In this document: positions 1 through 64,000 of the stretch, in pieces | How positions within the stretch are numbered: the first letter of the stretch is position 1 | Layout: each line of letters opens with the position of its first letter | Origin: an uncultured Acidimicrobiales bacterium | GTDB lineage: Bacteria; Actinomycetota; Acidimicrobiia; Acidimicrobiales; SHLQ01 | Reading direction: 5' to 3' | Length of the DNA stretch: 64,000 bases | Assembly (NCBI GenBank): GCA_938084885.1 | Contig: CALKGG010000109.1 | Location: 1 to 64,000 of the forward strand | Notes under the pieces: generated by a model | Databases searched by the model: none | Told to the model about the DNA's origin: nothing | Seen by the model: only the letters and a program-made list of their open reading frames with translations | Program-made: the position numbers and the translations under genes

Positions 1-510
1 GTCCGCAATGGTCCCCCGCCGTGAGCCAGGGGTGCAGTGCGCTTCGGCTGGCAACGATTGAGCACATGCGGTGACGAGCTCGAGCTGTGATGGCGTCAGC
101 GGGTCAACACGCCAGGTGTCGAAACCCTTTGGGCTGATCCACGGCAACACCCGGCCCTCAGCAATGAACGTCAGCGCAGTGCGAACAACCCCGGCCCACG
201 CGTGTGTCGACCGGCTAGCCGCGAACGACTTCGGCAGGTGCGCCACCGCATCGATGAGTGCTGCCATCGGCACACGACGAGCGCTGATCTGTTCGACGGT
301 TGTTCCTCGTTTGGCGGGAACGGTCAAGCTGACCTGAACCGTCTCGAACTCGTCGACGCCACTCGATGGTTCTTCGTGGCCTTGTCGTTCCTCGTCGAAC
401 AACCCGCCCTGGTCGAGTGGGTCCCAAAGGGCAAACCACGAATCCCTCGGGACGTCGCCGGGAATGAAGGTCAGGTTGCCATCGAGACGCACCGAAAGAG
501 CATAGCCCAT
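1..510 (-). CDS. SNF2-family helicase, N-terminal part (runs off the window)
   Basis: Reading the minus strand from an ATG at 510 gives 170 codons without a stop to the window edge, so the gene is partial at its 3' end. The visible protein has none of the ATPase motifs, which would lie further on. Its segment EGRVLPWISPKGFDTWRV resembles the N-terminal accessory region of actinobacterial SNF2 helicases (HelZ/Rv2101 type), where a similar 'RGRVLP' stretch occurs. A purine-rich GGGGAACAG lies about 10 nt before the ATG. The helicase assignment is inference from this partial resemblance; an unrelated protein of unknown function remains possible. Confidence 0.5.
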   Translation of the reverse strand, partial: MGYALSVRLDGNLTFIPGDVPRDSWFALWDPLDQGGLFDEERQGHEEPSSGVDEFETVQVSLTVPAKRGTTVEQISARRVPMAALIDAVAHLPKSFAASRSTHAWAGVVRTALTFIAEGRVLPWISPKGFDTWRVDPLTPSQLELVTACAQSLPAEAHCTPGSRRGTIAD

Positions 511-558
511 TTAGCGAACACCTGTTCCCCAGCGGGGCAGTGGGGGCGTAAGAGCTAA

Positions 559-843
559 TCACATCCGACTGCGACGGAGCGCCGACCGCGCCGCCAAAAA
601 CCCTACTGGTACGAGAACGATTAGTGCCGAAACAAACAAGCCGATACCGCCATAGACCCATCCAATAGCGCAGACGGGACCAACGCAGTTATCGCTCTCT
701 AATGCAGACAAAACGATCAACCCGAGACTCATCAGTGCAAGCGCAACACCAAAGGCTAGGAAGAGTCCCAGAATCAGAACCACCGAACCACGCAGTCCTG
801 CGGTCAGTCCCTGTTCTCTCGGAACATACCAACGGCGCACCAT
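559..843 (-). CDS. small two-TM membrane protein, unknown function
   Basis: A 94-aa protein starting at the ATG at 843. It has two clear hydrophobic segments (about residues 18-46 and 61-84), each followed by basic residues, and a pair of cysteines (CVGPVC) in the loop between them that could form a disulfide on the outer face. A longer in-frame reading up to 1191 is possible, but it would run through the divergent gene at 878-1258. It lies 48 bp upstream of the helicase gene on the same strand and may be co-transcribed with it. I do not recognise a family. Confidence 0.55.
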   Translation of the reverse strand: MVRRWYVPREQGLTAGLRGSVVLILGLFLAFGVALALMSLGLIVLSALESDNCVGPVCAIGWVYGGIGLFVSALIVLVPVGFLAARSALRRSRM

Positions 844-877
844 GCCGTCATTATCGTCACTGGTGTACGTTGACGCA

Positions 878-1258
878 ATGCGCGCTATCAAGGTCGATGA
901 CCGACCGTTTGACTTCACGCCGATCGAGACTTCGGACCTGCCAGCGACACCTACCCGAGACCGCAACATCGCAGCCTCGGCCTGGGTCGAAGCACCGGCG
1001 GAGCTGCTCGCACTCGGCGAGCCGCTTGGCATCACAGCCGAAGCAACAGCATTTAAGCGACGCATTGGTGAATGGTTGTTGTGGCGCGCTGGGCCAGCCC
1101 GTGGCCCGGCGAGGTATCTCGCAATCGACAGCCGAGACCTCACGCAGATGCACACCTTTACCTTGGAAGCCGATGGCTCACACCACGGCATTGGTCCAAC
1201 AGGTGTTGCTCACGATCGCTTTCGCAGCTTCAAAGAAGACCTACTCGGCCGAACATGA
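878..1258 (+). CDS. hypothetical protein, cytosolic
   Basis: A 126-aa soluble protein with no signal peptide or membrane segment. The start is uncertain: ATG 878 is chosen because ATG 842 would overlap the start codon of the divergent membrane gene; neither has a clear ribosome site. The C-terminal half, containing the motifs GEWLLWRAG and AIDSRDLTQMHTF and ending RFRSFKEDLLGRT, looks like a real folded domain, and codon use fits the neighbours. No family is recognised. The following 176 bp up to the MFS gene hold nothing I can identify. Confidence 0.5.
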   Translation: MRAIKVDDRPFDFTPIETSDLPATPTRDRNIAASAWVEAPAELLALGEPLGITAEATAFKRRIGEWLLWRAGPARGPARYLAIDSRDLTQMHTFTLEADGSHHGIGPTGVAHDRFRSFKEDLLGRT

Positions 1259-1434
1259 CGAGTCGGGTGTGAACTGACGGTCAACCCAAACTGAGTGTTC
1301 GCAGATTGAGCGCAACCTCAGTGCTCATTGCCGAATCGACACCAGTTGTATGGAAGTCGAAACGGGCTAGAGCGGCAAGGCTTTGCAGATGCAACCGGTC
1401 ACTGTTCACCCGGTCGGGGCTGTGCGGGTAGCGT

Positions 1435-2694
1435 GTGCCGGTGACGGAGCCCACCTATAGCCGCGAGGACGTTCACCGGCGGACGCTGCGGGTCCTTTGG
1501 GCCTCGGCGGTGCTCAGCCGGGGCGCGTTTTCATCGATGTTCCCAGTTTCGGTGCTCGCCATCAAAGAAATTCTCGGGTCCTCTACTTGGGCCGGGCTCA
1601 GCACTGGCTTCAGCACTGCTGGGTCCGCGCTGTGTGCGGCTTGGCTTGCGGTCTTCATGCAACGAAACGGCCGCGCCCCGGGCCTGACACGCGGCTTTGC
1701 AGCTGCAGCTCTCGGCGGTGTCATCGCGATTGTGGCTATCCAGCTGTCGTCACTGCCGATATTTCTCGCAGCGATGCTCCTGATTGGCGCTGGCTCAGGA
1801 GCGGGGAACCTTTCGCGCTACGCAGCTGCCGACCTCGCAAGCGAAGAGCGGCGCTCAAGGGAGATCAGTACGGTGATCTTCGCTTCGACATTCGGGGCGG
1901 TGATCTTCCCGCTCTTCATCGGCTTCGCTGGCGACATTGCCGAAGCGGCGTCTCTCGACAAGAACGCTGGCGGCTTTGCAATGTCGATCATTCTCGCTGC
2001 CCTCGCCGCTGCGGCGATTTGGCTTTTCATGCGCCCGGACCCGCTGGTGGTGGCCGGTGGCGTCGACCCAGATGCAACGAGAAAGAACGCGACCCCCTTC
2101 TTCGAAGCTGTCTCTATAGCAATGAACCGGCCGCTCGCTCGACTGGCCTTCTTCGCTCTGGTAATTGGCCAGGCAGTCATGGTTGGGGTGATGGCGATGA
2201 CGCCGCTTCACATGGATGCTCACGGGCATAGCAATGGCATCATCGGTGCGGTGATATCGGCGCACACGGCCGGAATGTTTGCACTCGCCCCCATCGCTGG
2301 GTGGATCTCCGATAACCGAGGCCGTGTGCCAACCATTGCCTTGGGCGGTCTCACCCTGGTGCTGGCAACATCGCTTACGTCATTGGCTGGCGACGCGTCC
2401 GAGGCGTTGATGTTCCCCGGACTGTTCCTGCTCGGCTTGGGCTGGAGCTTCACGATCGTGGCTGGGTCTGCCCTCCTCACCGAGTCGGTGGAAGTAGGCG
2501 ATCGAGTTGCTGTCCAAGGAGCCGCCGACATGGCAACCAACGTTGCCAGCGGCACCGGAGCGCTTGCGTCGGGGCTCGTCCTTTCGATGTCGGGGTTCCA
2601 CACGCTTTCCTTCATCGCCATGGCCGCGGCCGGCCTGTTGTTGGTTTCCGCCTACTTCCAGTTCAAACTGTCGAGTAACGCGAGAAGGGTTTGA
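1435..2694 (+). CDS. MFS transporter
   Basis: A 419-aa integral membrane protein with about 12 hydrophobic segments in two sets of six, the usual length and layout of a major facilitator superfamily drug/metabolite exporter. The motif WISDNRGRVP in the second half matches the conserved cytoplasmic loop after TM8 (a copy of the TM2-TM3 loop motif). The start is GTG 1435, with a second in-frame GTG at 1441. The gene stands alone; the neighbours give no clue to the substrate. Confidence 0.8.
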   Translation: MPVTEPTYSREDVHRRTLRVLWASAVLSRGAFSSMFPVSVLAIKEILGSSTWAGLSTGFSTAGSALCAAWLAVFMQRNGRAPGLTRGFAAAALGGVIAIVAIQLSSLPIFLAAMLLIGAGSGAGNLSRYAAADLASEERRSREISTVIFASTFGAVIFPLFIGFAGDIAEAASLDKNAGGFAMSIILAALAAAAIWLFMRPDPLVVAGGVDPDATRKNATPFFEAVSIAMNRPLARLAFFALVIGQAVMVGVMAMTPLHMDAHGHSNGIIGAVISAHTAGMFALAPIAGWISDNRGRVPTIALGGLTLVLATSLTSLAGDASEALMFPGLFLLGLGWSFTIVAGSALLTESVEVGDRVAVQGAADMATNVASGTGALASGLVLSMSGFHTLSFIAMAAAGLLLVSAYFQFKLSSNARRV

Positions 2695-2727
2695 CGACCA
2701 CGACAGATCGCGGTGTAGAGCGACGAA

Positions 2728-3090
2728 CTAGATGTGATCTTTCGATGCCGGGGCGCGCTCGCTGTCGCCCGAGTTTGGTTCGCCCTTGGGCTCGATCAAG
2801 AGGACCTTTGCTTCCTTGACGGCGCGCGGCCGGTGAAGAACGCCCGCCGGAACGATTACCATCTCGCCGGCGCCAAAGGTGACGCTGTCGTCGTCGGCGT
2901 AGTCCATCGTGACTTCGCCTTCGAGAACGAGAAAGAAGTCGTCGGTGTCGTCGTGGGTGTGGAAGTCGTATTCGCCTTGGATCTTGACCACCATCACGTC
3001 GTTATTGTTGTAACTCGCAACCACCTTCGGATCCCAATGGGTGTCGAACAGTTCGAGCTTGTCAGCGAGGTTGACTTTGTGGGTCGGCAT
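2728..3090 (-). CDS. cupin-domain protein
   Basis: A 120-aa single-domain cupin. Residues about 40-60 carry a typical metal-binding motif 1 (DFHTHDDTDDFF, with the usual Glu replaced by Asp) and residues 70-88 carry motif 2 (GAGEMVIVPAGVLHRP, with the His). Small cupins of this kind bind one metal ion and serve as isomerases, dioxygenases or ligand sensors; the substrate cannot be told from the sequence. The C-terminal 15 residues are charged and probably disordered. It is convergent with the MFS gene (33 bp apart). Confidence 0.75.
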   Translation of the reverse strand: MPTHKVNLADKLELFDTHWDPKVVASYNNNDVMVVKIQGEYDFHTHDDTDDFFLVLEGEVTMDYADDDSVTFGAGEMVIVPAGVLHRPRAVKEAKVLLIEPKGEPNSGDSERAPASKDHI

Positions 3091-3182
3091 GGTGGCAGGC
3101 TATTCGATCTTCCAGGAGGAAGTCGACGCTGTGGGACACCCCTCATCCTCCATTTGGGTGGTGCAGCATCTAGTGTCGAGCT

Positions 3183-3587
3183 ATGTCTGAGCCCAACAAC
3201 GTCCTCGGGACGCCGCTAGAACTCTGCAGTAGCGATCCAATGACCGGCTGGTATCGAGACGGCTGCTGCAACACCGATCCCGGCGACGCCGGCAGTCACA
3301 CCATCTGCGCTGTCGTCACCGCTGAGTTCCTCCAGCATCAGGCGTCCATTGGAAACAACCTGGGCACACCAGCGCCTCAGTTTGGCTTTCCCGGGTTGAA
3401 ACCCGGTGACCGCTGGTGCGTCACCGCAGCGAACTGGTTGCGCGCGCATATGGACGGTGTCGCCGCGCCGGTCGTTCTTGCGAGCACCCACGAACTCGCC
3501 ACCCAAATCGTTCCGCTTGAGATCTTGAAGGAACACGCCGTCGACGTCCCGGCAGATGCAACGGCGCTGCTCGACGAACCCGAATAG
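3183..3587 (+). CDS. DUF2237 family protein
   Basis: A 134-aa protein that covers the whole length of the DUF2237 family. Characteristic stretches are NVLGTPLELCS near the N-terminus, TGWYRDGCC, HTICAVVTAEFL, GLKPGDRWCVTAANWLRA, and the end 'EILKEHAVDVP'. The family is widespread in bacteria and some plants and has no established function; the conserved cysteines suggest a metal or redox role, which is speculation. It is a single gene transcribed away from the cupin gene. Confidence 0.8.
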   Translation: MSEPNNVLGTPLELCSSDPMTGWYRDGCCNTDPGDAGSHTICAVVTAEFLQHQASIGNNLGTPAPQFGFPGLKPGDRWCVTAANWLRAHMDGVAAPVVLASTHELATQIVPLEILKEHAVDVPADATALLDEPE

Positions 3588-3661
3588 GAGCGGGTACTAC
3601 CGAGCCCGCCCGCCTGTCTCGTGTGCTAGGGAGCGGTTCGGCACTGAACGCAGCTCGGGTT

Positions 3662-3689
3662 TGCCTCGAGCAAGAGTTTGGATATAGTT
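3662..3689 (+). promoter_or_regulatory. putative promoter of the ABM-MarR operon
   Basis: A TTGCCT hexamer (3662-3667) and a TATAGT hexamer (3684-3689) with a 16-bp spacer resemble -35 and -10 elements of a housekeeping promoter. They lie 43 bp before the ATG of the ABM gene and abut the repeated ACGTACGCC element. The assignment is from pattern only. Confidence 0.35.
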
Positions 3690-3690
3690 G

Positions 3691-3715
3691 CGTACGCCAC
3701 TATTACGTACGCCAT
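3691..3715 (+). promoter_or_regulatory. putative MarR operator: two CGTACGCCA copies
   Basis: The 9-mer CGTACGCCA occurs at 3692-3700 and again at 3707-3715, 15 bp apart. The first copy sits in the 8-bp palindrome GCGTACGC. The pair lies immediately downstream of the putative -10 box and ahead of an operon that encodes a MarR regulator, the position expected for an autorepression site. Binding by that regulator is inferred. Confidence 0.4.
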
Positions 3716-3732
3716 GAAAGAGGTAATGCACG

Positions 3733-4032
3733 ATGTTGACCGCACGAGTACAAGTCACTGCAACCAACGAGGGCCGCCAGACCCTCGTCGACACCCTGAC
3801 CACCGAAGCCGGACGCATCCAGTCCCTGTTCGATGGCTGCGAACTCTTCGTTGTCTCGGTCGATACCAGCAACCCGAACAGCGTGATGATCGCCGAAGAA
3901 TGGTCAACGAAGGAACACTTCGAGGCCTACACGACATCGGATCACTTCAAACAGACCATGGCCGCTGTCGGGCCATGTCTCGCTGGCCCACCAAACTCGG
4001 CCTACTACGTCGGCGAGCGCGTCGGCCCGTGA
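3733..4032 (+). CDS. antibiotic biosynthesis monooxygenase (ABM/YgiN-like)
   Basis: A 99-aa ferredoxin-like alpha/beta barrel protein of the ABM family. Visible landmarks are the first strand MLTARVQVTATN, the helix REGRQTL..., the strand ELFVVSVDTSNPNSVMIAEEW and the helix with HFEAYTTSDHFKQTM. Family members are cofactor-free monooxygenases or quinone/heme-degrading enzymes acting as dimers. It has an AGAGG ribosome site about 8 nt before the ATG. Its stop overlaps the GTG of the MarR gene by 4 bp, so the enzyme is probably under control of that regulator, possibly in a response to quinones or electrophiles. Confidence 0.75.
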   Translation: MLTARVQVTATNEGRQTLVDTLTTEAGRIQSLFDGCELFVVSVDTSNPNSVMIAEEWSTKEHFEAYTTSDHFKQTMAAVGPCLAGPPNSAYYVGERVGP

Positions 4033-4532
4033 CCTCCGCGTCCATGCCAGCGGCGGCTGCGGCGAGCATCCATGAATCCGAACGCCTCGACCACGCCGTT
4101 GCCTATCGGCTACATCGCACGAACCGACTCCTCGTCACGCACCTCGCTCGATTCCTCGAGACCAGCCAGCACGGGCTGACACCAGAGAAATGGTTTGTCC
4201 TCGCTCGAATCCGAGACGACGGACCAATGCGCCAGGTCGAGCTCACCGACACCGCACTCGAAGACGCACCAAATGTCAGCCGGTTGGTCGAAAGCTTGGT
4301 CGCTGCTGGCCTCGTAGAGCGTGCACCAGACCCCGGCGACCGCCGGAGTCGCATCTTGCAGGTCACCAACCGCGGCGCAGCAGTTGCTAACGAACTCAGC
4401 GAGAAGGCCATCGACGTGCGCCGTCGCGTCTTCGAAGGCTTCAGCGAAGCCGACCTACACGCGTTGACCTCGGCGCTCGACCGCCTCGAGGCAAATGTTC
4501 GGCCGGGCCTCATGGAGAACCCATCCAACTGA
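4029..4532 (+). CDS. MarR-family transcriptional regulator
   Basis: A 167-aa winged-helix regulator. The start is the GTG at 4029, inside the GTGA overlap with the stop of the ABM gene; ATG 4044 is an alternative. The recognition region reads DAPNVSRLVESLVAAGLVER, and the wing is the typical D-P-GDRRSRILQVTNRG. Long N- and C-terminal helices would form the dimer interface. MarR proteins usually repress their own operon and release DNA on binding phenolic or oxidant ligands. A repeated element in the operon promoter (3692-3715) is a candidate site. Confidence 0.85.
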   Translation: MTSASMPAAAAASIHESERLDHAVAYRLHRTNRLLVTHLARFLETSQHGLTPEKWFVLARIRDDGPMRQVELTDTALEDAPNVSRLVESLVAAGLVERAPDPGDRRSRILQVTNRGAAVANELSEKAIDVRRRVFEGFSEADLHALTSALDRLEANVRPGLMENPSN

Positions 4533-4546
4533 CCCAGCGGCCTGAG

Positions 4547-4576
4547 TGCGTACCGAGATGTTCATCTCGATACGCA
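4547..4576 (+). terminator. putative terminator hairpin after the marR gene
   Basis: A 14-bp stem (4547-4560 pairing with 4563-4576, one mismatch, 2-nt tight loop) lies 15 bp after the marR stop. It is followed by a moderately T-rich tract, GTTGTTCATCCCGTTTC. It would end the ABM-MarR transcript. Confidence 0.45.
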
Positions 4577-4629
4577 GTTGTTCATCCCGTTTCGGAATTG
4601 TTGGAGGCGACCACCGGCTTCTATGACCC

Positions 4630-5118
4630 ATGACACATCGCAACCCAATCTCGTACATGGCCATCGCCGGCCTCGCACTGGTCGGCATCTACGCCTCGAT
4701 CCTCGTGGCCTTCTCGGGCGCACTCACCAGCGCACAACTTGATCAAGCCCGAGCGACTACGGTCGAGTTCGCAACCAACGCCTTTGTTCGCGAAGACGTT
4801 CCGCGTGCTGGAAGCTTCGTCGGCACCGACGAATTCACCATCTCAGGAGAGGCCGTCGTCCTCAGCACCGACGGCTCGGCGCAACGAACACTCCGATTCA
4901 CCGAGGACTTTCGAACCGACCGCAGCTCGCGTGTCGAGGTCGTGCTACGGGCAGAGAACGGCAACATCGTCAGCCTCGGCGACCTCCAGCTCGCGATTGG
5001 CCGCCAGCAATACGAGATCCCCGAAACCGTCGACCTCAGCGTCTTCAACCAAGTCCAGATTTGGGATTTCCGAGCAAACCAAAGCTTCGGCAGCGCAACG
5101 CTCAACTCGGTTGACTAG
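4630..5118 (+). CDS. membrane-anchored DM13-domain protein
   Basis: A 162-aa protein with one N-terminal membrane segment (about residues 8-30) that acts as signal anchor, followed by a DM13 domain covering residues about 65-158. DM13 hallmarks are visible: SGEAVVLSTDG, the strand TLRFTEDFRTDRSS, LGDLQL, and QQYEIPETVDLSVFNQVQIW, ending with FGSATL. DM13 domains occur on the cell surface and have been proposed to act in electron transfer or adhesion; no function is proven for the bacterial single-domain forms. The usual tryptophan is kept (QIWD), but the cysteine that often follows it is absent. Confidence 0.75.
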   Translation: MTHRNPISYMAIAGLALVGIYASILVAFSGALTSAQLDQARATTVEFATNAFVREDVPRAGSFVGTDEFTISGEAVVLSTDGSAQRTLRFTEDFRTDRSSRVEVVLRAENGNIVSLGDLQLAIGRQQYEIPETVDLSVFNQVQIWDFRANQSFGSATLNSVD

Positions 5119-5221
5119 CGCACCACCCATAACCTGACGACCCATGACCTGACGTCGCGTTGCACCAGCCGGCCCCCGGACGCGATTCGGCCAATGCCAA
5201 CGCTCCCGCTACTGTCCGAGC

Positions 5222-6052
5222 ATGAACGGCCCGCATGGTTCGATAACCGACACGCACACACATCTGCTCCCCGAGCGGCTCGCGCAAAAGATTCGGTCCT
5301 TCTTCGACCAACACCTCCCAGGCCAACTCGCCTACGACGCAATCAACGCCGAGGTCATCGATTCGCATGCAGCCGCCGGCGTCACCGAAATCTGGAGCCT
5401 TCCCTACGCGCACATCGGCGACATGTCGAACAAACTCAACGCCGATATGGCGCAGCTTTCGATGGCGCTAACCACGCCGCAGGTCACCGTACGGTCGGGC
5501 TGCACAACCCACCCTGACGATGACGATCCAGCAGCGGTTGTACGCACGGCAATCACCGACTACGGCGCAACCGTGTGCAAGCTCCACTGCTCAGTTGGAC
5601 GCTACGACGTAGACGACCCCCGACTCGACCCTGTCTACGACGTACTCGCCGAACTCGCCGTCCCCGTCGTGATTCACCTCGGCCATGGGGTAACGGGAAT
5701 GACCGCGACCGACGAGGTCGCACCGCTCGTCCGGGCCGCCAAGCGCCACCCCGAGGCGCGGCTGATCGCCGCCCACTGCGGACACTCCGCAGTCGACGCC
5801 GTGCTACGCGCCATGGAGGCGCACCCCAACATTTGGGCCGACACTGCCCCGGTCGTCATGGAGCCAATCGCGTTGGAAGATGCCCTGCGGGCAGGCCTGT
5901 CCGACCGGATCCTGTTTGGGAGCGACGCGCCAAATGTCGGGCTTCACCTCGACGACCAGCTCCGCCACCTACGCGAGGCCTGTACTAACCACCCCGAAGC
6001 CTTCGACAACATCACCCACGCGAATGCAAAGGCGCTCACCTCGGGGCGATAA
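5222..6052 (+). CDS. amidohydrolase family 2 metal-dependent hydrolase
   Basis: A 276-aa TIM-barrel hydrolase (Amidohydro_2/ACMSD-like). The first metal ligands are in DTHTHLLPE (H12, H14); further conserved elements are VVIHLGHG in mid-protein, AAHCGHSAVD, and the catalytic Asp in LFGSDAPNVG near the C-terminus. Such enzymes hydrolyse or decarboxylate small organic acids and lactones. Nothing in the neighbourhood reveals the substrate. The start is ATG 5222, the first residue of a stretch that matches the family N-terminus. Confidence 0.75.
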   Translation: MNGPHGSITDTHTHLLPERLAQKIRSFFDQHLPGQLAYDAINAEVIDSHAAAGVTEIWSLPYAHIGDMSNKLNADMAQLSMALTTPQVTVRSGCTTHPDDDDPAAVVRTAITDYGATVCKLHCSVGRYDVDDPRLDPVYDVLAELAVPVVIHLGHGVTGMTATDEVAPLVRAAKRHPEARLIAAHCGHSAVDAVLRAMEAHPNIWADTAPVVMEPIALEDALRAGLSDRILFGSDAPNVGLHLDDQLRHLREACTNHPEAFDNITHANAKALTSGR

Positions 6053-6154
6053 CGACCACTGGCTGGACGCTCGACCACGACCAAACCCGCCAACGGATAC
6101 CCCAATATTGGGGAGTGACATCGGCGCCGACACTCCCTACATTGAGATCTAACG

Positions 6155-6200
6155 ACGCCGTGCTTGGGATCCCGCCTCCAGGCACGGCGTTGCCCTTTTT
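6155..6200 (+). terminator. Rho-independent-type terminator between convergent genes
   Basis: A perfect 9-bp stem, ACGCCGTGC (6155-6163) with GCACGGCGT (6182-6190), contains a GGGATCCC palindrome in its loop and is followed by TGCCCTTTTTC. It sits between the amidohydrolase gene (plus) and the 114-aa gene (minus). The T tract favours termination of plus-strand transcripts. Confidence 0.65.
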
Positions 6201-6208
6201 CTTTCGAG

Positions 6209-6553
6209 TTACCGCCAGCCAAACTTGGCGGTGTGGAGCGCCTCAGCTGTCCGCTTCACGTTGCGGCCATCGAGCGCCGACACATCAGACATTGCCACCT
6301 GTTGGGTTGGATCGGCGAGCGAACACGCCAGCAGCAAAAGGAAGCGCTCACCGCGAGAACACTGGACGTCCCTTGCGACCTCCCCCGCCTCCACCCAATC
6401 AATAGACGCAGCGTCGCCATCAACGACAATCGCCCGTGAAACAAATTCGGCCCGCGTCAACCAGAACTCGGTCTCGATCAGCAGCTCGACCGCGGCCTCG
6501 CACCCCGTGCTTCCAGATGCCCATTCACCGAGCTGGTCAAAAAGTTTGGTCAC
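6209..6553 (-). CDS. hypothetical protein, cytosolic
   Basis: A 114-aa soluble, mostly helical protein with a regular amino-acid composition. Its C-terminal part, with the motifs RGERFLLLLACSLADP and VSALDGRNVKRTAEAL, has the look of a conserved helical domain. No membrane segment, signal or cysteine motif is present. The gene is convergent with the amidohydrolase gene. I do not recognise the family. Confidence 0.5.
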   Translation of the reverse strand: MTKLFDQLGEWASGSTGCEAAVELLIETEFWLTRAEFVSRAIVVDGDAASIDWVEAGEVARDVQCSRGERFLLLLACSLADPTQQVAMSDVSALDGRNVKRTAEALHTAKFGWR

Positions 6554-6813
6554 CGTCTCAACGTTCCTGATCGTCCATGGTGGTGGGGTTCCTTTCGTGA
6601 CCGATAACGTCAGGCTATTCGCATCTACCCCGCTGTCGGTCCAGATGCTGCGTGCTATTTCGCGATCGTTTCACGCTCCACCGAGCTCACCAGGACGGTG
6701 ACCGCTTCGAGTATTCTCGGCTCACCCATGGTTGCCGCGTCGAAGAATCAAACACCCTCATTGAAAGTCGAAAGGTCGGTGCGTGTCGCGACGCACGGGC
6801 GAATGTTCGCGTC

Positions 6814-8034
6814 ATGAGCCACGATCTCCTCGTGATCGGCGGTGGCGCAGCAGGCGTCTTCAGCGCCATCACCTGTGCGGAGCATTCGAATAAGTCCGTG
6901 GTCATCGTCGAAAAGACGAGTCAACTTCTCCAGAAGGTCAAGATCTCCGGCGGCGGCAGATGCAACGTCACCCATGCGTGCTTTGAACCGCGACCCCTGA
7001 GCGGACACTACCCCCGGGGCGAAAAGTCGCTGATTGGTCCCTTCAACCGCTTCGGTGCCGCCGAGACAGTCGAGTGGTTCGAGAGCCGCGGAGTCCAACT
7101 CAAGACCGAAGCCGACGGACGCATGTTCCCCAACACCGATAGCTCCCAAACAATCGTTGACGCGCTGTTGGACGCGGCTCGAACCGCTGGCGTCGCGATA
7201 CGAACCGAACAAGGTGTCAACAAAATCTCCTCCAACGGCGACGCGTTCGAGGTCGACGTAAACACCGGGAAGAGCACCAGCGCACGCAACGTGCTCATTG
7301 CAACCGGCGGCACCCGAAGCGCTGCGGGAGCCAGGCTCGCAGCGAGTCTTGGCCACCACCTGCTCCCGGCAACACCATCGCTGTTCACGTTCAAGATCGA
7401 TGACGCTCGGATCGACGGCCTCGCCGGCCTCGCCGTTCCCGATGCCGAGGTCAGAATCCACGAAAGCAAGCTCGCAAGCCAAGGCCCCGTGCTCGTCACC
7501 CACTGGGGCATGAGCGGCCCGGGCATCCTCAAGATCTCCGCATGGGGTGCACGCGAACTCGCCGAACGGAACTACACCTTCGACATCTCCGTCAACTGGC
7601 TCCCAGGCATCGACGCCGTCGCCCTCATCTCCGACCTGCGCACCAGCCGGGCCAAACAACAACTCGCCACCCGTAGTCCTGTCGACACACTCCCCAAGCG
7701 TCTGTGGCTTCGCATGCTCGCACACGCTGAAGTTCACGAGTCGACAACCTGGTCCCAGCTCGGCAAGGCCAACGCCAGAACGCTCGCAACCGAGCTCACC
7801 AACGCCACGTTTACCGTCGACGGCAAGAGTACAAACAAGGCAGAGTTCGTAACGTGTGGAGGGGTTTCACGAGACGAAATCAACTTCAAGACAATGGAAA
7901 GCAAGCTCGTCGAGGGCCTCTACTTCGCAGGCGAGGTGATCGACGTCGACGGCATCACGGGCGGATTCAATTTCCAGAACGCCTGGACAAACGGCTACCA
8001 CGCAGGAATGGCCATCGCAGCGAGCACGAGGTGA
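6814..8034 (+). CDS. BaiN/HI0933-family FAD-dependent oxidoreductase
   Basis: A 406-aa flavoprotein. The start is ATG 6814, just before the FAD-binding Rossmann motif (LLVIGGGAAGVFSA, residues 5-18); longer in-frame readings back to 6652 lack similarity to the family. Other marks are SGGGRCNVTH (residues about 47-56), FPNTDSSQTIVDAL, IATGGTRSAAGA and the C-terminal FAGEVIDVDGITGGFNFQNA, which is diagnostic for the HI0933/YhiN (COG2081) group. Members reduce unsaturated steroid or enone-type substrates in gut bacteria, but most have no known role. A palindrome GTGCGT-GTCGCG-ACGCAC (6779-6796) precedes the start and may be regulatory. Confidence 0.85.
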   Translation: MSHDLLVIGGGAAGVFSAITCAEHSNKSVVIVEKTSQLLQKVKISGGGRCNVTHACFEPRPLSGHYPRGEKSLIGPFNRFGAAETVEWFESRGVQLKTEADGRMFPNTDSSQTIVDALLDAARTAGVAIRTEQGVNKISSNGDAFEVDVNTGKSTSARNVLIATGGTRSAAGARLAASLGHHLLPATPSLFTFKIDDARIDGLAGLAVPDAEVRIHESKLASQGPVLVTHWGMSGPGILKISAWGARELAERNYTFDISVNWLPGIDAVALISDLRTSRAKQQLATRSPVDTLPKRLWLRMLAHAEVHESTTWSQLGKANARTLATELTNATFTVDGKSTNKAEFVTCGGVSRDEINFKTMESKLVEGLYFAGEVIDVDGITGGFNFQNAWTNGYHAGMAIAASTR

Positions 8035-8101
8035 CCACTGCGACTTGCCCTCGAGAGAACTATCGCTCTAGTTCCGGCAAGAACATGTCGACATTCTCAC
8101 C

Positions 8102-8812
8102 GTGGAACGCCAAGCAACCAGCACTGTTGCGCCCAAGCAGCCGGGCGTCGACAAGACGGTTGATCGGCGCGGCTTTTCTCTTCGCCAACAGCTACTGAGC
8201 CTTACCCCGCTCGTTCTTGTGTGGGGCGCTGGTATTGCTGTTTTGGTGGTCGCCCGATTTCAGCGAGCCACGTCGCTCAGCTCGCTTGTGTTGGACCCGG
8301 GCTTTGTTGGCGGCCAGCCGTGGTATACCGGCGCAATCTCGAACCTCGGCCTTCTCATCTGGGCCACAGGCGTGACCTTCGCCGGAGCTGGCGCGTGGGT
8401 TGCGAACCGCATTGGGCGAACCAGCGCAGCGCACTTCCTGGCGGTCGGAGCGTTTGCGACGCTCGTGTTGGTCTTCGACGACGCGTTCCGTCTCCACGTC
8501 GGTCCGGTGAGACAATTGATGGGAACCAAAGCCGCAGCCCAGGCGCTCGTCGTGTTGCCGGTCGGACTGTGGCTTGCGGTCTTCTACCGCGACGTTCTCC
8601 GCACCCGTTGGATGTTGCTGCTGGTGGCCCTTGGATCCCTTGGCGTCTCCGTACTGGTCGATGTGGTGGCCAATCCAATCGGCGACACGGCGCTACTCGC
8701 CGAGGACGGACTCAAGTTCCTCGGGATTCTGACGTGGTCGTATTACTTTGCGGTGACGGCACGAGACATTGCTGCCTCGGCAATCTCGAGCGGGCTCGGC
8801 CGCACGCCGTAG
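8102..8812 (+). CDS. polytopic membrane protein, unknown function
   Basis: A 236-aa protein with a polar N-terminus of about 25 residues and six hydrophobic segments. Notable conserved-looking residues are a buried acidic pair in LVFDDAFRLH and the Lys in AEDGLKFLGILTWSYYF, an arrangement seen in several small membrane enzymes (e.g. ceramidase-like folds), but I cannot assign it. The start is the GTG at 8102. It follows the flavoprotein gene by 67 bp on the same strand and could be co-transcribed. Confidence 0.6.
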   Translation: MERQATSTVAPKQPGVDKTVDRRGFSLRQQLLSLTPLVLVWGAGIAVLVVARFQRATSLSSLVLDPGFVGGQPWYTGAISNLGLLIWATGVTFAGAGAWVANRIGRTSAAHFLAVGAFATLVLVFDDAFRLHVGPVRQLMGTKAAAQALVVLPVGLWLAVFYRDVLRTRWMLLLVALGSLGVSVLVDVVANPIGDTALLAEDGLKFLGILTWSYYFAVTARDIAASAISSGLGRTP

Positions 8813-8848
8813 GTCGCGACGGCAGCGAACATGGCAACGCCTGTCCGG

Positions 8849-10306
8849 TTAGCCCGTTGCGACCGCCGACTGAATAGCCGCACGCAAGCCATGGGCCCGG
8901 ATGTTGGTCAGTGCGTCGGCGAACTGCTCGGCGAACGCTTCGTTGTCGCGAATGCCGTCAAAGATTGGGGCGAGCTCAAGGAAGGCAGCCGGGTTGTCGA
9001 ACGACGCTTGGGCAGCCGCCTTGGCGTCCTCCAGAAGTGGGTCGGGGCCATACTCGATTGGGTTGCCCGCATCGCTCACGCCCGTGAGTGCTTGGCACCA
9101 TGTGGCCAAGAAGAGTGCCGTCATCTCGGTCGGACCGCCGTTTGCGAGATGCGTGCGGAGCGTTGGAAGAATGAACTTCGGAAGACGACTTGTCCCATCC
9201 ATGCCTAGACGCAGAATCTGATCTTTGACCTCAGGGTTCGCGAAACGCTTCAGCAGGCTGTCGATGTAGGTATCGAAATCCATGCCGTCGACGGGGTGCA
9301 AGGACGTCTTGGCCTCACGATGGAGAAACGCCTCGATAAAGCACAGGACATCAGGGTCGGCCATTCCGTCGTGGGCGAGCTCGATCTCAAAGAGGTGACC
9401 AGCAAATCCGAGCACGGCATGACCAGCGTTCAAGAGTTGAAGCTTCATGTGCTCGTAGGGGCGCACATCATTTGTGATGATCACGTCGAGTTCTTCCCAC
9501 GGCGGACGCGCCCCGGCGTAGTTGTCTTCGATCACCCATTGGATGAACGGCTCGCAGACGACTGGCCACTGGTCGACGAGGCCGTGGGTATCTGCCAACC
9601 ATGCAATGTCGTTCTCTGTGGTTGCCGGAGTGATTCGGTCAACCATGCTGTTTGGGAAGGAGACATGCTCGTTTATCCACGACACGAACGCGTCGCCGTG
9701 GGCTGCGGCCATCGTGGTGACCGAGAGCTTCGCCACGTCCCCGTTACCCATCACGTTGTCACAGCTCATGATCGTTAGCGGCTTGCCGCCCGCATCCATA
9801 CGCGCCTTCAACCCGCCGATCATCGCAGAGAACGCAGACCCTGGCGCTGCGTTAGGCGAGGTGGCGTCGAACGCGCCGGTAGCGTCGTCGACGGGATAGC
9901 CGCCCTCGGTAACCGTCAACGACACAATCTCGGTGGAGTCAGCAGCAATCAGATCGATCAGTGGCTGCGGGTCGTCGGCTGCGAGCACGTAATCAAGGTG
10001 TGAACCAATGACCGCCATGTCGAGCTCGTCGGCGCCGCGAGCCACGACGGTAAACAACATGTCTTGGGCCTGTAGCGCATCGCGCATCCGCGCGTCGCCC
10101 GCCATGACGCCGGAACCAACAATGCCCCAATCCGTGTGACCCTTTCGCGCGAGTTCATCAACGTAGACCGCGAGGTGCGCCCGGTGAAATCCGCCAACAC
10201 CGATGTGCACAATCGACCGAGCCAGAGCGCTGCGGTCATATTCGGGCACCGCAATGTCGTCCGTTATCTGGCCGAGGGTGGTTTGGTTCAGTTCTGTGCG
10301 ATCCAT
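8849..10306 (-). CDS. mannitol dehydrogenase family oxidoreductase (polyol to ketose)
   Basis: A 485-aa long-chain polyol dehydrogenase, the normal length for mannitol 2-dehydrogenase/fructuronate reductase. The N-terminal nucleotide-binding site is IVHIGVGGFHRAH (residues about 33-45). The catalytic signature K-x4-N-x2-H is present in EHMKLQLLNAGHAVLG. The start is ATG 10306; the in-frame extension to 10366 is not family-like. These enzymes oxidise mannitol, arabitol or sorbitol to the ketose with NAD. The divergent ABC importer and the fructokinase downstream suggest mannitol or sorbitol oxidised to fructose. It could instead be a fructuronate/tagaturonate reductase, but no uronate genes are present. 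Confidence 0.85.
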   Translation of the reverse strand: MDRTELNQTTLGQITDDIAVPEYDRSALARSIVHIGVGGFHRAHLAVYVDELARKGHTDWGIVGSGVMAGDARMRDALQAQDMLFTVVARGADELDMAVIGSHLDYVLAADDPQPLIDLIAADSTEIVSLTVTEGGYPVDDATGAFDATSPNAAPGSAFSAMIGGLKARMDAGGKPLTIMSCDNVMGNGDVAKLSVTTMAAAHGDAFVSWINEHVSFPNSMVDRITPATTENDIAWLADTHGLVDQWPVVCEPFIQWVIEDNYAGARPPWEELDVIITNDVRPYEHMKLQLLNAGHAVLGFAGHLFEIELAHDGMADPDVLCFIEAFLHREAKTSLHPVDGMDFDTYIDSLLKRFANPEVKDQILRLGMDGTSRLPKFILPTLRTHLANGGPTEMTALFLATWCQALTGVSDAGNPIEYGPDPLLEDAKAAAQASFDNPAAFLELAPIFDGIRDNEAFAEQFADALTNIRAHGLRAAIQSAVATG

Positions 10307-10331
10307 GATTCGCAGGGTACGGACGGACACG

Positions 10332-10341
10332 GTGTCGACAC
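10332..10341. promoter_or_regulatory. palindrome in the divergent polyol promoter region
   Basis: The perfect 10-bp palindrome GTGTCGACAC lies in the 216-bp region between the polyol dehydrogenase and the ABC importer genes. A second perfect palindrome, GGCGCATGCGCC, is at 10360-10371. The 10-mer CGCCGTTTTG occurs twice (10368-10377 and 10411-10420). Any of these could be a regulator site for the divergent units; no regulator gene is present nearby. Confidence 0.3.
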
Positions 10342-10522
10342 AGTCCAAAATTGGTGCTGGGCGCATGCGCCGTTTTGGGCGCTGCGTCCAACATTGGCTG
10401 CTCGGAGCTACGCCGTTTTGCCACGCCCCCTGACCGGCATTCTCGCCGTAGGCCTTGTATTAATTATCGACGGCGAGGGGCTTCTCCTTCGTCGTGCTCA
10501 CACTGGAAGGGGATTTTTTCTC

Positions 10523-12001
10523 GTGAGGAAACAACAAACGCGCAATCCTGCGCTGATAAAGATGCTTGGGCTGCTCGCAGCTTTGGCAATGGTGGCCGCA
10601 GCATGCGGCAGCACCGTCGACGACGTCACCGAAGCTGCAGAAGGTGCAGCTGAGGAAGTCGAAGAAGCCGTAACAGGCGAAGATGATGAAGCCATGGAAG
10701 ATGAAGAAGCCATGGAAGACGAAGAAGCAGCTCCGGCTGGCGACCTCGCTGGCTCGGAAATCACCGTTGCTGTTGTAAACAACGGCGCGACCGGCGAAAT
10801 CCAAGAGTTTGCTCCAATCTTCGAAGAAGAGTCGGGCATCACCGTCAACTTCCTCGAGCTTCCAGAGCAGGAACTTCGTGAGCGTGTAACTCTCGCTGCC
10901 GGTACCGGTAGCGCCGAGTTCGATGCGTTCATGATTGGCCCATTTGAGGCACCACAGTTCGGTGGAGTCAACGGATGGATCCAGGACCTGACGCCATTGG
11001 CAGAGGCCGACGAGGACTACAACCTCGACGACCTGCTCGCTCCAATCCGTGGCGCACTTTCCCTTGACGGCGCGCTCTACGGCGTTCCGTTCTACGGAGA
11101 GTCCTCGTTCCTCATGTACAACCAGGAAATCATGGACGCAGCAGGCATTGAAGTTCCTGCTGAGCCAACCTGGGACGAGATTGCTGCAATCGCAGCACAG
11201 GTTGACAGCGACGACGTCGCTGGCATCTGCCTCCGCGGCCTTGCTGGCTGGGGCGATCTTGGTGCATCGCTCACCACTGTTGTGAACACCTTTGGTGGCA
11301 CCTGGTGGGAAGCAAACGCTGATGGAACCCCTGGTGAAGCACAAATTAACCAGGCTGACTCCGGCTTCCGTGCAGCTACCGAGTTCTACGTTGACCTCGT
11401 CACCACTTACGGTGAAGACGATGCGGCTAACTCGAGCTTCCCACAGTGCCTCGAGCTTATGCAGGAAGGCAGCGCCGCCATGTGGTACGACGCTACCGTT
11501 GCTGCTGGCATCCTTGAGAACGAAGGCCTCACCGGCAACCTCGGTGTAGCTCTCGCTCCTACGGGTCCAGCTGATCTCGCTGCTGGTTGGCTCTGGACCT
11601 GGTCCTTCGCCATCCCAGAAGGCACCGAGAACACCGCTGCTGCATGGGAGTTCATCTCATGGGCAACTTCCGAAGAGTTCATTAACCTCTCCGGCGAGAC
11701 CAACGGTTGGGCCGGTGCTCCTCCGGGATCCCGTGCATCGACCTACTCGAACCCTGACTACCTCGCAGCAACCGAGTCGTTTGCTGACGTTGTACTCAAC
11801 CAGATCAACGTAGCGAACCCAGAGATGCCAGGCGCAACACCTCGCCCAGGTCTCCCAGGCGTTCAGTACGTTGGTATCCCAGAGTTCCAGGACATCGGTA
11901 CCCGATGCACCCAGGAAATCTCCGCAGCAATCGCTGGTTCACAGTCCGTGGACGACGCCCTGGACAACTGCCAGGCAATTGCTTCAGAGGTAAGCCAGTA
12001 A
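10523..12001 (+). CDS. ABC importer substrate-binding lipoprotein (sugar/polyol)
   Basis: A 492-aa extracellular solute-binding protein (family 1). The GTG start at 10523 has AAGGGGAT about 10 nt upstream. A lipoprotein signal runs through LGLLAALAMVAAACGS with the lipobox cysteine in VAAAC. An acidic tether follows (several EDEEAM-type repeats, residues about 40-75), then the binding fold (from EITVAVVNNGATGEI) ending near QAIASEVSQ. It would catch a sugar or polyol outside the membrane for the two permeases that follow. The acidic tether is unusual for this family and resembles linkers in marine actinobacterial lipoproteins. The gene is separated from the permeases by a strong hairpin. Confidence 0.85.
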   Translation: MRKQQTRNPALIKMLGLLAALAMVAAACGSTVDDVTEAAEGAAEEVEEAVTGEDDEAMEDEEAMEDEEAAPAGDLAGSEITVAVVNNGATGEIQEFAPIFEEESGITVNFLELPEQELRERVTLAAGTGSAEFDAFMIGPFEAPQFGGVNGWIQDLTPLAEADEDYNLDDLLAPIRGALSLDGALYGVPFYGESSFLMYNQEIMDAAGIEVPAEPTWDEIAAIAAQVDSDDVAGICLRGLAGWGDLGASLTTVVNTFGGTWWEANADGTPGEAQINQADSGFRAATEFYVDLVTTYGEDDAANSSFPQCLELMQEGSAAMWYDATVAAGILENEGLTGNLGVALAPTGPADLAAGWLWTWSFAIPEGTENTAAAWEFISWATSEEFINLSGETNGWAGAPPGSRASTYSNPDYLAATESFADVVLNQINVANPEMPGATPRPGLPGVQYVGIPEFQDIGTRCTQEISAAIAGSQSVDDALDNCQAIASEVSQ

Positions 12002-12041
12002 GCGATTTCGCTTGCTGACCAATACGTAATACGTACTACCC

Positions 12042-12079
12042 GGGGTGGTCGATCGCACCAAGCGTGCGTCGGCCACCCC
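12042..12079 (+). terminator. intra-operon hairpin after the binding-protein gene
   Basis: GGGGTGG (12042-12048) pairs with CCACCCC (12073-12079), with an inner CGCAC/GTGCG stem and no following T tract. Hairpins at this place in ABC operons commonly stabilise the binding-protein mRNA or stop part of the transcripts, so that the binding protein is made in excess over the permeases. That role is inferred. Confidence 0.5.
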
Positions 12080-12137
12080 TAGTATTGGCACATTGATCTG
12101 CTCGGCCTCAGGTCGAGTCTTACGGAGAAAACTGCGC

Positions 12138-13076
12138 GTGACGACAGAACTAGCCGCCGACGTTGACGTCGCAACAATCCATGCGACCGAGATCAAGCGC
12201 GCCGAACGCAAAGAGCGATGGCTTCGGCGCTTGCCACTGCTGCCAGCACTGATATTTACCATCGTTGTTACCCAAGTGCCGTTCGTCATTGCACTGTGGA
12301 TTTCGCTCAACGACTGGGCCTTTCTCACCCCGAACCCGATCGAATTCATTGGCCTCGACAACTTCGGGCCGGTCTTTTCAAACCCGCGCTTTCGCGGCGC
12401 GGTGCTCAACACCTTCTACATCACCTTCGGCACGGTGTTTATCTCGACGATCCTCGGCATTGGACTCGCCATTGCTCTGGACAAGAAGTTCATTGGACGC
12501 TCGATTGTCCGCACGCTGTTGATCACCCCCTTCTTGACCATGCCGGTCGCGGCATCGCTCATCTGGCGTAACAGCATCCTCGACGTTCGCTTTGGTTTCG
12601 TGAACTTCCTCCTCACAAGCGTTGGGCTGGAGCCATTCGAAACGGGCGCCCATCCCCTATTGACCGTCATTATCTTCTCGATCTGGCAGTGGACGCCGTT
12701 TCTCATGCTGATTCTGATCGCCGGACTGCAAAGCCAATCCCCATCGGTGCTCGAAGCCGCCCGCGTCGACGGCGCAAGCAACCGAGCCATCTTCTTTCAA
12801 ATCACGATTCCCCACCTCCGGCCCTACATCGAGCTCGGCGCCTTGCTCAGTTCGATTTTCCTCATCCAGACCTTCGATGCGGTCGATCAGCTCGTCGGTG
12901 GTGCAATCGGGGCGCAAAACATCCCATTCTTTGTGCACCAACGTGCAATCGGCGGCGCCTTCCAGTTTGGTGAGGCGTCAGCATTTGGCGTTGTTGTGGT
13001 GATCTTCTCGATCATTCTTGCGACATTCTCGCTGCGGGTCCTTTCCGGCCTGCTCGACGGGGAGGACACACTGTGA
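12138..13076 (+). CDS. ABC sugar/polyol importer permease 1 (MalF/SmoF type)
   Basis: A 312-aa permease of the carbohydrate-uptake CUT1 group with six membrane segments. The start is GTG 12138, with GGAG about 10 nt upstream; the frame upstream to 12045 overlaps the hairpin and is not family-like. The EAA loop that contacts the ATPase is visible as EAARVDGASNRAIFFQITIP (residues about 205-225). It pairs with the next gene, whose start overlaps its stop (GTGA), to form the membrane channel. Confidence 0.9.
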   Translation: MTTELAADVDVATIHATEIKRAERKERWLRRLPLLPALIFTIVVTQVPFVIALWISLNDWAFLTPNPIEFIGLDNFGPVFSNPRFRGAVLNTFYITFGTVFISTILGIGLAIALDKKFIGRSIVRTLLITPFLTMPVAASLIWRNSILDVRFGFVNFLLTSVGLEPFETGAHPLLTVIIFSIWQWTPFLMLILIAGLQSQSPSVLEAARVDGASNRAIFFQITIPHLRPYIELGALLSSIFLIQTFDAVDQLVGGAIGAQNIPFFVHQRAIGGAFQFGEASAFGVVVVIFSIILATFSLRVLSGLLDGEDTL

Positions 13077-13945
13077 GCAAACAGAACCAAGACATCGTCG
13101 GCTTCGACACGCGATGGAGCTCCCTCGGCGCTGCCATTGTTGGTTGGAGCGCAGCGATCGTGTTCTTCTTCCCGATTTTCTGGATGATCCACACATCGTT
13201 CAAGACCGAAGAGGACGCGCAAAGTCTCGATCCGGTCTTTTTCTTTACCCCATCGCTCGACCGGTATCGCGAGATAAACGAAGGCTCGTTGAGCATCACC
13301 GACGTGTTTGGAAACTCGTTCATCGTCGTGATCATCTCGACGATCTTGGTCTTGCTAATGGGCATCCCAGCCGCGTATGCGCTAGCGATTCGTCCGGTCG
13401 AGAAGTGGCGAGACGTCCTCTTCTTCTTCATCTCGACGAAGTTCCTGCCCGTGGCGGCGGCAATCGTGCCACTCTTCTTTTTCGCCCGTGCAATTCCGAA
13501 CCCGTTCGGTGGCGATCAGCTACTTGGCACCAAGACCGGCTTGACCATCATTTACACCGCATTCAACCTGCCGCTCGGTGTTTGGATGATGCGTTCGTTC
13601 TTTGACGAAGTTCCAAAGGAACTGATCGAGGCCGCTCAGATCGACGGGGCCTCGATCTTCTCGCAGCTCCGCGAGGTGATCTTGCCGATCGTTTCGCCCG
13701 GCATTGCCGCAACCGCGCTGTTGAGCTTCATCTTTGCCTGGAACGAATTCTTCCTCGGACTCAACCTGACTGCCCAGGACACCACAACGGTTCCGATTTG
13801 GGTGACGAGCCAGGTCGATGGTCGAGGGCAGTTCTTTGCGAAGCTTTCGGCCGCGGCGACCTTGGCGTCGATTCCGGTCATCGCCGCAGGTTGGATTGCG
13901 CAGAAGCGTCTCGTACGTGGTCTCGCACTCGGCGCTATCAAGTAA
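13073..13945 (+). CDS. ABC sugar/polyol importer permease 2 (MalG/SmoG type)
   Basis: A 290-aa permease with six membrane segments. The EAA loop reads EAAQIDGASIFSQLREVILP. The GTG start lies in a GTGA overlap with permease 1, giving translational coupling and equal amounts of the two subunits. The C-terminus (QKRLVRGLALGAIK) is the typical end of MalG-type permeases. Together with permease 1 it forms the heterodimer for polyol or sugar uptake. Confidence 0.9.
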   Translation: MSKQNQDIVGFDTRWSSLGAAIVGWSAAIVFFFPIFWMIHTSFKTEEDAQSLDPVFFFTPSLDRYREINEGSLSITDVFGNSFIVVIISTILVLLMGIPAAYALAIRPVEKWRDVLFFFISTKFLPVAAAIVPLFFFARAIPNPFGGDQLLGTKTGLTIIYTAFNLPLGVWMMRSFFDEVPKELIEAAQIDGASIFSQLREVILPIVSPGIAATALLSFIFAWNEFFLGLNLTAQDTTTVPIWVTSQVDGRGQFFAKLSAAATLASIPVIAAGWIAQKRLVRGLALGAIK

Positions 13946-13984
13946 ATCACGTGTATTTTCCACCCAAAGTGGACGGAGGAAGTC

Positions 13985-15082
13985 GTGGCTGAGGTCACCT
14001 ATGAAAGTGCAAGCCGGATCTATGGATTCGGAGGAAAGCAAGAGGTACGCGCCGTTGACAAGGTCAACCTTGAGATTCGCGATGGCGAACTCTTGGTGCT
14101 CGTTGGACCGTCGGGTTCTGGCAAGTCGACTGCGTTGCGTATGCTCGCTGGACTCGAGTCGGTGAACGAGGGTCGGATTCTCATCGACGGCCGCGATGTG
14201 TCGCTCGTTCGCCCGCAGGACCGTGACATTGCCATGGTGTTCCAGAACTATGCGCTCTATCCGCAGATGACGGTGGGTGAGAATATGGGCTTTGCACTGA
14301 AACAGCAGAAGGTCGCAAAGGACGAACGCCGCAGGCGTGTCGAAGAAGCAGCACAAATCCTCGACCTGATGCCTTACCTCGATCGGAAACCAAAGGCACT
14401 CTCTGGTGGTCAGCGCCAGCGTGTGGCGATGGGACGGGCCATTGTGCGTGAGCCGAAGGTCTTCCTTATGGACGAGCCGCTCTCCAACCTTGACGCAAAG
14501 CTCCGTGTGCAAACCCGTACCGAGCTCGTCGATCTCCAAGCCCGACTCGGCGTGACCACCGTGTACGTGACCCACGATCAGGTTGAGGCCATGACGATGG
14601 GGCACCGCGTTGCGGTGCTCGACCATGGAGTGCTCCAGCAGGTCGACACGCCTCGTCGCCTCTACAGCCATCCAGACAACCTTTTCGTCGCTGGATTCAT
14701 TGGCTCACCAGCAATGAATCTCATCGATATTGCCCGTACCGCCGACTCGCTGGCAATGGGTGGGGTGCCGGTCGAACTTCCTGACGCGGTCGCGAAAGAT
14801 ATCCGTGACTCGGGCGAGAAGAACTTTGTGCTCGGCGCTCGACCAGAACACCTCACGCTCGTCGAAGGCGGCGCTCCTGCCTCGGTGACAGTTGTGGAAG
14901 AACTTGGTTCAGAGGCGTTCTTGCATTGTGCCCTTGCGCACGAAGGCGCCGAACACACTATTGTTGTGCGCGTCGAGGGCGAGACCTCCATCTCACGAGG
15001 TGACAACGTGCAAATCGGAATTGACGGACCAATTCACGTCTTTGTGAAATCGACCGGCGTTCGACTCGGCGAAAGCCAATAG
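13985..15082 (+). CDS. ABC importer ATPase (MsmK/UgpC/SmoK type)
   Basis: A 365-aa CUT1 ATPase. Walker A is GPSGSGKST (residues about 40-48), the Q-loop region is MVFQNYALYP, the signature is LSGGQRQRVAMGRAI, Walker B is VFLMDEPLSNLD, and the switch His is in VTHDQVEAM. The C-terminal about 130 residues form the regulatory OB/TOBE domain with GARPEHL. The start is GTG 13985 with an ACGGAGGAAG ribosome site. It is the last gene of the importer operon. ATPases of this group can serve several importers. Confidence 0.92.
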   Translation: MAEVTYESASRIYGFGGKQEVRAVDKVNLEIRDGELLVLVGPSGSGKSTALRMLAGLESVNEGRILIDGRDVSLVRPQDRDIAMVFQNYALYPQMTVGENMGFALKQQKVAKDERRRRVEEAAQILDLMPYLDRKPKALSGGQRQRVAMGRAIVREPKVFLMDEPLSNLDAKLRVQTRTELVDLQARLGVTTVYVTHDQVEAMTMGHRVAVLDHGVLQQVDTPRRLYSHPDNLFVAGFIGSPAMNLIDIARTADSLAMGGVPVELPDAVAKDIRDSGEKNFVLGARPEHLTLVEGGAPASVTVVEELGSEAFLHCALAHEGAEHTIVVRVEGETSISRGDNVQIGIDGPIHVFVKSTGVRLGESQ

Positions 15083-15088
15083 ATCCCT

Positions 15089-15133
15089 GGCGGTGGGGGT
15101 TGGGCCTCCCCTCCGAGCTCACCTCCACCGCCA
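15089..15133 (+). terminator. terminator-like hairpin after the importer operon
   Basis: A stem of about 12 bp forms between TGGCGGTGGGGG (from 15089) and CCTCCACCGCCA (to 15133) with one G-T wobble. It lies directly after the ATPase stop and before the convergent kinase gene. It has no T tract, so termination strength is uncertain; it could act in both directions. Confidence 0.45.
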
Positions 15134-15230
15134 AATCCCTCATCGGCTTCGCTTGACGGGCGACTGCGGCGCGTGCGCCGGCACGAGTTGGGCGCCCCGA
15201 AAGGCGCTGAGCCGTCTACCCGCTGTTGAG

Positions 15231-16094
15231 CTAGAGACGCTGCGCGGTGATCGCCGCGCCGATAAGGCCAGCGTCGGCGCCGAGTCCAGCCGTTGCAACG
15301 ACCGGCGGACCGTCGACGGCATATCCTGCCAGATCGGCCTCGGCAGCGCGAGCAATCCGCTCTGCCATGTCTGGGCGGGTGCCTACTCCCCCGCCAAAGA
15401 GCACGATCTCTGGGGCAAACCCAAGGGTGTAGACGCGAATGAGTTGGGCCAGGTATGCCGCCTCGAGGTCCCAGACGTCGTCGCGGTCATCCAACGTTGC
15501 CGGGTCGGCCTCCCACCGTTCGCCGATTGCTGGGCCGCATGCCATGCCCTCAAGGCAGTCGTTATGGAATGGGCATCGGCCAGCGAAGGTGTCGCCGGCG
15601 ACGCGAGACACGGGGATGTGGCCGAGTTCGGTGTGGTTGCGACCACGAAACGGGGTGCCGTTGATGGCAAGCGCTGCGCCGATTCCGGTGCCGACGGTGA
15701 CATAGCCCACCGATGTGTAGCCTTTGCCGGCTCCGAGCTTCCACTCGGCGACTGCGGCTGCCTCGACGTCAGTCTCGATGTCGGCCGGCACGCCAAGGCC
15801 TTGCGCGAGCGTGTGCAGAATCGGTGCGCCCGACCAGCCGGGTTTTGGCGTTGCGGCGATTGCACCGTAGTTGTCGGCATTTGCATCGACGACGATCGGC
15901 CCGAATGAGGCAATGCCGAGTGCTGAAATGTCGAAGCGAGAGAAGAACGCAAGGCACGCACTCAGCGTGGCGTCGGGAGAGGTGGTCGGGATCCATTCTT
16001 GGTCGATGATCTCGAGCGTTTCTGGGTCCAGGACCGCTGGACGGAACTTTGTTCCCCCTGCTTCCAGTGCAGCAAGCAATTGTGTCATGACCAT
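15231..16094 (-). CDS. ROK-family fructokinase
   Basis: A 287-aa sugar kinase of the ROK family. The ATP site is AALEAGGTKF at the N-terminus, the catalytic Asp region is IETDVEAAAVAEW, and GYVTVGTGIGAAL is the phosphate-binding loop. The zinc site has the fructokinase-type order GH...CPFHNDCLEGMACGPAI, as in ScrK/YdhR enzymes, which phosphorylate fructose (and mannose) at C6. It fits the module: polyol uptake, oxidation to fructose, then fructose 6-phosphate. The start at 16094 is preferred over ATG 16088 because of the spacing from GGGGACGAG. Confidence 0.85.
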   Translation of the reverse strand: MVMTQLLAALEAGGTKFRPAVLDPETLEIIDQEWIPTTSPDATLSACLAFFSRFDISALGIASFGPIVVDANADNYGAIAATPKPGWSGAPILHTLAQGLGVPADIETDVEAAAVAEWKLGAGKGYTSVGYVTVGTGIGAALAINGTPFRGRNHTELGHIPVSRVAGDTFAGRCPFHNDCLEGMACGPAIGERWEADPATLDDRDDVWDLEAAYLAQLIRVYTLGFAPEIVLFGGGVGTRPDMAERIARAAEADLAGYAVDGPPVVATAGLGADAGLIGAAITAQRL

Positions 16095-16155
16095 ATTCTA
16101 CTCGTCCCCGCTGCGGTGAAACGCTCGAGGAACAAACGCCTGCCGGGTTGCGAGG

Positions 16156-18216
16156 TTAGGCCTCGGTGACACAATTGACGAGCAGATCAGCAGTGCTGGT
16201 GGGCGCAGTACAGGTGTTGGCACCTGCGCCGCCGCGGGATCGATCCACGCCGAGGCCGCCGTCGAGATGGTCGTCATCGGCGCCGCCGAACAACGCGTCG
16301 CCTCCCCGTTCGCCGTGGAGCGTGTCTCGGCCGATCTCTCCATACATAACGTCGTCTCCGTCGCCCCCGAAGAGCACATCGGGACCGTTTCCGCCCCGAA
16401 GGAGATCGTGGCCGTCTTGACCAAAGACCGTGTCGGCACCCTTGCCGCCCCGTAGCTCGTCGTTGCCAGCGCCACCGTCGATCAGGTCGTCACCAGCGCC
16501 ACCAATGCCGTTGTCGTTCCCGCTTCCGCCAAAGATCTGGTCATCCTTCTTGCCACCATGGAACCGGTTGTCCCCTTGTGTATCGACGAGCCTGTCGGTG
16601 CCGTTCCCGCCACTCAACACGTCAGCACCTTCGCCGCCGTCGATGTTGTCGGGTCCCGAATTGCCAACGAGACGATCGTTTCCGCTGCCACCAAGAATCG
16701 AGTCGGCGCCAGCTTCACCGAAGATGATGTCGTTGCCGTTCCCGCCATCGATACTGTCGTTGCCCCCACCGCCGCAGATGATGTCGTTGCCGTCGCCGCC
16801 ATCGATGATGTCGCCAGCAGGTGTTCCGAGGATCACGTCGGGCCCATTCGTGGGCTGCTCGCCAGCCTCGATGTTCACCGTCACCACCGCACCATGACAC
16901 GTCGCTGGTTCGTTTGTGTTGATATCGGGGACTGTGGGCCCGGTCGGCACAGATGGCTGGGTCGTTGGTGTTGTTGGCGCAACCGTCGTGGTGGTCGTTG
17001 AAGTCGTTGAAGTCGTTGATGTCGTCGTGGTAGTGGTGGGCGGAGGCTCAGGTGCGGTGGAAATCACTCGCGCCGAGAAATCCGCCACGTACAGTGCCGG
17101 CTCGGCAACGCCATCGACCGGATCGACCCAGTCAGTCGTACCCGCAGCGAGCAACTCATCCACGAGCTCAGCAACCCCAGCTCGCGATGTTCGCTGTTCG
17201 ACGCTTTGTCGCAACGCAAGAGCGCCTGCCACATGAGGGGCGGCCATCGATGTTCCACTCAAGAACACGTAACCGCCGTTTGCTGCTCCGCCAGGAACGC
17301 ACACACCCGGTGCTGAAATGTCTGCACCAAAGTTCGAGAACGAAGCCAGGACATCATCGGGAAGACCGCACTGCAACGGGCCGTTGCCGCCGCCTACACC
17401 GTCAGAGTCGGCAAAGGCCGACACAGAGATGACGTCGGCGTAACGAGCCGGTACCTGGGTCTGCACATGCACTGACTCGTTGCCAGCTGCCGCGACGAGC
17501 GGAAGCCCAATGTCGCCCAGTAAGCGCGTGTACGCCTCGAGCACGTACGAATCACACGAGCATCCAAGCGACATATTCGCTACCGACACCTCGCCAGGAC
17601 GTTCCAACAGGTAGTCGAGGGCGGCGGCCAAGTTGCGGGTAGACCCAATGCCGTTCTCGTCGATCACCTGAATCGACCAGATCCGGGCTCCGGGAGCGGC
17701 ACCGACAGTTCCGATCCCGTTGTCCTTCGCCGCGGCGATCGACGCCACGTTCGTCCCATGGTCGGTGGGCGTGACCGGGCCAGCGACACAAACGCCGGTG
17801 ATGCAGTCGACCGTATGTGTGACGTTGAGGTCGGGATGGCTCGCCAGGACCCCGCCATCGATGATTGCAATCGTGGCATCGACTGCGAAATCGTCCACGC
17901 CATTGATGTGCAGACCAGCAGTCTGATCGAGGCCAATACGCGTATGGCTCGTTCGAATGTCGGCAGCCTCGATGCGCTTGTTTGGTTCGACCACCATGAC
18001 CGAAGGATCGGTCCACATGGCCAATGCGTCCTGTTGGCTTAACGTGAGCAACTCGACTGCCGGCTCGAATCCACCATCGTCATAGGCAGTATTGGCCATC
18101 ACGAGCCACTCGTGGGTTTCTGCAGCAGAAGCGGTGCCCACGCTCAAGAAGAACGCGCCGAGCACGCCAGCACATGCGATCGCCAGGCCTGCTCGCGTCG
18201 AAGTTTGTGAGTCCAT
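16156..18216 (-). CDS. secreted subtilisin-like serine protease with RTX repeats
   Basis: A 686-aa exported protein starting at ATG 18216. It has a signal peptide (residues 1-31), a short I9-like propeptide ending near VMVVEPNKRI, and an S8 peptidase domain (about 100-345) with the full triad: D120 (IAIIDGG), H153 (DHGTNVAS) and S322 (SGTSMAAPHVAG), plus oxyanion N246. A Pro/Thr-rich linker (389-430) precedes about ten calcium-binding GGxGxD nonapeptide blocks (458-665). RTX repeats normally go with type I secretion in Gram-negatives; here they follow a Sec signal, as known in some actinobacteria. A secreted, calcium-folded scavenging protease is the likely role. Confidence 0.88.
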   Translation of the reverse strand: MDSQTSTRAGLAIACAGVLGAFFLSVGTASAAETHEWLVMANTAYDDGGFEPAVELLTLSQQDALAMWTDPSVMVVEPNKRIEAADIRTSHTRIGLDQTAGLHINGVDDFAVDATIAIIDGGVLASHPDLNVTHTVDCITGVCVAGPVTPTDHGTNVASIAAAKDNGIGTVGAAPGARIWSIQVIDENGIGSTRNLAAALDYLLERPGEVSVANMSLGCSCDSYVLEAYTRLLGDIGLPLVAAAGNESVHVQTQVPARYADVISVSAFADSDGVGGGNGPLQCGLPDDVLASFSNFGADISAPGVCVPGGAANGGYVFLSGTSMAAPHVAGALALRQSVEQRTSRAGVAELVDELLAAGTTDWVDPVDGVAEPALYVADFSARVISTAPEPPPTTTTTTSTTSTTSTTTTTVAPTTPTTQPSVPTGPTVPDINTNEPATCHGAVVTVNIEAGEQPTNGPDVILGTPAGDIIDGGDGNDIICGGGGNDSIDGGNGNDIIFGEAGADSILGGSGNDRLVGNSGPDNIDGGEGADVLSGGNGTDRLVDTQGDNRFHGGKKDDQIFGGSGNDNGIGGAGDDLIDGGAGNDELRGGKGADTVFGQDGHDLLRGGNGPDVLFGGDGDDVMYGEIGRDTLHGERGGDALFGGADDDHLDGGLGVDRSRGGAGANTCTAPTSTADLLVNCVTEA

Positions 18217-18295
18217 AGTCCGTAAGAACGCAGTCCTGATTCCGAAGAGAGCGGTCTCGTTGGTGATCGGACATTCTGACCCCGACCTTGAGCTA

Positions 18296-19177
18296 CTAGT
18301 CGGCGAGGATCTCCTGCGCGTCGGTATAGGTGCCGCTCGCAGGGCGAAGAAACACTTCGTTCGGGGCAGCCTCGATAGGACGTTCTGGATACGGGTCTTC
18401 GCCGACCACGGGAACGATGACCCGATAGTCCTTGACGCCAATATCAAGCCCGTCGCGGGTGAGCCATGGCAGGTTCGACCACGCCGAACAGTAGTGATTC
18501 ACCAGCGCCCGTCGAGATCGAGTGGTGGACGCATTTCGCTTCGAACGATGCAGGAGGTAACCGTTGAAAAAGATCACATCGCCAGCCCTGACCGGCACCA
18601 ACACCTCCCCCTCGGCGTTTGGAAAGCCGTAGGCCTCTTCGCCGGGATCGAACTCGTCTGGTCGGCCATGGTCACCGAGCGGATACAGTTTCCCTGGACG
18701 ATGCGACTCGGGAAGCACCCGCAGGCAACCGTTCTCTTCATCAGCATCGTCGAGGGCAATCCACACGCCGACCAGGGACCGATCACGGGTCGGTATGTAG
18801 CGTTCATCTTGATGCCAGGCCTGACCAGGAAGTCCGGGCGGCTTCGAAAACAGCATGGACTGCATGCATTTGACACGGCCATCCCAGTACGGAATATGGG
18901 CTCCGGTTACCTCGGCCAGCACGTCTGCAATTCCCCGGTGGCGAACCATCTCGTCGATGACCGGGCTCACCCAGTGAGGAAAGTGGACAGCCAAAATCTT
19001 CGACAGACGCTCGGCGTCACTCGCACTGGCGGGCACGTCGGGGGGATTGACGAGCGGGTACTCGCCGCGGGCGAAGCGGGTCAGCTCAGAGATGATCGAT
19101 TCACGCTCGGCAACCGAAACCAACTGTTCAACAACGATGTAACCATTGCGGATGAATTCGTCGCCAGAAGTGCCCAT
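18296..19177 (-). CDS. phytanoyl-CoA dioxygenase (PhyH) family protein
   Basis: A 293-aa non-heme iron, 2-oxoglutarate-dependent dioxygenase. The iron facial triad is visible as H-x-D in WHQDERYIP (mid-protein) and the distal His in GYLLHRSKRN, followed by the Arg that binds 2-oxoglutarate (STTRSRRALV). The N-terminal FIRNGYIVVEQLV is typical of PhyH. The substrate is unknown; the family hydroxylates lipids, ectoine, secondary metabolites and more. It is on the same strand as, and just downstream of, the ccdA-like gene (15 bp). Confidence 0.85.
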   Translation of the reverse strand: MGTSGDEFIRNGYIVVEQLVSVAERESIISELTRFARGEYPLVNPPDVPASASDAERLSKILAVHFPHWVSPVIDEMVRHRGIADVLAEVTGAHIPYWDGRVKCMQSMLFSKPPGLPGQAWHQDERYIPTRDRSLVGVWIALDDADEENGCLRVLPESHRPGKLYPLGDHGRPDEFDPGEEAYGFPNAEGEVLVPVRAGDVIFFNGYLLHRSKRNASTTRSRRALVNHYCSAWSNLPWLTRDGLDIGVKDYRVIVPVVGEDPYPERPIEAAPNEVFLRPASGTYTDAQEILAD

Positions 19178-19192
19178 AGGGCAACGGTAACG

Positions 19193-20164
19193 CTAGGCAG
19201 CGTTCGCCGTCGCGTTTTTCGTACCGGTCTCATCAGAGGACCGCTCGTCGGGGGCATCGACCTTGCGGCGCCGGGCAATGAAGCCGCCAGCGATGATCAC
19301 GGCGTTAATTGCAATGAATGGCCACGCCAAGAACTGGGTACGGGGAATCTCGCGACCAAAGACGGAGACGTTTTCTCCAAACCAGCCAGACGCGCCTGCT
19401 TGAAGGTCGCCGACCCCACGGTTGAGGCTGTCGAGGAACGGCCAGACCCCGTCGCCGAGCGGCCATTCGTTGAGCACCTGGAGTTCCCAGATGCCATAGC
19501 CAATCGAGTACGGCCCCACAATGATGAGCAAGATGGCCGAGATGAAGTTGATCTTTGGGAGTACCTGCTGGAACTTTCCGACCAAGCCGCGCTTTCCGAG
19601 GGCCAGAAAGAGCGTGATCATGGTGGCGAGCAGGCCCATGCCGAGTCCGTAGCTAAACAGTGCGCCAAAACTCGACGCGAAGGAGGCGCCACCGGGCCCT
19701 GCGTTGATATTGGCCGAGTTGATGGCGGTGATGAATAGGCCGAGGGTGCAGGTAAGCGAAGCGGTCGCGTACGACATGCCAAAGAGGAACATCGAGCCGA
19801 ACGAACCGGACGAACCACCCTTTTGAAGCTTCGGGATCTTCAGGGTCAACTGGTAGCCGCGGAGCATGGCGATACCGAGAATCACGAGCCCAATCCCTAG
19901 CGTGATATTAAAATATGGCAGGTAGCTTGCGATCCCTCGCTGCAGCCCGCCAAGGACAAGACCGAAGAATCCAAAGACGAGGAGCATGCCGAGCGTCATG
20001 GCGAGACCGACACCTTGGGCCCGGTTGAGCGAGATCCATTTGTTCTGCGTGTCGTCCTCTTGGCCAAGAAAGAAACCGAGGTATGCCGGAAGCAACCCAA
20101 AGCCGCAGGGGTTGATCAGCGCCACCATGCCGATTCCGAAAGCGACAGCGTTAAAGAAGTTCAT
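19193..20164 (-). CDS. CcdA/DsbD-type thiol-disulfide transmembrane protein
   Basis: A 323-aa membrane protein with about seven to eight membrane segments. The two redox cysteines expected of CcdA are present: the first in NPCGFGLLPAYLGFF (TM1) and the second in SLTCTLGLF (TM4). Such proteins carry reducing power from cytosolic thioredoxin to extracytoplasmic thiol proteins, for example for cytochrome c assembly. It is longer than classical CcdA (about 230 aa), with an extra outside loop (residues about 235-285), one more TM and a charged tail. The start is ATG 20164 with GAGGA nearby. No thioredoxin-like partner gene is adjacent. Confidence 0.8.
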   Translation of the reverse strand: MNFFNAVAFGIGMVALINPCGFGLLPAYLGFFLGQEDDTQNKWISLNRAQGVGLAMTLGMLLVFGFFGLVLGGLQRGIASYLPYFNITLGIGLVILGIAMLRGYQLTLKIPKLQKGGSSGSFGSMFLFGMSYATASLTCTLGLFITAINSANINAGPGGASFASSFGALFSYGLGMGLLATMITLFLALGKRGLVGKFQQVLPKINFISAILLIIVGPYSIGYGIWELQVLNEWPLGDGVWPFLDSLNRGVGDLQAGASGWFGENVSVFGREIPRTQFLAWPFIAINAVIIAGGFIARRRKVDAPDERSSDETGTKNATANAA

Positions 20165-20321
20165 CTGAGTATCCTCGTTGGGGCCGCGGGAAGTTGTGCT
20201 CTTGGTGAGCCTACGATGCAAGGTACCGGTGCCTATCGGTCTGACGCGTGACCTTTCCATTCGGTCACAAGAATTTTAGATTCTCGCCGGCGGGTCAACA
20301 GTTCACGACCCGGTCAAACCG

Positions 20322-20462
20322 TTAGAAGACGACGAGTAGGCCGATCAGGATCAGCGTAAACATTGCCGCGATGGCGAAAATGACGCAGCCAAGACCCACA
20401 CGCTGCTCACTCGCTGTGGGTTGGCGGAACGGGCTGTTCTCGTCATCGACCGTATTCTTCAC
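20322..20462 (-). CDS. 46-aa single-TM membrane protein
   Basis: A short gene on the minus strand from GTG 20462 to TAA 20324-20322. The first 22 residues are polar (with NSPFRQPTASEQR) and the rest form one membrane helix (GCVIFAIAAMFTLILIGLLV), ending in VF. The ribosome-site candidate GGTGAAGAG lies about 3-11 nt before the start, and an in-frame stop lies just upstream, so the size is fixed. The clean hydrophilic/hydrophobic division supports a real small protein. Function unknown. Confidence 0.45.
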   Translation of the reverse strand: MKNTVDDENSPFRQPTASEQRVGLGCVIFAIAAMFTLILIGLLVVF

Positions 20463-20586
20463 TGCTCTTCACCCTACTGCTGCCCCACGTCCACCTGGGC
20501 CTGGCGGGCAGCGGTGTTGCGGACCAGTTTTGGCGCCGACGCAATCAGCGCTCACGATGTGGCCAGATTCGTCCGATACCAGCGAG

Positions 20587-21111
20587 ATGCGTTGGATCTT
20601 GTCACTCTTCATGGTTCTTGGTCTCGCCGGATGCGGTGCGCTGTCCCAAGACAACGTCTTGCCGACAAACGGCCCGATTCCAAACCCCGCAATCGACGCC
20701 GGCGTCACTCAAGCGCAGGGAGCGCTGAGCTCAACCGGTGAGGGCAACGGAAATCTCGACCAGCAACCTCTCCGCATTGCGGTCGATGATGACCTGATCG
20801 AAGTCAGCAACGTGAGCCAGCTGGCCGACGTCGTCGACGACGCTCGTGGCAGCCTCGAACTCGAGCATTGTGTTGTGCTCCTCGCAGCCCCGCCGACCTC
20901 CGGTATGGGTCAGTGCAGTTATAACCCCGACGGCCAACCGGTGATCATCGACACCTTCGTCATCGACGAGTGCGGTGATGGTCGAGAGCTGTTGACGCTC
21001 AATCGCCCGAGCGGCGAGGGCGCCTTTGTGGGCGTTGTTGGAGGTCGTTGGTTCGAGTTTGATGCGCAGGCATATTCGGTGGCAGCGGTCGAACAGGTCT
21101 GTGCTAGCTGA
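20587..21111 (+). CDS. putative lipoprotein, unknown function
   Basis: A 174-aa exported protein. With the start at ATG 20587 the first residues form a compact lipoprotein signal (MRWILSLFMVLGLAGCG) with the lipobox LAGC; longer in-frame starts (e.g. 20557) are possible. The mature part has four or five cysteines and alternating strands (e.g. PVIIDTFVIDECGDG, GAFVGVVGGRWFEF), suggesting a disulfide-bonded beta domain. No family is recognised. Its end overlaps the end of the convergent TVP38-like gene by 8 bp. Confidence 0.6.
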   Translation: MRWILSLFMVLGLAGCGALSQDNVLPTNGPIPNPAIDAGVTQAQGALSSTGEGNGNLDQQPLRIAVDDDLIEVSNVSQLADVVDDARGSLELEHCVVLLAAPPTSGMGQCSYNPDGQPVIIDTFVIDECGDGRELLTLNRPSGEGAFVGVVGGRWFEFDAQAYSVAAVEQVCAS

Positions 21112-21853
21112 CAAAGGAGGCGGCTCCGACGAGCTGTTTCGCGGACGCATCGTCAGCGGTCTCGTCCTCGGCTGTGGCCTCGACGGCCAGCTCCGTGCTG
21201 GGCCTCTTCACAACACGCGACACGATAAGGCTCACCACAAAGATTGCAGCTGAAGCAATCAGCACGTTGGCGTCGATACCCGCTGGTCCATCTTCGAGCG
21301 ACGTAATCGATGCGCCCGCGAGCACGAACGACACCGTCCCTGGGAGCGACCCGAGGGCGGTTGCGAGAAGAAACGCGAACGGACGAATACGCAGGAAACC
21401 AGCAGCGTAATTGACCAGGTCGTAGGGCAAGAAGGCAAAGCGCATCAAGAGCACCGTCGCGAAACTTTCCTCCCGCATCCGTGCTGACCATTTCGCCAAT
21501 AGACCAGCAGCATCGGGGTCGTCCTTTGGCGCAACGCCGAGTGAACGAGCAATCCAATACGCGACCATGGCCGACGCGTTTGCGCCGATCACAGTGGCGA
21601 TAACTCCAACGACGGGTCCAAAGAGCAACCCGCCAGCGAGCGTTAGCAATGTTGCAGGGAACAGCACCAGGGGGCGGATGGTGTAGACGAGCACGAAGGC
21701 CAAGATCGCCCACCAAGCACCCCGTGCAACATCGATAAAGCTCTGGAGCGAGCCCACCGTCCCAAGTCCGGTAGAACGTTGATAGAGAACCCAACCAATA
21801 ACTGCGCTGGCCCACCCGATCGCGATGATGATTCGCTTCATAGTCGTGCTCAT
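21104..21853 (-). CDS. TVP38/TMEM64 (DedA-like) membrane protein
   Basis: A 249-aa membrane protein of the VTT/SNARE-associated Golgi family. Diagnostic elements are FPATLLTLAGGLLFGPVVG (residues about 65-85), GANASAMVAYWIARSLG, the loop LMRFAFLPYDLVNYAAGF and ALGSLPGTVSFV. DedA/TMEM64 proteins are thought to scramble or carry lipids across the membrane. ATG 21853 is preferred over GTG 21868 because GGA lies at a good distance before it. An acidic C-terminal tail of about 35 residues follows the last helix. Confidence 0.85.
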   Translation of the reverse strand: MSTTMKRIIIAIGWASAVIGWVLYQRSTGLGTVGSLQSFIDVARGAWWAILAFVLVYTIRPLVLFPATLLTLAGGLLFGPVVGVIATVIGANASAMVAYWIARSLGVAPKDDPDAAGLLAKWSARMREESFATVLLMRFAFLPYDLVNYAAGFLRIRPFAFLLATALGSLPGTVSFVLAGASITSLEDGPAGIDANVLIASAAIFVVSLIVSRVVKRPSTELAVEATAEDETADDASAKQLVGAASFVS

Positions 21854-21975
21854 ATCTTTATCCAACACGGCACGCGTCTGCGGTAATGCGCCCGTCTGCG
21901 TTTGTGCATCACCTGTTCATAGGTCGTGTTACCGAGGTCACCAAAGCGCCCACTTGACGTTCATAGACTCAAGGC

Positions 21976-22848
21976 ATGCGCTCGCCTCCAACTGCAACCG
22001 TCATCGTTGCTCGAACCGTGCAGGGTGATCGACAGCGTCAGGCTCGAGCCTGGCTTGAGGACATTGTCGCACTTGCCTCCAACGCCGAAGGTTTCGTGCG
22101 TAGCGACGTGCAACCGCCCGGCCCACAGCATCCCAACGAATGGGTCGTGGTCTATGAGTTCACCAACCATGAGCGCCTGGCCGAGTGGTTGACGTCGTCG
22201 AACCGAACGCTGATGTTGCAACGAGAATCCGACCTGTTCCTCGGTTCCCCACGCGAGCAGGTCGTTGCCACTCGCAATCTTGCCGAATCGGTTACCGCAG
22301 TCGCGTCCTTTCGGCTTCGTACCCTCGATGACACAGCTGCTGGAGGTCTTCTCGATGCCACCTCGATCGATGAGGTGTTTGCACTCGAATACGAGAACCT
22401 CGTCGATGTCGTGTCGACGTTCGCAGGTTTCATCCGCTGTGAACTCTTCGCTGCAGAACCTGGCGTGCAGGACGAAACAATCATCGTGTTCTCGTTCGAG
22501 GATCGAACACGCCTCGACCTGTGGCTTGGCTCCCCCGAACGCCAGCGGGCCCTCGATCGCCTCCAGCCGCTCCTGGCGTCGGAACGGACAGTTAATGTCA
22601 TCGGCGGTTTCGCGGGCTGGTTTGGTGGTTCTGCCGACGCGCCGGTTCGAACCTGGAAACAGGGTGCGCTCATCATGTTGGCGCTCTACCCCACGGCACT
22701 CATCATTGGGTTCTTGCGAGACCTGATTCTTCCGGATCTGCCGACGGTGGTGGCGACCTTCATTGGGAATGCGGGTGGCGTCATTGTCCTGACGTGGTGG
22801 CTTATGCCCGTGTTGACACGACGGTTCGCGGATTGGCTTCGCCAATAG
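21976..22848 (+). CDS. tandem ABM-domain protein with C-terminal membrane segments
   Basis: A 290-aa protein with two ABM-like ferredoxin folds. The first spans about residues 8-95 (ATVIVARTV...EWVVVYEFTNHERLAEWLTS) and the second about 105-200 (VASFRLRT...IIVFSFEDRTRLDLWLGS). Two membrane helices follow at about 225-285 (ALIMLALYPTALIIGFL and VVATFIGNAGGVIVLTWWLM). Proteins with this layout are known as membrane-bound ABM proteins of unknown function; a role in quinone or heme turnover at the membrane is only a guess. It is divergent from the TVP38-like gene. Confidence 0.75.
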   Translation: MRSPPTATVIVARTVQGDRQRQARAWLEDIVALASNAEGFVRSDVQPPGPQHPNEWVVVYEFTNHERLAEWLTSSNRTLMLQRESDLFLGSPREQVVATRNLAESVTAVASFRLRTLDDTAAGGLLDATSIDEVFALEYENLVDVVSTFAGFIRCELFAAEPGVQDETIIVFSFEDRTRLDLWLGSPERQRALDRLQPLLASERTVNVIGGFAGWFGGSADAPVRTWKQGALIMLALYPTALIIGFLRDLILPDLPTVVATFIGNAGGVIVLTWWLMPVLTRRFADWLRQ

Positions 22849-22928
22849 ACGACAACCAGCGATTACCCGGGTGCAGAATCCGCCAATTCTGGTACTTACT
22901 CGACCGCTCCATATGCCGATAGGTCCAC

Positions 22929-23627
22929 ATGGCAGTGTCACGACACACCACCGATTCGGCGCGAAGACGGTTTCTGACGACGGGAACTGCAGTCGCCGCG
23001 ACTGCATGGATGGCTCCTTCGGTCCTAACGATTGATCGAGTCGCAGCAGCGGTCGGTACGTGCGGTGTTGCGCCAGTGCAAGTCGATTGGACGTCGGTGG
23101 CGGGAACATTCCCCACCCAAGTCACCGCCAATGACGGCACCATCGTGTCGATTGCAACGGTCGACCCATTCGGCGTTGCCGACCCCTCGTTCCTTGGCCT
23201 CGCGTTTGGAGGCACCACGGGCGCCCTTGACAACCCACTCATCATGGCCATGGACAACGCCACCAACGGCGACTACACCGAGATCGTCTTTCGATTCTCC
23301 CGTCCAGTCGCTCCATGCTTTTCGTTACTCGACGTCGACGAAGGAAACTTCCCAACCGGATGGCGTGATGGAGTGATCTTCACCGGAACCAACGGGGCAA
23401 CGACGGTCAACCTTGGCCCAGGCGACATCGTGACCGCTCCTGGCAACGCCATTGTCGGGCCGAACGAAGTTGTCGGCATTGCCAGCGTGCCAAACAACTC
23501 AACAGACGGCCAGGTTGATGTCACCTATCCAAGCCCGATCACCCAGCTCCGAATCCGCCATGTCGACGACTCGACATTCACCGGCTTTCAATACATTGGA
23601 ATCCACGACTTGCACTGGTGCCCGTAA
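22929..23627 (+). CDS. Tat-exported protein, unknown function
   Basis: A 232-aa protein with a twin-arginine signal: SARRRFLTTGTAVAATAW near the N-terminus, then a cleavage region around RVAAAVG. The mature part is beta-rich, with short repeats of Gly/Asn/Thr, three to four cysteines, and the final motifs TQLRIRHVDDS and GIHDLHWCP. It would be folded in the cytosol and exported by the TatA/TatC system also encoded in this window. No catalytic motif is recognised. Confidence 0.65.
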   Translation: MAVSRHTTDSARRRFLTTGTAVAATAWMAPSVLTIDRVAAAVGTCGVAPVQVDWTSVAGTFPTQVTANDGTIVSIATVDPFGVADPSFLGLAFGGTTGALDNPLIMAMDNATNGDYTEIVFRFSRPVAPCFSLLDVDEGNFPTGWRDGVIFTGTNGATTVNLGPGDIVTAPGNAIVGPNEVVGIASVPNNSTDGQVDVTYPSPITQLRIRHVDDSTFTGFQYIGIHDLHWCP

Positions 23628-23652
23628 GCGCTGAGCACGAGCAACGAAACAG

Positions 23653-24174
23653 CTAGGCCCTATCGATAGCTTCTGCAACGAGGCGTTTCGCGTCGGCAGC
23701 GTCGCCCCAACGATTGATCTTTACCCATTTGCCCGGCTCAAGATCCTTGTAGTGATCAAAAAAGTGGTGGATCTGCTCGGTCGTGATCGCCGGTAGGTCG
23801 GTGTAGTTGCGAACAGACTCGTAGCGGCGAGAGACATCGTCAGATGGCACGGCAAGTACCTTCTCGTCGAGACCGCCGTCGTCCTCCATCATCAAGACAC
23901 CGATTGGCCGACAGTTAATGACCGCTCCGGGGACGATGACGCGGGTATTGCAGACGAGCACGTCGATGGGATCGCCATCTTCTGACAGCGTGTGGGGGAC
24001 GAATCCATAGTTGCCCGGATATCGCATTGGGGTATACAAGAACCGGTCGACAAATAGTGTCCCTGAGTCTTTGTCGAGCTCGTATTTGATTGGCTCTCCA
24101 CCGACCGGGACTTCGATAATCACGTTGATGTCCTCGGGCGGGTTCTGACCCAACGGAATTGCTTCGATACGCAT
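23653..24174 (-). CDS. ppa: inorganic pyrophosphatase
   Basis: A 173-aa family I soluble pyrophosphatase, full length, starting at ATG 24174. The metal-binding signature is [10 protein letters not shown] (D-x-D-P-x-D, about residues 62-71), with further active-site residues in [17 protein letters not shown] and [11 protein letters not shown] and the C-terminal KINRWGDA. It hydrolyses pyrophosphate from biosynthetic reactions. It stands alone, convergent with the Tat-exported protein gene. Confidence 0.95.
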
Positions 24175-24302
24175 AGTGGCCAACGCTACCCCACCAACAC
24201 GTCCCACTCTGGCCAAGGACCGAAGATCCCGACGTTGCGCTGCGCTCATCATTTGCGAGTTTGCGCCGATGGCTCGCTATGCAGCGAAAACTTGTTCAGG
24301 TC

Positions 24303-24533
24303 ATGAAGGTCCGCATGCGAGATGTACTTCCCGGCGACATTGTTAACAAGAACGCCGACGAAGCCAAAGGCTGGATCGACGTGATCCAGCTTCAAGAGCT
24401 TCCAAACAACGGCATTGTTCTCGTTGCCGAGTCTGATCGCGACAGCATCAACGGCTCGCTCAACGACATCGTTGGTGTCCAGATCATCAAAACTGTTGAG
24501 GTTCCCGACAGCGTCCAGAAGCGCGCGGCCTAA
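24303..24533 (+). CDS. small hypothetical protein with SH3-like beta fold
   Basis: A 76-aa protein beginning MKVRMRDVLPGDIVNKN; ATG 24279 is an alternative start that would add eight residues. The pattern of short strands (DVLPGDIV, WIDVIQLQELP, GIVLVAES, GVQIIKTVEVP) suggests a small beta barrel. It is divergent from ppa with about 130 bp between them. Function unknown. Confidence 0.5.
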   Translation: MKVRMRDVLPGDIVNKNADEAKGWIDVIQLQELPNNGIVLVAESDRDSINGSLNDIVGVQIIKTVEVPDSVQKRAA

Positions 24534-24556
24534 GACGCTCTGCCTACGACGCTCGG

Positions 24557-24955
24557 CTACGCGTTGCCGATGACTCGCTGAACGTCGATCTCGATGACCA
24601 CGCGGTCGTTCCGCTCTTTGGGCTGACGGTAACGCTCGGCGTACCGGCGCACAGCCTCATCGACCGCGTCGGGGCTGCTCGTGACCGTGGCCGTGCCCGA
24701 CATCGTCACCCACCGTCCTCGGTCGACCGTGCACACCGCAACTGCGGCGCTACCGAGGGACGCGACGTGCTTGGCCTTCCATGACCCAGCCCACGTAATG
24801 ACCCTCGCGAGTCCGGCGTCTTGTTCGTAGGTGACCCCAACCGGAGTCACATGCGGAGTGTGGTCAGCCTTCACAATGGTCAACGTCGCCAGGTGCCGTT
24901 CGGTCAGAAAGTCGAGCAGCGGACCCGGCAAGTCGCGTGGGTTCAGGTTGGTCAT
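24557..24955 (-). CDS. PPOX-class (F420/FMN) split-barrel oxidoreductase
   Basis: A 132-aa split-barrel flavin/deazaflavin protein. Family marks are FLTERHLATLTIVKADHTPH...PVGV at the N-terminus, RVITWAGSWKAKHVASLG (cofactor phosphate binding by the basic residues) and VCTVDRGRWVTMSGTATV. In actinobacteria these proteins usually use F420H2, and fbiC for F420 synthesis is present in this window. The substrate is unknown. GTG 24964 is an alternative start. Confidence 0.8.
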   Translation of the reverse strand: MTNLNPRDLPGPLLDFLTERHLATLTIVKADHTPHVTPVGVTYEQDAGLARVITWAGSWKAKHVASLGSAAVAVCTVDRGRWVTMSGTATVTSSPDAVDEAVRRYAERYRQPKERNDRVVIEIDVQRVIGNA

Positions 24956-24997
24956 GGGCACCACGTAAATCTACGCGGGTCAACTGCTCTTTGGCGG

Positions 24998-25366
24998 TCA
25001 GCGACCGTGAAGCTTGTCGATCTGACGGCGGTCGCGCTTGGTTGGTCGTCCGGCTCCCTGCTCGCGAACCCCAGCGGGTCCGACCTTGGGCGTTCGGGGC
25101 TCGGGAGGTGGACTGTGGTCGATGTATGCAGCCGACGCAAGTTCGGCACCTACCCGCTTGCTCACCAGCTCGACGACCTCGACAATTCGCACCCGGCCAC
25201 GGGTACGCGCGGTGATCCGCTGGCCCGGTGAAACCGGTTTGCTGGCCTTGACCACCACCCCATCGATACGGACATTTCCTGACGAGCACGCGCTGTTCGC
25301 AGCCGACCGAGTCTTGTAGACGCGGACCGACCACAACCAGACATCGACGCGGACTCCCGAAGGCAT
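24998..25366 (-). CDS. S4-domain RNA-binding protein (Hsp15-like)
   Basis: A 122-aa protein with an S4 RNA-binding domain at residues about 5-65 (VDVWLWSVRVYKTRSAA...GNVRIDG, then KPVSPGQRITARTRGRVRIVEVV). The tail is basic (PTKRDRRQIDKL). This is the layout of Hsp15/RqcH-partner type proteins, which bind 50S subunits carrying stalled nascent chains. It is divergent from the RG-rich protein gene, 61 bp away. Confidence 0.85.
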   Translation of the reverse strand: MPSGVRVDVWLWSVRVYKTRSAANSACSSGNVRIDGVVVKASKPVSPGQRITARTRGRVRIVEVVELVSKRVGAELASAAYIDHSPPPEPRTPKVGPAGVREQGAGRPTKRDRRQIDKLHGR

Positions 25367-25427
25367 TCACCTACTATGTCGCACCGAATTACCGGCGCCA
25401 CGTTTTGACCAGCTACATTTAGCCGCT

Positions 25428-26897
25428 ATGTCGAGACGTCTCGAAGTCGAGCTAACCAGCAAACGTGATGATGGGTCCTATACCTGGCGACAGGCCGGAG
25501 CCAAACAACCCAAGGGTGTCCTCGATGGGTCGCTCCTTTATGAGGGCGCCAGTGTTGGCGACGTGATCCGTGTTGACGCGGACTTCGCCGTCGACGGCGT
25601 GTTCATCACCAACGTCCTACCGCCGAAGAGCAAGCGGGTAGAGAAACAAACACTGGAGATCCTCGGGTCTGGTAAGGACTCCGGCGGTGTGACAACACAG
25701 TTGGTTGGCAAACGTGGTCGTGGCGATCGCGATGGCCGTGATGGCCGCGGACGTGGTCGAGGCGATCGTGATGGCCGCGGACGTGGTCGAGGCGATCGCG
25801 ATGGCCGCAAACGCGGTGAGGGGAACAAGGACGGGCGTCCTCGTGGCGAAGGCCGCGGCGACCGAGGCGGGCGCAGCGATGGCCGTGGAGATCGAAGTGG
25901 ACGAGGTCGCAATCCTCGCAGCGAAGGCCGCGGCGACCGAGGCGGGCGCAGCGACGGCCGTCCAGCACGCGACAAAGGCCCGGCACGGCCAAAGCCAAAG
26001 CGGCTCCGGCCCCGTCGCATTCATCGCGATGCAGTCCTCAAGAGCCTTCCCGACATGCAGCGGCCCCTCGCTCGCGTCGTTCTGCGTGACGGAGTACCCG
26101 GTCTTCGCAGCCTTATCGAGGCACAGAACAAGGTTGCTGCGTCGAATGGTCAGCCGGAAATTCCGCCGAAAATTCTTGAAGCTGTCGGAGAGAACCTTCT
26201 CCCTCGCTTGCGTAGTGCAGAGTGGCGTGACAACGCTGAAGCAGCACTTTCGGGAATTGCCGACGTTGACTTGCGCGACATTCGCAAGGTCGTCGTCGCA
26301 GCCGACAACGGTGCAAAGGACGACGAGAGTCGTGCGCTTGCACAGCAACTCAAAGACGGCCTCACCGCACGCGTCGAGGCAGAGCACGGCAAGTGGCTCA
26401 GCGAACTCGACACCTTGCTCAAGGACGGCCGGACGGTTCGAGCGTTGCGCCAATCCTCGCGACCACCAAAGGCCGGTGCGCCAATGCCCGCCGACATTGC
26501 CAGCCGTCTCGCCGACGCTGCAGGCAAGGCAATGGACCCCGACACGATGCCAGAGCGCTGGGCCACCGTGCTCGACGCTGTCGCATATTCTCCCGTTCGC
26601 CAACAGGTGACTCCGGTCGGTCTGCCAAAGAAGGTGTCGCCGCAGCTCGAGACCACCGTGAAGAAGCTCGCCAAACGCGTGCCACACATTGCTGCGCTTT
26701 TCGCTCCCGCTGCCCCGGCCAAGCCCGTACCGGCAAAACCTCAGGTTCCGCCGCCGCCTGCAGCTCCCGAAACAGCAACAGCGCCCGAAGCGCCCTCGGA
26801 GGTCTCTGCCGATGAGGTTAACACTGCCCCGCCCCCTTCGAACACAGCGCCTGAGGCAACGTCAGGCGTAGCTGAAGCGCCAGCCGAACAGGAGTAG
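25428..26897 (+). CDS. RG/RGD-rich three-part protein, unknown function
   Basis: A 489-aa protein with three parts. Residues 1-92 form a beta-rich domain (RLEVELTSKRDDGSYTW..., GDVIRVDADFAVDGVFITNV). Residues about 95-200 are low complexity, made of RGD, RGRG, DGR and GRSDGR units with strong positive charge, and resemble RGG RNA-binding regions. Residues about 200-425 are helical and globular (ending with VKKLAKRVPHIAALF). A Pro/Ala/Glu-rich acidic tail closes the protein. Such a design suggests RNA binding or condensate formation, but this is inference. It is a single gene next to the S4-domain protein gene. Confidence 0.7.
   Translation: MSRRLEVELTSKRDDGSYTWRQAGAKQPKGVLDGSLLYEGASVGDVIRVDADFAVDGVFITNVLPPKSKRVEKQTLEILGSGKDSGGVTTQLVGKRGRGDRDGRDGRGRGRGDRDGRGRGRGDRDGRKRGEGNKDGRPRGEGRGDRGGRSDGRGDRSGRGRNPRSEGRGDRGGRSDGRPARDKGPARPKPKRLRPRRIHRDAVLKSLPDMQRPLARVVLRDGVPGLRSLIEAQNKVAASNGQPEIPPKILEAVGENLLPRLRSAEWRDNAEAALSGIADVDLRDIRKVVVAADNGAKDDESRALAQQLKDGLTARVEAEHGKWLSELDTLLKDGRTVRALRQSSRPPKAGAPMPADIASRLADAAGKAMDPDTMPERWATVLDAVAYSPVRQQVTPVGLPKKVSPQLETTVKKLAKRVPHIAALFAPAAPAKPVPAKPQVPPPPAAPETATAPEAPSEVSADEVNTAPPPSNTAPEATSGVAEAPAEQE
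25741..25960 (+). repeat. tandem repeats coding for the RG-rich region
   Basis: A 30-bp unit beginning ATGGCCGCGGACGTGGTCGA is present at 25741-25770 and 25771-25800, with a degraded third copy after it. Further on, a unit of nearly 40 bp beginning GCGAAGGCCGCGGCGACCGA occurs at 25846 and again at 25921 (75-bp period). Both encode the RGD/GRSDGR repeats and probably arose by in-frame duplication. Confidence 0.75.
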
Positions 26898-26913
26898 GCG
26901 AACCACTCGCTGC

Positions 26914-26944
26914 CTCCCACAGTGCCGCTACGGCGCTGTGGGAG
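26914..26944. terminator. bidirectional terminator hairpin
   Basis: A 14-bp stem (CTCCCACAGTGCCG, 26914-26927, with its complement ending at 26944; one T-G wobble, 3-nt loop) lies exactly between the stops of two convergent genes. It can serve both directions; there is no strong T tract. Confidence 0.6.
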
Positions 26945-27427
26945 CTACGAGAGGGCCTTGTGGACTTCGATCGTGCGGGCGACCAACCCGAAGCTTTCAA
27001 AGAAGTTCTTGGTAATCCGATCCCCGGGCAACGCACGTGCGTCGATTCCGATGCAGCCATTAGCCTCTGCCAAGGACGATGCAGATCGCATAAGTCGTGC
27101 GCCGACACCGACGCCGCGTGCGTTTGGATGGACCCACAAGTCGGTCACTGCGGCGATCACCTCGTTCGAACGAAGCGTTTGGAGCGTCAGCGAGAGGTAG
27201 CCGGCGGACACCGAGTCAACCTCACCAATACGCACCGTGGTGTCTGGATCATCGAGCGCCTCGGCAAAGGACGCTTCTATTGGCTCTGGACGACCACGAA
27301 GCGCAATATCGAGCGCCCCACCGCGTTCGCCCTCGATCGCACGGTGGCCAAGGCGATGGGCTTCTGCGAGAAAGGTCAGGTCGGCTGCGGTTGCCTCACG
27401 AACGTCGATACGTAGTGGTTTGGGCAC
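26945..27427 (-). CDS. GNAT-family N-acetyltransferase
   Basis: A 160-aa single-domain acetyltransferase. The acetyl-CoA site is visible as DLWVHPNARGVGVGARLMRSA (residues about 96-115, with the R/Q-x-x-G-x-G/A type loop), and the C-terminus has the usual beta-bulge region ending in FFESFGLVARTIEVHKAL. The target is unknown. Its start lies 3 bp after the stop of the upstream 165-aa gene, so both are probably one transcript. Confidence 0.8.
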   Translation of the reverse strand: MPKPLRIDVREATAADLTFLAEAHRLGHRAIEGERGGALDIALRGRPEPIEASFAEALDDPDTTVRIGEVDSVSAGYLSLTLQTLRSNEVIAAVTDLWVHPNARGVGVGARLMRSASSLAEANGCIGIDARALPGDRITKNFFESFGLVARTIEVHKALS

Positions 27428-27430
27428 TGG

Positions 27431-27928
27431 TTAGGCCGCAGTCCGAAGTTGCGCGATCTTGCGAAGAATCGTGACTCGGTTTCGATTCTCGAGCTCGTAG
27501 GCCTCGATTGCCTCCAGCTCATCGGGCGTCAACTGCACGAGAAGTTTCACGATCTGGGCTGCCGCCTGACTGTCGTACTCGTCGATTGGCAGATGCTCGT
27601 CTGCGGGGTCGATCCGAGCGGCACCCTCGACGACGGCGTCGCCGAGCGCAGCTTCGTCATCACTATCGGGGGTCAGGTCGATTCCAAAGAAGTCGACGAA
27701 GACCTTGCCGAGATCATTGATGACTTTCTCACTTGCCGACTCGATCGTCGACGAACCCTTTTTCGCTGCCGTCTTTGCAAGGAACCGGCCAATCGTGACC
27801 TGGCTCTTGCCTCGCTCGACATACTTTGGCAGGTTGTCTACTGCCTCGAGCGCAAGTCCCACAGGCGCATACAGCAAAAACTCCAAGAGCTGCTCAGCTG
27901 GATCGGTGTCGTTCTTCTTCGATGCCAT
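27431..27928 (-). CDS. hypothetical protein, helical
   Basis: A 165-aa, mainly helical protein. The N-terminal half has a hydrophobic stretch (LLEFLLYAPVGLALEAVDNLP) and a basic patch with RFLAKTAAKKG; the middle is acidic (LTPDSDDEAALGDAV); the C-terminus (LVQLTPDELEAIEAYE, then NRNRVTILRKI) is an amphipathic helix pair of a kind often seen in actinobacterial membrane- or lipid-associated proteins. It lacks a clear membrane helix. It is probably transcribed with the GNAT gene. Confidence 0.6.
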   Translation of the reverse strand: MASKKNDTDPAEQLLEFLLYAPVGLALEAVDNLPKYVERGKSQVTIGRFLAKTAAKKGSSTIESASEKVINDLGKVFVDFFGIDLTPDSDDEAALGDAVVEGAARIDPADEHLPIDEYDSQAAAQIVKLLVQLTPDELEAIEAYELENRNRVTILRKIAQLRTAA

Positions 27929-27988
27929 ACACCGAAGGGTAGCTGACCTCCGGCCGCAAACCCGGCCAAAACCGTGGGTTCGAGGCTC

Positions 27989-28516
27989 CTACGAGCAGTC
28001 GATGCAGTGCACGCCCGAATCGGGGAACTGAATGAGCGGCTTGATCAGCCAACAAGACTCACACGTCTGTTCGTCTTCGGCCTTCGCTGCAACATCATCG
28101 GGATTCTTTGGAGGGGCCTTCTTTACCGGCGCGCCATCCTCGTCTTCATCTTCGTCGTCGTCTTCATCGTCGCCGGAATCGAGACGATCCTTCAGAATGG
28201 CGTCGAGGTCGGCTTCGACCTCGTCGTCGTCATCCTCTTCATCTTCCTCGGCAGGTTTGCGGGCGGGTTCGACGCCGTCCTCGTCTTCGTCCTCGTCGTC
28301 ATCTGCGGGAAGATCGTCGTCATCGTCGACCAGCCCAAGGGCGGCAGCGTCGATGTCCTCGTCCTCAAGGTCGTCTTCGTCGATGTCGTCATCAGCAAGA
28401 TCAGCAACGTCGACAGCGTCGACGTCGGGATCGATCTCGTCGGTCTCCTCTTCGGGGTCCTCGCCGATGATCTCGTCCATTTGTTCTTCCGACTGGTCTA
28501 GCTCTTGCTCAGCCAT
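27989..28516 (-). CDS. very acidic protein with C-terminal zinc ribbon (DUF4193-like)
   Basis: A 175-aa protein starting at ATG 28516, with GAGGAA just upstream. Residues 1 to about 140 are extremely rich in Asp and Glu. The last 30 residues hold a CxxC-15-CxxC zinc ribbon (TCESCWLIKPL ... HCIDCS), the same kind of C-terminal end as in the actinobacterial DUF4193 family. The acidic part is much longer than in typical members (about 100 aa). The function of the family is unknown; binding to basic proteins or RNA polymerase-type partners is speculative. Confidence 0.7.
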   Translation of the reverse strand: MAEQELDQSEEQMDEIIGEDPEEETDEIDPDVDAVDVADLADDDIDEDDLEDEDIDAAALGLVDDDDDLPADDDEDEDEDGVEPARKPAEEDEEDDDDEVEADLDAILKDRLDSGDDEDDDEDEDEDGAPVKKAPPKNPDDVAAKAEDEQTCESCWLIKPLIQFPDSGVHCIDCS

Positions 28517-28708
28517 CGTTCCTCGCATCAATGAGTACTAGCAGAGGGGAATATAGGCTCAACGAGGCCCATGTGTGCCCATGTCCGCCCAAATTTTTCA
28601 TCATGGCCCTTTTCCCCGTGTGTTTTAGGGCGCGGAACGCGGTGCTCGTGGGACGAGAAACCGGCCGGCTCTTCGGTTCTGCAGGTGGGTGTGTCGAGGC
28701 GTGCACGA

Positions 28709-30310
28709 TCATCTCGGCCGATTCGCTGCCCGGTTTTCGGCCTGTAGCCGCTCGAGATCGGCGTCCTCGGAATGATCGACAAATTTCATCATCTCCGCAA
28801 CCGCCCGGTGTCCGGCACGATCAGCGATCAGCCGATGCATGTCTTGTGCAACCGACCGGTAGGTGGGATGACCTTGTGGAGCGGAGCGAAGCTCGAGAAT
28901 GTGCATGGCTGACCGCGCGTTCATCTGGATCGAGTAGCGCATGCGATAGGCAAGGGCGACGGCGTAGGGAGCCTGAGACGGGAACTCGCCCTCGAGCGCA
29001 TCGTGGAGGCCAGCAGAACGGTGCATCACATCGACGAACTGATTCGTCTTTCGAACCATGTCGATGACGTCGGGCATCACATACCCGTGACGGGTGGATA
29101 GCCGTTGCCACTCGATCGTGCACATCCGATGCCGTTGCAGGTCTCGGAACGCTCCGTAGTCGCCGAGGATGTCGAAACGGTAGTCGACGCGCTCAAGCGC
29201 TCGACCCGGCCGGTGACGTCGGTTGGTCCGGTCCCCCACATAGGCCTTCATCACTGAAAGCCGCTCATCGACGGTCATCTTGTGGACCTGTTCGACGATC
29301 TCGCGTTCGCTCAGCGACGACGCGGGATACAACATTGCTGTGACGAGTTTGACCTCGGCATCGGGGTCAAAGTCGACCAGGTCAACCGACGATTCGGTCT
29401 CTGGTTCTGACGTTGCATCCAACAGCCGGGCACTCAGATCGTCGATGGCCAACGCATTCGACGCCATATAGGTCGAAGTGATCTGGCCTCGGTCAGCCAA
29501 GTCCACACGTTTGAGAAACGACGGGATGACCTTCCGTAGCTCGGTCAACATCAGGTCGCTATAGACGCGAGCCTCGGGAAGTGGGCTCGCGCGCATTCGC
29601 AACAAGAGCGCCTCGTAGGCCTGGCCCGAGCCGTAGATCCCAACATTGGAGAACGCCGCCGCCGGGAGGAGTCCTCGAATCGAATCGAGCGCCTTCGCCC
29701 GAATAGCCATGCGATAGGCCATGTCGGCGTCGGTGGTCTTCTTTGGCACCGCGTTCTTGAAGAACTGCTCCATAACCGGGATCAGACCGCTGTAGATGTC
29801 GAACATCCGGTCGATTTCGCCGACGTAGCGGGTCCCAAGCGAGGAGTTCAACACATCGGGGTCACGGAAATAGCGGTAGCGCCCACCACTACGCTGGTCG
29901 TAGCGGATGTAACGCGTCGACTGTTCGAGGTAGGACATGATCCTGCCCCACTCCAAGACCTTCGTTAGGACATTTGATGCCTGCTCACAGGCCAGGTGAA
30001 CGCCACCGAGCTGGGCAACACTGTCGTCGCCGTATTGGAAGAAGACGCGATCGTAGAGTTCCTCTGCGCGGCGCATACCGGTGGTGGCGTCGACGGTTTC
30101 GTCGCCACTTACATCGAGCTCGTCGAGGAACTCGTCGAGGAACAGTCGCCGGAGGCTCTTTGCGGTTCGCGAGTAGCGGGCGAACAGTGCGCCTTTGACG
30201 ACTTCGGGCAGATTAACCAACGCAAAAACTGGTTGATCGAGATTCGTGAAATATCGGCGAAGCACATCGGCTTCCTGCGGAGTGAACTCTTCTGCCTCGT
30301 AGGGGGTCAC
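28709..30310 (-). CDS. two-domain ThyX-like protein, divergent
   Basis: A 533-aa protein starting at GTG 30310. It has two ThyX-type (flavin-dependent thymidylate synthase) halves: an N-terminal one with CEQASNVLTKVLEWGR and SYLEQSTRYIRYDQR, and a C-terminal one with GDYGAFRDLQRHRMC and QRLSTRHGYVMP and ending near HILELRSAPQGHPTYR. Normal ThyX is about 220-250 aa with the signature RHRxxSxNExSxRY. Here the C-terminal copy reads RHRMCTIEWQRLSTRH, so the first Ser is Thr and Asn-Glu is changed to Ile-Glu. It may still bind FAD and dUMP or may have a new role. The 97 bp upstream hold the probable promoter. Confidence 0.75.
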   Translation of the reverse strand: MTPYEAEEFTPQEADVLRRYFTNLDQPVFALVNLPEVVKGALFARYSRTAKSLRRLFLDEFLDELDVSGDETVDATTGMRRAEELYDRVFFQYGDDSVAQLGGVHLACEQASNVLTKVLEWGRIMSYLEQSTRYIRYDQRSGGRYRYFRDPDVLNSSLGTRYVGEIDRMFDIYSGLIPVMEQFFKNAVPKKTTDADMAYRMAIRAKALDSIRGLLPAAAFSNVGIYGSGQAYEALLLRMRASPLPEARVYSDLMLTELRKVIPSFLKRVDLADRGQITSTYMASNALAIDDLSARLLDATSEPETESSVDLVDFDPDAEVKLVTAMLYPASSLSEREIVEQVHKMTVDERLSVMKAYVGDRTNRRHRPGRALERVDYRFDILGDYGAFRDLQRHRMCTIEWQRLSTRHGYVMPDVIDMVRKTNQFVDVMHRSAGLHDALEGEFPSQAPYAVALAYRMRYSIQMNARSAMHILELRSAPQGHPTYRSVAQDMHRLIADRAGHRAVAEMMKFVDHSEDADLERLQAENRAANRPR

Positions 30311-30407
30311 GGAGCGCGATGATATGGCCGAAATCGGCCTTTCGTACGGATTGTCGCCAACTTTCGACGCCAAATCGCACAACGCCGGTGGGCGCTGTGC
30401 GCGGTTC

Positions 30408-31118
30408 TCAGATCGCCATCGACGTTGCGTCGCTAACAACGACCACCGAGACGAGCGCCACGTTGCGGTGTTCCCTACCGTCGATCCATACGCGAGCGGT
30501 GGGCGCCGGACGGAATTCGGCCTCGCGGAGACGGCGAACATCGATGTTTGGATGCGGCAAATGCGAACCGGAGACGAGCCGTTTTTTGGCCTTCATCCGG
30601 TCCGACATCGACAACTCGGCGCGAACAATATCGAAGCGCCCATCGTTGGGGTGGCCGCTCGGCGTGACGTTCCAATCGGCCAGGAACGCCGAGTTCATGG
30701 CCGCCTCGGTGACCCCGCTCCAGAACCTGCCACACACCACGAGGCTCGACGCCATCACCAGCCGGGTCTCTCCTTCGCTACCGGGGTTTAACACAACGAT
30801 CCCAAGATCGAGAGGCAAGACTGTTCGCTCGTGGCCCAAAATGTCGTGCCGCGTGCCTCGTGCGCCAACGGTTCTGGCCAAGCCATTTGTGCTCTGTCGA
30901 GGCGTAGCGGGTACGTCATTGTTTGGGACAAGACCAACGAGCTCAGGCCCGCGAAGTACGAGCCCACCTGCACTATTGCCACCTGCACTATTGCCATCTT
31001 GTTCGGTGCCATCTTCGACGGTGAATAGATCGGCGAATGCGCCGTCGGAGCTGACCACGGGGATGGTGTCGTCAACGCGTTGGCGTGTTCCCCAGTCCTC
31101 ACCCTTCTTGATCGTCAT
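30408..31118 (-). CDS. YegS C-terminal-domain-like protein (lipid-kinase-related)
   Basis: A 236-aa protein. The second half (NVTPSGHPNDGRFDIV, MKAKKRLVSGSHLPHPNIDV, VWIDGREHRNV) resembles the beta-sandwich C-terminal domain of diacylglycerol kinase/YegS proteins, while the N-terminal part (MTIKKGEDWGTRQRV, VPNNDVPATPR, RTVGARGT) lacks the kinase ATP motif. Actinobacteria have stand-alone proteins of this form, of unknown function. Its ATG overlaps the stop of the helicase gene (ATGA). A direct repeat in the DNA near 30970 gives the GNSAGGNSAGG stretch. Confidence 0.6.
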   Translation of the reverse strand: MTIKKGEDWGTRQRVDDTIPVVSSDGAFADLFTVEDGTEQDGNSAGGNSAGGLVLRGPELVGLVPNNDVPATPRQSTNGLARTVGARGTRHDILGHERTVLPLDLGIVVLNPGSEGETRLVMASSLVVCGRFWSGVTEAAMNSAFLADWNVTPSGHPNDGRFDIVRAELSMSDRMKAKKRLVSGSHLPHPNIDVRRLREAEFRPAPTARVWIDGREHRNVALVSVVVVSDATSMAI

Positions 31119-33763
31119 CCGCCATTCCCCCGTGCATCACCCTCTGACCCATCTCGTGCATCTGACGCCGCTGTTGGATCAGTGGTCTCACCAAGGGGAA
31201 GGTCGACGGGCGCGTCGACTATTCCGCGTCGGACAAGATCAACTGCGGCATATGCGGTTGACTTGGTGGTTGGGTTCGCAGCGACCGTGGCGATTTGGGA
31301 CAACACATCAATTACCTGCTTCATCGAACGAACAAAGTCGCCACCGGACAACTCCTCGGTCCCCAAGATGTCGCCGAGCCCTCCACCAGCCGCCCAGCCA
31401 TGTGTCGCCGCTACGAGGCCAGCATCGATGTCCCTCGTCTCTGGCAAGCCGTAGGCCGACTCGAGGCGTTGGACTTCGCCAAGCCGGTCGAAGATGCCCG
31501 ACACGGCTGCGGATGCCTGCTCGTTAGGAAACCAGGGAGGTGGGCGGTCGTCGCGACCGCGGGACTCGTACACGAAGACCGACACGATCCCCGCGAGCGT
31601 TGCCGGGTCATGATCGTCCAGATGGCCCGCACGCAAGGATTCGACCAAGACCAGGTCGAGCTCGTGGAACGTGCCCAACAACATCGAACCACGTTTGGTC
31701 AGCTCCCATTGGTCGATGTAGCCAAGTTCGGTGAGCAAACCTATGACCGAACGAAACCGGTCGTTCAGCCTCCCTCGACGCTCGGCAATCTTGGCATCGA
31801 CTCGACGCAGCTCTCGGCGGGCATCGGCTTGTCGCGATCCCTTCCACGGACTCTCGGCTGCTGTCTCGGAGGTGCCCGACTCGCCATATTTCTGTTTCTT
31901 CTTGGACTTTGCTCGACGCCGAACCCCTCGAAGGCCGCCCACCAAGTCGTGTTGGTGGGACCGGCTGTTCGGGTTGAACGGTTCGGGAGGGCGAATGCGG
32001 GTGACGGTGACAGGAGGCTCGCTGAGCGAATCGATATCGACAATGTGTACCTCGCCGTCGCGGTCGATGACCTTGAGCTGCACCTCTTTGCGCCGCCACG
32101 CACTCGAAAGCACCACGACGGTCCCGCCAACGTCGATCACGTCCCCGGGCTGCAGCTTTGACACCACAGCGACAATCTCATTGTGTCGCCGAGTGAGCTC
32201 GGCTTCGGACAATGGCTCGTCACGCTCGGCACGTGTCGCTGCCTGTTCGCCCTGGGACTGGTGGGTTTGCTTCGCTGGTACTCCCAGCTCGCTTGCGAGC
32301 CGTTCGCGACGCCGCAAAAGCTCATCGACGGCCCGATTCGCCTGGAACTGCCCAAACGACTTTGCAAGCAGCTCCTCTGCGACCGAGCGCGTGTACCGAC
32401 TCACCAAATGACACGTCATGTTGTAGGTCGGACGAAACGCAGATCGCAGCTCGAAACTGTCGGACTTCGCGAGGTGTACCACGTCATCAAAGCTCGTGAA
32501 CGGCGTCCACAACACCAAGGCCATACCGTCATCGTCGATACCGCGCCGACCCGCTCGCCCCGTGAGTTGGGTGTAATCGCCAGGCGTGAGCGTCTCGTGG
32601 TGCTCGCCAGTGAACTTTGAGAGCTTCTCGATCACGACCGTGCGGGCTGGCATGTTGATACCGAGAGCCAACGTTTCGGTCGCAAAAACCGCCTTGAGAT
32701 ACCCGTCGGCGAACAGCTCCTCGACGATCTCTTTGAACAATGGCACAATGCCGGCGTGATGAGCGGCAATCCCGGCCCGTAGGCCAGCAAGCCATGCCGA
32801 GTAGCCAAGCGCCCGCCGGTCGTCATCTGAGAGGTGCTCTGTCCGTTGCTCGACATAGTTCGTGATGTAGTCGCCAGTGACCGCGTCGGTAAGCGACACT
32901 CCAGCTGACCGCAGTTGGCTTACCGCATCCTCACAACCCACCCGGCTAAAGATGAACGTGATCGCTGGGAGCAGACCGCGCTTGTCGAGCTCTTCGATGA
33001 CTTCATGGCGACGCGGAGTACGCCATGGGCGTTTCTGCGGTGGCCCGTGGCTGCGACCCTTGCCGCGTCGACGATCGCCTTGGGCTACCGGGTCAAACCG
33101 TCGACCCTGTGGGTTCGCACGACGCTTTGAAAGCGTGTCGATGAGGTGCGTCTTGCGGTTGCCCTTCTCGGCAACAAAATACGAGTTGGTCAACCGGACG
33201 GGTCTGGTCTTTTCGGTGACGGCCACGCAGGGGCCGTGCACACTCGCAATCCACGCCGCCAGTTCGTCTGCGTTCGACACGGTGGCCGACAACGCAATTA
33301 TCTGAATGTGGCTCGGAAGGTGGATGATGACCTCCTCCCAGACCGGGCCGCGGAAGTTGTTCTGCAGGTAATGGACCTCGTCCATGATCACGACGTCGGT
33401 CGTCGCCAGACGTTCCGGCTCGGCGTAAAGCATGTTGCGTAGCACCTCGGTGGTCATCACAACCGCCGTTGCATCGCCGTTGATCGAGTTGTCACCGGTG
33501 AGCAAACCAACCTGGTCGTCGCCGAGCCACGAACGAAGGTCACGGAACTTCTGGTTCGACAATGCTTTGATCGGGGTGGTGAAGAGGCCACGCCTCCCCC
33601 GTGCTGCGGCGAGTGCGATTCCGTATTCGCCTACGAACGTCTTTCCGCTACCGGTCGGGGCAGCGACCACGACCGATGAGTTGGCCTCAAGATGTTCGAT
33701 CGCTTCGGTTTGGAACCGGTCGAGGTCAAAGGTTCGAGGGGGCCCGATGAGACCGTTCGTCAT
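31115..33763 (-). CDS. helY: DExH-box RNA helicase, Ski2/HelY type
   Basis: An 882-aa superfamily 2 helicase. Walker A is APTGSGKT (about residues 34-41), motif II is DEVH in VVIMDEVHYLQ, motif III is ALSATVSN, and motif VI is QLTGRAGRRG. A basic, disordered insert (about 235-265, RRRGKGRSHG) splits the two RecA domains, and a C-terminal DSHCT-like region (after about 680) completes the protein, as in Mtr4/Ski2 and mycobacterial HelY. It unwinds RNA for decay or processing. Its ATG overlaps the tatC stop (ATGA). The tat-helY order is conserved in actinobacteria. Confidence 0.9.
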   Translation of the reverse strand: MTNGLIGPPRTFDLDRFQTEAIEHLEANSSVVVAAPTGSGKTFVGEYGIALAAARGRRGLFTTPIKALSNQKFRDLRSWLGDDQVGLLTGDNSINGDATAVVMTTEVLRNMLYAEPERLATTDVVIMDEVHYLQNNFRGPVWEEVIIHLPSHIQIIALSATVSNADELAAWIASVHGPCVAVTEKTRPVRLTNSYFVAEKGNRKTHLIDTLSKRRANPQGRRFDPVAQGDRRRGKGRSHGPPQKRPWRTPRRHEVIEELDKRGLLPAITFIFSRVGCEDAVSQLRSAGVSLTDAVTGDYITNYVEQRTEHLSDDDRRALGYSAWLAGLRAGIAAHHAGIVPLFKEIVEELFADGYLKAVFATETLALGINMPARTVVIEKLSKFTGEHHETLTPGDYTQLTGRAGRRGIDDDGMALVLWTPFTSFDDVVHLAKSDSFELRSAFRPTYNMTCHLVSRYTRSVAEELLAKSFGQFQANRAVDELLRRRERLASELGVPAKQTHQSQGEQAATRAERDEPLSEAELTRRHNEIVAVVSKLQPGDVIDVGGTVVVLSSAWRRKEVQLKVIDRDGEVHIVDIDSLSEPPVTVTRIRPPEPFNPNSRSHQHDLVGGLRGVRRRAKSKKKQKYGESGTSETAAESPWKGSRQADARRELRRVDAKIAERRGRLNDRFRSVIGLLTELGYIDQWELTKRGSMLLGTFHELDLVLVESLRAGHLDDHDPATLAGIVSVFVYESRGRDDRPPPWFPNEQASAAVSGIFDRLGEVQRLESAYGLPETRDIDAGLVAATHGWAAGGGLGDILGTEELSGGDFVRSMKQVIDVLSQIATVAANPTTKSTAYAAVDLVRRGIVDAPVDLPLGETTDPTAASDARDGSEGDARGNGG

Positions 33764-34560
33764 GAGGCGTTGGCCAGCTTTTTGGCTTTCCGCTTCTTGA
33801 ACCACCCAAAGATGATCGAGGCTTCGTAGAACAGGTACATCGGCACCGACAACACGCCGAGCGTGATTGGGTCACCGGACGGTGTGAGGATTGCGACAAG
33901 GACCACGATGCCGACGATTGCGTACCGTCGCCCCGCTTTGAGCTGGTCGGCGTCGACGAGTCCAATTTGCTGGGCGAGGATCAAGATGATCGGAAATTGG
34001 AACCCCAAACCAAACGCGACCAGCATCTTGACCAGAAACGAGATGTAGGGCGCGGGACTGAGCAGCGGAACGAACTGCTGGCCACCGACGTCGAGGAGGA
34101 ACTCGAGCGCACGTGGCGCACTCCAGAATGCAAGACCCGCCCCAAAGAAGAAGAGCGTCGCTCCCGACACGACGAACCGGATGCCGTATTGCTTCTCGTG
34201 GGCATACAGGCCCGGAACAACGAACTGCCACGCCTGCCACAGCACCACGGGAATGGCCACGATGAAACCGCCATAGCCAACAACGGTAAAGAACAGCGAG
34301 AGGCCTTCGAGGGGCTGGTTCAGCACGAGCGAGCATTCGCCTTCGCCGAGTGGTGATTCTTGGTCGAGAGTGGCGAGAGCATCGCAGTACGGGCTGAGCA
34401 ACGTGCTCCACACCTCGTCGTAAAAGATCCAGACGACAACGGCACCAACGACAACGGCAATGAGGCTCTTGACGACCCGTTGGCGAAGTTCGGTCAAGTG
34501 TTCGACGAGGGACATATCTCTGTCGGAGCGCTGCGTCTCAGGCTGCTGATCGGTAGTCAT
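33760..34560 (-). CDS. tatC: Sec-independent (Tat) translocase TatC
   Basis: A 266-aa polytopic protein with six membrane helices. Typical TatC regions are seen: MSLVEHLTELRQRVVKSL at the N-terminus (the signal-recognition face), then the loop with VVLWQAWQFVVPGLYAHEK, and FGLGFQFPIILILAQQIG. TatC binds twin-arginine signals and, with TatA/B, moves folded proteins. The start overlaps the tatA/B stop (TAATG) and its stop overlaps helY (ATGA). The 22953-23010 Tat signal is one likely client. Confidence 0.95.
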   Translation of the reverse strand: MTTDQQPETQRSDRDMSLVEHLTELRQRVVKSLIAVVVGAVVVWIFYDEVWSTLLSPYCDALATLDQESPLGEGECSLVLNQPLEGLSLFFTVVGYGGFIVAIPVVLWQAWQFVVPGLYAHEKQYGIRFVVSGATLFFFGAGLAFWSAPRALEFLLDVGGQQFVPLLSPAPYISFLVKMLVAFGLGFQFPIILILAQQIGLVDADQLKAGRRYAIVGIVVLVAILTPSGDPITLGVLSVPMYLFYEASIIFGWFKKRKAKKLANAS

Positions 34561-35090
34561 TACCGATCTCCAAACATGGGCACTTCGTCATCATCGTCGG
34601 CAGCGGCAGCGGCAGCCGCATCATCGTCAGCAGCGCCAAAATTGGCTGTGGCAGAATCAGCGTCGACAGCCGACGGGATGTGTGCTGGCTCGACCATGGA
34701 CGCTCGCGCCGGCATTGCCTGTGCAACTCCGGAACGGTCCTCAGCTATGTCGTCCTCAGCTATGTCGTCATCAGCTATGTCGTCATCGTCAGGCAGCGTT
34801 GGCTTCTCGACCTTTTCTTGGGCCGCGAAGGGTTCGGGAACCGCAAACCCAATGAGCTCTTTGCTGGTACGCGGGACCTTTGGCAGCTTCGGCATCTCTT
34901 CGCCGGTCACTTTCTTGACCGGATCCGACATGGCCTCGTTCACTTCATTTTGGAAGTTCGCCGAGAGTTTCTTCGCTTCGCCGATTACACGACCGACCTG
35001 ACGCAGGGCGTCGGGCAGCCGAGTCGGCCCGAGTACGACGAGCGCAACGAGCAAGATGATGAGGAACTCACCGCTCCCGACGTTGAACAT
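34560..35090 (-). CDS. TatA/TatB-type translocase subunit with acidic tail
   Basis: A 176-aa protein starting at ATG 35090. Its N-terminus is typical of TatA/B: FNVGSGEFLIILLVALVVLG, then PTRLPDALRQVGRVIGEAKK, the amphipathic helix. The long C-terminal tail (residues about 85-176) is acidic, contains IAEDD repeats and an Ala/Asp run, and is longer than in classic TatA, nearer to TatB. With only one such gene beside tatC, it may serve as TatB, or as both. TatA and TatB cannot be told apart with certainty here. Confidence 0.85.
   Translation of the reverse strand: MFNVGSGEFLIILLVALVVLGPTRLPDALRQVGRVIGEAKKLSANFQNEVNEAMSDPVKKVTGEEMPKLPKVPRTSKELIGFAVPEPFAAQEKVEKPTLPDDDDIADDDIAEDDIAEDRSGVAQAMPARASMVEPAHIPSAVDADSATANFGAADDDAAAAAAADDDDEVPMFGDR
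34741..34785 (+). repeat. three 15-bp tandem repeats inside tatA/B
   Basis: The unit TCAGCTATGTCGTCC/A is repeated three times (34741-34755, 34756-34770, 34771-34785). On the minus strand it encodes the acidic tail repeats around IADDDIAEDDIAED. In-frame copy number changes would alter tail length without breaking the gene. Confidence 0.7.
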
Positions 35091-35170
35091 CTGTTCATTG
35101 TATCTCAGCGCAGGCCAGCTCGATGGCACGGCCGGGCCGTCGATGCGGCCAGCGCCGCATTGCTTGGGCG

Positions 35171-35503
35171 TTACCGCTCAGAGATCGACGCAAGCGCTGC
35201 GGCGATGGCGTCTTCGTCGTCAAGCAACTTATGAAAGTCGAGAATGTCGTCGTGGTCGATCCGGTGACCTGAACGCTTCTCGAAGAGTTCAGCGGGCAAT
35301 GTCCATGTATCCATGTGCACACCACTGGCGACGAGAAGGTCGATCGTGCGATGTTCTGCCGGCTTTACAATGACCATTGAACACACAGGGCAGGTGAAGC
35401 GATACTCGCCGCGATCATCATCAAGACAAACACGTACCGTGACGTCGGCGGTGGTGAGTTCCACATCGCCGCAGTCTGGGCAGCTTGCTCGAATCGTTGC
35501 CAT
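35171..35503 (-). CDS. zinc-ribbon protein, unknown function
   Basis: A 110-aa protein starting at ATG 35503. The N-terminal zinc ribbon has C8-x2-C11 (SCPDCG) and C38-x2-C41 (TCPVCS). The rest is helical (HRTIDLLVASGVH, DDILDFHKLLDDED). It has no membrane segment. It lies 80 bp upstream of tatA/B on the same strand. No function known. Confidence 0.65.
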   Translation of the reverse strand: MATIRASCPDCGDVELTTADVTVRVCLDDDRGEYRFTCPVCSMVIVKPAEHRTIDLLVASGVHMDTWTLPAELFEKRSGHRIDHDDILDFHKLLDDEDAIAAALASISER

Positions 35504-35709
35504 GTTCTGCTCACTCTTCCTTCCGGTGATCTGGGTGACCCCGTAAACAATCATTCGGAAGAATCCCGAAAACCCTTGAGGCTCAACTGACCCATTTCAG
35601 GTACCCCAAACTGGGTCGAAGACCCCATAACGTCAACGGTTCAGGCGGCCTCTACCGTACGAAGTTTCAACGATCTGCCGGTTAGGACTTCGGGACGCCG
35701 TCGGCCAAA

Positions 35710-36477
35710 ATGCCTGGTATGGGACTTCGTTTGCCATCAAAGTTGGAGCGGCCGATTGCGTTTGCGCACCGAGGAGCTCGCGCCCATGCGCCAGAAAACA
35801 CCCCCGAGGCGTTCGATCTGGCGGTGAAGCTTGGGGCCACCGGCATTGAGTCCGACGTGTGGTTGAGCCGCGACGGACAGCTGATGTTGACCCATGATGG
35901 CGTGATTGGCCTGCGCCGCAAAGCCATCGCCAATCTCGACCGTTCGCAGCTTCCAGAAACGATGATTACCCTCCCCGAACTCTTTGCACGGGTCCCCGCA
36001 CACATCGACCTGTCGATCGACATCAAGACCGACGCCGCAATGGAACCATTGCTCGACTGGGCAAGCACGCTCAGTGAGGTGCATCGGGCCCGACTGTTTC
36101 TTTGCCATCACGACTGGCAAAAGCTCGCCGAGTGGCGCCACCTCGATGCCCATGTTCGGCTCATCGACTCAACGTCGGTGAAGGCCATGAAAGCAGCAAA
36201 ACAGTATGGCGGTCCCGAGCGTCGAGCTCACGACCTCGCCGAAGCCGGTATCGATGGGGTCAACCTACGACACGGTGAATGGACCGGCGGCATGGTGACG
36301 CTCTTCCACCGGTTCGACCGGTTGTGCTTTGGGTGGGATGCCCAACACACGCGCGTTCTCACTGAACTTCTTCGGATGGGAATTGACGGTGTGTACTGCG
36401 ACACGGTCGATCGCATGGTCGATGCCGTCGACGCGCATCTGGCACACGGCGCACCCGGAGAGCCAACGGTCAACTAG
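35710..36477 (+). CDS. glycerophosphodiester phosphodiesterase
   Basis: A 255-aa GDPD-family TIM-barrel enzyme without signal peptide, hence cytosolic. The active site is plain: AFAHRGARAHAPENTPEAF with the catalytic His and Glu, then GIESDVWLSRDGQLMLTHDG with the metal ligands and second His. It splits glycerophosphodiesters from lipid turnover into glycerol 3-phosphate and alcohol. It is the only plus-strand gene between 27 and 47 kb and breaks the minus-strand series between lepB and tat. Confidence 0.88.
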   Translation: MPGMGLRLPSKLERPIAFAHRGARAHAPENTPEAFDLAVKLGATGIESDVWLSRDGQLMLTHDGVIGLRRKAIANLDRSQLPETMITLPELFARVPAHIDLSIDIKTDAAMEPLLDWASTLSEVHRARLFLCHHDWQKLAEWRHLDAHVRLIDSTSVKAMKAAKQYGGPERRAHDLAEAGIDGVNLRHGEWTGGMVTLFHRFDRLCFGWDAQHTRVLTELLRMGIDGVYCDTVDRMVDAVDAHLAHGAPGEPTVN

Positions 36478-36522
36478 CCAAGACCCCGGTGTTGGTCATG
36501 TCGAGAGTGGCTCGGTGAGGTA

Positions 36523-37689
36523 CTAGAGGGTGGACACTGCGCCGAGCGGCCAGATTCGGAAGAACGCACGGCCAATGATGTTGTCTTCGGGAACCGGACC
36601 GAATCCTCGCGAGTCGAGCGAACGGCTCCGGTTGTCGCCCATCATGAAGAAGCTCGAATCATCGAGGGTGCATCGGGCGAGGTTTGACCCATCGTTGACA
36701 CAGCTCTCGTGCCATATCGTGGCACTCGGGGCGTCGGTCGCTGACGGTGGGTTCAGCAGCGCATTCTGGACGTCGAGGTAGGGCTCGTCGAGCAACAGGG
36801 CGTCTTCTGGGGTCTCACCAGGCCCCCAGATCCATAGTCGCCCGTCGGAGCGTAATTCGAGGGTCTCGCCAGGGAGCGCAACGGCACGTTTGATGAGATC
36901 CTCGGTGTCGCTCTGCGTTCCTTCGACCTTGGCGAACACCACCAAATCCCCACGACGGACATCGTTGAATTGGTAGCTGAGTTTATTGACCAAGACCCGG
37001 TCGCCGACATTGACGGTGGTCTCCATTGATTCCGAGGGAATCCAGAAGGCCTGCACCACGAACTCTTTCGCGAGTACCGCTACGACAAGCGCAAGGAAAC
37101 ACACGACAAGCCATTCAACGACGGTGCGAAGGTCGCTCTGTCGGTATCCCTCGGTCGACGCATCGGTTTCGGCGAGGACCTCGTCCTCGCCGTATCCGCC
37201 AAAGGGTGTTTCGGCGGCATCGAGGCGTGGCACGGTCGTCGATGCCGGCTCTTCGACCAGAGGGGGCACAGCGATTGTGGGCGTCGCGACTGTTGGTGCA
37301 GTGAGAGGTGGCGCCGTCGCCAGCACAGGCGTCTCGACCGGTGTGATCGTGCTGAGCGCGGGAGCGTCGTCGAGGTAACTCTCAAGGCTTGGGCGTTCGG
37401 CTTCGAGGCGGGCCTTTGTCGCATCGACCCGAGCGGCCGCTTTAAGATCTGGCCAGTCGTCGGCCTGGGGTTTCGGCGGCGTCGAAAACGGCCCAGCTGC
37501 GGAGTTGTCGAATGGATCTGCGGGCTCTGCTGTTGCGGCGTTGAGCACCCGTGTGGCCTGCTCTTCGGGAATATTGGCCTGCAATAGGGCAGCCGACACC
37601 ACGGCATGCACCCAGGCCGAATCCTCAACCTGTGGCTCGGGGCCGATACTTGGCGTCTGTTCCGTCCAGTCGGGCGGCGAAGTGGTCAC
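36523..37689 (-). CDS. lepB: type I signal peptidase with long N-terminal extension
   Basis: A 388-aa signal peptidase I. A Pro/Ala/Thr-rich cytosolic extension (residues 1 to about 185, acidic) is followed by one membrane helix (191-210) and the catalytic domain. The nucleophile is S221 in IPSESMETT and the base is K267 in LIKRAVALPGE; MMGDNR and the C-terminal FFRIWPL are also present. It removes Sec/Tat signal peptides at the outer membrane face. It follows a second lepB by 70 bp. The long N-terminal extension is not needed for catalysis and could bind a partner. Confidence 0.9.
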   Translation of the reverse strand: MTTSPPDWTEQTPSIGPEPQVEDSAWVHAVVSAALLQANIPEEQATRVLNAATAEPADPFDNSAAGPFSTPPKPQADDWPDLKAAARVDATKARLEAERPSLESYLDDAPALSTITPVETPVLATAPPLTAPTVATPTIAVPPLVEEPASTTVPRLDAAETPFGGYGEDEVLAETDASTEGYRQSDLRTVVEWLVVCFLALVVAVLAKEFVVQAFWIPSESMETTVNVGDRVLVNKLSYQFNDVRRGDLVVFAKVEGTQSDTEDLIKRAVALPGETLELRSDGRLWIWGPGETPEDALLLDEPYLDVQNALLNPPSATDAPSATIWHESCVNDGSNLARCTLDDSSFFMMGDNRSRSLDSRGFGPVPEDNIIGRAFFRIWPLGAVSTL

Positions 37690-37759
37690 GACACCACACT
37701 GTACAACGGCGCTGCACAGTCTTGAAGCACCCTTGTCACACGGTGAGCCAGCAGCATGG

Positions 37760-38506
37760 CTAGAAACCGCCGAAGTCGGTCAAGGGCCATATGCGGAAGA
37801 ACGCCCGACCCACAATATTTTCAGACGGAACCGGACCGAACGATCGAGAATCGGTGCTGTTGAAACGATTGTCGCCCATCATGAAGTAGCTCTGGCCATC
37901 GAGCGTGCACCGGCCGGTTTCGCGTGGATTGTTCACACATCGCTCGTCCCAGATGTCGATTGACACCGGGTCACCTGGGTCGGGTCGACGAAGCCGATCT
38001 GGTTCGGCCACGTACGGTTCGTTGAGTGCAATCGCATCGCCTGGGCCTTCGCCTGGTCCCCAGATGTAGAGCACACCGTCTTCTCTGAGCTCCACCGTCT
38101 CTCCGGGAAGGCCAATTGCCCGTTTGATGAGTTCTTCGGTGTTGCCGTTGGTCAACGTGCCTCGCTCAAAGACGACGAGGTCACCGCGCTCGACCTCACC
38201 AAAGTTGTAGCTGAGCTTGTTGACGAGAATTCGGTCGCCGACATTGACGGTGTTTTCCATCGATTGTGAGGGAATCTCAAATGCCTGGACGAAGTACTCT
38301 CGAATTACCAACGCTGCGACGAGCGCCACGACCACAACAGCAACCCATTCAATGACCTCTCGCAAACCGCCCGAGGCGGTGGGAGGTTCTTCAACGGCGT
38401 GGGATCCGCCAGCGTTGGACACCGCATCTCGAAGTGGCTGGCCTTGTGTGTCGCGTGGGAAATCGGCCGCTGGGTCGCTGCTCTGTCCGTCATCGATCGT
38501 GCTCAT
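37760..38506 (-). CDS. lepB: type I signal peptidase (second copy)
   Basis: A 248-aa signal peptidase I starting at ATG 38506, in an ATGA overlap with pafC. It has an about 50-residue N-terminus, one membrane helix (about 51-70), the nucleophile S82 (EIPSQSMEN), the base K128 (LIKRAIGLPGE), and MMGDNR. The catalytic parts of the two copies are very alike, which points to a tandem duplication. The coupling to pafC puts signal peptidase expression in the pafABC transcript. Confidence 0.9.
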   Translation of the reverse strand: MSTIDDGQSSDPAADFPRDTQGQPLRDAVSNAGGSHAVEEPPTASGGLREVIEWVAVVVVALVAALVIREYFVQAFEIPSQSMENTVNVGDRILVNKLSYNFGEVERGDLVVFERGTLTNGNTEELIKRAIGLPGETVELREDGVLYIWGPGEGPGDAIALNEPYVAEPDRLRRPDPGDPVSIDIWDERCVNNPRETGRCTLDGQSYFMMGDNRFNSTDSRSFGPVPSENIVGRAFFRIWPLTDFGGF

Positions 38507-39462
38507 TCTTGTGACGCCTCGCTGGCGCCGTAGCGGGACAGCATTCGTTCTCGCGGGTCGGCGGGGTCGATATCGAACTCGCCCGCATTGACCAGCCGCA
38601 CGCCTGGTCCAATCCGAAGCACGAGCTGCTCGAGCCATCGGGCCGAAGAGACTGGCAACGACACGACGAGCTCACCATTCTTGTCCGCGGCGAGCTCATC
38701 GAACGGAAGCCCGTCGAGCACGCGCATTCGATGGGAGGGGAGCGCAATTGTGACCCGTGGTGCCTCGTCGATTGAGAACTTGCGTCTCGGCTCGGCTGCT
38801 CCGTCTTCTTGAAGTGGCTGGCTGAACGTTTGGGACGTCTCGCCGACCGAGTGAATCCGATCCACGCGAAAAAGTCGTTCTCCCGCTGCGACATGGCAGT
38901 AGCCACCCACGTACCAGTTGCCGTCGGCCACAAAGAACCGGTCGGGTTCGATGCGGCGAGTGGTTTGCGAGTTGCTCGCGAACGAGTAGTAGTCGATGTC
39001 GACGCACAGCCGAGCGTCGGCAGCCGACCGAAGGACCGGCAGGAAGGTCCGGTCGATGCTGCCGAGTTGCACGTCGATCGTGTCGCTGGTGCCGGTCGCG
39101 AGCCGGAGTTTGGCGAGGCCGCGAGCCAACGCCCCGGCCTCGTCTTGGTTGTCGAACGACAGCGCCGTTTCGCCCGCGGTGAGTAGCGTCAACAGCTCAC
39201 CGCCGGAAAGTTTCATTGGGCGGGCAAACCAGTCGGCATAGCTGATCCACACCATGTCTTCGTCGATAATGACCTCGATCAGCGTGTCTGGGGTATAGGG
39301 CGGCACCCCAACGAAAAACACAACGTCTTGCAGGTCGGCAAGGAGGAGGTCTCGGGGATAGTCGAAACGTTCGGCGATCTCATCAACCGGGGCCCCGTCT
39401 TGGGCCACGATCCAAGGAATCGCAGCGACCAGCCGCGCCATCCTGTCTTTTGCCGAAATCAC
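38503..39462 (-). CDS. pafC: WYL-domain transcriptional regulator PafC
   Basis: A 319-aa regulator with a degenerate N-terminal winged helix and a WYL domain (DIDYYSFASNSQTTRRIEPDR, WYVGGYCHVAAGERLFRVDRI). The start GTG 39462 lies in a GTGA overlap with the pafB stop. PafBC is known in mycobacteria as the LexA-independent activator of DNA damage genes, with ssDNA sensed by the WYL domains. The position after pafA and pafB is the conserved order. Confidence 0.88.
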   Translation of the reverse strand: MISAKDRMARLVAAIPWIVAQDGAPVDEIAERFDYPRDLLLADLQDVVFFVGVPPYTPDTLIEVIIDEDMVWISYADWFARPMKLSGGELLTLLTAGETALSFDNQDEAGALARGLAKLRLATGTSDTIDVQLGSIDRTFLPVLRSAADARLCVDIDYYSFASNSQTTRRIEPDRFFVADGNWYVGGYCHVAAGERLFRVDRIHSVGETSQTFSQPLQEDGAAEPRRKFSIDEAPRVTIALPSHRMRVLDGLPFDELAADKNGELVVSLPVSSARWLEQLVLRIGPGVRLVNAGEFDIDPADPRERMLSRYGASEASQE

Positions 39463-40382
39463 GTCGGGACCGTTTCGCGAAACCAGTCGATCATCATCTG
39501 GCGCATTGATGGCGGACCGAGCACAACCGCATTGTCGTAGAACTCGAGAACCCAGTCGCGGAACATCGCAGGATTTCGAACCTCGATCGTCACAACGATC
39601 GAGCCGTCGGCTTGTTCTTCGACCTCTTCGGGGTCGAGCTGAATTCGGGCAGCGGCCACCATTGGTGCCTCGATCTGCACCGTCGAGATCACCGGCTCGT
39701 CGTCGCCGAGTTCCCACGATCGGGTGACCTGTGGCCCTCGGGTCGAGCGAGGCTCGAATGCGCCTGGGGGTCCCAGCTCGACGTCACCAGAGATGCGGTC
39801 GAGACGGAAGACTCGAACAGCGTCGCGGCGTTGATCAAATCCGGAGACATACCAACGCCCCCTCGCAAAGCTCAGACGCGATGGCTCGAGGACTCGATCG
39901 ATGTCTCCATACCCGAACGTGGCAAGGCAACGAGCCGAGATTGCCTCGTAAAAGACACCAGCGAGATCGGTCTCGACCGCCGCGTCAACCAACACGCCCG
40001 TACCTTCGGTTCCGACTCCCGACTCGGGTGTGCCGCCCAGTTTCCACAGGGTGTCGGTACTGAGCTGTTCGACTCGCACCAGCGCAGCGGCGAGGTGAAG
40101 CGCGGCAAGCTCGTCGGCCTCAAGACCTGGGTCTTGGCCTGCATAAGCTTCCTGATCGACGATGTAGCCGTCGACGACTGGTTCGGTCCCCGGCACGGCC
40201 ACGACGCGGATGTCTACGCCCATCTGGCGCAAATCGTCCTTATCTCGCTCAAAGGTCCGGCGAAATGACTCGTCACGATCGGGGTAGCCGCCGATCCGGC
40301 GACGTAGATCTTCGGCGCTCACCGGAATCGTCGTGTCGAGGAGCGCAGTCAAGAGCTTGAGCAGCCGTTCCAACTTGTTCAT
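39459..40382 (-). CDS. pafB: WYL-domain transcriptional regulator PafB
   Basis: A 307-aa regulator: HTH at the N-terminus (LERLLKLLTALLDTT, VSAEDLRRRIGGYP), then a WYL domain (RWYVSGFDQRRDAVRVFRLDRIS) and a C-terminal WCX-type part. It acts with PafC as a heterodimer or fused-like pair in the DNA damage response. It is 37 bp downstream of pafA in the same direction. No Pup-ligase activity is expected from it despite the name. Confidence 0.9.
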   Translation of the reverse strand: MNKLERLLKLLTALLDTTIPVSAEDLRRRIGGYPDRDESFRRTFERDKDDLRQMGVDIRVVAVPGTEPVVDGYIVDQEAYAGQDPGLEADELAALHLAAALVRVEQLSTDTLWKLGGTPESGVGTEGTGVLVDAAVETDLAGVFYEAISARCLATFGYGDIDRVLEPSRLSFARGRWYVSGFDQRRDAVRVFRLDRISGDVELGPPGAFEPRSTRGPQVTRSWELGDDEPVISTVQIEAPMVAAARIQLDPEEVEEQADGSIVVTIEVRNPAMFRDWVLEFYDNAVVLGPPSMRQMMIDWFRETVPT

Positions 40383-40419
40383 TGTTGCGACGTCACCTTC
40401 GTCATCATGTCGTCACCAT

Positions 40420-41778
40420 TTAGAGGCTGGCGATGAGCTTATCGACCCGCTCGTCGTGGCTTCGGAATGGGTCCTTGCAGAGCACGGTTCGCTGCGCTTG
40501 GTCGTTGAGCTTCAAATGCACCCAATCGACGGTGAAATCGCGACGCTTTTCTTTGGCCTGCTTGATGAACTCGCCGCGAAGCCGCGCTCGCGTGGTCTGC
40601 GGCGGCGTCTCCACTGCGGCGGCGATGTCATGATCGTCGCAGATACGTTCGACGAGGCCTTTGCGTTGCATCCGGTAGAAGAGGCTCCGCTGGCGGTTGA
40701 TGTCGTGATACTGCAAGTCGACGAGGCCGACTCGTGCGTCGGACAACGTGAGGTCATGGCGTTCGCGATAGGCCTCCACCAACTTGTACTTGATCACCCA
40801 ATCGATCTCGCGATCGAGCTTGAGCGGATCATCGGCAATCGTCGTGAGGCAGTGTTCCCACATTTGCAAGGCTTGTTTCTCGAGTGGGTCGAGTTCGTGA
40901 TGCTCAGAGAAACGGATTGCACGCTCAAGATACTCCGACTGAATCTCCAGCGCAGATGCCTCGCGACCATTGGCCAGCCGGACACGTCGACGACATGTTG
41001 GGTCGTGGCTGATCTCGCGAATGGCTCGTATCGGGTTCTCGAGCGTCATGTCTCGAAGGACAACACTTGGCTCCTCGAGCATGCGGAGCATGAGCGACGC
41101 CGCCCCCACCTTCAAAAACGAGGTGTACTCGCTCATGTTCGAATCGCCAACGATGACGTGTAGGCGTCGATATCGTTCGGCGTCTGCGTGCGGCTCGTCG
41201 CGGGTGTTAATAATTGGCCGCGAGCGGGTGGTGGCGCTTGAGACGCTCTCCCAAATGTGCTCGGCGCGCTGACTGACCGAATACATGGCGCCACGGGCCG
41301 TCTGCAGCACCTTGCCCGCACCGGCATAAATTTGTCGACTGACAAGGAACGGGATCAGCACCTCGGAATACGAGCCAATGTCATCGTCGCGGCTGGTCAG
41401 ATAGTTCTCGTGGCAGCCATAGGAGTTCCCGGCAGAGTCCGTGTTGTTTTTGAACAGGTAGATGTCTCCGCGAATGCCTTCCTCGTCGAGTCGTTGTTCA
41501 GCGCCGGTCAGCAGTTGTTCGAGGATACGTTCGCCCGCCTTGTCGTGAACAATGACGTCGTACACGTTGTCGCATTCGGGGGTTGCGTATTCGGGATGAG
41601 AGCCAACGTCGAGGTAGAGGCGGGCCCCATTCGCGAGAAAAACGTTGCTGCTGCGACCCCACGACACGACACGGCGAAACAAGTAGCGGGCAACCTCGTC
41701 GGGAGACAGCCGTCGCTGGCCCTCCAAAGTGCAAGTGACGCCGTATTCGTTCTCGAGACCGAAAATGCGTCGTTTCAT
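40420..41778 (-). CDS. pafA: Pup-protein ligase PafA
   Basis: A 452-aa ligase, the same length as mycobacterial PafA, starting at ATG 41778. The N-terminal nucleotide/metal motif is [14 protein letters not shown]; the catalytic Asp region is [20 protein letters not shown]; further glutamine-synthetase-like motifs are [15 protein letters not shown] and [20 protein letters not shown]. It joins the C-terminal Glu of Pup to lysines of target proteins, which are then unfolded by ARC and degraded by the 20S core. It is separated from prcA by an HTH protein gene. Confidence 0.95.
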
Positions 41779-41857
41779 GAGGAGAACCGTACTCGACAAG
41801 TACCCGAATATGGGTCAGGCTGCGAGTTCGGCGACGAAAGGTTGGGTACAGCCGAAT

Positions 41858-42433
41858 TCAGGCTGCCCATACGTCGCCCGCTGGCGGGGTCGATTCGGGC
41901 GCTGCAGACTTTGGTGGGACCGAGAGCCGCAACAACACGCTAAAGCTCTGGCCATTGCCGACATCTTGACCAAACCAGAAGCGAGCTCGGTCGTCGAGTT
42001 CGGGGTCGTCGAGATCGGCGAGTTGGGCGAGCATTGGCATGTCGGCTGCTCGCAGACGCAACGGCACGCTTGGCGCAAGACGTCGAAGCCGACGTACCGC
42101 CGAGCTAAAGCCGCGGAAGAGCACGTCGTTGTCATCGACACCGACCCGGAATCGCACGCCGAGTGTGTCGATTCGGAGCAGACCCTCTTCGGCGTCGTAG
42201 GTCATTGGTCGACGTTCGACATGTTCGCGGGGACCGTCTTGGCTCATCGACAGGTCGATGCCGTAGCGCTCCTCGAAGAGCTGTTGAAGCTGAGGATTCA
42301 TTGGGACAAGTCCCTCCTCGATGTCTTCGAGTAGGGCCTTGGTCATGCCGAGTTTGGACGCGGCGCCCATGAGCGACATCCCAAGTATTGTTCGTGCTTC
42401 CGCTACCGCATCTCCGAAGGTTCCACCGACCAT
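41858..42433 (-). CDS. HTH protein between prcA and pafA, unknown function
   Basis: A 191-aa protein. Residues about 6-60 form a probable XRE-type helix-turn-helix (AVAEARTILGMSLMGAASKL, then MTKALLEDIEEGLVP). The remainder is a mixed alpha/beta region (LLRIDTLGVRFRVGVDDNDV, RRLRRLAPSVPLRLRAADMP) without known motif. It lies in the Pup-proteasome series, 99 bp after prcA and 79 bp before pafA. It could regulate the locus or be an adaptor. The fold call is by eye. Confidence 0.65.
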   Translation of the reverse strand: MVGGTFGDAVAEARTILGMSLMGAASKLGMTKALLEDIEEGLVPMNPQLQQLFEERYGIDLSMSQDGPREHVERRPMTYDAEEGLLRIDTLGVRFRVGVDDNDVLFRGFSSAVRRLRRLAPSVPLRLRAADMPMLAQLADLDDPELDDRARFWFGQDVGNGQSFSVLLRLSVPPKSAAPESTPPAGDVWAA

Positions 42434-42532
42434 ATCGATCTATCGGTATTCCCCGACGACTCTTTAGTCTCGAACTACTTTTACTCGCGACTACTCGTGA
42501 CGTTCGTTGCTTTCGACGTCAGTCAAGAAACG

Positions 42533-43186
42533 TCAGGTTTCGAGTCGTGTGAATGTGCGGCGACCGCGAGTCCGGTCGAGCATTGCGATTTCCAAGTCAG
42601 GATCTTCAATGGTGCGATCGTCACCAGAAAGTGCCGAACGAGCAACTGCCAACGCGTCATCAGCCGACAGGCCAGGGCTATAGGTGGCCCCGAGGCGGTT
42701 ACGAATCGCCTCCGAATCGCCTCCGAGAACAACAAAGGTGGTCTCGTCCATGACGGTGCCGTCATAGAGGATATGAAACATCTGCTCGTGTCCGGGAGTG
42801 TCGGTGATCTCGGCGACCAGAATCTCGACCTCCATTGGCTTCATCTCGTGGGTGAAGCTCTGACCGAGTAGCTGGGCATAGTTGTTCGCTAGGCTCCGGG
42901 CCTCGACATCTTCACGACTGTACGTGAAGCCCTTCATGTCGGCGTGACGGATACCAGCAATGCGAAGTTGGTCGAACTCGTTGTACTTGCCAACACCAGC
43001 AAAGGCAATGCGGTCGTAGATCTCCGACACTTTGTGCAGCGTCGACGACGGATTCTCGGCACAGATGAAGATGCCGTCCGCGTACGCCATTGCCACCAGG
43101 CTTCGACCTCGAGCAATGCCCTTTCGGGCATAATCCGCACGATCCTTCATCATCTGTTCGGGTGCGACGTAGAACGGCGTGGTCAT
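42533..43186 (-). CDS. prcA: 20S proteasome alpha subunit
   Basis: A 217-aa alpha subunit. The N-terminal gate segment ([20 protein letters not shown]) is followed by [18 protein letters not shown], then [21 protein letters not shown], typical of actinobacterial PrcA. It is slightly shorter than mycobacterial PrcA (about 248 aa) and lacks the longer C-terminal tail. It forms the outer rings that meet the GQYL tail of ARC. Its ATG overlaps the prcB stop by 4 bp. Confidence 0.93.
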
Positions 43187-43986
43187 GGCTGTACCTCCCG
43201 GTGGTTGGCAGCAAAGCGCTCGGAGATCTCCTCGAACTTGGCGCCGACAATGTCATCGGCGACCCGTTCGAAACCGTCGACACTGATCGTGGCAAAGATC
43301 GGGAAGATGCCTCGCAGCGTGTCTGCACCACCGGTTGCTGAATCAGCGTCGGCGGCTTGAAACAGCGATTGTGCCAGCAGGCCAACCGCCTCATCGGCGC
43401 TCATATCTCGCCGATATCCAACCTTGATCACAGTTTCGGCATGGAGCGACCCTGAACCAGTGGCTGCGTAGTCGGATTCTTCATAACGACCGCCAGTGAT
43501 GTCGTATTCGAACAGCCGTCCACTTTCGCGAGCGAGGTCGAATCCGGCAAAGATCGGTACCACTGCAAGACCCGACATTGCCGCAGGCAAGTTCGATCGC
43601 AGCATTTGTCCAAGTTGGTTGGCCTTGCCTTCGAGGCTGAGCGGAGATCCCTCCACCTTCTCGTAATGTTCGAGCTGCAGTTGGAACAGGCGGACCATCT
43701 CGACCGCAGGCCCAGCCGCGCCCGCAATTGCCACGGCACTATGGCGATCCGCAGCGAAGACCTTCTCAATGGAGCGATGCGAGATGAGGTTTCCTGCGGT
43801 TGCCCGCCGGTCCCCCGCCATCACAACGCCATTGGTGTAACGCACCGCAACGCAGGTCGTACCGTGCGTGATCTCTGGGGCGGTTATCCCCTCGGCGGGA
43901 GGAAAGGGTTCGGCTCCAGTTGAACGAACAAGTCGGGCAAAGTCAGGCCCGGGGTCATCGCCGGGCGCAAAGTACGGAAGATTCAC
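43183..43986 (-). CDS. prcB: 20S proteasome beta subunit (catalytic)
   Basis: A 267-aa beta subunit with a propeptide of 42 residues; the active Thr1 is T43, in [15 protein letters not shown]. The catalytic Asp and Lys lie in [20 protein letters not shown]. Self-cleavage before T43 would make the active enzyme. Its ATG overlaps the pup stop (ATGA), so pup, prcB and prcA are a coupled unit. Confidence 0.95.
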
Positions 43987-44174
43987 TGTCCACCTTTTTG
44001 GATGTAGCTCTTTACGAAATCCTCGGCATTCGTCTCGAGAACTTCGTCGATTTCGTCGAGGAGATCGTCCATGTCGGACTTTAGCTTTTCGCCCGATTCA
44101 GAGGCGGCCGGTAGTGTGTCGGCCTCGACCTCGTCGCGTTGGTCAACCTTCTTCTTCTGTTCACGCTCTGCCAT
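43983..44174 (-). CDS. pup: prokaryotic ubiquitin-like protein Pup
   Basis: A 63-aa, acidic, largely disordered protein. Its helical ARC-binding region is about residues 25-52 ([19 protein letters not shown]) and the C-terminus is YIQKGGQ. The final Gln must be deamidated to Glu by Dop before PafA can attach Pup to lysines. It lies 54 bp downstream of dop and overlaps prcB. Confidence 0.97.
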
Positions 44175-44228
44175 GGGGGTTCTCCTCGAATTGGGTACGA
44201 CGGTAGCCGATTTCGCGTCGATGTCGGG

Positions 44229-45731
44229 TCAACCGCTGAGACGCTCGAGCAATTCCAGCGGTGTATCGCATTCGTCCAATACCGTACCGACGTGTGCGCG
44301 GGTACCACGGGTCGGCTCCATCATAGGAATGCGACGCAGCGGGTCCGTTCCCACATCGAACACGAGCGAATCCCAGTTTGCAGCGACGATTGCGTCTGGC
44401 CATTTTCGGAGGCACTCGCCGCGAAAGTAGGCTCGAGTGTCGTCAGGCGGCCTGGTCATTGCGGCGTGCACCTCGTTTGGGGACACGATTGTCTCCAAGC
44501 CGACCTTGCGTGCAAGACAACGCTCCGGGCGCATGTCGTGATACTGGATATCCATTGCAGCCAACCGCGCATCGTCCCAACGGAGATCATGGCGTTCGCT
44601 ATACGCCGAGAGCAGCCGATACTTAGCCACCCAATCGAGAGTCGACGCGAGTTCCATCGGGTCTGTTTCGAGCAAGTCGAGGGTGTGACCCCATCGGGCC
44701 ATGACATCAAGTGCGACCGGCCCACCGACATCATCGGTGCCGTGAGACTCAATAAAGCGGGTTGCGTCCTCGAACAAGGAGCGTTGCACCTCGACCGGGC
44801 GAACTCTCGTGTCGTCATCTAATGCCACGGTCTTCTTCAGCGTCAGGTCAAAGCTCACATCTTGCATAACCCGAACTGGGTCAGCGAACACGAACGGCCG
44901 GGTGATCGCTCCGGCCTCGACCATACCCAAGACAATCGCAGTCGTCCCGACCTTTAGGTAGGTCGCAACCTCGCTCATGTTTGCGTCGCCCGCAATGACG
45001 TGGAGTCGGCGGTACTTGCGAGCATCGGCGTGTGGCTCGTCGCGGGTATTGATGATCGGGCGTTTCAGTGTGGTCTCCAGCCCGACCTGTTCTTCGAAAA
45101 AGTCCGCTCGTTGCGTTATCTGAAATCCGATTTCGTCGCGGTTCATACCCGGTAGTTCGGTGCCTACCTTCCCGGCGCCGGTGAAGATCTGTCGGGTCAC
45201 AAAATGCGCAATTCCGTGCTGCACGATCTGGCCAAAAGGTGTGGCTCGATCCATCAGATAGTTCTCGTGGCAGCCATAGGAGTTGCCCTTGCCGTCGCTG
45301 TTGTTTTTGTAGACAACGATCTCTTGGCCATCTCGCAGCACTCGGCCCGCAGATGCCATCGATTGGACGAGGATCTCTTCGCCTGCCCGGTCGTGCACAA
45401 GCACCGAACGGGCATCGGCACATTCGGGCGAGGAGTACTCGGGGTGTGCGTGATCAACGTAATAACGGGCGCCGTTGGTCAGCACGGCGTTGACCATGTG
45501 CGTTTCGATCTCGGGTGCGAGCGCGTGCAGTGGGGTTTCGCCACGGGCGTCGCGAGCCGGTGTCTCGTCTTCGAAATCCCAGGAGACGCGCGGTGCGTTC
45601 GGGGTCGGATCCCGGTCGGCGAGGTAGGCGTTAATCAGCAACGAGGACGCAAGAATAGGATTCGGGTCGTCGGTACCGCGAAGCACGATGCCGTACTCGG
45701 TTTCGATGCCGAGCGTTTTTGGGACGCTCAC
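44229..45731 (-). CDS. dop: Pup deamidase/depupylase Dop
   Basis: A 500-aa homologue of PafA with the N-terminal motif TLGIETEYGIVLRG and the catalytic region GARYYVDHAHPEYSSPECAD. It carries the Dop-specific insertion after the first strand, and the motifs [19 protein letters not shown] and [20 protein letters not shown]. It deamidates the Pup C-terminus and removes Pup from conjugates. The start is GTG 45731, overlapping the arc stop by 1 bp (TAGTG). Confidence 0.95.
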   Translation of the reverse strand: MSVPKTLGIETEYGIVLRGTDDPNPILASSLLINAYLADRDPTPNAPRVSWDFEDETPARDARGETPLHALAPEIETHMVNAVLTNGARYYVDHAHPEYSSPECADARSVLVHDRAGEEILVQSMASAGRVLRDGQEIVVYKNNSDGKGNSYGCHENYLMDRATPFGQIVQHGIAHFVTRQIFTGAGKVGTELPGMNRDEIGFQITQRADFFEEQVGLETTLKRPIINTRDEPHADARKYRRLHVIAGDANMSEVATYLKVGTTAIVLGMVEAGAITRPFVFADPVRVMQDVSFDLTLKKTVALDDDTRVRPVEVQRSLFEDATRFIESHGTDDVGGPVALDVMARWGHTLDLLETDPMELASTLDWVAKYRLLSAYSERHDLRWDDARLAAMDIQYHDMRPERCLARKVGLETIVSPNEVHAAMTRPPDDTRAYFRGECLRKWPDAIVAANWDSLVFDVGTDPLRRIPMMEPTRGTRAHVGTVLDECDTPLELLERLSG

Positions 45732-47488
45732 TACAAGTACTGTCCAGTTCCGACGCGTTGGACTTCGCGCCCGCCCCCGCCAGCGTCAGCAGACGAGCCG
45801 ACGAGCGTCCGAATGTAGACGATTCGCTCGCCCTTTTTGCCCGAGATCTTTGCCCAATCGTCGGGATTTGTGGTGTTCGGAAGGTCTTCGTGCTCTTTGA
45901 ACTCGCGTTTTGTCGCCGCAACCAAATCTTCAGATCGCAGCCCGTGGGTACCCCCGCCGATCACTCGCTTGATAGCGAGCTGTTTGGCCCGGCGAACAAT
46001 GTTCTCGATCATCGCTCCTGACGCGAAGTCTTTGAAATACATGACCTCTTTGTCGCCATTTTGGTACGTGACTTCGAGGAACTCGTTGGCCTTGTCTGTT
46101 CGATACATCTCTTCGACCGCATCATCGACCATGGCTGCCACGGCCTTGTGACGGTCGCCGCCACCGGTGGTCTCGATGAGCGTTTGATCGACTGGAAGGT
46201 CTGCAGTGAGATATTGGTTGAAGATCGCCGCTGCGGAAAGCTCGTCAGGGCGCTCGATCCGAATCTTCACATCGAGACGGCCCGGGCGAAGAATCGCTGG
46301 GTCGATGAGGTCTTCTCGGTTCGAGGCGCCGATGACGACGACGTTGCGAAGCGTCTCGACCCCGTCGATCTCGGCGAGGAGCTGCGGGACGATCGTCGAC
46401 TCGATATCAGAGCTGATGCCCGATCCGCGGGTTCGAAAGAGCGACTCCATCTCGTCGAAGAAGACAATGACCGGCCAACCCTCTTGGGCTTTCTCACGAG
46501 CCCGCTGGAACACCAAACGAATCTGACGTTCGGTCTCACCGACGTACTTGTTGAGCAGTTCGGGGCCTTTGATATTGATAAAGAACGACTTCGCGCCGTC
46601 ATCGCCGGAAACCTCGGCCACGCGTTTGGCAAGCGAATTGGCGACGGCCTTGGCAATCAGCGTCTTGCCACATCCCGGCGGTCCGTACAACAAAATGCCT
46701 TTGGGCGACGGCAACTCGTACTCGGTGAACAGGTCGGCGTGCACAAACGGCAGCTCGATTGCATCGGTGATCTGCTCTATCTGATCATCGAGGCCACCAA
46801 TGTCGGAATAGGACACGTCGGGCACTTCTTCGAGCACGAGATCTTCAACACCGGGACGCGGCAGCTTCTCAACAATCATGTTCGAGCGTTGATCGAGCAA
46901 GACCGCGTCTCCGGCTTTGAGTTGGCCTGATTCGCGCAGCGCCTCGCAGATGGTGACCACACGCTCTTCATCTGCCCGTCCAGTGATCATTGCCCGGTCG
47001 CTGCCAATGAGTTCGCGTACGCTCGCCATCTCGCCGGTCGATTCGACCTCGCGAGCTTTGACGATATTGAGACTGTCGTTGAGGACGACCTCTTGACCAA
47101 CAACGAGCAGTTCGTCGAGTTCGGGGCTGACTGCTACACGGACCTTTCGCCCGCCGGCGAACACGTCGGCGCTACCGTCGTCGTCGTTCAACCCAAGAAA
47201 CGTTCCGTAACTTGCCGGCGCTTGGGTCAGCTTGTCGACTTCCTCGCGCAGCGTCGCAATGCTGTCTCGGGCCTCACGAAGTGTGTAGGTCAACTTCTCA
47301 TTTCGAGAGACCGACTGGGCAAGTTGGCCTTTGGTCTCCAACAGGCGCTCCTCGAGGGCACGCACGCGTTGGGGCGATTCGTCGAGTCGATTTCGGAGTG
47401 CCTCAACCTCGTTGCTAAGGATGGCTGATTCTTGGCGAACGCGAGAGATTTCGCGTTCTAGATCTTCAGGTTCGTAGTGTTCGCTCAC
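45731..47488 (-). CDS. proteasome-associated AAA ATPase ARC/Mpa
   Basis: A 585-aa ring ATPase starting at GTG 47488. It has an N-terminal coiled coil (about residues 8-90) that recruits Pup, OB domains (about 95-215), and an AAA module with Walker A GPPGCGKT (269-276) and Walker [13 protein letters not shown]. The C-terminus is GTGQYL, the tail that docks into the 20S alpha ring. It unfolds pupylated proteins and feeds them to PrcA/PrcB. The gene is called mpa in mycobacteria and arc elsewhere. Confidence 0.95.
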
Positions 47489-47695
47489 AGCACAAAGCCT
47501 CCTGCTACAGAACCTAGTCGTACACCCTTGGTGACGTGGGGAGCCAACCAGCATTGAAACGTTCAGCGCTCGTTTTCCGCAGCCCAAGCGGCAGCCAACT
47601 TTGCGATGAGATCTGCATCACCGCCGACGATCGCTACAATCGATCACTATCGAGAGCACACGCGGTTACTCACCGCCGAGAGGAACAACATCACT

Positions 47696-47932
47696 ATGAA
47701 GGTCTGGATCGATCAGGATTTGTGCACCGGCGACGGCATCTGCGTCGAAATTGCGCCTGACGTCTTTGCGCTTCTCGATGATGGGCTTGCCTACGTCAAA
47801 GACGACGGCGGAGCCATCTTGTCTGAGCCCGGCGGCGTGCAAGGACTTGCAACGGTCAAAAGTGGCAAAGAAGACGGCGTGGTCGAATCGGCCGAAGAAT
47901 GCCCCGGAGAGTGCATCTTCATCGAGGTATAG
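47696..47932 (+). CDS. small ferredoxin
   Basis: A 78-aa ferredoxin starting at ATG 47696, with GAGAGGAA upstream. The cluster ligands are in DLCTGDGICVEIAP and EECPGECIF: C-x5-C with Asp in the middle position, then C-x3-C, the pattern of actinobacterial 3Fe-4S ferredoxins that lack one Cys. It carries electrons, often to cytochromes P450. A ferredoxin beside the Pup locus is common in actinobacteria. TACAAT at 47635-47640 may be its -10 box. It is convergent with trmI. Confidence 0.85.
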   Translation: MKVWIDQDLCTGDGICVEIAPDVFALLDDGLAYVKDDGGAILSEPGGVQGLATVKSGKEDGVVESAEECPGECIFIEV

Positions 47933-47967
47933 GTTCAGCGCTCGGCCCGCTTCGCGTCGCGACGTCG

Positions 47968-48744
47968 TCAGGCTCGTTCGAGGAGCCGGGCGCTGGTGAG
48001 AAAGCCGGTGTGGCCGACCATGCGGTGGTCGGGTCGAACTGCTTGACCCTCGACATGCCAACCGCGCTGGATGAACTCAGTGGTATCGGCCATTGCGAAG
48101 CCGTGGTCCTTTAGCGCATCGCGAAACTTGCTCACCTGGGTGATGCTCGGCGTGTAAGCAACAATAATTCCACCGGTTCGCAGCGCCGTTGCTGCGTGAG
48201 GGACCACCTGCCACGGCTCGGGCAGATCGAGGACGACGCGATCGAAATCGGTCTCATCGATTCCGTCATATGAGCTACGCAGCTGCACGTCGTAGCGCTC
48301 GAGTGCGCCCTCGCCAAGAAAATCGGACACGTTACTTTGTGCCCGAGTAGCGAAGTCTTCTCGAAGTTCATAGCCCGTAATCTCGGCGCCCGCTCGCAGC
48401 ATCGTCATCGACAGCGCCCCCGAGCCAACGCCAGTCTCAAAGACCCGCGCGCCCGGAAAGATATCGGCAATCAACAGCAGCGGGCCGAGATCCTTTGGAT
48501 AGATGACCTGTGCTCCTCGTGGCATCTTCAAGATGCGTTCGGCGAGGGTCGGCCGAATGACCAGGTAGGTCCCACCCTTGGTCGAGCGAACAATGCGTCC
48601 TTCGGCGCTGCCGATCAGGTCGTCGTGCGCAACGCTGCCCGCGTGGGAGTGAAACTCTGCACCGGCCTTGAGCGTGACGAGGTAGCGGCGGTCCTTGAAA
48701 TCGACGAATTGGACGGTTTCGCCTTCGGCGAGCATTCGGTTCAT
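47968..48744 (-). CDS. trmI: tRNA (adenine-58-N1)-methyltransferase TrmI
   Basis: A 258-aa SAM-dependent methyltransferase. The N-terminal beta domain is followed by GAQVIYPKDLGPLLLIADIF, the SAM loop VFETGVGSGALSMTMLRAG and the catalytic LDLPEPWQVV. It methylates A58 in the T-loop of tRNA. Its ATG overlaps the stop of the ttuA-like gene (ATGA). The trmI-mpa neighbourhood is also found in mycobacteria. Confidence 0.92.
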   Translation of the reverse strand: MNRMLAEGETVQFVDFKDRRYLVTLKAGAEFHSHAGSVAHDDLIGSAEGRIVRSTKGGTYLVIRPTLAERILKMPRGAQVIYPKDLGPLLLIADIFPGARVFETGVGSGALSMTMLRAGAEITGYELREDFATRAQSNVSDFLGEGALERYDVQLRSSYDGIDETDFDRVVLDLPEPWQVVPHAATALRTGGIIVAYTPSITQVSKFRDALKDHGFAMADTTEFIQRGWHVEGQAVRPDHRMVGHTGFLTSARLLERA

Positions 48745-49700
48745 CCGTCGAGCATGTCGCGGCGAGTGTCGATTTCCACTGGAACCGGCCGAGAAGCTAA
48801 CTCGACCAGTTTACAGAACGAACACACCTCGTTGGTCGAGGGGCTTCCGCAGACGACACATGGTGAGATGTTCTCGTCGGGCCGGCCACTTTTGGCTTCC
48901 ACTGCAGCACTGAACAACTCAGCGGCCCGGTCGAGGAACCCAAAGTAGAACGCGTGCTTTGCTCCTGGTGAGGCCACCTCCATGGTGTTGAGCAGGTCCT
49001 TGTATTCGAGGTGCTTGTTGCCCGCGGCCATTGGGCACTCATCGACGACATAGTCGATGTTGTTCAGCACGCAGTACGCAGCCATTTCCCGTTCTCCCAG
49101 GCGTACGAGAGGTTTGGCCTTGCGGGGAAAGCCGTTTGCTGCAGGAAGCACCGGGTGTTGCCGTGCCAGATAGTCGCGCTGCCAGCGGCTCACGTTGCCG
49201 AACAAGACCGCGGCTTCGTCATCTAAGTTGTGGCCCGTCACGACAACGTCGTAGCCGTGATCGAGCGCCACCGAGTCAAAGATGTGCCGTTTACTTAAAC
49301 CACACGACGAACACGGGACGCGTTTGGTTGCTTCAGCGGCACTCGGAACCGTAAACCCATGTTCGTCTTGGAGCGAGTGATAGTGGAGGGTGAGCCCGCG
49401 TTGGTCAGCAAAGTCACGTGCAAACGCCGTGCTCTGCTCGGAGTAGTCATCGATTCCGAGCCCAATGACTAGGCCATCGGCGGCGTATCCCAATTCGACC
49501 AAGATGTCCCATAGGGCGAGTGAATCCTTACCGCCCGACACCGCAACGAGCACCCGATCACCAGGCTCGAACATCGAAAACTTGTCGATGGCACGTTCTA
49601 CCTGGCGCCGACAGAACGCCATGAAATGCTCCGCGCAAAATGCGGCGTTGTGCTGGCGCAGCTCGATCACGATGCGGCCGCTGCACACCCTGCATTTCAC
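48741..49700 (-). CDS. TtuA-like tRNA 2-thiolation enzyme
   Basis: A 319-aa PP-loop ATPase of the TtuA/Ncs6 group. The PP-loop is SGGKDS (55-60). The Fe-S/catalytic cysteines are C130 and C133 (VPCSSCG) and C222 ([11 protein letters not shown]). Zinc fingers lie at both ends: C3/C6 with C22, and C281, C284, C293, C296. In Thermus, TtuA with sulfur carrier TtuB makes 2-thio-5-methyluridine 54 in tRNA. The GTG start overlaps the stop of the TtuB-like gene (GTGA) and the stop overlaps trmI. The position-54 role is inferred from family and neighbours; wobble thiolation is the alternative. Confidence 0.85.
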
Positions 49701-49924
49701 GCCGGAGGCGCCTTGCCCGTATCGATACCCTGCCCGCCCGAGATCACACGACGAATCTCAATATCGTCGTCGTCTCGAAGTTTGGTATTGCCCGCAAGCA
49801 ACGTGCCGTTCACGATGACAAGAACCGACTCACGGTTGAGCTCGAGCGTTTCCACCAACGAGGCCACAGTGAGCGGACCATCGAACTCGAGCACGCGATC
49901 CGGGTTTCTGAGCCGGACCTTCAT
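49697..49924 (-). CDS. TtuB/ThiS/MoaD-like sulfur carrier with C-terminal tail
   Basis: A 75-aa ubiquitin-fold protein. The core ends [11 protein letters not shown] (G63-G64), the same ISGG end as Thermus TtuB, but 11 more residues follow ([11 protein letters not shown]). Sulfur carriers need Gly-Gly at the very C-terminus for adenylation and thiocarboxylate formation, so the tail must be cut off, or the protein is inactive as encoded. The codon after GG is CAG, one change from TAG. It is coupled to the ttuA-like gene (GTGA) and overlaps the upstream gene by 1 bp (TGATG). Confidence 0.85.
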
Positions 49925-50619
49925 CAGTCGACGTTGGGCTCTGCGCTCGTTACCTGGGCAGCGTTGCGTTTCGCACGTGTTGCAGCTCGGACTTGCCGGC
50001 GGGCAGCAAGCCGTTCAGCTCGGGCTTGGCGACGCGCAGTGCGGGCTGCTTGGCGAGCCTGTCTCTCGGCATCCTTCGCGTGCTTTTTGGCCTGCTTCGC
50101 CGTGCGTTTCGCGTCGTGTGACCGCTGTGCAGCCTCGACTTTCGCGTGCTTTGCGGCCCGCTTGTCGAGCTTGGTTTGACGCTTCCGTTGCTTGTTTGCG
50201 GCTCGCTTTTGCGACCGGGACACCGACGGCGGCGGAAAGACCTCTTCGCCAAGGATCTGATTGATCCGCTCCGGCGACGGCGCTTCAAGAATTTTTTGTC
50301 CAACGACGCCGAGCGCCAAGCCAGTCATCGTATTTGCCCGAGGCTTCTTGCGCTTTGGACCGATCAGGAATTTGCGGCCGTGACCGAGGCCCTTGCGGGT
50401 CTTTTCGGGCTCGTGCACAACAGCCCAGACTTCGCCCTCTTTCAGGGGCTCATCAAAGGTGATCGGCGGATCTCCCCCCTTTGACAACTTCGAGAACTGT
50501 TTGTACCCGAACTGCGCAATCCAGACCGCCCGCCAAATCGGGGAGCCACCGATCAAGCCCTGCCGTAAGGCACGAGCTTTGATGAGTCGCGTGAGTGTGC
50601 GTGTCTTTCCAGTAGCCAC
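49924..50619 (-). CDS. very basic protein, unknown function
   Basis: A 231-aa protein with GTG start. The N-terminal about 135 residues look folded ([55 protein letters not shown]). The last about 95 residues consist almost only of Lys, Arg, Ala, Gln and a few Glu (e.g. [19 protein letters not shown]), probably a long charged helix that binds RNA, DNA or the membrane surface. It sits between small membrane proteins and the tRNA-thiolation genes. No family known to me. Confidence 0.65.
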
Positions 50620-50629
50620 AGGAAAACCG

Positions 50630-50896
50630 TCAGATGCGTCGAATTTGCACGACAGCGGACTTCTTCTTGCCCGTCCGCTGTCCCAGCAGATACGCGATCA
50701 ACATGATGAGGATCGCGACCAAACCCACGGCCGGAATGATCTGGTTCTTCTTGTCGGTGGTCACCTGATCGACGTCGGTCTTGATCTGGCGAAACTTTGC
50801 TTCGAGATCGTCTTTGGAGATTGGCGCCTGCTCGGTGCTTGCCACAACGTCCTGCGGAACGATGTTGTTCTTCGCGTCCTTCTTCTTCTTTCTCAT
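50630..50896 (-). CDS. small single-TM protein
   Basis: An 88-aa protein: basic start (MRKKKKDAKNN), a helical part (SKDDLEAKFRQIKTDVDQV), one membrane helix (about residues 54-72, IIPAVGLVAILIMLIAYLLG) and a basic end. The ATG overlaps the stop of the upstream holin-like gene (ATGA), so both proteins may work together in the membrane. Function unknown. Confidence 0.6.
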   Translation of the reverse strand: MRKKKKDAKNNIVPQDVVASTEQAPISKDDLEAKFRQIKTDVDQVTTDKKNQIIPAVGLVAILIMLIAYLLGQRTGKKKSAVVQIRRI

Positions 50897-51219
50897 TGTG
50901 AGAGCCCTTTCGAGATACGAGTTGCCAGGAATCCAAGAATCAGCGCTGCGATGAGAAACACGATTGCATACGGTGCCCAGACGAACCAGCCAATGCCATC
51001 TTCACCGCCGTTGAACGTGTCGACTTCTTGCAGTCCACGTAACCCGGCCAGCGCCAAAAAGAAGAACCCAAGCCCCAACAATAAGGCGCCTGGCACACCG
51101 AAACGCAAGTACCGGCCAATACCGGCCAACGGCGTCGCGGTTTCCTGGATGGCGTAGGCCTTGACCAGGTCAAATATCTCTTGAACGTTCTCGACTGGAG
51201 TCTTTTCTGTATCAGCCAC
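50893..51219 (-). CDS. small two-TM holin-like membrane protein
   Basis: A 108-aa protein with an amphipathic N-terminal helix (ENVQEIFDLVKAYAIQET) and two membrane helices (FGVPGALLLGLGFFFLALAG and APYAIVFLIAALILGFLA), ending in basic residues. This resembles the actinobacterial Holin-X/phage-holin-superfamily proteins of unknown function, which are chromosomal and not lytic. It is coupled to the next small TM gene. It starts 59 bp after the Lon-N-domain gene. Confidence 0.6.
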   Translation of the reverse strand: MADTEKTPVENVQEIFDLVKAYAIQETATPLAGIGRYLRFGVPGALLLGLGFFFLALAGLRGLQEVDTFNGGEDGIGWFVWAPYAIVFLIAALILGFLATRISKGLSQ

Positions 51220-51278
51220 ACCGGTAACCTAGCGGCTCATTGGCCCGCGCGGCGAGATCTGCGCCACCACACCACTGT

Positions 51279-51899
51279 TCACTCACCGACACTGCGCAGG
51301 AGGAGCAACTTCTCGTCCAACGCCGTGGTCAACCGGGTGATCTGCTCGGTGGTCGTCGAGGCTTCGAGAACACGCTGGCGATCGAACTCGGTTAACGGTG
51401 AAAGTGCAGAGAGCTGGTCCAACAATTGGTGCGGGTCAGCACTAAACGCAAGGTCCTCGGGCATGTCCACGCCTCGTTGTGCGGCGGCCAACGCAAGCGA
51501 TTCACGCACCAGCGCCTCGAGGTCGACGAGCGACGAACCGCCGTTGTCGACGACGGACCTCGGGGACACAACAGCGCGCGGATAGGGGTCATTGGACAGC
51601 CATTCCACAACGTCGAGGCGCTCAACGCCGGCGGCGACGACACCCCAGCGGCCATCGTTAAACTCCTCGGCCTGGAGGATCTCGACGCGGGTCGCAACAT
51701 CGCATCGTGCGTCGCCCCCGCCCACTTCGTGCCCTCGGCGAATGAGCACCATTGCAAAGGTGGCGTCGCTGCCGGGCGCCATCAGATCTTCCATGAGCGC
51801 CAGGTAGCGAGGTTCAAAGATGTGCAGCGGCACCACTTGGCTTGGAAACACGGCACTCCCAATGGGAAACATTGGGAGCTCTCGCTGAGTGTTGCTCAT
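51279..51899 (-). CDS. Lon N-terminal (LAN) domain protein
   Basis: A 206-aa stand-alone Lon substrate-binding domain, without ATPase or protease part. Marks are RELPMFPIGSAVFPSQVVPL, then HIFEPRYLALMEDLM at the N-terminus, and FNDGRWGVVAAGVERLDVVEWL. The C-terminal helical bundle (about 120-206) is the usual continuation. Such proteins are widespread and of unknown function; they may recognise substrates for other machines. The ATG 51899 overlaps the dacB stop (ATGA). Confidence 0.85.
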   Translation of the reverse strand: MSNTQRELPMFPIGSAVFPSQVVPLHIFEPRYLALMEDLMAPGSDATFAMVLIRRGHEVGGGDARCDVATRVEILQAEEFNDGRWGVVAAGVERLDVVEWLSNDPYPRAVVSPRSVVDNGGSSLVDLEALVRESLALAAAQRGVDMPEDLAFSADPHQLLDQLSALSPLTEFDRQRVLEASTTTEQITRLTTALDEKLLLLRSVGE

Positions 51900-53320
51900 T
51901 GGATCGGGGCGAACGCCTCGACGCTCGGGCCCTGCGGGTAGGCGACCAACTCGAGCGCGAGTGCGTCTTGGGTGGCGACCATCTCTTCGACCGGATACAC
52001 GTCGGTCGTGTTGGCAATCCACGCAAAGGTCAGCACCGTGCCGTCCAATGCCACCGCCTGGCCAGTGAGCGCTCCCACTTCGTTCAACCGACCGGTCTTT
52101 GCAAAAACCTGCCCCTGTGCCGGAGTCCCGATGAGCCGCTCAGAAAGCGTTCCACTCTCCCCCGCAACCGCAAGGCCATCGACCAACCCCGAGTCAGCCG
52201 ACGCATCCAACACCTCGACCAGCAGCTGGCAGGTCACCCGATTCTCCGATGCCAGACCGGATCCATCAACCACATCGGTTTCGGCCACCGAAAAGCCCGA
52301 GTCGGCGAGAAGGTTCTCGAGCGCTATCGCTCCACCTTCGCTCGACCCCACTCGCGAAGCAACGAACCCGAGCTCTTTCAGCAGTAGCTCGGCGGCCATA
52401 TTGTCGGAAATGTCGAGCATCTGATTTGCTGCCACGACCGCTGGATCCGAGAGCACCGATGCAATCGTACGACCCGCTGGCGGCGCCTCGGCCTCGCCCG
52501 AAGCCCCTCGAATAATGACCCCACGTGCTTCGAGAAGATCGTCGAACAGTGAGGCGGCGAAGGTTGCGGGCTGGGTGGTCGCAGTGGCGAGCGACGGGGC
52601 CGGATTTTCCGCAAAGTTGACGAAGCCATCGTTGACGGTGAGCGCGGAAAGCGGCCCAGTCTGGTTCTGTGCCACGTTCGTAAAGCGCTCCGGCCACTGT
52701 GGAAGGTAGCGTTCGTCATCGAAGCGTTCTTCGTCACCGACCACGCCACCGTTGATTTCGGTAATGCCCGAAGCAACGACCTGGTCGGCCAGATTCTCGA
52801 TTGCGGTACGAATGTGCGGCTGCTGCTCGTAGCGCACCACATAGGGTTGGGTTGCCAGCAGTGGATCTCCCCCGCCGACGAGGTAGAGGTCACCATCGAG
52901 CACGCCGTCGACGAGCGGAGCGTCGGTGACCACCGAGGTCTCAAAGGTGTGATTGGGCCCAAGAATCTCGTACACGCCGTATGCGGTAAGGACCTTTTGT
53001 GCCGAGGCCGGAACGAGCGGCAAGGTGCCATTGCGAGAAAAGACTTGTTCGCCATCGATGGTCACCACCAGGCAACTCTGTGACGGAAACGTCGTGACCA
53101 GTGCGTTCAACGATGCCGAGAGGTTATCGACGAGCAGGGGTTCACGCAGCCACTCTGGCGTGCGACGAACCGACAGCAACGGTGTGGCGAGCGGCGCGTC
53201 GGTGACCTGATCTGCACTGACATCGGTTGCCTCTGCCAGGTCGGCGTCGGTCTGGACGGCTTGCCACGACGCGACCCCCGCAATCACCAGCAGCACGAAG
53301 GGAAGAATCCAGCGTCGCAT
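51896..53320 (-). CDS. dacB: D-alanyl-D-alanine carboxypeptidase (PBP4/DacB)
   Basis: A 474-aa class C penicillin-binding protein with an N-terminal signal anchor (WILPFVLLVIAGVASW). The three active-site motifs are S106-A-Q-K (PASAQKVLTA), S-D-N (DISDNMAAE) and K-T-G (VFAKTGRLNEV). It cleaves the last D-Ala or cross-links of peptidoglycan outside the membrane. It heads a probable long minus-strand transcript that runs by overlaps and short gaps down to trmI. Confidence 0.9.
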   Translation of the reverse strand: MRRWILPFVLLVIAGVASWQAVQTDADLAEATDVSADQVTDAPLATPLLSVRRTPEWLREPLLVDNLSASLNALVTTFPSQSCLVVTIDGEQVFSRNGTLPLVPASAQKVLTAYGVYEILGPNHTFETSVVTDAPLVDGVLDGDLYLVGGGDPLLATQPYVVRYEQQPHIRTAIENLADQVVASGITEINGGVVGDEERFDDERYLPQWPERFTNVAQNQTGPLSALTVNDGFVNFAENPAPSLATATTQPATFAASLFDDLLEARGVIIRGASGEAEAPPAGRTIASVLSDPAVVAANQMLDISDNMAAELLLKELGFVASRVGSSEGGAIALENLLADSGFSVAETDVVDGSGLASENRVTCQLLVEVLDASADSGLVDGLAVAGESGTLSERLIGTPAQGQVFAKTGRLNEVGALTGQAVALDGTVLTFAWIANTTDVYPVEEMVATQDALALELVAYPQGPSVEAFAPIQ

Positions 53321-53428
53321 TGTTCGTAGCCTAGATGCTCGCGCTGGCCAGCGAGTAGCAGGCCGACCGGTTTCGCGGTCGAGTCGCTAGCCAACTAGCG
53401 TCTCTGATCACACACCGAGGAGTCATCT

Positions 53429-54562
53429 GTGAGAGCTGCTGCGGCACTGAGCCAGCACCCGGTCGCTGCGCTTGCGACCGGCGAGATCGCCGGAGTGATC
53501 CTTGAACGCCTGGCGGACGAGCCAATCGATCTGCTCGTCGTGTTCCTCGACAGTTCCCATACGGGGTCGATCGAGGATATTGCTGGGGCATTACGCCAAC
53601 TGCTTTCACCTCGAGTGATGATTGGCAGCACTGCTTGCGGTGTTATTGGCCAAACCTCCGAAGTCGAAGATGCGCCCGCAATCTCGGTGTGGGCTGCGAC
53701 GGGAATCGACGCAACGCCGATCCGGATTGATGCGGGACAGCTCGAACCCGGTGGTGGCTGGCCAAACGCGAACTCGACAGGCATCGACATGGTTATCCTC
53801 GCCGACCCGTTCACCACGGCAGTCGATGAGGTCCTGACCAGCGCAGCTCACGAGGTGCCCAATCACCGCATACACGGCGGCCTGTCATCGGCGGCGCGAG
53901 GTCCAGGCGGCAATCGCCTGCTACTCGACGGCGCCATCTTCACTGACGGGGCAGTTGGGGTAGCGCTCGGGACTGGTTTGCGACGCAGTGTCGTGTCGCA
54001 GGGATGCCGTCCGCTCGACAACGCCTACACCGTCACGGGCTGCGCTGGAAACGTCATCACCGAGCTCGCCTCCCAACGCCCGCTCGATGTGCTCGAACGG
54101 ATCGCCCGCGAGGCGAGCCCCGAGGACCAACGCCTGCTGGCTGCCGGGATTCACGTTGGCCTAGTCGTCAACGAAGCTCAGGTCGACGATTTTGGACGTG
54201 GCGACTTCCTTATCCGTAACGTCCTTGGCGCAGACCCTGCAACGGGGGCGATCGCAATTGGGGCCGAGGTCGAGGTCGGCACGACCGTCCAATTTCATGT
54301 TCGGGACGCCGAGAGCGCCTCGGACGACTTGGTCGGCCGGTTGGGCAGCCTCGATGGCGGTGACGCAATCGCGACGTTGACCTTTACCTGTAACGGACGA
54401 GGCTTGCATCTCTTTGGTTTTTCAGGCCACGACGCCGAGATCATTCATGCATCGACCGGTGCACAAGCCAGCGCAGGCATGTTCTGCGCTGGCGAGTTCG
54501 GCCCGGTCGGTGCGGCGAACCACATGCACGCATTCACCGCATCGACGATCGTGTTCGGCTAA
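53429..54562 (+). CDS. FIST-domain protein
   Basis: A 377-aa protein containing FIST N (about residues 35-220: LLVVFLDSSHT, IGSTACGVIGQTSEVED, HGGLSSAARGPGGNRLLLDG) and FIST C (about 230-370: FLIRNVLGADPATGAI, FTCNGRGLHLFGFSGHDA). FIST proteins are thought to sense small ligands such as amino acids and are often near or fused to signalling proteins; here none is adjacent. The GTG start has GAGGAG at a good distance. It is divergent from dacB. Confidence 0.85.
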   Translation: MRAAAALSQHPVAALATGEIAGVILERLADEPIDLLVVFLDSSHTGSIEDIAGALRQLLSPRVMIGSTACGVIGQTSEVEDAPAISVWAATGIDATPIRIDAGQLEPGGGWPNANSTGIDMVILADPFTTAVDEVLTSAAHEVPNHRIHGGLSSAARGPGGNRLLLDGAIFTDGAVGVALGTGLRRSVVSQGCRPLDNAYTVTGCAGNVITELASQRPLDVLERIAREASPEDQRLLAAGIHVGLVVNEAQVDDFGRGDFLIRNVLGADPATGAIAIGAEVEVGTTVQFHVRDAESASDDLVGRLGSLDGGDAIATLTFTCNGRGLHLFGFSGHDAEIIHASTGAQASAGMFCAGEFGPVGAANHMHAFTASTIVFG

Positions 54563-54589
54563 GCAGCGATCGTGTTCGCCTCGTGGCGG

Positions 54590-57292
54590 TCAGCCCGTGC
54601 AGGCAATATCGGTAACCGCTCCGCCAACGCGATAGCGAATCTCATGGGTTCCCGCAGTGTTCGCCAGCGTGTAGCTGGTTTGGCCGCCTGGGACTGTGGC
54701 GACCCAACGGTCATTGGTGCGCACCTGGTACTGCGACACGTTCGCGTTCGACCACGTAAGGACATTACCAGCGAGCTGGCAGGTTGCCGCTGCTGGTCCG
54801 TTTCCAGCGGCTGTTCCGCAGCTCGCGTCGGTCCGTGTGCCGTTGACAAACGCTCTGATGTCATAGGTCGCCGACCCGCCAGGAATTGTTTCGGTGAAGG
54901 TCGTCTGCCCGCCTGTCACCGAGGTGACGAAACGGTCATTGCGTCGAACCGAAACCGAGGAGAAACCGCCGTCGGTCCACGAAACCGTCACCTCGTTGCC
55001 TGAGACCGAGGTTGTGCAATTGAGTGACGCCGGATTTGGTCCTGCGCCGGTGACCGTTCCGCAGTCGGCGTCGGTCCGTGCCCCGCCAAGGAACGCTCGA
55101 ATGCTGTACGACGTGTCCCCCGTCGGCGCCGGCTCACGGAAGGTTGTGTTGCCGGCGTCGAGGGTGGTGACCCAACTCCCGTTTCGGAGCACCGAAATGA
55201 ATGACCAACCGCCATCGTTCCAATTCACGACGCTTTCGCCTCCCGACACCGTGGCCGAACAGTTGAGCGTCGGTGCGCCGGTGCCGACGCTGCCGCAGTC
55301 GGCGTCGGTGCGGCTACCGCCACGGAAGGCCCGAATGCTGTAGGCGGTGTCGTTGACTCGAGCTGGTTCGCGAAAGGTCGTGTTCCCAGCGTCGAGTGTG
55401 GTTACCCATCGACCGTCGCGAAGTACCGAGATGAACGACCACCCCAAGTCGTTCCATGAAATCTCGGCCTGCCCGTTGCGAATAACGGCCGAACAGTCGA
55501 GCGACGCCGATCCGGTCGTTACCGATCCACACGCAGCGACGTTGGACACGCCGTTTTGGTTGTACCGGAGCTCGTAGGTGACGGTGGTGCCGAATGGCTG
55601 GGTGGTGTCGGTGAACTGGGTGACCGTTCCGCTCACCGAATCGACAAAGCGACCGTTGGCTGCAATATTCCACTGGTTTACGTTTCCGATATTGCTCCAC
55701 GAGACAACTGGATTGCCTGTGTTGTTGAGCCGGACCGAGCAGCGAGGGTTTCCAGCGTTGGGATTGTCGTCGAGGAACGCCGATCGACCGGTGTTCACGC
55801 CGTTGATTCGTTCGCGGTCCTGGCCAATCAACAACCCGCGATCGATTGCGGTGAGTTCGAGTACGCCCACTTGTGCATTTGAGCCGGGGTCAAAGTTTGG
55901 GTTGCCGTAGCCGGTCGTTGCGTTTAGGGCGCCGAATTGGCCGACCGGAAACACGTACCCAGGCGTCACAAGGTCGTCACGAAACAGGTTGGATCGTTCC
56001 GTTCCGAGCGTCGGGTCGGCGGTGTAGATGTCGTTTGTCGACGTACCTTGCGGGAGTCGAATACCGGGATACGGCGACGGCGCAGACGGGTGTGGCAGGT
56101 AGCGGAAGTGGCCACCAACATAAATGTCGTTGCCGTCGACCTCGACGGAGAACACTGAATCGAATGCCCGTGCCACCCAGTCGGGGCGCACTGGCGTGGT
56201 AGTCAACGGGTAGCGGACGATCGAGTCGCATTGTTGACCGGTGTCGGCGCCTTGATGGACGACCACGAGCCACCCATTTTGCACGTCGAGGTCGCGGATC
56301 TGCGCTCCTCGTCCGCCACATTGCAATGCGTGGTACATCGGCTGGATTGGGTCGTTGGGATCGGGGTGTAATGCCCGAAAGCCGGTGACGTTGTGACCGC
56401 CGCCCGGGTTGAGTGCAATCACGCCGATGCCCGCAGCGTCGAAGGATTGATTTCGAGTCGTGTCGACAAGCTGGGCGCCACGGTGGGTCACGACCAGCAG
56501 GTTTTCTTGTGGGTTCAATTGCACCCGAGAGACACCAAAGGCGTGTTGGAAGTTCCCATTGAACACGTTGGACGGCCGACCGGTCGTGATATCGGCGACT
56601 GCGCCAATGTCCTCTTGGGTCTCGTATCGAAAGCTCGGGTCGAATTGTCCGGTCGTCGCGTCGAACCGGGCAAGCCCGCGAACTTGCTGAATAATCGGTG
56701 GACGTCCGGGAGCCAAGTCGAATGCGTTGATGAAGTTGCCACCCGCATACAGCTGACCGTTGGCCGATAGATCAAGGCTCAAAACCGCGGCATCGACGCC
56801 GGCTTGGGCAAAGTTGCGGTCGACGCGACCGTTGCGGACATCGAGCATGGCGATTCGGTTGCGGGACCGGGTGACGCCATCGCTGCCGTCGTTGACCGTG
56901 GTGAAACGACCGCCGATGTAGAACCGGTTACCGTCGGGCGCTGGCACAATGTCTCTGACGTCGACGGTGCCAGATTGCGAGCCGAGCGTAGGGCGGAATC
57001 CTTCGATGAACTGTCCCGAGTTGATGTCGTACGCAAAGATTCCTCGTTGATTGACGATCGGGCCGCCGCGACTGGTTTGCACCTGGGTGAAGTTGCCGCC
57101 CACCACGACGTTGTTGCCGACCTGTTCGACAGCCCACACTTGACCGTCGAGGACGATTGGCGTGTCACGGCGCGGCGTTTCGGTCACGATTGCCTGCAGA
57201 ATGCTGGGAAAGGCAACGACGACCGCCGCCATGAGGCTGAGCACGATGAGCACACGTGTCTGCACTGTTTGCCCGCGTAGCAAATTTGCCAT
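54590..57292 (-). CDS. large secreted beta-repeat protein with Fn3-like repeats
   Basis: A 900-aa exported protein with a signal/anchor at residues about 13-35. Residues about 40-520 hold repeated blocks of the type VVVGGNFT, FYIGGRFTTVN, LYAGGNF and IYVGGHFRYLP, which fit delta-60/beta-propeller repeats. The C-terminal part (about 525-900) has five or so about 75-residue beta-sandwich repeats, each with SLNCS/T-like start, a W-N-D-x-G strand, WVTTLDAGNTTFREP and a final DADCG, giving one Cys pair per repeat. A surface adhesin or polymer-binding role is likely but unproven. Confidence 0.75.
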   Translation of the reverse strand: MANLLRGQTVQTRVLIVLSLMAAVVVAFPSILQAIVTETPRRDTPIVLDGQVWAVEQVGNNVVVGGNFTQVQTSRGGPIVNQRGIFAYDINSGQFIEGFRPTLGSQSGTVDVRDIVPAPDGNRFYIGGRFTTVNDGSDGVTRSRNRIAMLDVRNGRVDRNFAQAGVDAAVLSLDLSANGQLYAGGNFINAFDLAPGRPPIIQQVRGLARFDATTGQFDPSFRYETQEDIGAVADITTGRPSNVFNGNFQHAFGVSRVQLNPQENLLVVTHRGAQLVDTTRNQSFDAAGIGVIALNPGGGHNVTGFRALHPDPNDPIQPMYHALQCGGRGAQIRDLDVQNGWLVVVHQGADTGQQCDSIVRYPLTTTPVRPDWVARAFDSVFSVEVDGNDIYVGGHFRYLPHPSAPSPYPGIRLPQGTSTNDIYTADPTLGTERSNLFRDDLVTPGYVFPVGQFGALNATTGYGNPNFDPGSNAQVGVLELTAIDRGLLIGQDRERINGVNTGRSAFLDDNPNAGNPRCSVRLNNTGNPVVSWSNIGNVNQWNIAANGRFVDSVSGTVTQFTDTTQPFGTTVTYELRYNQNGVSNVAACGSVTTGSASLDCSAVIRNGQAEISWNDLGWSFISVLRDGRWVTTLDAGNTTFREPARVNDTAYSIRAFRGGSRTDADCGSVGTGAPTLNCSATVSGGESVVNWNDGGWSFISVLRNGSWVTTLDAGNTTFREPAPTGDTSYSIRAFLGGARTDADCGTVTGAGPNPASLNCTTSVSGNEVTVSWTDGGFSSVSVRRNDRFVTSVTGGQTTFTETIPGGSATYDIRAFVNGTRTDASCGTAAGNGPAAATCQLAGNVLTWSNANVSQYQVRTNDRWVATVPGGQTSYTLANTAGTHEIRYRVGGAVTDIACTG

Positions 57293-57658
57293 GTTGAACT
57301 CCTCTTTGTCAGCCCGTGCCGACTGTTCGATCGCACTATTTCGAATGCACTATTTTGCATGCACTTTGCTGGCAAGACATGTTGCTCGCCAATACGTTGG
57401 CCACCAGCCCAAGCTCTCATGGTGAGATCCCGCAAACAACAGAGCCAGGCCCACCAACCTGCAGCCTCGCGCGGCCGAACGGCTAAATCAAGTGCATCGA
57501 CGTGCAGCTTGGCACACGTGGAAGCACGCGGAGATCGAGATTCATCGCGGTTCCGCCACGCCATCGAATGAATACCGCAACGCTCGGCGTGGTTCCACTT
57601 AGAGTGAGAGCTTGGCGACGGCCCACGCGAGGTCGCCGCCCGATTTAGGAGACCCAAC
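57293..57658. other. 366-bp intergenic region
   Basis: No gene is supported here. It carries the start region of the divergent secreted-protein gene and of the transketolase gene, the three 14-bp repeats at 57333-57369, and AGGAG just before the transketolase ATG. No tRNA-like fold was seen. The minus-strand reading frame covering much of it (57184-57759) lacks any protein-like features. Confidence 0.55.
57333..57369 (-). repeat. three 14-bp direct repeats upstream of the secreted-protein gene
   Basis: GCACTATTTCGAAT (57333-57346), GCACTATTTTGCAT (57347-57360) and a partial GCACTTTGC (57361-57369) follow each other without gaps. They lie 40-76 bp before the start of the 900-aa gene on its 5' side. 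Spacing of 14 bp and the T-rich cores suggest protein binding sites, as an iteron-like operator. Confidence 0.55.
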
Positions 57659-59629
57659 ATGACCCAGCTCGATGCGACCATGGACGCCAAAGCAATCGCC
57701 ACAATCCGCGGTATCGCAATGGATGGCCCACACGAAGCACGTTCTGGCCACCAAGGCACAGCAATGTCGCTCGCACCGGTCGCTCACGTCCTGTGGAGCC
57801 GGATCATGAACTTCGATGCAGCGAACCCGAACTGGTTCGATCGAGACCGCTTTGTCCTGTCACCGGGACATGCGTCGATCCTGCAGTATTCACTGCTGCA
57901 CTTGTACGGCTTTGGACTGAGCAATCAGGACTTGCGAGAGTTCCGCCAGTGGGGCTCGGCAACACCAGGTCATCCCGAGGTCGGCCATACCGCAGGTGTT
58001 GAGGTCACCACTGGACCGCTTGGTGCCGGGCTCTCGAACGCCGTCGGCATGGCGATTGCTGAAGAGAGCATGCGAGCCCGGCTCGGTGCAGAGGTGTGCG
58101 ATCATTACACCTACGGCATTTGCTCCGATGGCGACCTGCAAGAAGGCATCAGCCATGAGGCAGCATCACTCGCTGGGCATCTCGGACTCGGTCGCCTCAT
58201 CTTTATCTACGACGACAACAAGATCTCGATCGACGGACCAACGTCGATCAGCTTTAGCGACGACTCCGCCAACCGCTTCCGCTCCTATGGATGGGACGTC
58301 ACCGAGGTCGGCAACATTGGTGAAGACCTCAATGCGCTGGAAGCAGCCATCCTCGCTGCGAAAGACGTGACGGACAAGCCGTCGCTTATCGTCCTACAGA
58401 CCGAGATTGGGGTGCCCGCAACCGAGTCCGCAGGCACCAACCACGTTCACGGCTACGCCATTTTCGACGAGGAAATCGCCGCCACCAAAGCAGTCCTGGG
58501 TCTACCAGCCAATGAGAAGTTCTTTGTTGCCGATGATGTGCTCGCTGCATGTGAAGCCTCGGGCACAAGGGGAGCAGCGTTGCGAGAGGCATGGGACGCG
58601 CGCGTTGCGGGATACGACGGCGACCGCAGCGAACTGGACGCACTCATGGGTTCGACGCCGCTTGCTGGATGGAAAGACGCGCTCCCCACGTGGGAGCCAG
58701 GCGAGAAAGAAGCAACACGCAAAGCCTCGGGCAAAGTCGTGCAGACCATGGCCGAAATGATGCCGTCGTTGATCGGCGGCGGTGCCGATCTGACCGGCAA
58801 CACCGGCACAACGATTGCTGATCTCGGTGTCTTTAGCGCCGACGACCGTGCGGGGCGTCAGCTCTACTTCGGCATTCGCGAGCACGGTATGGGCGGGGCA
58901 ATGGTCGGGATGGCAGCTCACGGCGGCATCTTCCCGGTGGGTGGCACATTCCTTGTCTTCTCGGACTACATGCGTGGCGCTGTCCGCCTCGCTGCACTCT
59001 CGAAATTGCCAATGGTCTTTAGCTGGACCCACGACTCGGTCGGCGTTGGCGAGGATGGCCCAACCCATCAACCAGTCGAACACGTTGCATCGCTACGAGC
59101 AATGCCAGGCCTCGATGTGTGGCGTCCAGCCGACGCAAACGAAACAACCGCAGCGTGGATTGCCGCAGTCGAGGCCGATGGGCCAACCGCAATGGTTCTG
59201 AGCCGACAGGGACTCCCCGTTCTTGCTGGCACTGCCGACCGCGACGCCGTGCACCGAGGCGGCTATGTGCTAGCCGACAGTGACACCGACGCCGAAATCG
59301 TCCTCATCAGTACCGGGTCTGAGGTGCAGCACTGCATGGCAGCAGCCTCGACGCTTCGTAACGAGGGCATTGCGGCCAGAGTGGTATCGCTCCCCTGCTG
59401 GGAAGTGTTCGAACGACAAGACGCTGCGTACCGGTCTGCGGTCATCCCCGCTGACCTCCCCGCGGTCTCCATCGAAGCGGGTTCGACCTTTGGCTGGGCA
59501 CGATATGCCAACACCACGCTGGGCATCGACCGCTTCGGCGCTTCAGCTCCCGGCGATCTGGTGATGGAAAAGCTCGGAATGACCTCCAACGCCGTCGCCG
59601 CTGCGGCCAAAGAGCTTCTGGGCCGCTAG
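57659..59629 (+). CDS. tkt: transketolase
   Basis: A 656-aa full-length enzyme with AGGAG ahead of ATG 57659. The thiamine diphosphate site is seen in SDGDLQEGISHEAASLAGHL and DDNKISIDG; phosphate/substrate binding in GHQGTAMSLAP, SPGHASILQYSLLH, LFGIREHGMGG-like YFGIREHGMGGAM, and SWTHDSVGVGEDGPTHQPVE. It moves two-carbon units between sugar phosphates in the pentose phosphate pathway. It is followed by transaldolase, the common actinobacterial order, and could also receive fructose 6-phosphate from the polyol module. Confidence 0.95.
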   Translation: MTQLDATMDAKAIATIRGIAMDGPHEARSGHQGTAMSLAPVAHVLWSRIMNFDAANPNWFDRDRFVLSPGHASILQYSLLHLYGFGLSNQDLREFRQWGSATPGHPEVGHTAGVEVTTGPLGAGLSNAVGMAIAEESMRARLGAEVCDHYTYGICSDGDLQEGISHEAASLAGHLGLGRLIFIYDDNKISIDGPTSISFSDDSANRFRSYGWDVTEVGNIGEDLNALEAAILAAKDVTDKPSLIVLQTEIGVPATESAGTNHVHGYAIFDEEIAATKAVLGLPANEKFFVADDVLAACEASGTRGAALREAWDARVAGYDGDRSELDALMGSTPLAGWKDALPTWEPGEKEATRKASGKVVQTMAEMMPSLIGGGADLTGNTGTTIADLGVFSADDRAGRQLYFGIREHGMGGAMVGMAAHGGIFPVGGTFLVFSDYMRGAVRLAALSKLPMVFSWTHDSVGVGEDGPTHQPVEHVASLRAMPGLDVWRPADANETTAAWIAAVEADGPTAMVLSRQGLPVLAGTADRDAVHRGGYVLADSDTDAEIVLISTGSEVQHCMAAASTLRNEGIAARVVSLPCWEVFERQDAAYRSAVIPADLPAVSIEAGSTFGWARYANTTLGIDRFGASAPGDLVMEKLGMTSNAVAAAAKELLGR

Positions 59630-59687
59630 ACCACGCCCCGTCGCACGACATTGAAATACTCACCCATTCGCAGAACATAGGAAAATC

Positions 59688-60782
59688 ATGACGGAAACAC
59701 ACCTTCACACACTGTTCGCCGAACAGAACCAGAGCCCGTGGCTCGATAATCTCCGCCGCAACTGGATTCACAACGGTGAACTCCAAGCGTGGCTCGACAA
59801 GGGTGTCCTCGGGATTACCTCGAATCCGAGCATCTTCCAGAAGGCCATTGAAGGGTCGGACGACTACACCGAGCAGTTCCGCGAGCTGCTTGCCGCAGGC
59901 AAGAGCATCGAAGAGGCCTATTGGGGGCTCGTCATCACCGACATTGAAGATGCGTTGGCCCTCACTCGCCCCATCTACGACAGCACGAACCGCCTCGACG
60001 GCTATGTGTCGGTCGAGGTCGATCCGGGCCTCGCCCGCGACCAGGACGGTACCGAAGCTGCTGCTCGCAGTCTGTGGGACACCATTGATGAGCCCAACGT
60101 GTACATCAAGATTCCAGCAACCGTTGCGGGCGTTCCGGCGATCGAAAATATGATCGCGGAGAAGCGCAGCGTCAATGTGACCCTGCTGTTCTCGGTCGAG
60201 CGCTACCGTGCGGTCATGGAGGCCTACATTGCTGGTCTCGAGCGGGCCGAGGGCGACCTGTCTGCGATCTCGAGCGTGGCGTCGTTTTTCATCAGCCGGG
60301 TCGATGTCGAAGTCGATTCGCGACTCGACGCAATCGGCACACCGGAAGCGCTTGCGCTCAAGGGCAAGGCTGCGGTTGCGAACGGCAAGCTCGCGTACGC
60401 TGCGTTCGTAGAGACCTTCAGAGGGCCGCGTTGGGATGCACTTGTCGAGCGAGGAGCCCAGGTCCAACGCCCATTGTGGGCATCGACATCTACCAAGAGC
60501 GACGACTATCCCGACACGCTCTATGTCGATGCGCTCATCGGCCCAAACACGGTGAACACGATTCCCGATTCGACGCTTGCAAACTTCCTCGATCACGGGA
60601 CGGTGGCACGGACTCTCGATGACGATCTCGATGGGGCCAAGAGCATTCTCGCCGACATCGCCGCACTCGGCATCGACCTCGATGACGTTGCAGCGCAGCT
60701 CGAGGACGAGGGTGTGGCCTCGTTCGAGAAGGCGTTCGACAGCCTCATTGCCTCACTTACGGCCAAGGCAGAAACGCTGTAG
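59688..60782 (+). CDS. tal: transaldolase
   Basis: A 364-aa actinobacterial-type transaldolase. The N-terminal phosphate-binding region is QSPWLDNLRRNWI and GVLGITSNPSIFQKAI; the Schiff-base Lys is in PNVYIKIPATVAG; later conserved parts are SVNVTLLFSVERY and LWASTSTKSDDY. It transfers the three-carbon dihydroxyacetone unit in the pentose phosphate pathway. It is 58 bp after tkt and probably co-transcribed. Confidence 0.95.
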   Translation: MTETHLHTLFAEQNQSPWLDNLRRNWIHNGELQAWLDKGVLGITSNPSIFQKAIEGSDDYTEQFRELLAAGKSIEEAYWGLVITDIEDALALTRPIYDSTNRLDGYVSVEVDPGLARDQDGTEAAARSLWDTIDEPNVYIKIPATVAGVPAIENMIAEKRSVNVTLLFSVERYRAVMEAYIAGLERAEGDLSAISSVASFFISRVDVEVDSRLDAIGTPEALALKGKAAVANGKLAYAAFVETFRGPRWDALVERGAQVQRPLWASTSTKSDDYPDTLYVDALIGPNTVNTIPDSTLANFLDHGTVARTLDDDLDGAKSILADIAALGIDLDDVAAQLEDEGVASFEKAFDSLIASLTAKAETL

Positions 60783-60816
60783 CGCCAAATCACGCACATC
60801 CTTTGGCCGATCCGAC

Positions 60817-60843
60817 GGGTAGGTTGCATATTGCAACTAACCC
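60817..60843. promoter_or_regulatory. 27-bp palindromic operator candidate ahead of the HxlR gene
   Basis: GTTGCA-TAT-TGCAAC (60823-60837) is a perfect inverted repeat, flanked by GGGT (60817) and ACCC (60840-60843) that extend the symmetry to 10 of 12 positions per arm. It lies 15 bp before the ATG of the HxlR regulator gene, where autoregulation sites of this family are found. HxlR binding is inferred. Confidence 0.6.
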
Positions 60844-60858
60844 GCGTACCGTTGCCGA

Positions 60859-61326
60859 ATGGGCACATCGAAAGACGATCAATCACCAGTGTCGTGCTCG
60901 AGCAACGCCGAGCTCGACTCCATCACCGCCGCGCTCGACATCATTGGCGACCGCTGGTCACTTCTTGTCCTGCGTGGCGTCTTTCGTGGCCTTCACCGGT
61001 TCAGCGAATTGCGCGATGACCTCGGTATAGCCACGAACCTTCTCACCACCCGACTCAAGGCACTCGTCGACAACGACATTTTGGAGAAGGTGCAGTACAA
61101 CGAACGACCGGCTCGATTCGAGTATCACCTCACCGAGTCCGGACTCGGCCTGTCCCCGGTCTTGGTGTCGCTCATGCAGTGGGGCGACCGCTATCGCAAC
61201 CACGGCCACGAACCCGTCGTGTTACTCCACAGCACCTGCGGTCAGATAATCCACAACATCACCCAATGCCCGCAATGCCTTATCGAAGTGGACCCGACGG
61301 AGATTAAGCGAAGGGTGCACTCGTGA
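60859..61326 (+). CDS. HxlR-family transcriptional regulator
   Basis: A 155-aa winged-helix regulator. The HxlR core is at residues about 20-112: LDIIGDRWSLLVLRGVFRG, RFSELRDDLGIATNLLTTRL, then RFEYHLTESGLGL and LMQWGDRY. The C-terminal extension has C127, C137 and C140 (STCGQ...QCPQC), which may bind metal or sense redox; some HxlR subgroups share this feature. Its stop overlaps the fbiC start (GTGA), so it is very likely co-expressed with F420 biosynthesis. Confidence 0.88.
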   Translation: MGTSKDDQSPVSCSSNAELDSITAALDIIGDRWSLLVLRGVFRGLHRFSELRDDLGIATNLLTTRLKALVDNDILEKVQYNERPARFEYHLTESGLGLSPVLVSLMQWGDRYRNHGHEPVVLLHSTCGQIIHNITQCPQCLIEVDPTEIKRRVHS

Positions 61327-63701
61327 ACACTGCAGTACCCGGCCAACACGCCTACCCATTCGGAGCGGAGGCACAAGCCGAAGCTCGACGCATTCGCGAC
61401 CACACCTTCGGCACGAGAATCACATACTCGCCGAAGGTCTTCATCCCGCTCACCAAACTCTGCAGAGACAAATGCGGATATTGCACCTTCGCCGAACCAC
61501 CAGCACGGGTCGAAGCCCCGTTCATGAGTATTGCTGACGTGCTCAAGATCGCCCGCCGGGGCGCACGGGCAGGCTGTCACGAAGCGCTGTTCACCCTGGG
61601 CGAACGGCCCGAACTGCGTTACCCCGCTGCCAAGGCGTGGCTCACCGAGCACGGCTATGAATCGACGGTCCACTACGTTCACGCCGCAGCTAAGGCCGTA
61701 CTCACCGAAACCGGCCTGCTCCCGCACGCGAATGCCGGGGCACTCTATAGCAACGAGCTCGCGTTGCTCCGCAGCGTCAGTCCTTCGCAGGGAATGATGC
61801 TCGAAAGCCTGCGGACCAATCTCGATTGCCACGCCGGCTCGCCAGACAAAGACCCCGACCGGCGCCTCGCAACACTCGACGCTGCTGGAGCACTGCACAT
61901 CCCCTTCACCACGGGAATCCTCGTCGGAATAGGCGAGGACCGCAACGACCGAATTGCTGCACTCGAAGCCATTCGGGACAGCCACCAGCGCCACGGACAT
62001 ATCCAAGAGGTCATCGTCCAGAACTTTCTCCCAAAGACAGGCACGCGCATGAGGAACGACCCCTCGTGCCCAACCGAGGCGCATCTTGACGCCATTGCGC
62101 TCGCCAGAATCATCCTGCCTCCCGACGTGCACATCCAGGCACCACCAAACCTCACCGAAGATGTCCGCGGCCTCATCGACGCTGGTATCGACGATCTCGG
62201 CGGGATCTCTCCACTCACCATCGACCACGTCAACCCCGAACGCCCCTGGCCCCAGCTCGATGCGCTTGGCGAAGCGCTCGCCAACGCAGGCTTTACGCTC
62301 GCCCCTCGCCTTACTGCGCACCCCGAATTCGTCCATGACCCAGAGCAATGGTTCGATAGCGATCTGCGATTTGCGGTTATGGACCGAAGCGACGCCGAGG
62401 GCTTGGGTCGAGATGACCCCGGTGCGGTCTTTCCTGAGCGCACAATGGAAGATGCGTCGGTGACCGACGGAGCCGAAGTGCTGCTCATTGGCGACCGGTC
62501 AACCGCGTGGTACTCGGGCGCAGATACCGTGCCGATGACCCTGCTGCCTGCGGCCGGAAAGGCAACCGGGCAAATTCGCGAAATTCTCGACGGGGTTCAA
62601 TCCGGCGAAGAGGTTGGCGTCGATGAAATCACCGGTTTGTTTCGGGCCCGTGGCGCCGAAGTTGCTGCGGTCGCAGAGGTGGCGGACGCGCTTCGCGAAA
62701 GCGTCAACGGCGACGCGGTTACGTACGTGGCCAACCGAAATATCAACTACACCAACGTGTGTACGTTCAAATGCCAGTTCTGCGGTTTCTCGAAGGGGCC
62801 GCTGTCACTGAACCTTCGCGGAGCGCCATACCTGCTGACCCTCGATGACATTGCCCAACGAGTCGCCGAAGCCGGCGAAATGGGCGCAACGGAGGTGTGC
62901 CTGCAGGGAGGAATTCACCCCAACTTCGATGGCGATTACTACATCGACGTGATCGATGCTGTTCATCGCGCCGCTCCCGACATACACATCCATGGCTTCA
63001 CAGCCCTCGAGGTGACCGAGGGCGCCAAACGTCTCGGCGAACCCCTCGAGGTGTACCTCACCCGCCTTCGTGACGCCGGATTGCGATCGCTACCCGGCAC
63101 CGCCGCCGAGATCCTTGACGACGAGATTCGGGCAATTCTTTGCCCAGATAAAGTCAACACCGAGGAGTGGCTTGAGGCCCACCGGCTCGCCCACACGGTG
63201 GGGCTGTCATCGAATGTGACGATCATGTTTGGCGCGGTCGAGTCGCCGGTGCATTGGGCCCGACACATTGTCAGGACCCGTGATCTACAGAAGGAAACGG
63301 GTGGGTTTACCGAGTTCGTTACCTTGCCATTTGTCCACATGGCGTCGCCCATCTACTTACGCAGACGTTCACGCCGGGGTCCAACCTTTCGCGAAACTCT
63401 GCTGATGCACTCGGTTGCGCGCATTGCCTACCACGGATGGATTGACAACATTCAGGCATCATGGCCAAAGATCGGGCTCGAAGGGGTCACCCAACTTCTC
63501 CACGCTGGAGTCAACGATCTCGGCGGGACGCTGATTGATGAGAACATCAGTCGGGCCGCTGGCGCATCGCACGGCACGGCGCTCACCCCCGAGGACTTCG
63601 CCCAAGCAATTGCACCGCTCGGACGGACCTTGCACCAGCGCAATACCGGATATGAACTCATCGACAACACCGGTCGACCACTCACACCCGCAGCGGGGTG
63701 A
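61323..63701 (+). CDS. fbiC: FO synthase FbiC (fused CofG-CofH)
   Basis: A 792-aa bifunctional radical SAM enzyme. The CofG half has its 4Fe-4S motif C47-x3-C51-x2-C54 (CRDKCGYC) and the CofH half has C480-x3-C484-x2-C487 (CTFKCQFC). It makes the F420 chromophore FO from tyrosine and 5-amino-6-ribitylamino-uracil. The GTG start is in a GTGA overlap with the HxlR gene. F420-type enzymes encoded here (24557-24955) are possible users. Confidence 0.95.
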   Translation: MNTAVPGQHAYPFGAEAQAEARRIRDHTFGTRITYSPKVFIPLTKLCRDKCGYCTFAEPPARVEAPFMSIADVLKIARRGARAGCHEALFTLGERPELRYPAAKAWLTEHGYESTVHYVHAAAKAVLTETGLLPHANAGALYSNELALLRSVSPSQGMMLESLRTNLDCHAGSPDKDPDRRLATLDAAGALHIPFTTGILVGIGEDRNDRIAALEAIRDSHQRHGHIQEVIVQNFLPKTGTRMRNDPSCPTEAHLDAIALARIILPPDVHIQAPPNLTEDVRGLIDAGIDDLGGISPLTIDHVNPERPWPQLDALGEALANAGFTLAPRLTAHPEFVHDPEQWFDSDLRFAVMDRSDAEGLGRDDPGAVFPERTMEDASVTDGAEVLLIGDRSTAWYSGADTVPMTLLPAAGKATGQIREILDGVQSGEEVGVDEITGLFRARGAEVAAVAEVADALRESVNGDAVTYVANRNINYTNVCTFKCQFCGFSKGPLSLNLRGAPYLLTLDDIAQRVAEAGEMGATEVCLQGGIHPNFDGDYYIDVIDAVHRAAPDIHIHGFTALEVTEGAKRLGEPLEVYLTRLRDAGLRSLPGTAAEILDDEIRAILCPDKVNTEEWLEAHRLAHTVGLSSNVTIMFGAVESPVHWARHIVRTRDLQKETGGFTEFVTLPFVHMASPIYLRRRSRRGPTFRETLLMHSVARIAYHGWIDNIQASWPKIGLEGVTQLLHAGVNDLGGTLIDENISRAAGASHGTALTPEDFAQAIAPLGRTLHQRNTGYELIDNTGRPLTPAAG

Positions 63702-63720
63702 TTGCGAATACGCTAAGGAC

Positions 63721-64000
63721 GTGACCTCACTTCCCCGCTACCGCACCGGCAAAGATCCCCTCGACGACGCCATCATGGCATTGATCGATCAAGCTCAACT
63801 CACCACGAACAACGACCTCACCTTTGAGATGATGGTCAGCGCGTTGCGCATGGGCCTCGAACACGTCGACCGTGGCGATATGAAACTCGTCAACAACTCG
63901 CTCAAGGAGCTTCGCTACTCGTTTCACGTATTCGAGACCTATCGGAGCGTGCTCAAATGCACGATATTTGGCTCGGCGAGAACCAAAGAAGACGAACCCG
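63721..64000 (+). CDS. LOG-family protein, N-terminal part (runs off the window)
   Basis: From GTG 63721 the frame is open for 93 codons to the window edge. The protein begins VTSLPRYRTGKDPLDDAI and has GDMKLVNNSLKELRYSFHVF, then KCTIFGSARTKEDEP, which is the helical N-terminus and start of the Rossmann fold of TIGR00730/LOG-family nucleotide phosphoribohydrolases of actinobacteria. The catalytic PGGxGTxxE motif would lie beyond the edge. It follows fbiC by 19 bp and may be on the same transcript. Confidence 0.75.
   Translation, partial: MTSLPRYRTGKDPLDDAIMALIDQAQLTTNNDLTFEMMVSALRMGLEHVDRGDMKLVNNSLKELRYSFHVFETYRSVLKCTIFGSARTKEDEP

Follow-up and report, generated by a model that had tools for sequence, protein, structure and literature searches.

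A capped TtuB-like sulfur carrier of the Acidimicrobiia and its probable maturation by a JAMM peptidase

The Wolinella protein HcyS carries a residue after its Gly-Gly motif, which is trimmed by the JAMM protease HcyD. Thiocarboxylate use in HcyS/HcyD methionine synthesis is cited in PMC6225789; both this pathway and its operon differ from those of the carrier described here. In Streptomyces, PtmS2 and PtmS3 bear a cap (MV or C) after Gly-Gly, and the thioacid products are no longer made once either ptmS1, encoding the JAMM protein, or ptmS4, encoding the E1, has been knocked out (PMC6006322). These proteins and the QbsE-QbsD pair of the thioquinolobactin pathway resemble the present system in the residues that follow Gly-Gly, in the use of a JAMM protein to expose this motif and in the MoeZ-type E1. 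They belong to secondary metabolism, however, and in the described cases the JAMM gene is clustered with the carrier gene, whereas our carrier is assigned to tRNA thiolation, has a hypervariable cap overlapping the next gene, and has an unlinked JAMM gene. In mycobacteria, the JAMM protein Mec acts at a carrier's Gly-Gly, and several carriers receive their sulfur from MoeZ (PMC3227635); CysO ends in GG and Mec takes off newly made cysteine, unlike the situation in the genus studied here, where CysO was not detected. Among solved structures, the JAMM1-SAMP2 complex of Pyrococcus (PDB 5LDA) is closely related to both our carrier and its candidate peptidase, but it is archaeal and was presented as a deubiquitinase homologue. 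Finally, TtuB/TtuA of Thermus thermophilus (PDB 5GHA, 5ZTB) share with our locus the fold, the SGG end of the core and TtuA as the predicted partner; the solved Thermus TtuB chain ends at Gly-Gly, whereas the carrier of this study is capped and a JAMM peptidase is implicated.

The carrier gene and its operon

The carrier is encoded in the window (the whole stretch of 64,000 nucleotides that was analysed) by a minus-strand ORF (49697-49924) that starts with ATG and specifies 75 amino acids. The first-pass annotation gave this sequence correctly: the core ends in ISGG, the next codon is CAG, and a tail of 11 residues follows. That this is a real gene is evident from 153 orthologues with a conserved core, located directly upstream of ttuA. 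The features of the locus are as follows.

49924..50619 (minus strand): basic Lys/Arg/Ala-rich ORF upstream of the carrier gene; the TGA of this ORF and the carrier ATG have one base in common (TGATG)
49733..49924 (minus strand): ubiquitin-fold core, residues 1-64, with the ISGG end (ThiS match, TtuB alignment, fold model)
49733..49738 (minus strand): codons GGC GGG of Gly63-Gly64, the expected mature C-terminus, kept in nearly all orthologues and throughout a second, named set
49700..49732 (minus strand): C-terminal cap, residues 65-75, followed by the stop TGA; variable or absent among relatives
49697..49700 (minus strand): GTGA overlap of the carrier stop with the GTG start of ttuA
48741..49700 (minus strand): ttuA, tRNA U54 2-sulfurtransferase (LIM-type zinc motif, PP-loop SGGKDS, Fe-S ligand cysteines)
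47968..48744 (minus strand): trmI, tRNA m1A58 methyltransferase (GCD14 / TrmI-like_N), in overlap with the last bases of ttuA

Low-complexity ORFs similar to the one at 49924..50619 precede the carrier gene in the same-genus relatives L006, L008 and L009.

The Pfam ThiS match covers residues 9-64 (E 3e-8, above the cut-off) and stops exactly at Gly-Gly, while the alignment with the TtuB chain 5ztb_E extends over residues 3-64. SAMP2 and TtuB are the nearest solved relatives by sequence, the SAMP2 match being weak, and a Foldseek search with the AlphaFold model (pLDDT about 90 in the core and about 58, i.e. low confidence, in the tail) placed TtuB of PDB 5ZTB first (E 2.8e-4). The beta-grasp fold of ThiS/MoaD type expected of a TtuB is thus indicated by both Pfam and Foldseek. 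The C-terminal Gly-Gly, as encoded, is not present, since 11 residues follow it, and it would appear upon processing; residues after a conserved Gly-Gly are what a JAMM-matured capped carrier possesses. Judged by sequence, predicted fold and gene context, the protein is TtuB-like, with this one defining feature absent as encoded. Its identification as CysO (a cysM/mec neighbour of about 90 aa ending in AGG) was rejected, because the carrier gene adjoins ttuA and CysO has no match in the genome. The ttuA product aligns with Thermus TtuA (E 3e-83), including the PP-loop and the Fe-S ligand cysteines.

We propose that the carrier is a capped TtuB precursor, probably matured by the JAMM peptidase encoded between smpB and murI and then thiocarboxylated by a MoeZ-like E1. 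The protein would be translated with residues past Gly-Gly because the 3' end of its gene also initiates ttuA; the JAMM metallopeptidase would cleave behind Gly-Gly, and the single rhodanese-ThiF enzyme would adenylate and thiocarboxylate the exposed glycine. TtuA would then take the thiocarboxylate for 2-thiolation of tRNA U54, assisted by the m1A58 made by TrmI, a modification that speeds TtuA in Thermus (PMC6418473). Cleavage, the choice of JAMM protein, thiocarboxylation and tRNA thiolation are all suggested by homology to TtuA/TtuB, MoeZ and JAMM/Mec.

The JAMM peptidase and other carriers

A genome search for JAMM/Mec and E1 genes, as the first-pass annotation had advised, revealed both: one Mec-like JAMM gene, situated between smpB and murI, and a single rhodanese-ThiF, MoeZ-like E1 in a genome that is 93% complete. 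Mycobacterial mec likewise lies near murI. The E, HxH, S, D motif is present, so that the active site appears intact by sequence. The other JAMM protein of this genome (L002, contig C118; 559 aa, with a C-terminal JAB domain and a long N-terminal region) was set aside as a candidate owing to its length and its layout, which is unlike that of Mec.

We searched 395 Acidimicrobiia genomes, mostly metagenomic assemblies, and found ttuA in 146; the class search, a family search and stretches fetched for the remainder yielded a set of 153 carriers encoded directly upstream of ttuA. Residues follow Gly-Gly in 120 of the 153. In the family of the window, all eight genomes with tailed carriers have the JAMM gene and none of the three tailless ones does (Fisher p 0.006, uncorrected for descent). 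In two tailless genomes (G013 and G017) smpB and murI are separated by about 20 bp, which contain no JAMM gene, and its absence there is therefore no assembly gap; this locus was not recovered from G016, so the check covers two of the three. A JAMM match in G013 (38 bits) was rejected as Mec, being an unrelated JAMM protein with EWHTHP. Since the tailless genomes form a single clade nested inside a tailed genus (support 97/93), tail and JAMM gene were probably lost together, and the association within the family reflects essentially one loss event. Elsewhere in the family, genus g3 and G006 have neither ttuA nor the JAMM gene, while G012 and G007 have the JAMM gene and no detected ttuA.

CysO, the usual substrate of Mec, was not found in the genus of the window, with no match in the window genome itself, and most of the family is without it; CysO was therefore rejected as the reason for the presence of Mec in this genome. 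The only other carrier of the genus is MoaD-like and always ends in GG (SGG in the single copy of the window genome). These paralogues need no trimming, and their GG ends count toward removal of the tail from the TtuB-like carrier.

Removal of the tail by some other or general peptidase, the loss of the JAMM gene in the tailless clade being coincidental or tied to a different substrate, is in our opinion unlikely. Across the class the JAMM gene occurs in 110/120 tailed versus 27/33 tailless genomes, which is not significant (p 0.11), partly because most genomes also have CysO. The ten tailed genomes without a detectable JAMM gene (most, not all, of low completeness) are compatible with another peptidase, as is the probable flexibility of the short tails. 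The same applies to family f45 (L328, L329), which is tailless, has no CysO gene beside the JAMM gene and still keeps the latter, whose product likely has another substrate. Against this stand the perfect match of tail and JAMM gene in the family of the window, checked at the syntenic locus, and the fact that JAMM proteases serve the known capped carriers. Family f48 offers anecdotal agreement with the link: a tailless genome (G080, 95% complete) lacks both JAMM gene and CysO, and a tailed one (G269) has the JAMM gene without CysO.

Conserved Gly-Gly and variable tails

The tails are highly variable in sequence and length, and unrelated among orthologues; they range from 1 to 120 residues (15 of one residue, 71 of two, the commonest length) and are absent in 33 of the 153 carriers. 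Gly-Gly is nevertheless kept in 152 of the 153, and the preceding V-I/V-S is near invariant. The sole loss (MSGA-SR; L161 of G410) accompanies a ttuA split into two frames; this is a decaying operon and a natural control. In a second, named set, which includes isolates, overlaps the first and was chosen partly by the ISGG motif, tails occur in 72/80 carriers and Gly-Gly in 80/80. Two cultured relatives have two-residue tails, AA in Aquihabitans sp. G128 and AR in Acidiferrimicrobium sp. IK. Even within the genus of the window the end of the protein may be none, ER, AA, AV, QGPSS or the window's own 11 residues; the core does not vary.

The first tail residue is Ala or Ser in 98 of 120 tails. 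With last residues excluded, the values are 87/105 at tail position 1 versus 2/34 at position 2, and this bias fits a P1' preference. Four genomes of the genus to which the window belongs have Gln or Glu at P1' in place of Ala/Ser.

Long tails are found in L067 (G066), L012 (G001), L063 (G094) and L145 (G347), several of them being tandem repeats. Those of L067 and L012 hold extra copies of the ISGG segment and, on the basis of these motifs, more than a single GG might be cut. Genome G001 also encodes a MoaD-like paralogue (L322) whose GG is followed by further residues (PPVSGGAIAHGG...); other carriers may therefore be capped too.

Taking into account the invariance of Gly-Gly behind arbitrary tails, it is probable that the tail is removed, as an uncut tail would let Gly-Gly drift. 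The opposite reading, in which the tail is never removed and TtuA uses free sulfide, with the carrier merely docking on TtuA or having another role, finds support in some TtuA enzymes that do not need TtuB and are able to draw on sulfide (PMC6225789, PMC7138817). We nonetheless regard it as quite improbable, given the near invariance of Gly-Gly and V-I/V-S next to a tail that is free to vary, the need of the Thermus TtuB C-terminus to reach the Fe-S cluster, and the loss of Gly-Gly only together with a broken ttuA.

Thermus TtuB and archaeal SAMPs also form protein conjugates, and the Pup-proteasome genes lie downstream of the carrier-ttuA-trmI operon. Both facts would favour a role of the processed carrier chiefly in protein modification; the first-pass annotation, too, expected the processed form to give the cell another ubiquitin-like modifier in addition to Pup. 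We consider this very unlikely, and it found no support. The carrier gene forms an operon with the tRNA-modification genes ttuA, which it overlaps, and trmI, and it stands beside ttuA throughout the class survey, which indicates tRNA sulfur transfer. The Pup gene (43983-44174, minus strand; 63 aa) ends in GGQ, and some carrier tails of the genus begin with Q or E after GG; this likeness is probably coincidental, although Dop-type deamidation would be a conceivable link.

Origin of the tail and its significance

The capped precursor that we propose may owe its tail to the arrangement of the operon. In 66 of the 71 carriers with two-residue tails, the stop codon lies within an (A/G)TGA overlap with ttuA, and in these 66 the strongest pairing with the anti-Shine-Dalgarno sequence falls on the Gly-Gly codons, at -13, with a mean of -7.8 against a background of -1.4 kcal/mol. 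The Gly-Gly codons thus act as Shine-Dalgarno sequence for ttuA, whose start codon is spaced from them by the cap. In the carrier of the window these codons are not used in this way, and its 11-residue tail is an extension of the two-residue coupled state.

The nearest relative of the window carrier reads GGQGPSS and the outgroups of the genus have ER, AA and AV; the tail is therefore ancestral in the genus. The other option of the first-pass annotation, a recent stop loss with CAG derived from TAG (or a strain quirk or assembly error), is scarcely credible. CAG is indeed one transition away from TAG, and at this position the tailless G017 reads TAG, but CAG/CAA is likewise a single base away from GAG/GAA in the ER tails, most carriers of the class are tailed, and the tailless clade is nested in an ancestrally tailed genus. 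Orthologues that all end at GG, which by the first-pass annotation would have marked the tail as an error or strain quirk, are not what the survey showed. Its view of a TtuB-like carrier with a capped Gly-Gly holds, and maturation by a protease encoded elsewhere is the better of its two options, with the cleavage suggested by homology.

Among the open-access papers searched, none dealt with a tailed TtuB of Acidimicrobiia. JAMM-cut capped carriers are already known; a capped TtuB with a cap arising from translational coupling to ttuA is, tentatively, new. A broader reading, which we consider possible but somewhat doubtful, is that in most Acidimicrobiia the carrier is an obligate pro-protein. 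Its Gly-Gly codons would at once provide the ribosome-binding site for the gene that follows, with the cap as a by-product, and the JAMM peptidase, either older than the CysO pathway and ancestral to it or shared with it, would persist in lineages without CysO only for decapping. JAMM activity would in that case be a control point of tRNA 2-thiolation.

If the proposed maturation is true, the bacteria of a large class supply sulfur to their tRNA by way of a proteolytic step that the GG-ending TtuB of Thermus skips, and the JAMM/Mec genes of genomes without CysO gain a substrate. An operon overlap could then yield a ubiquitin-like precursor without dedicated design, and the reason for tails on prokaryotic ubiquitin-fold proteins would become testable in cultured strains.
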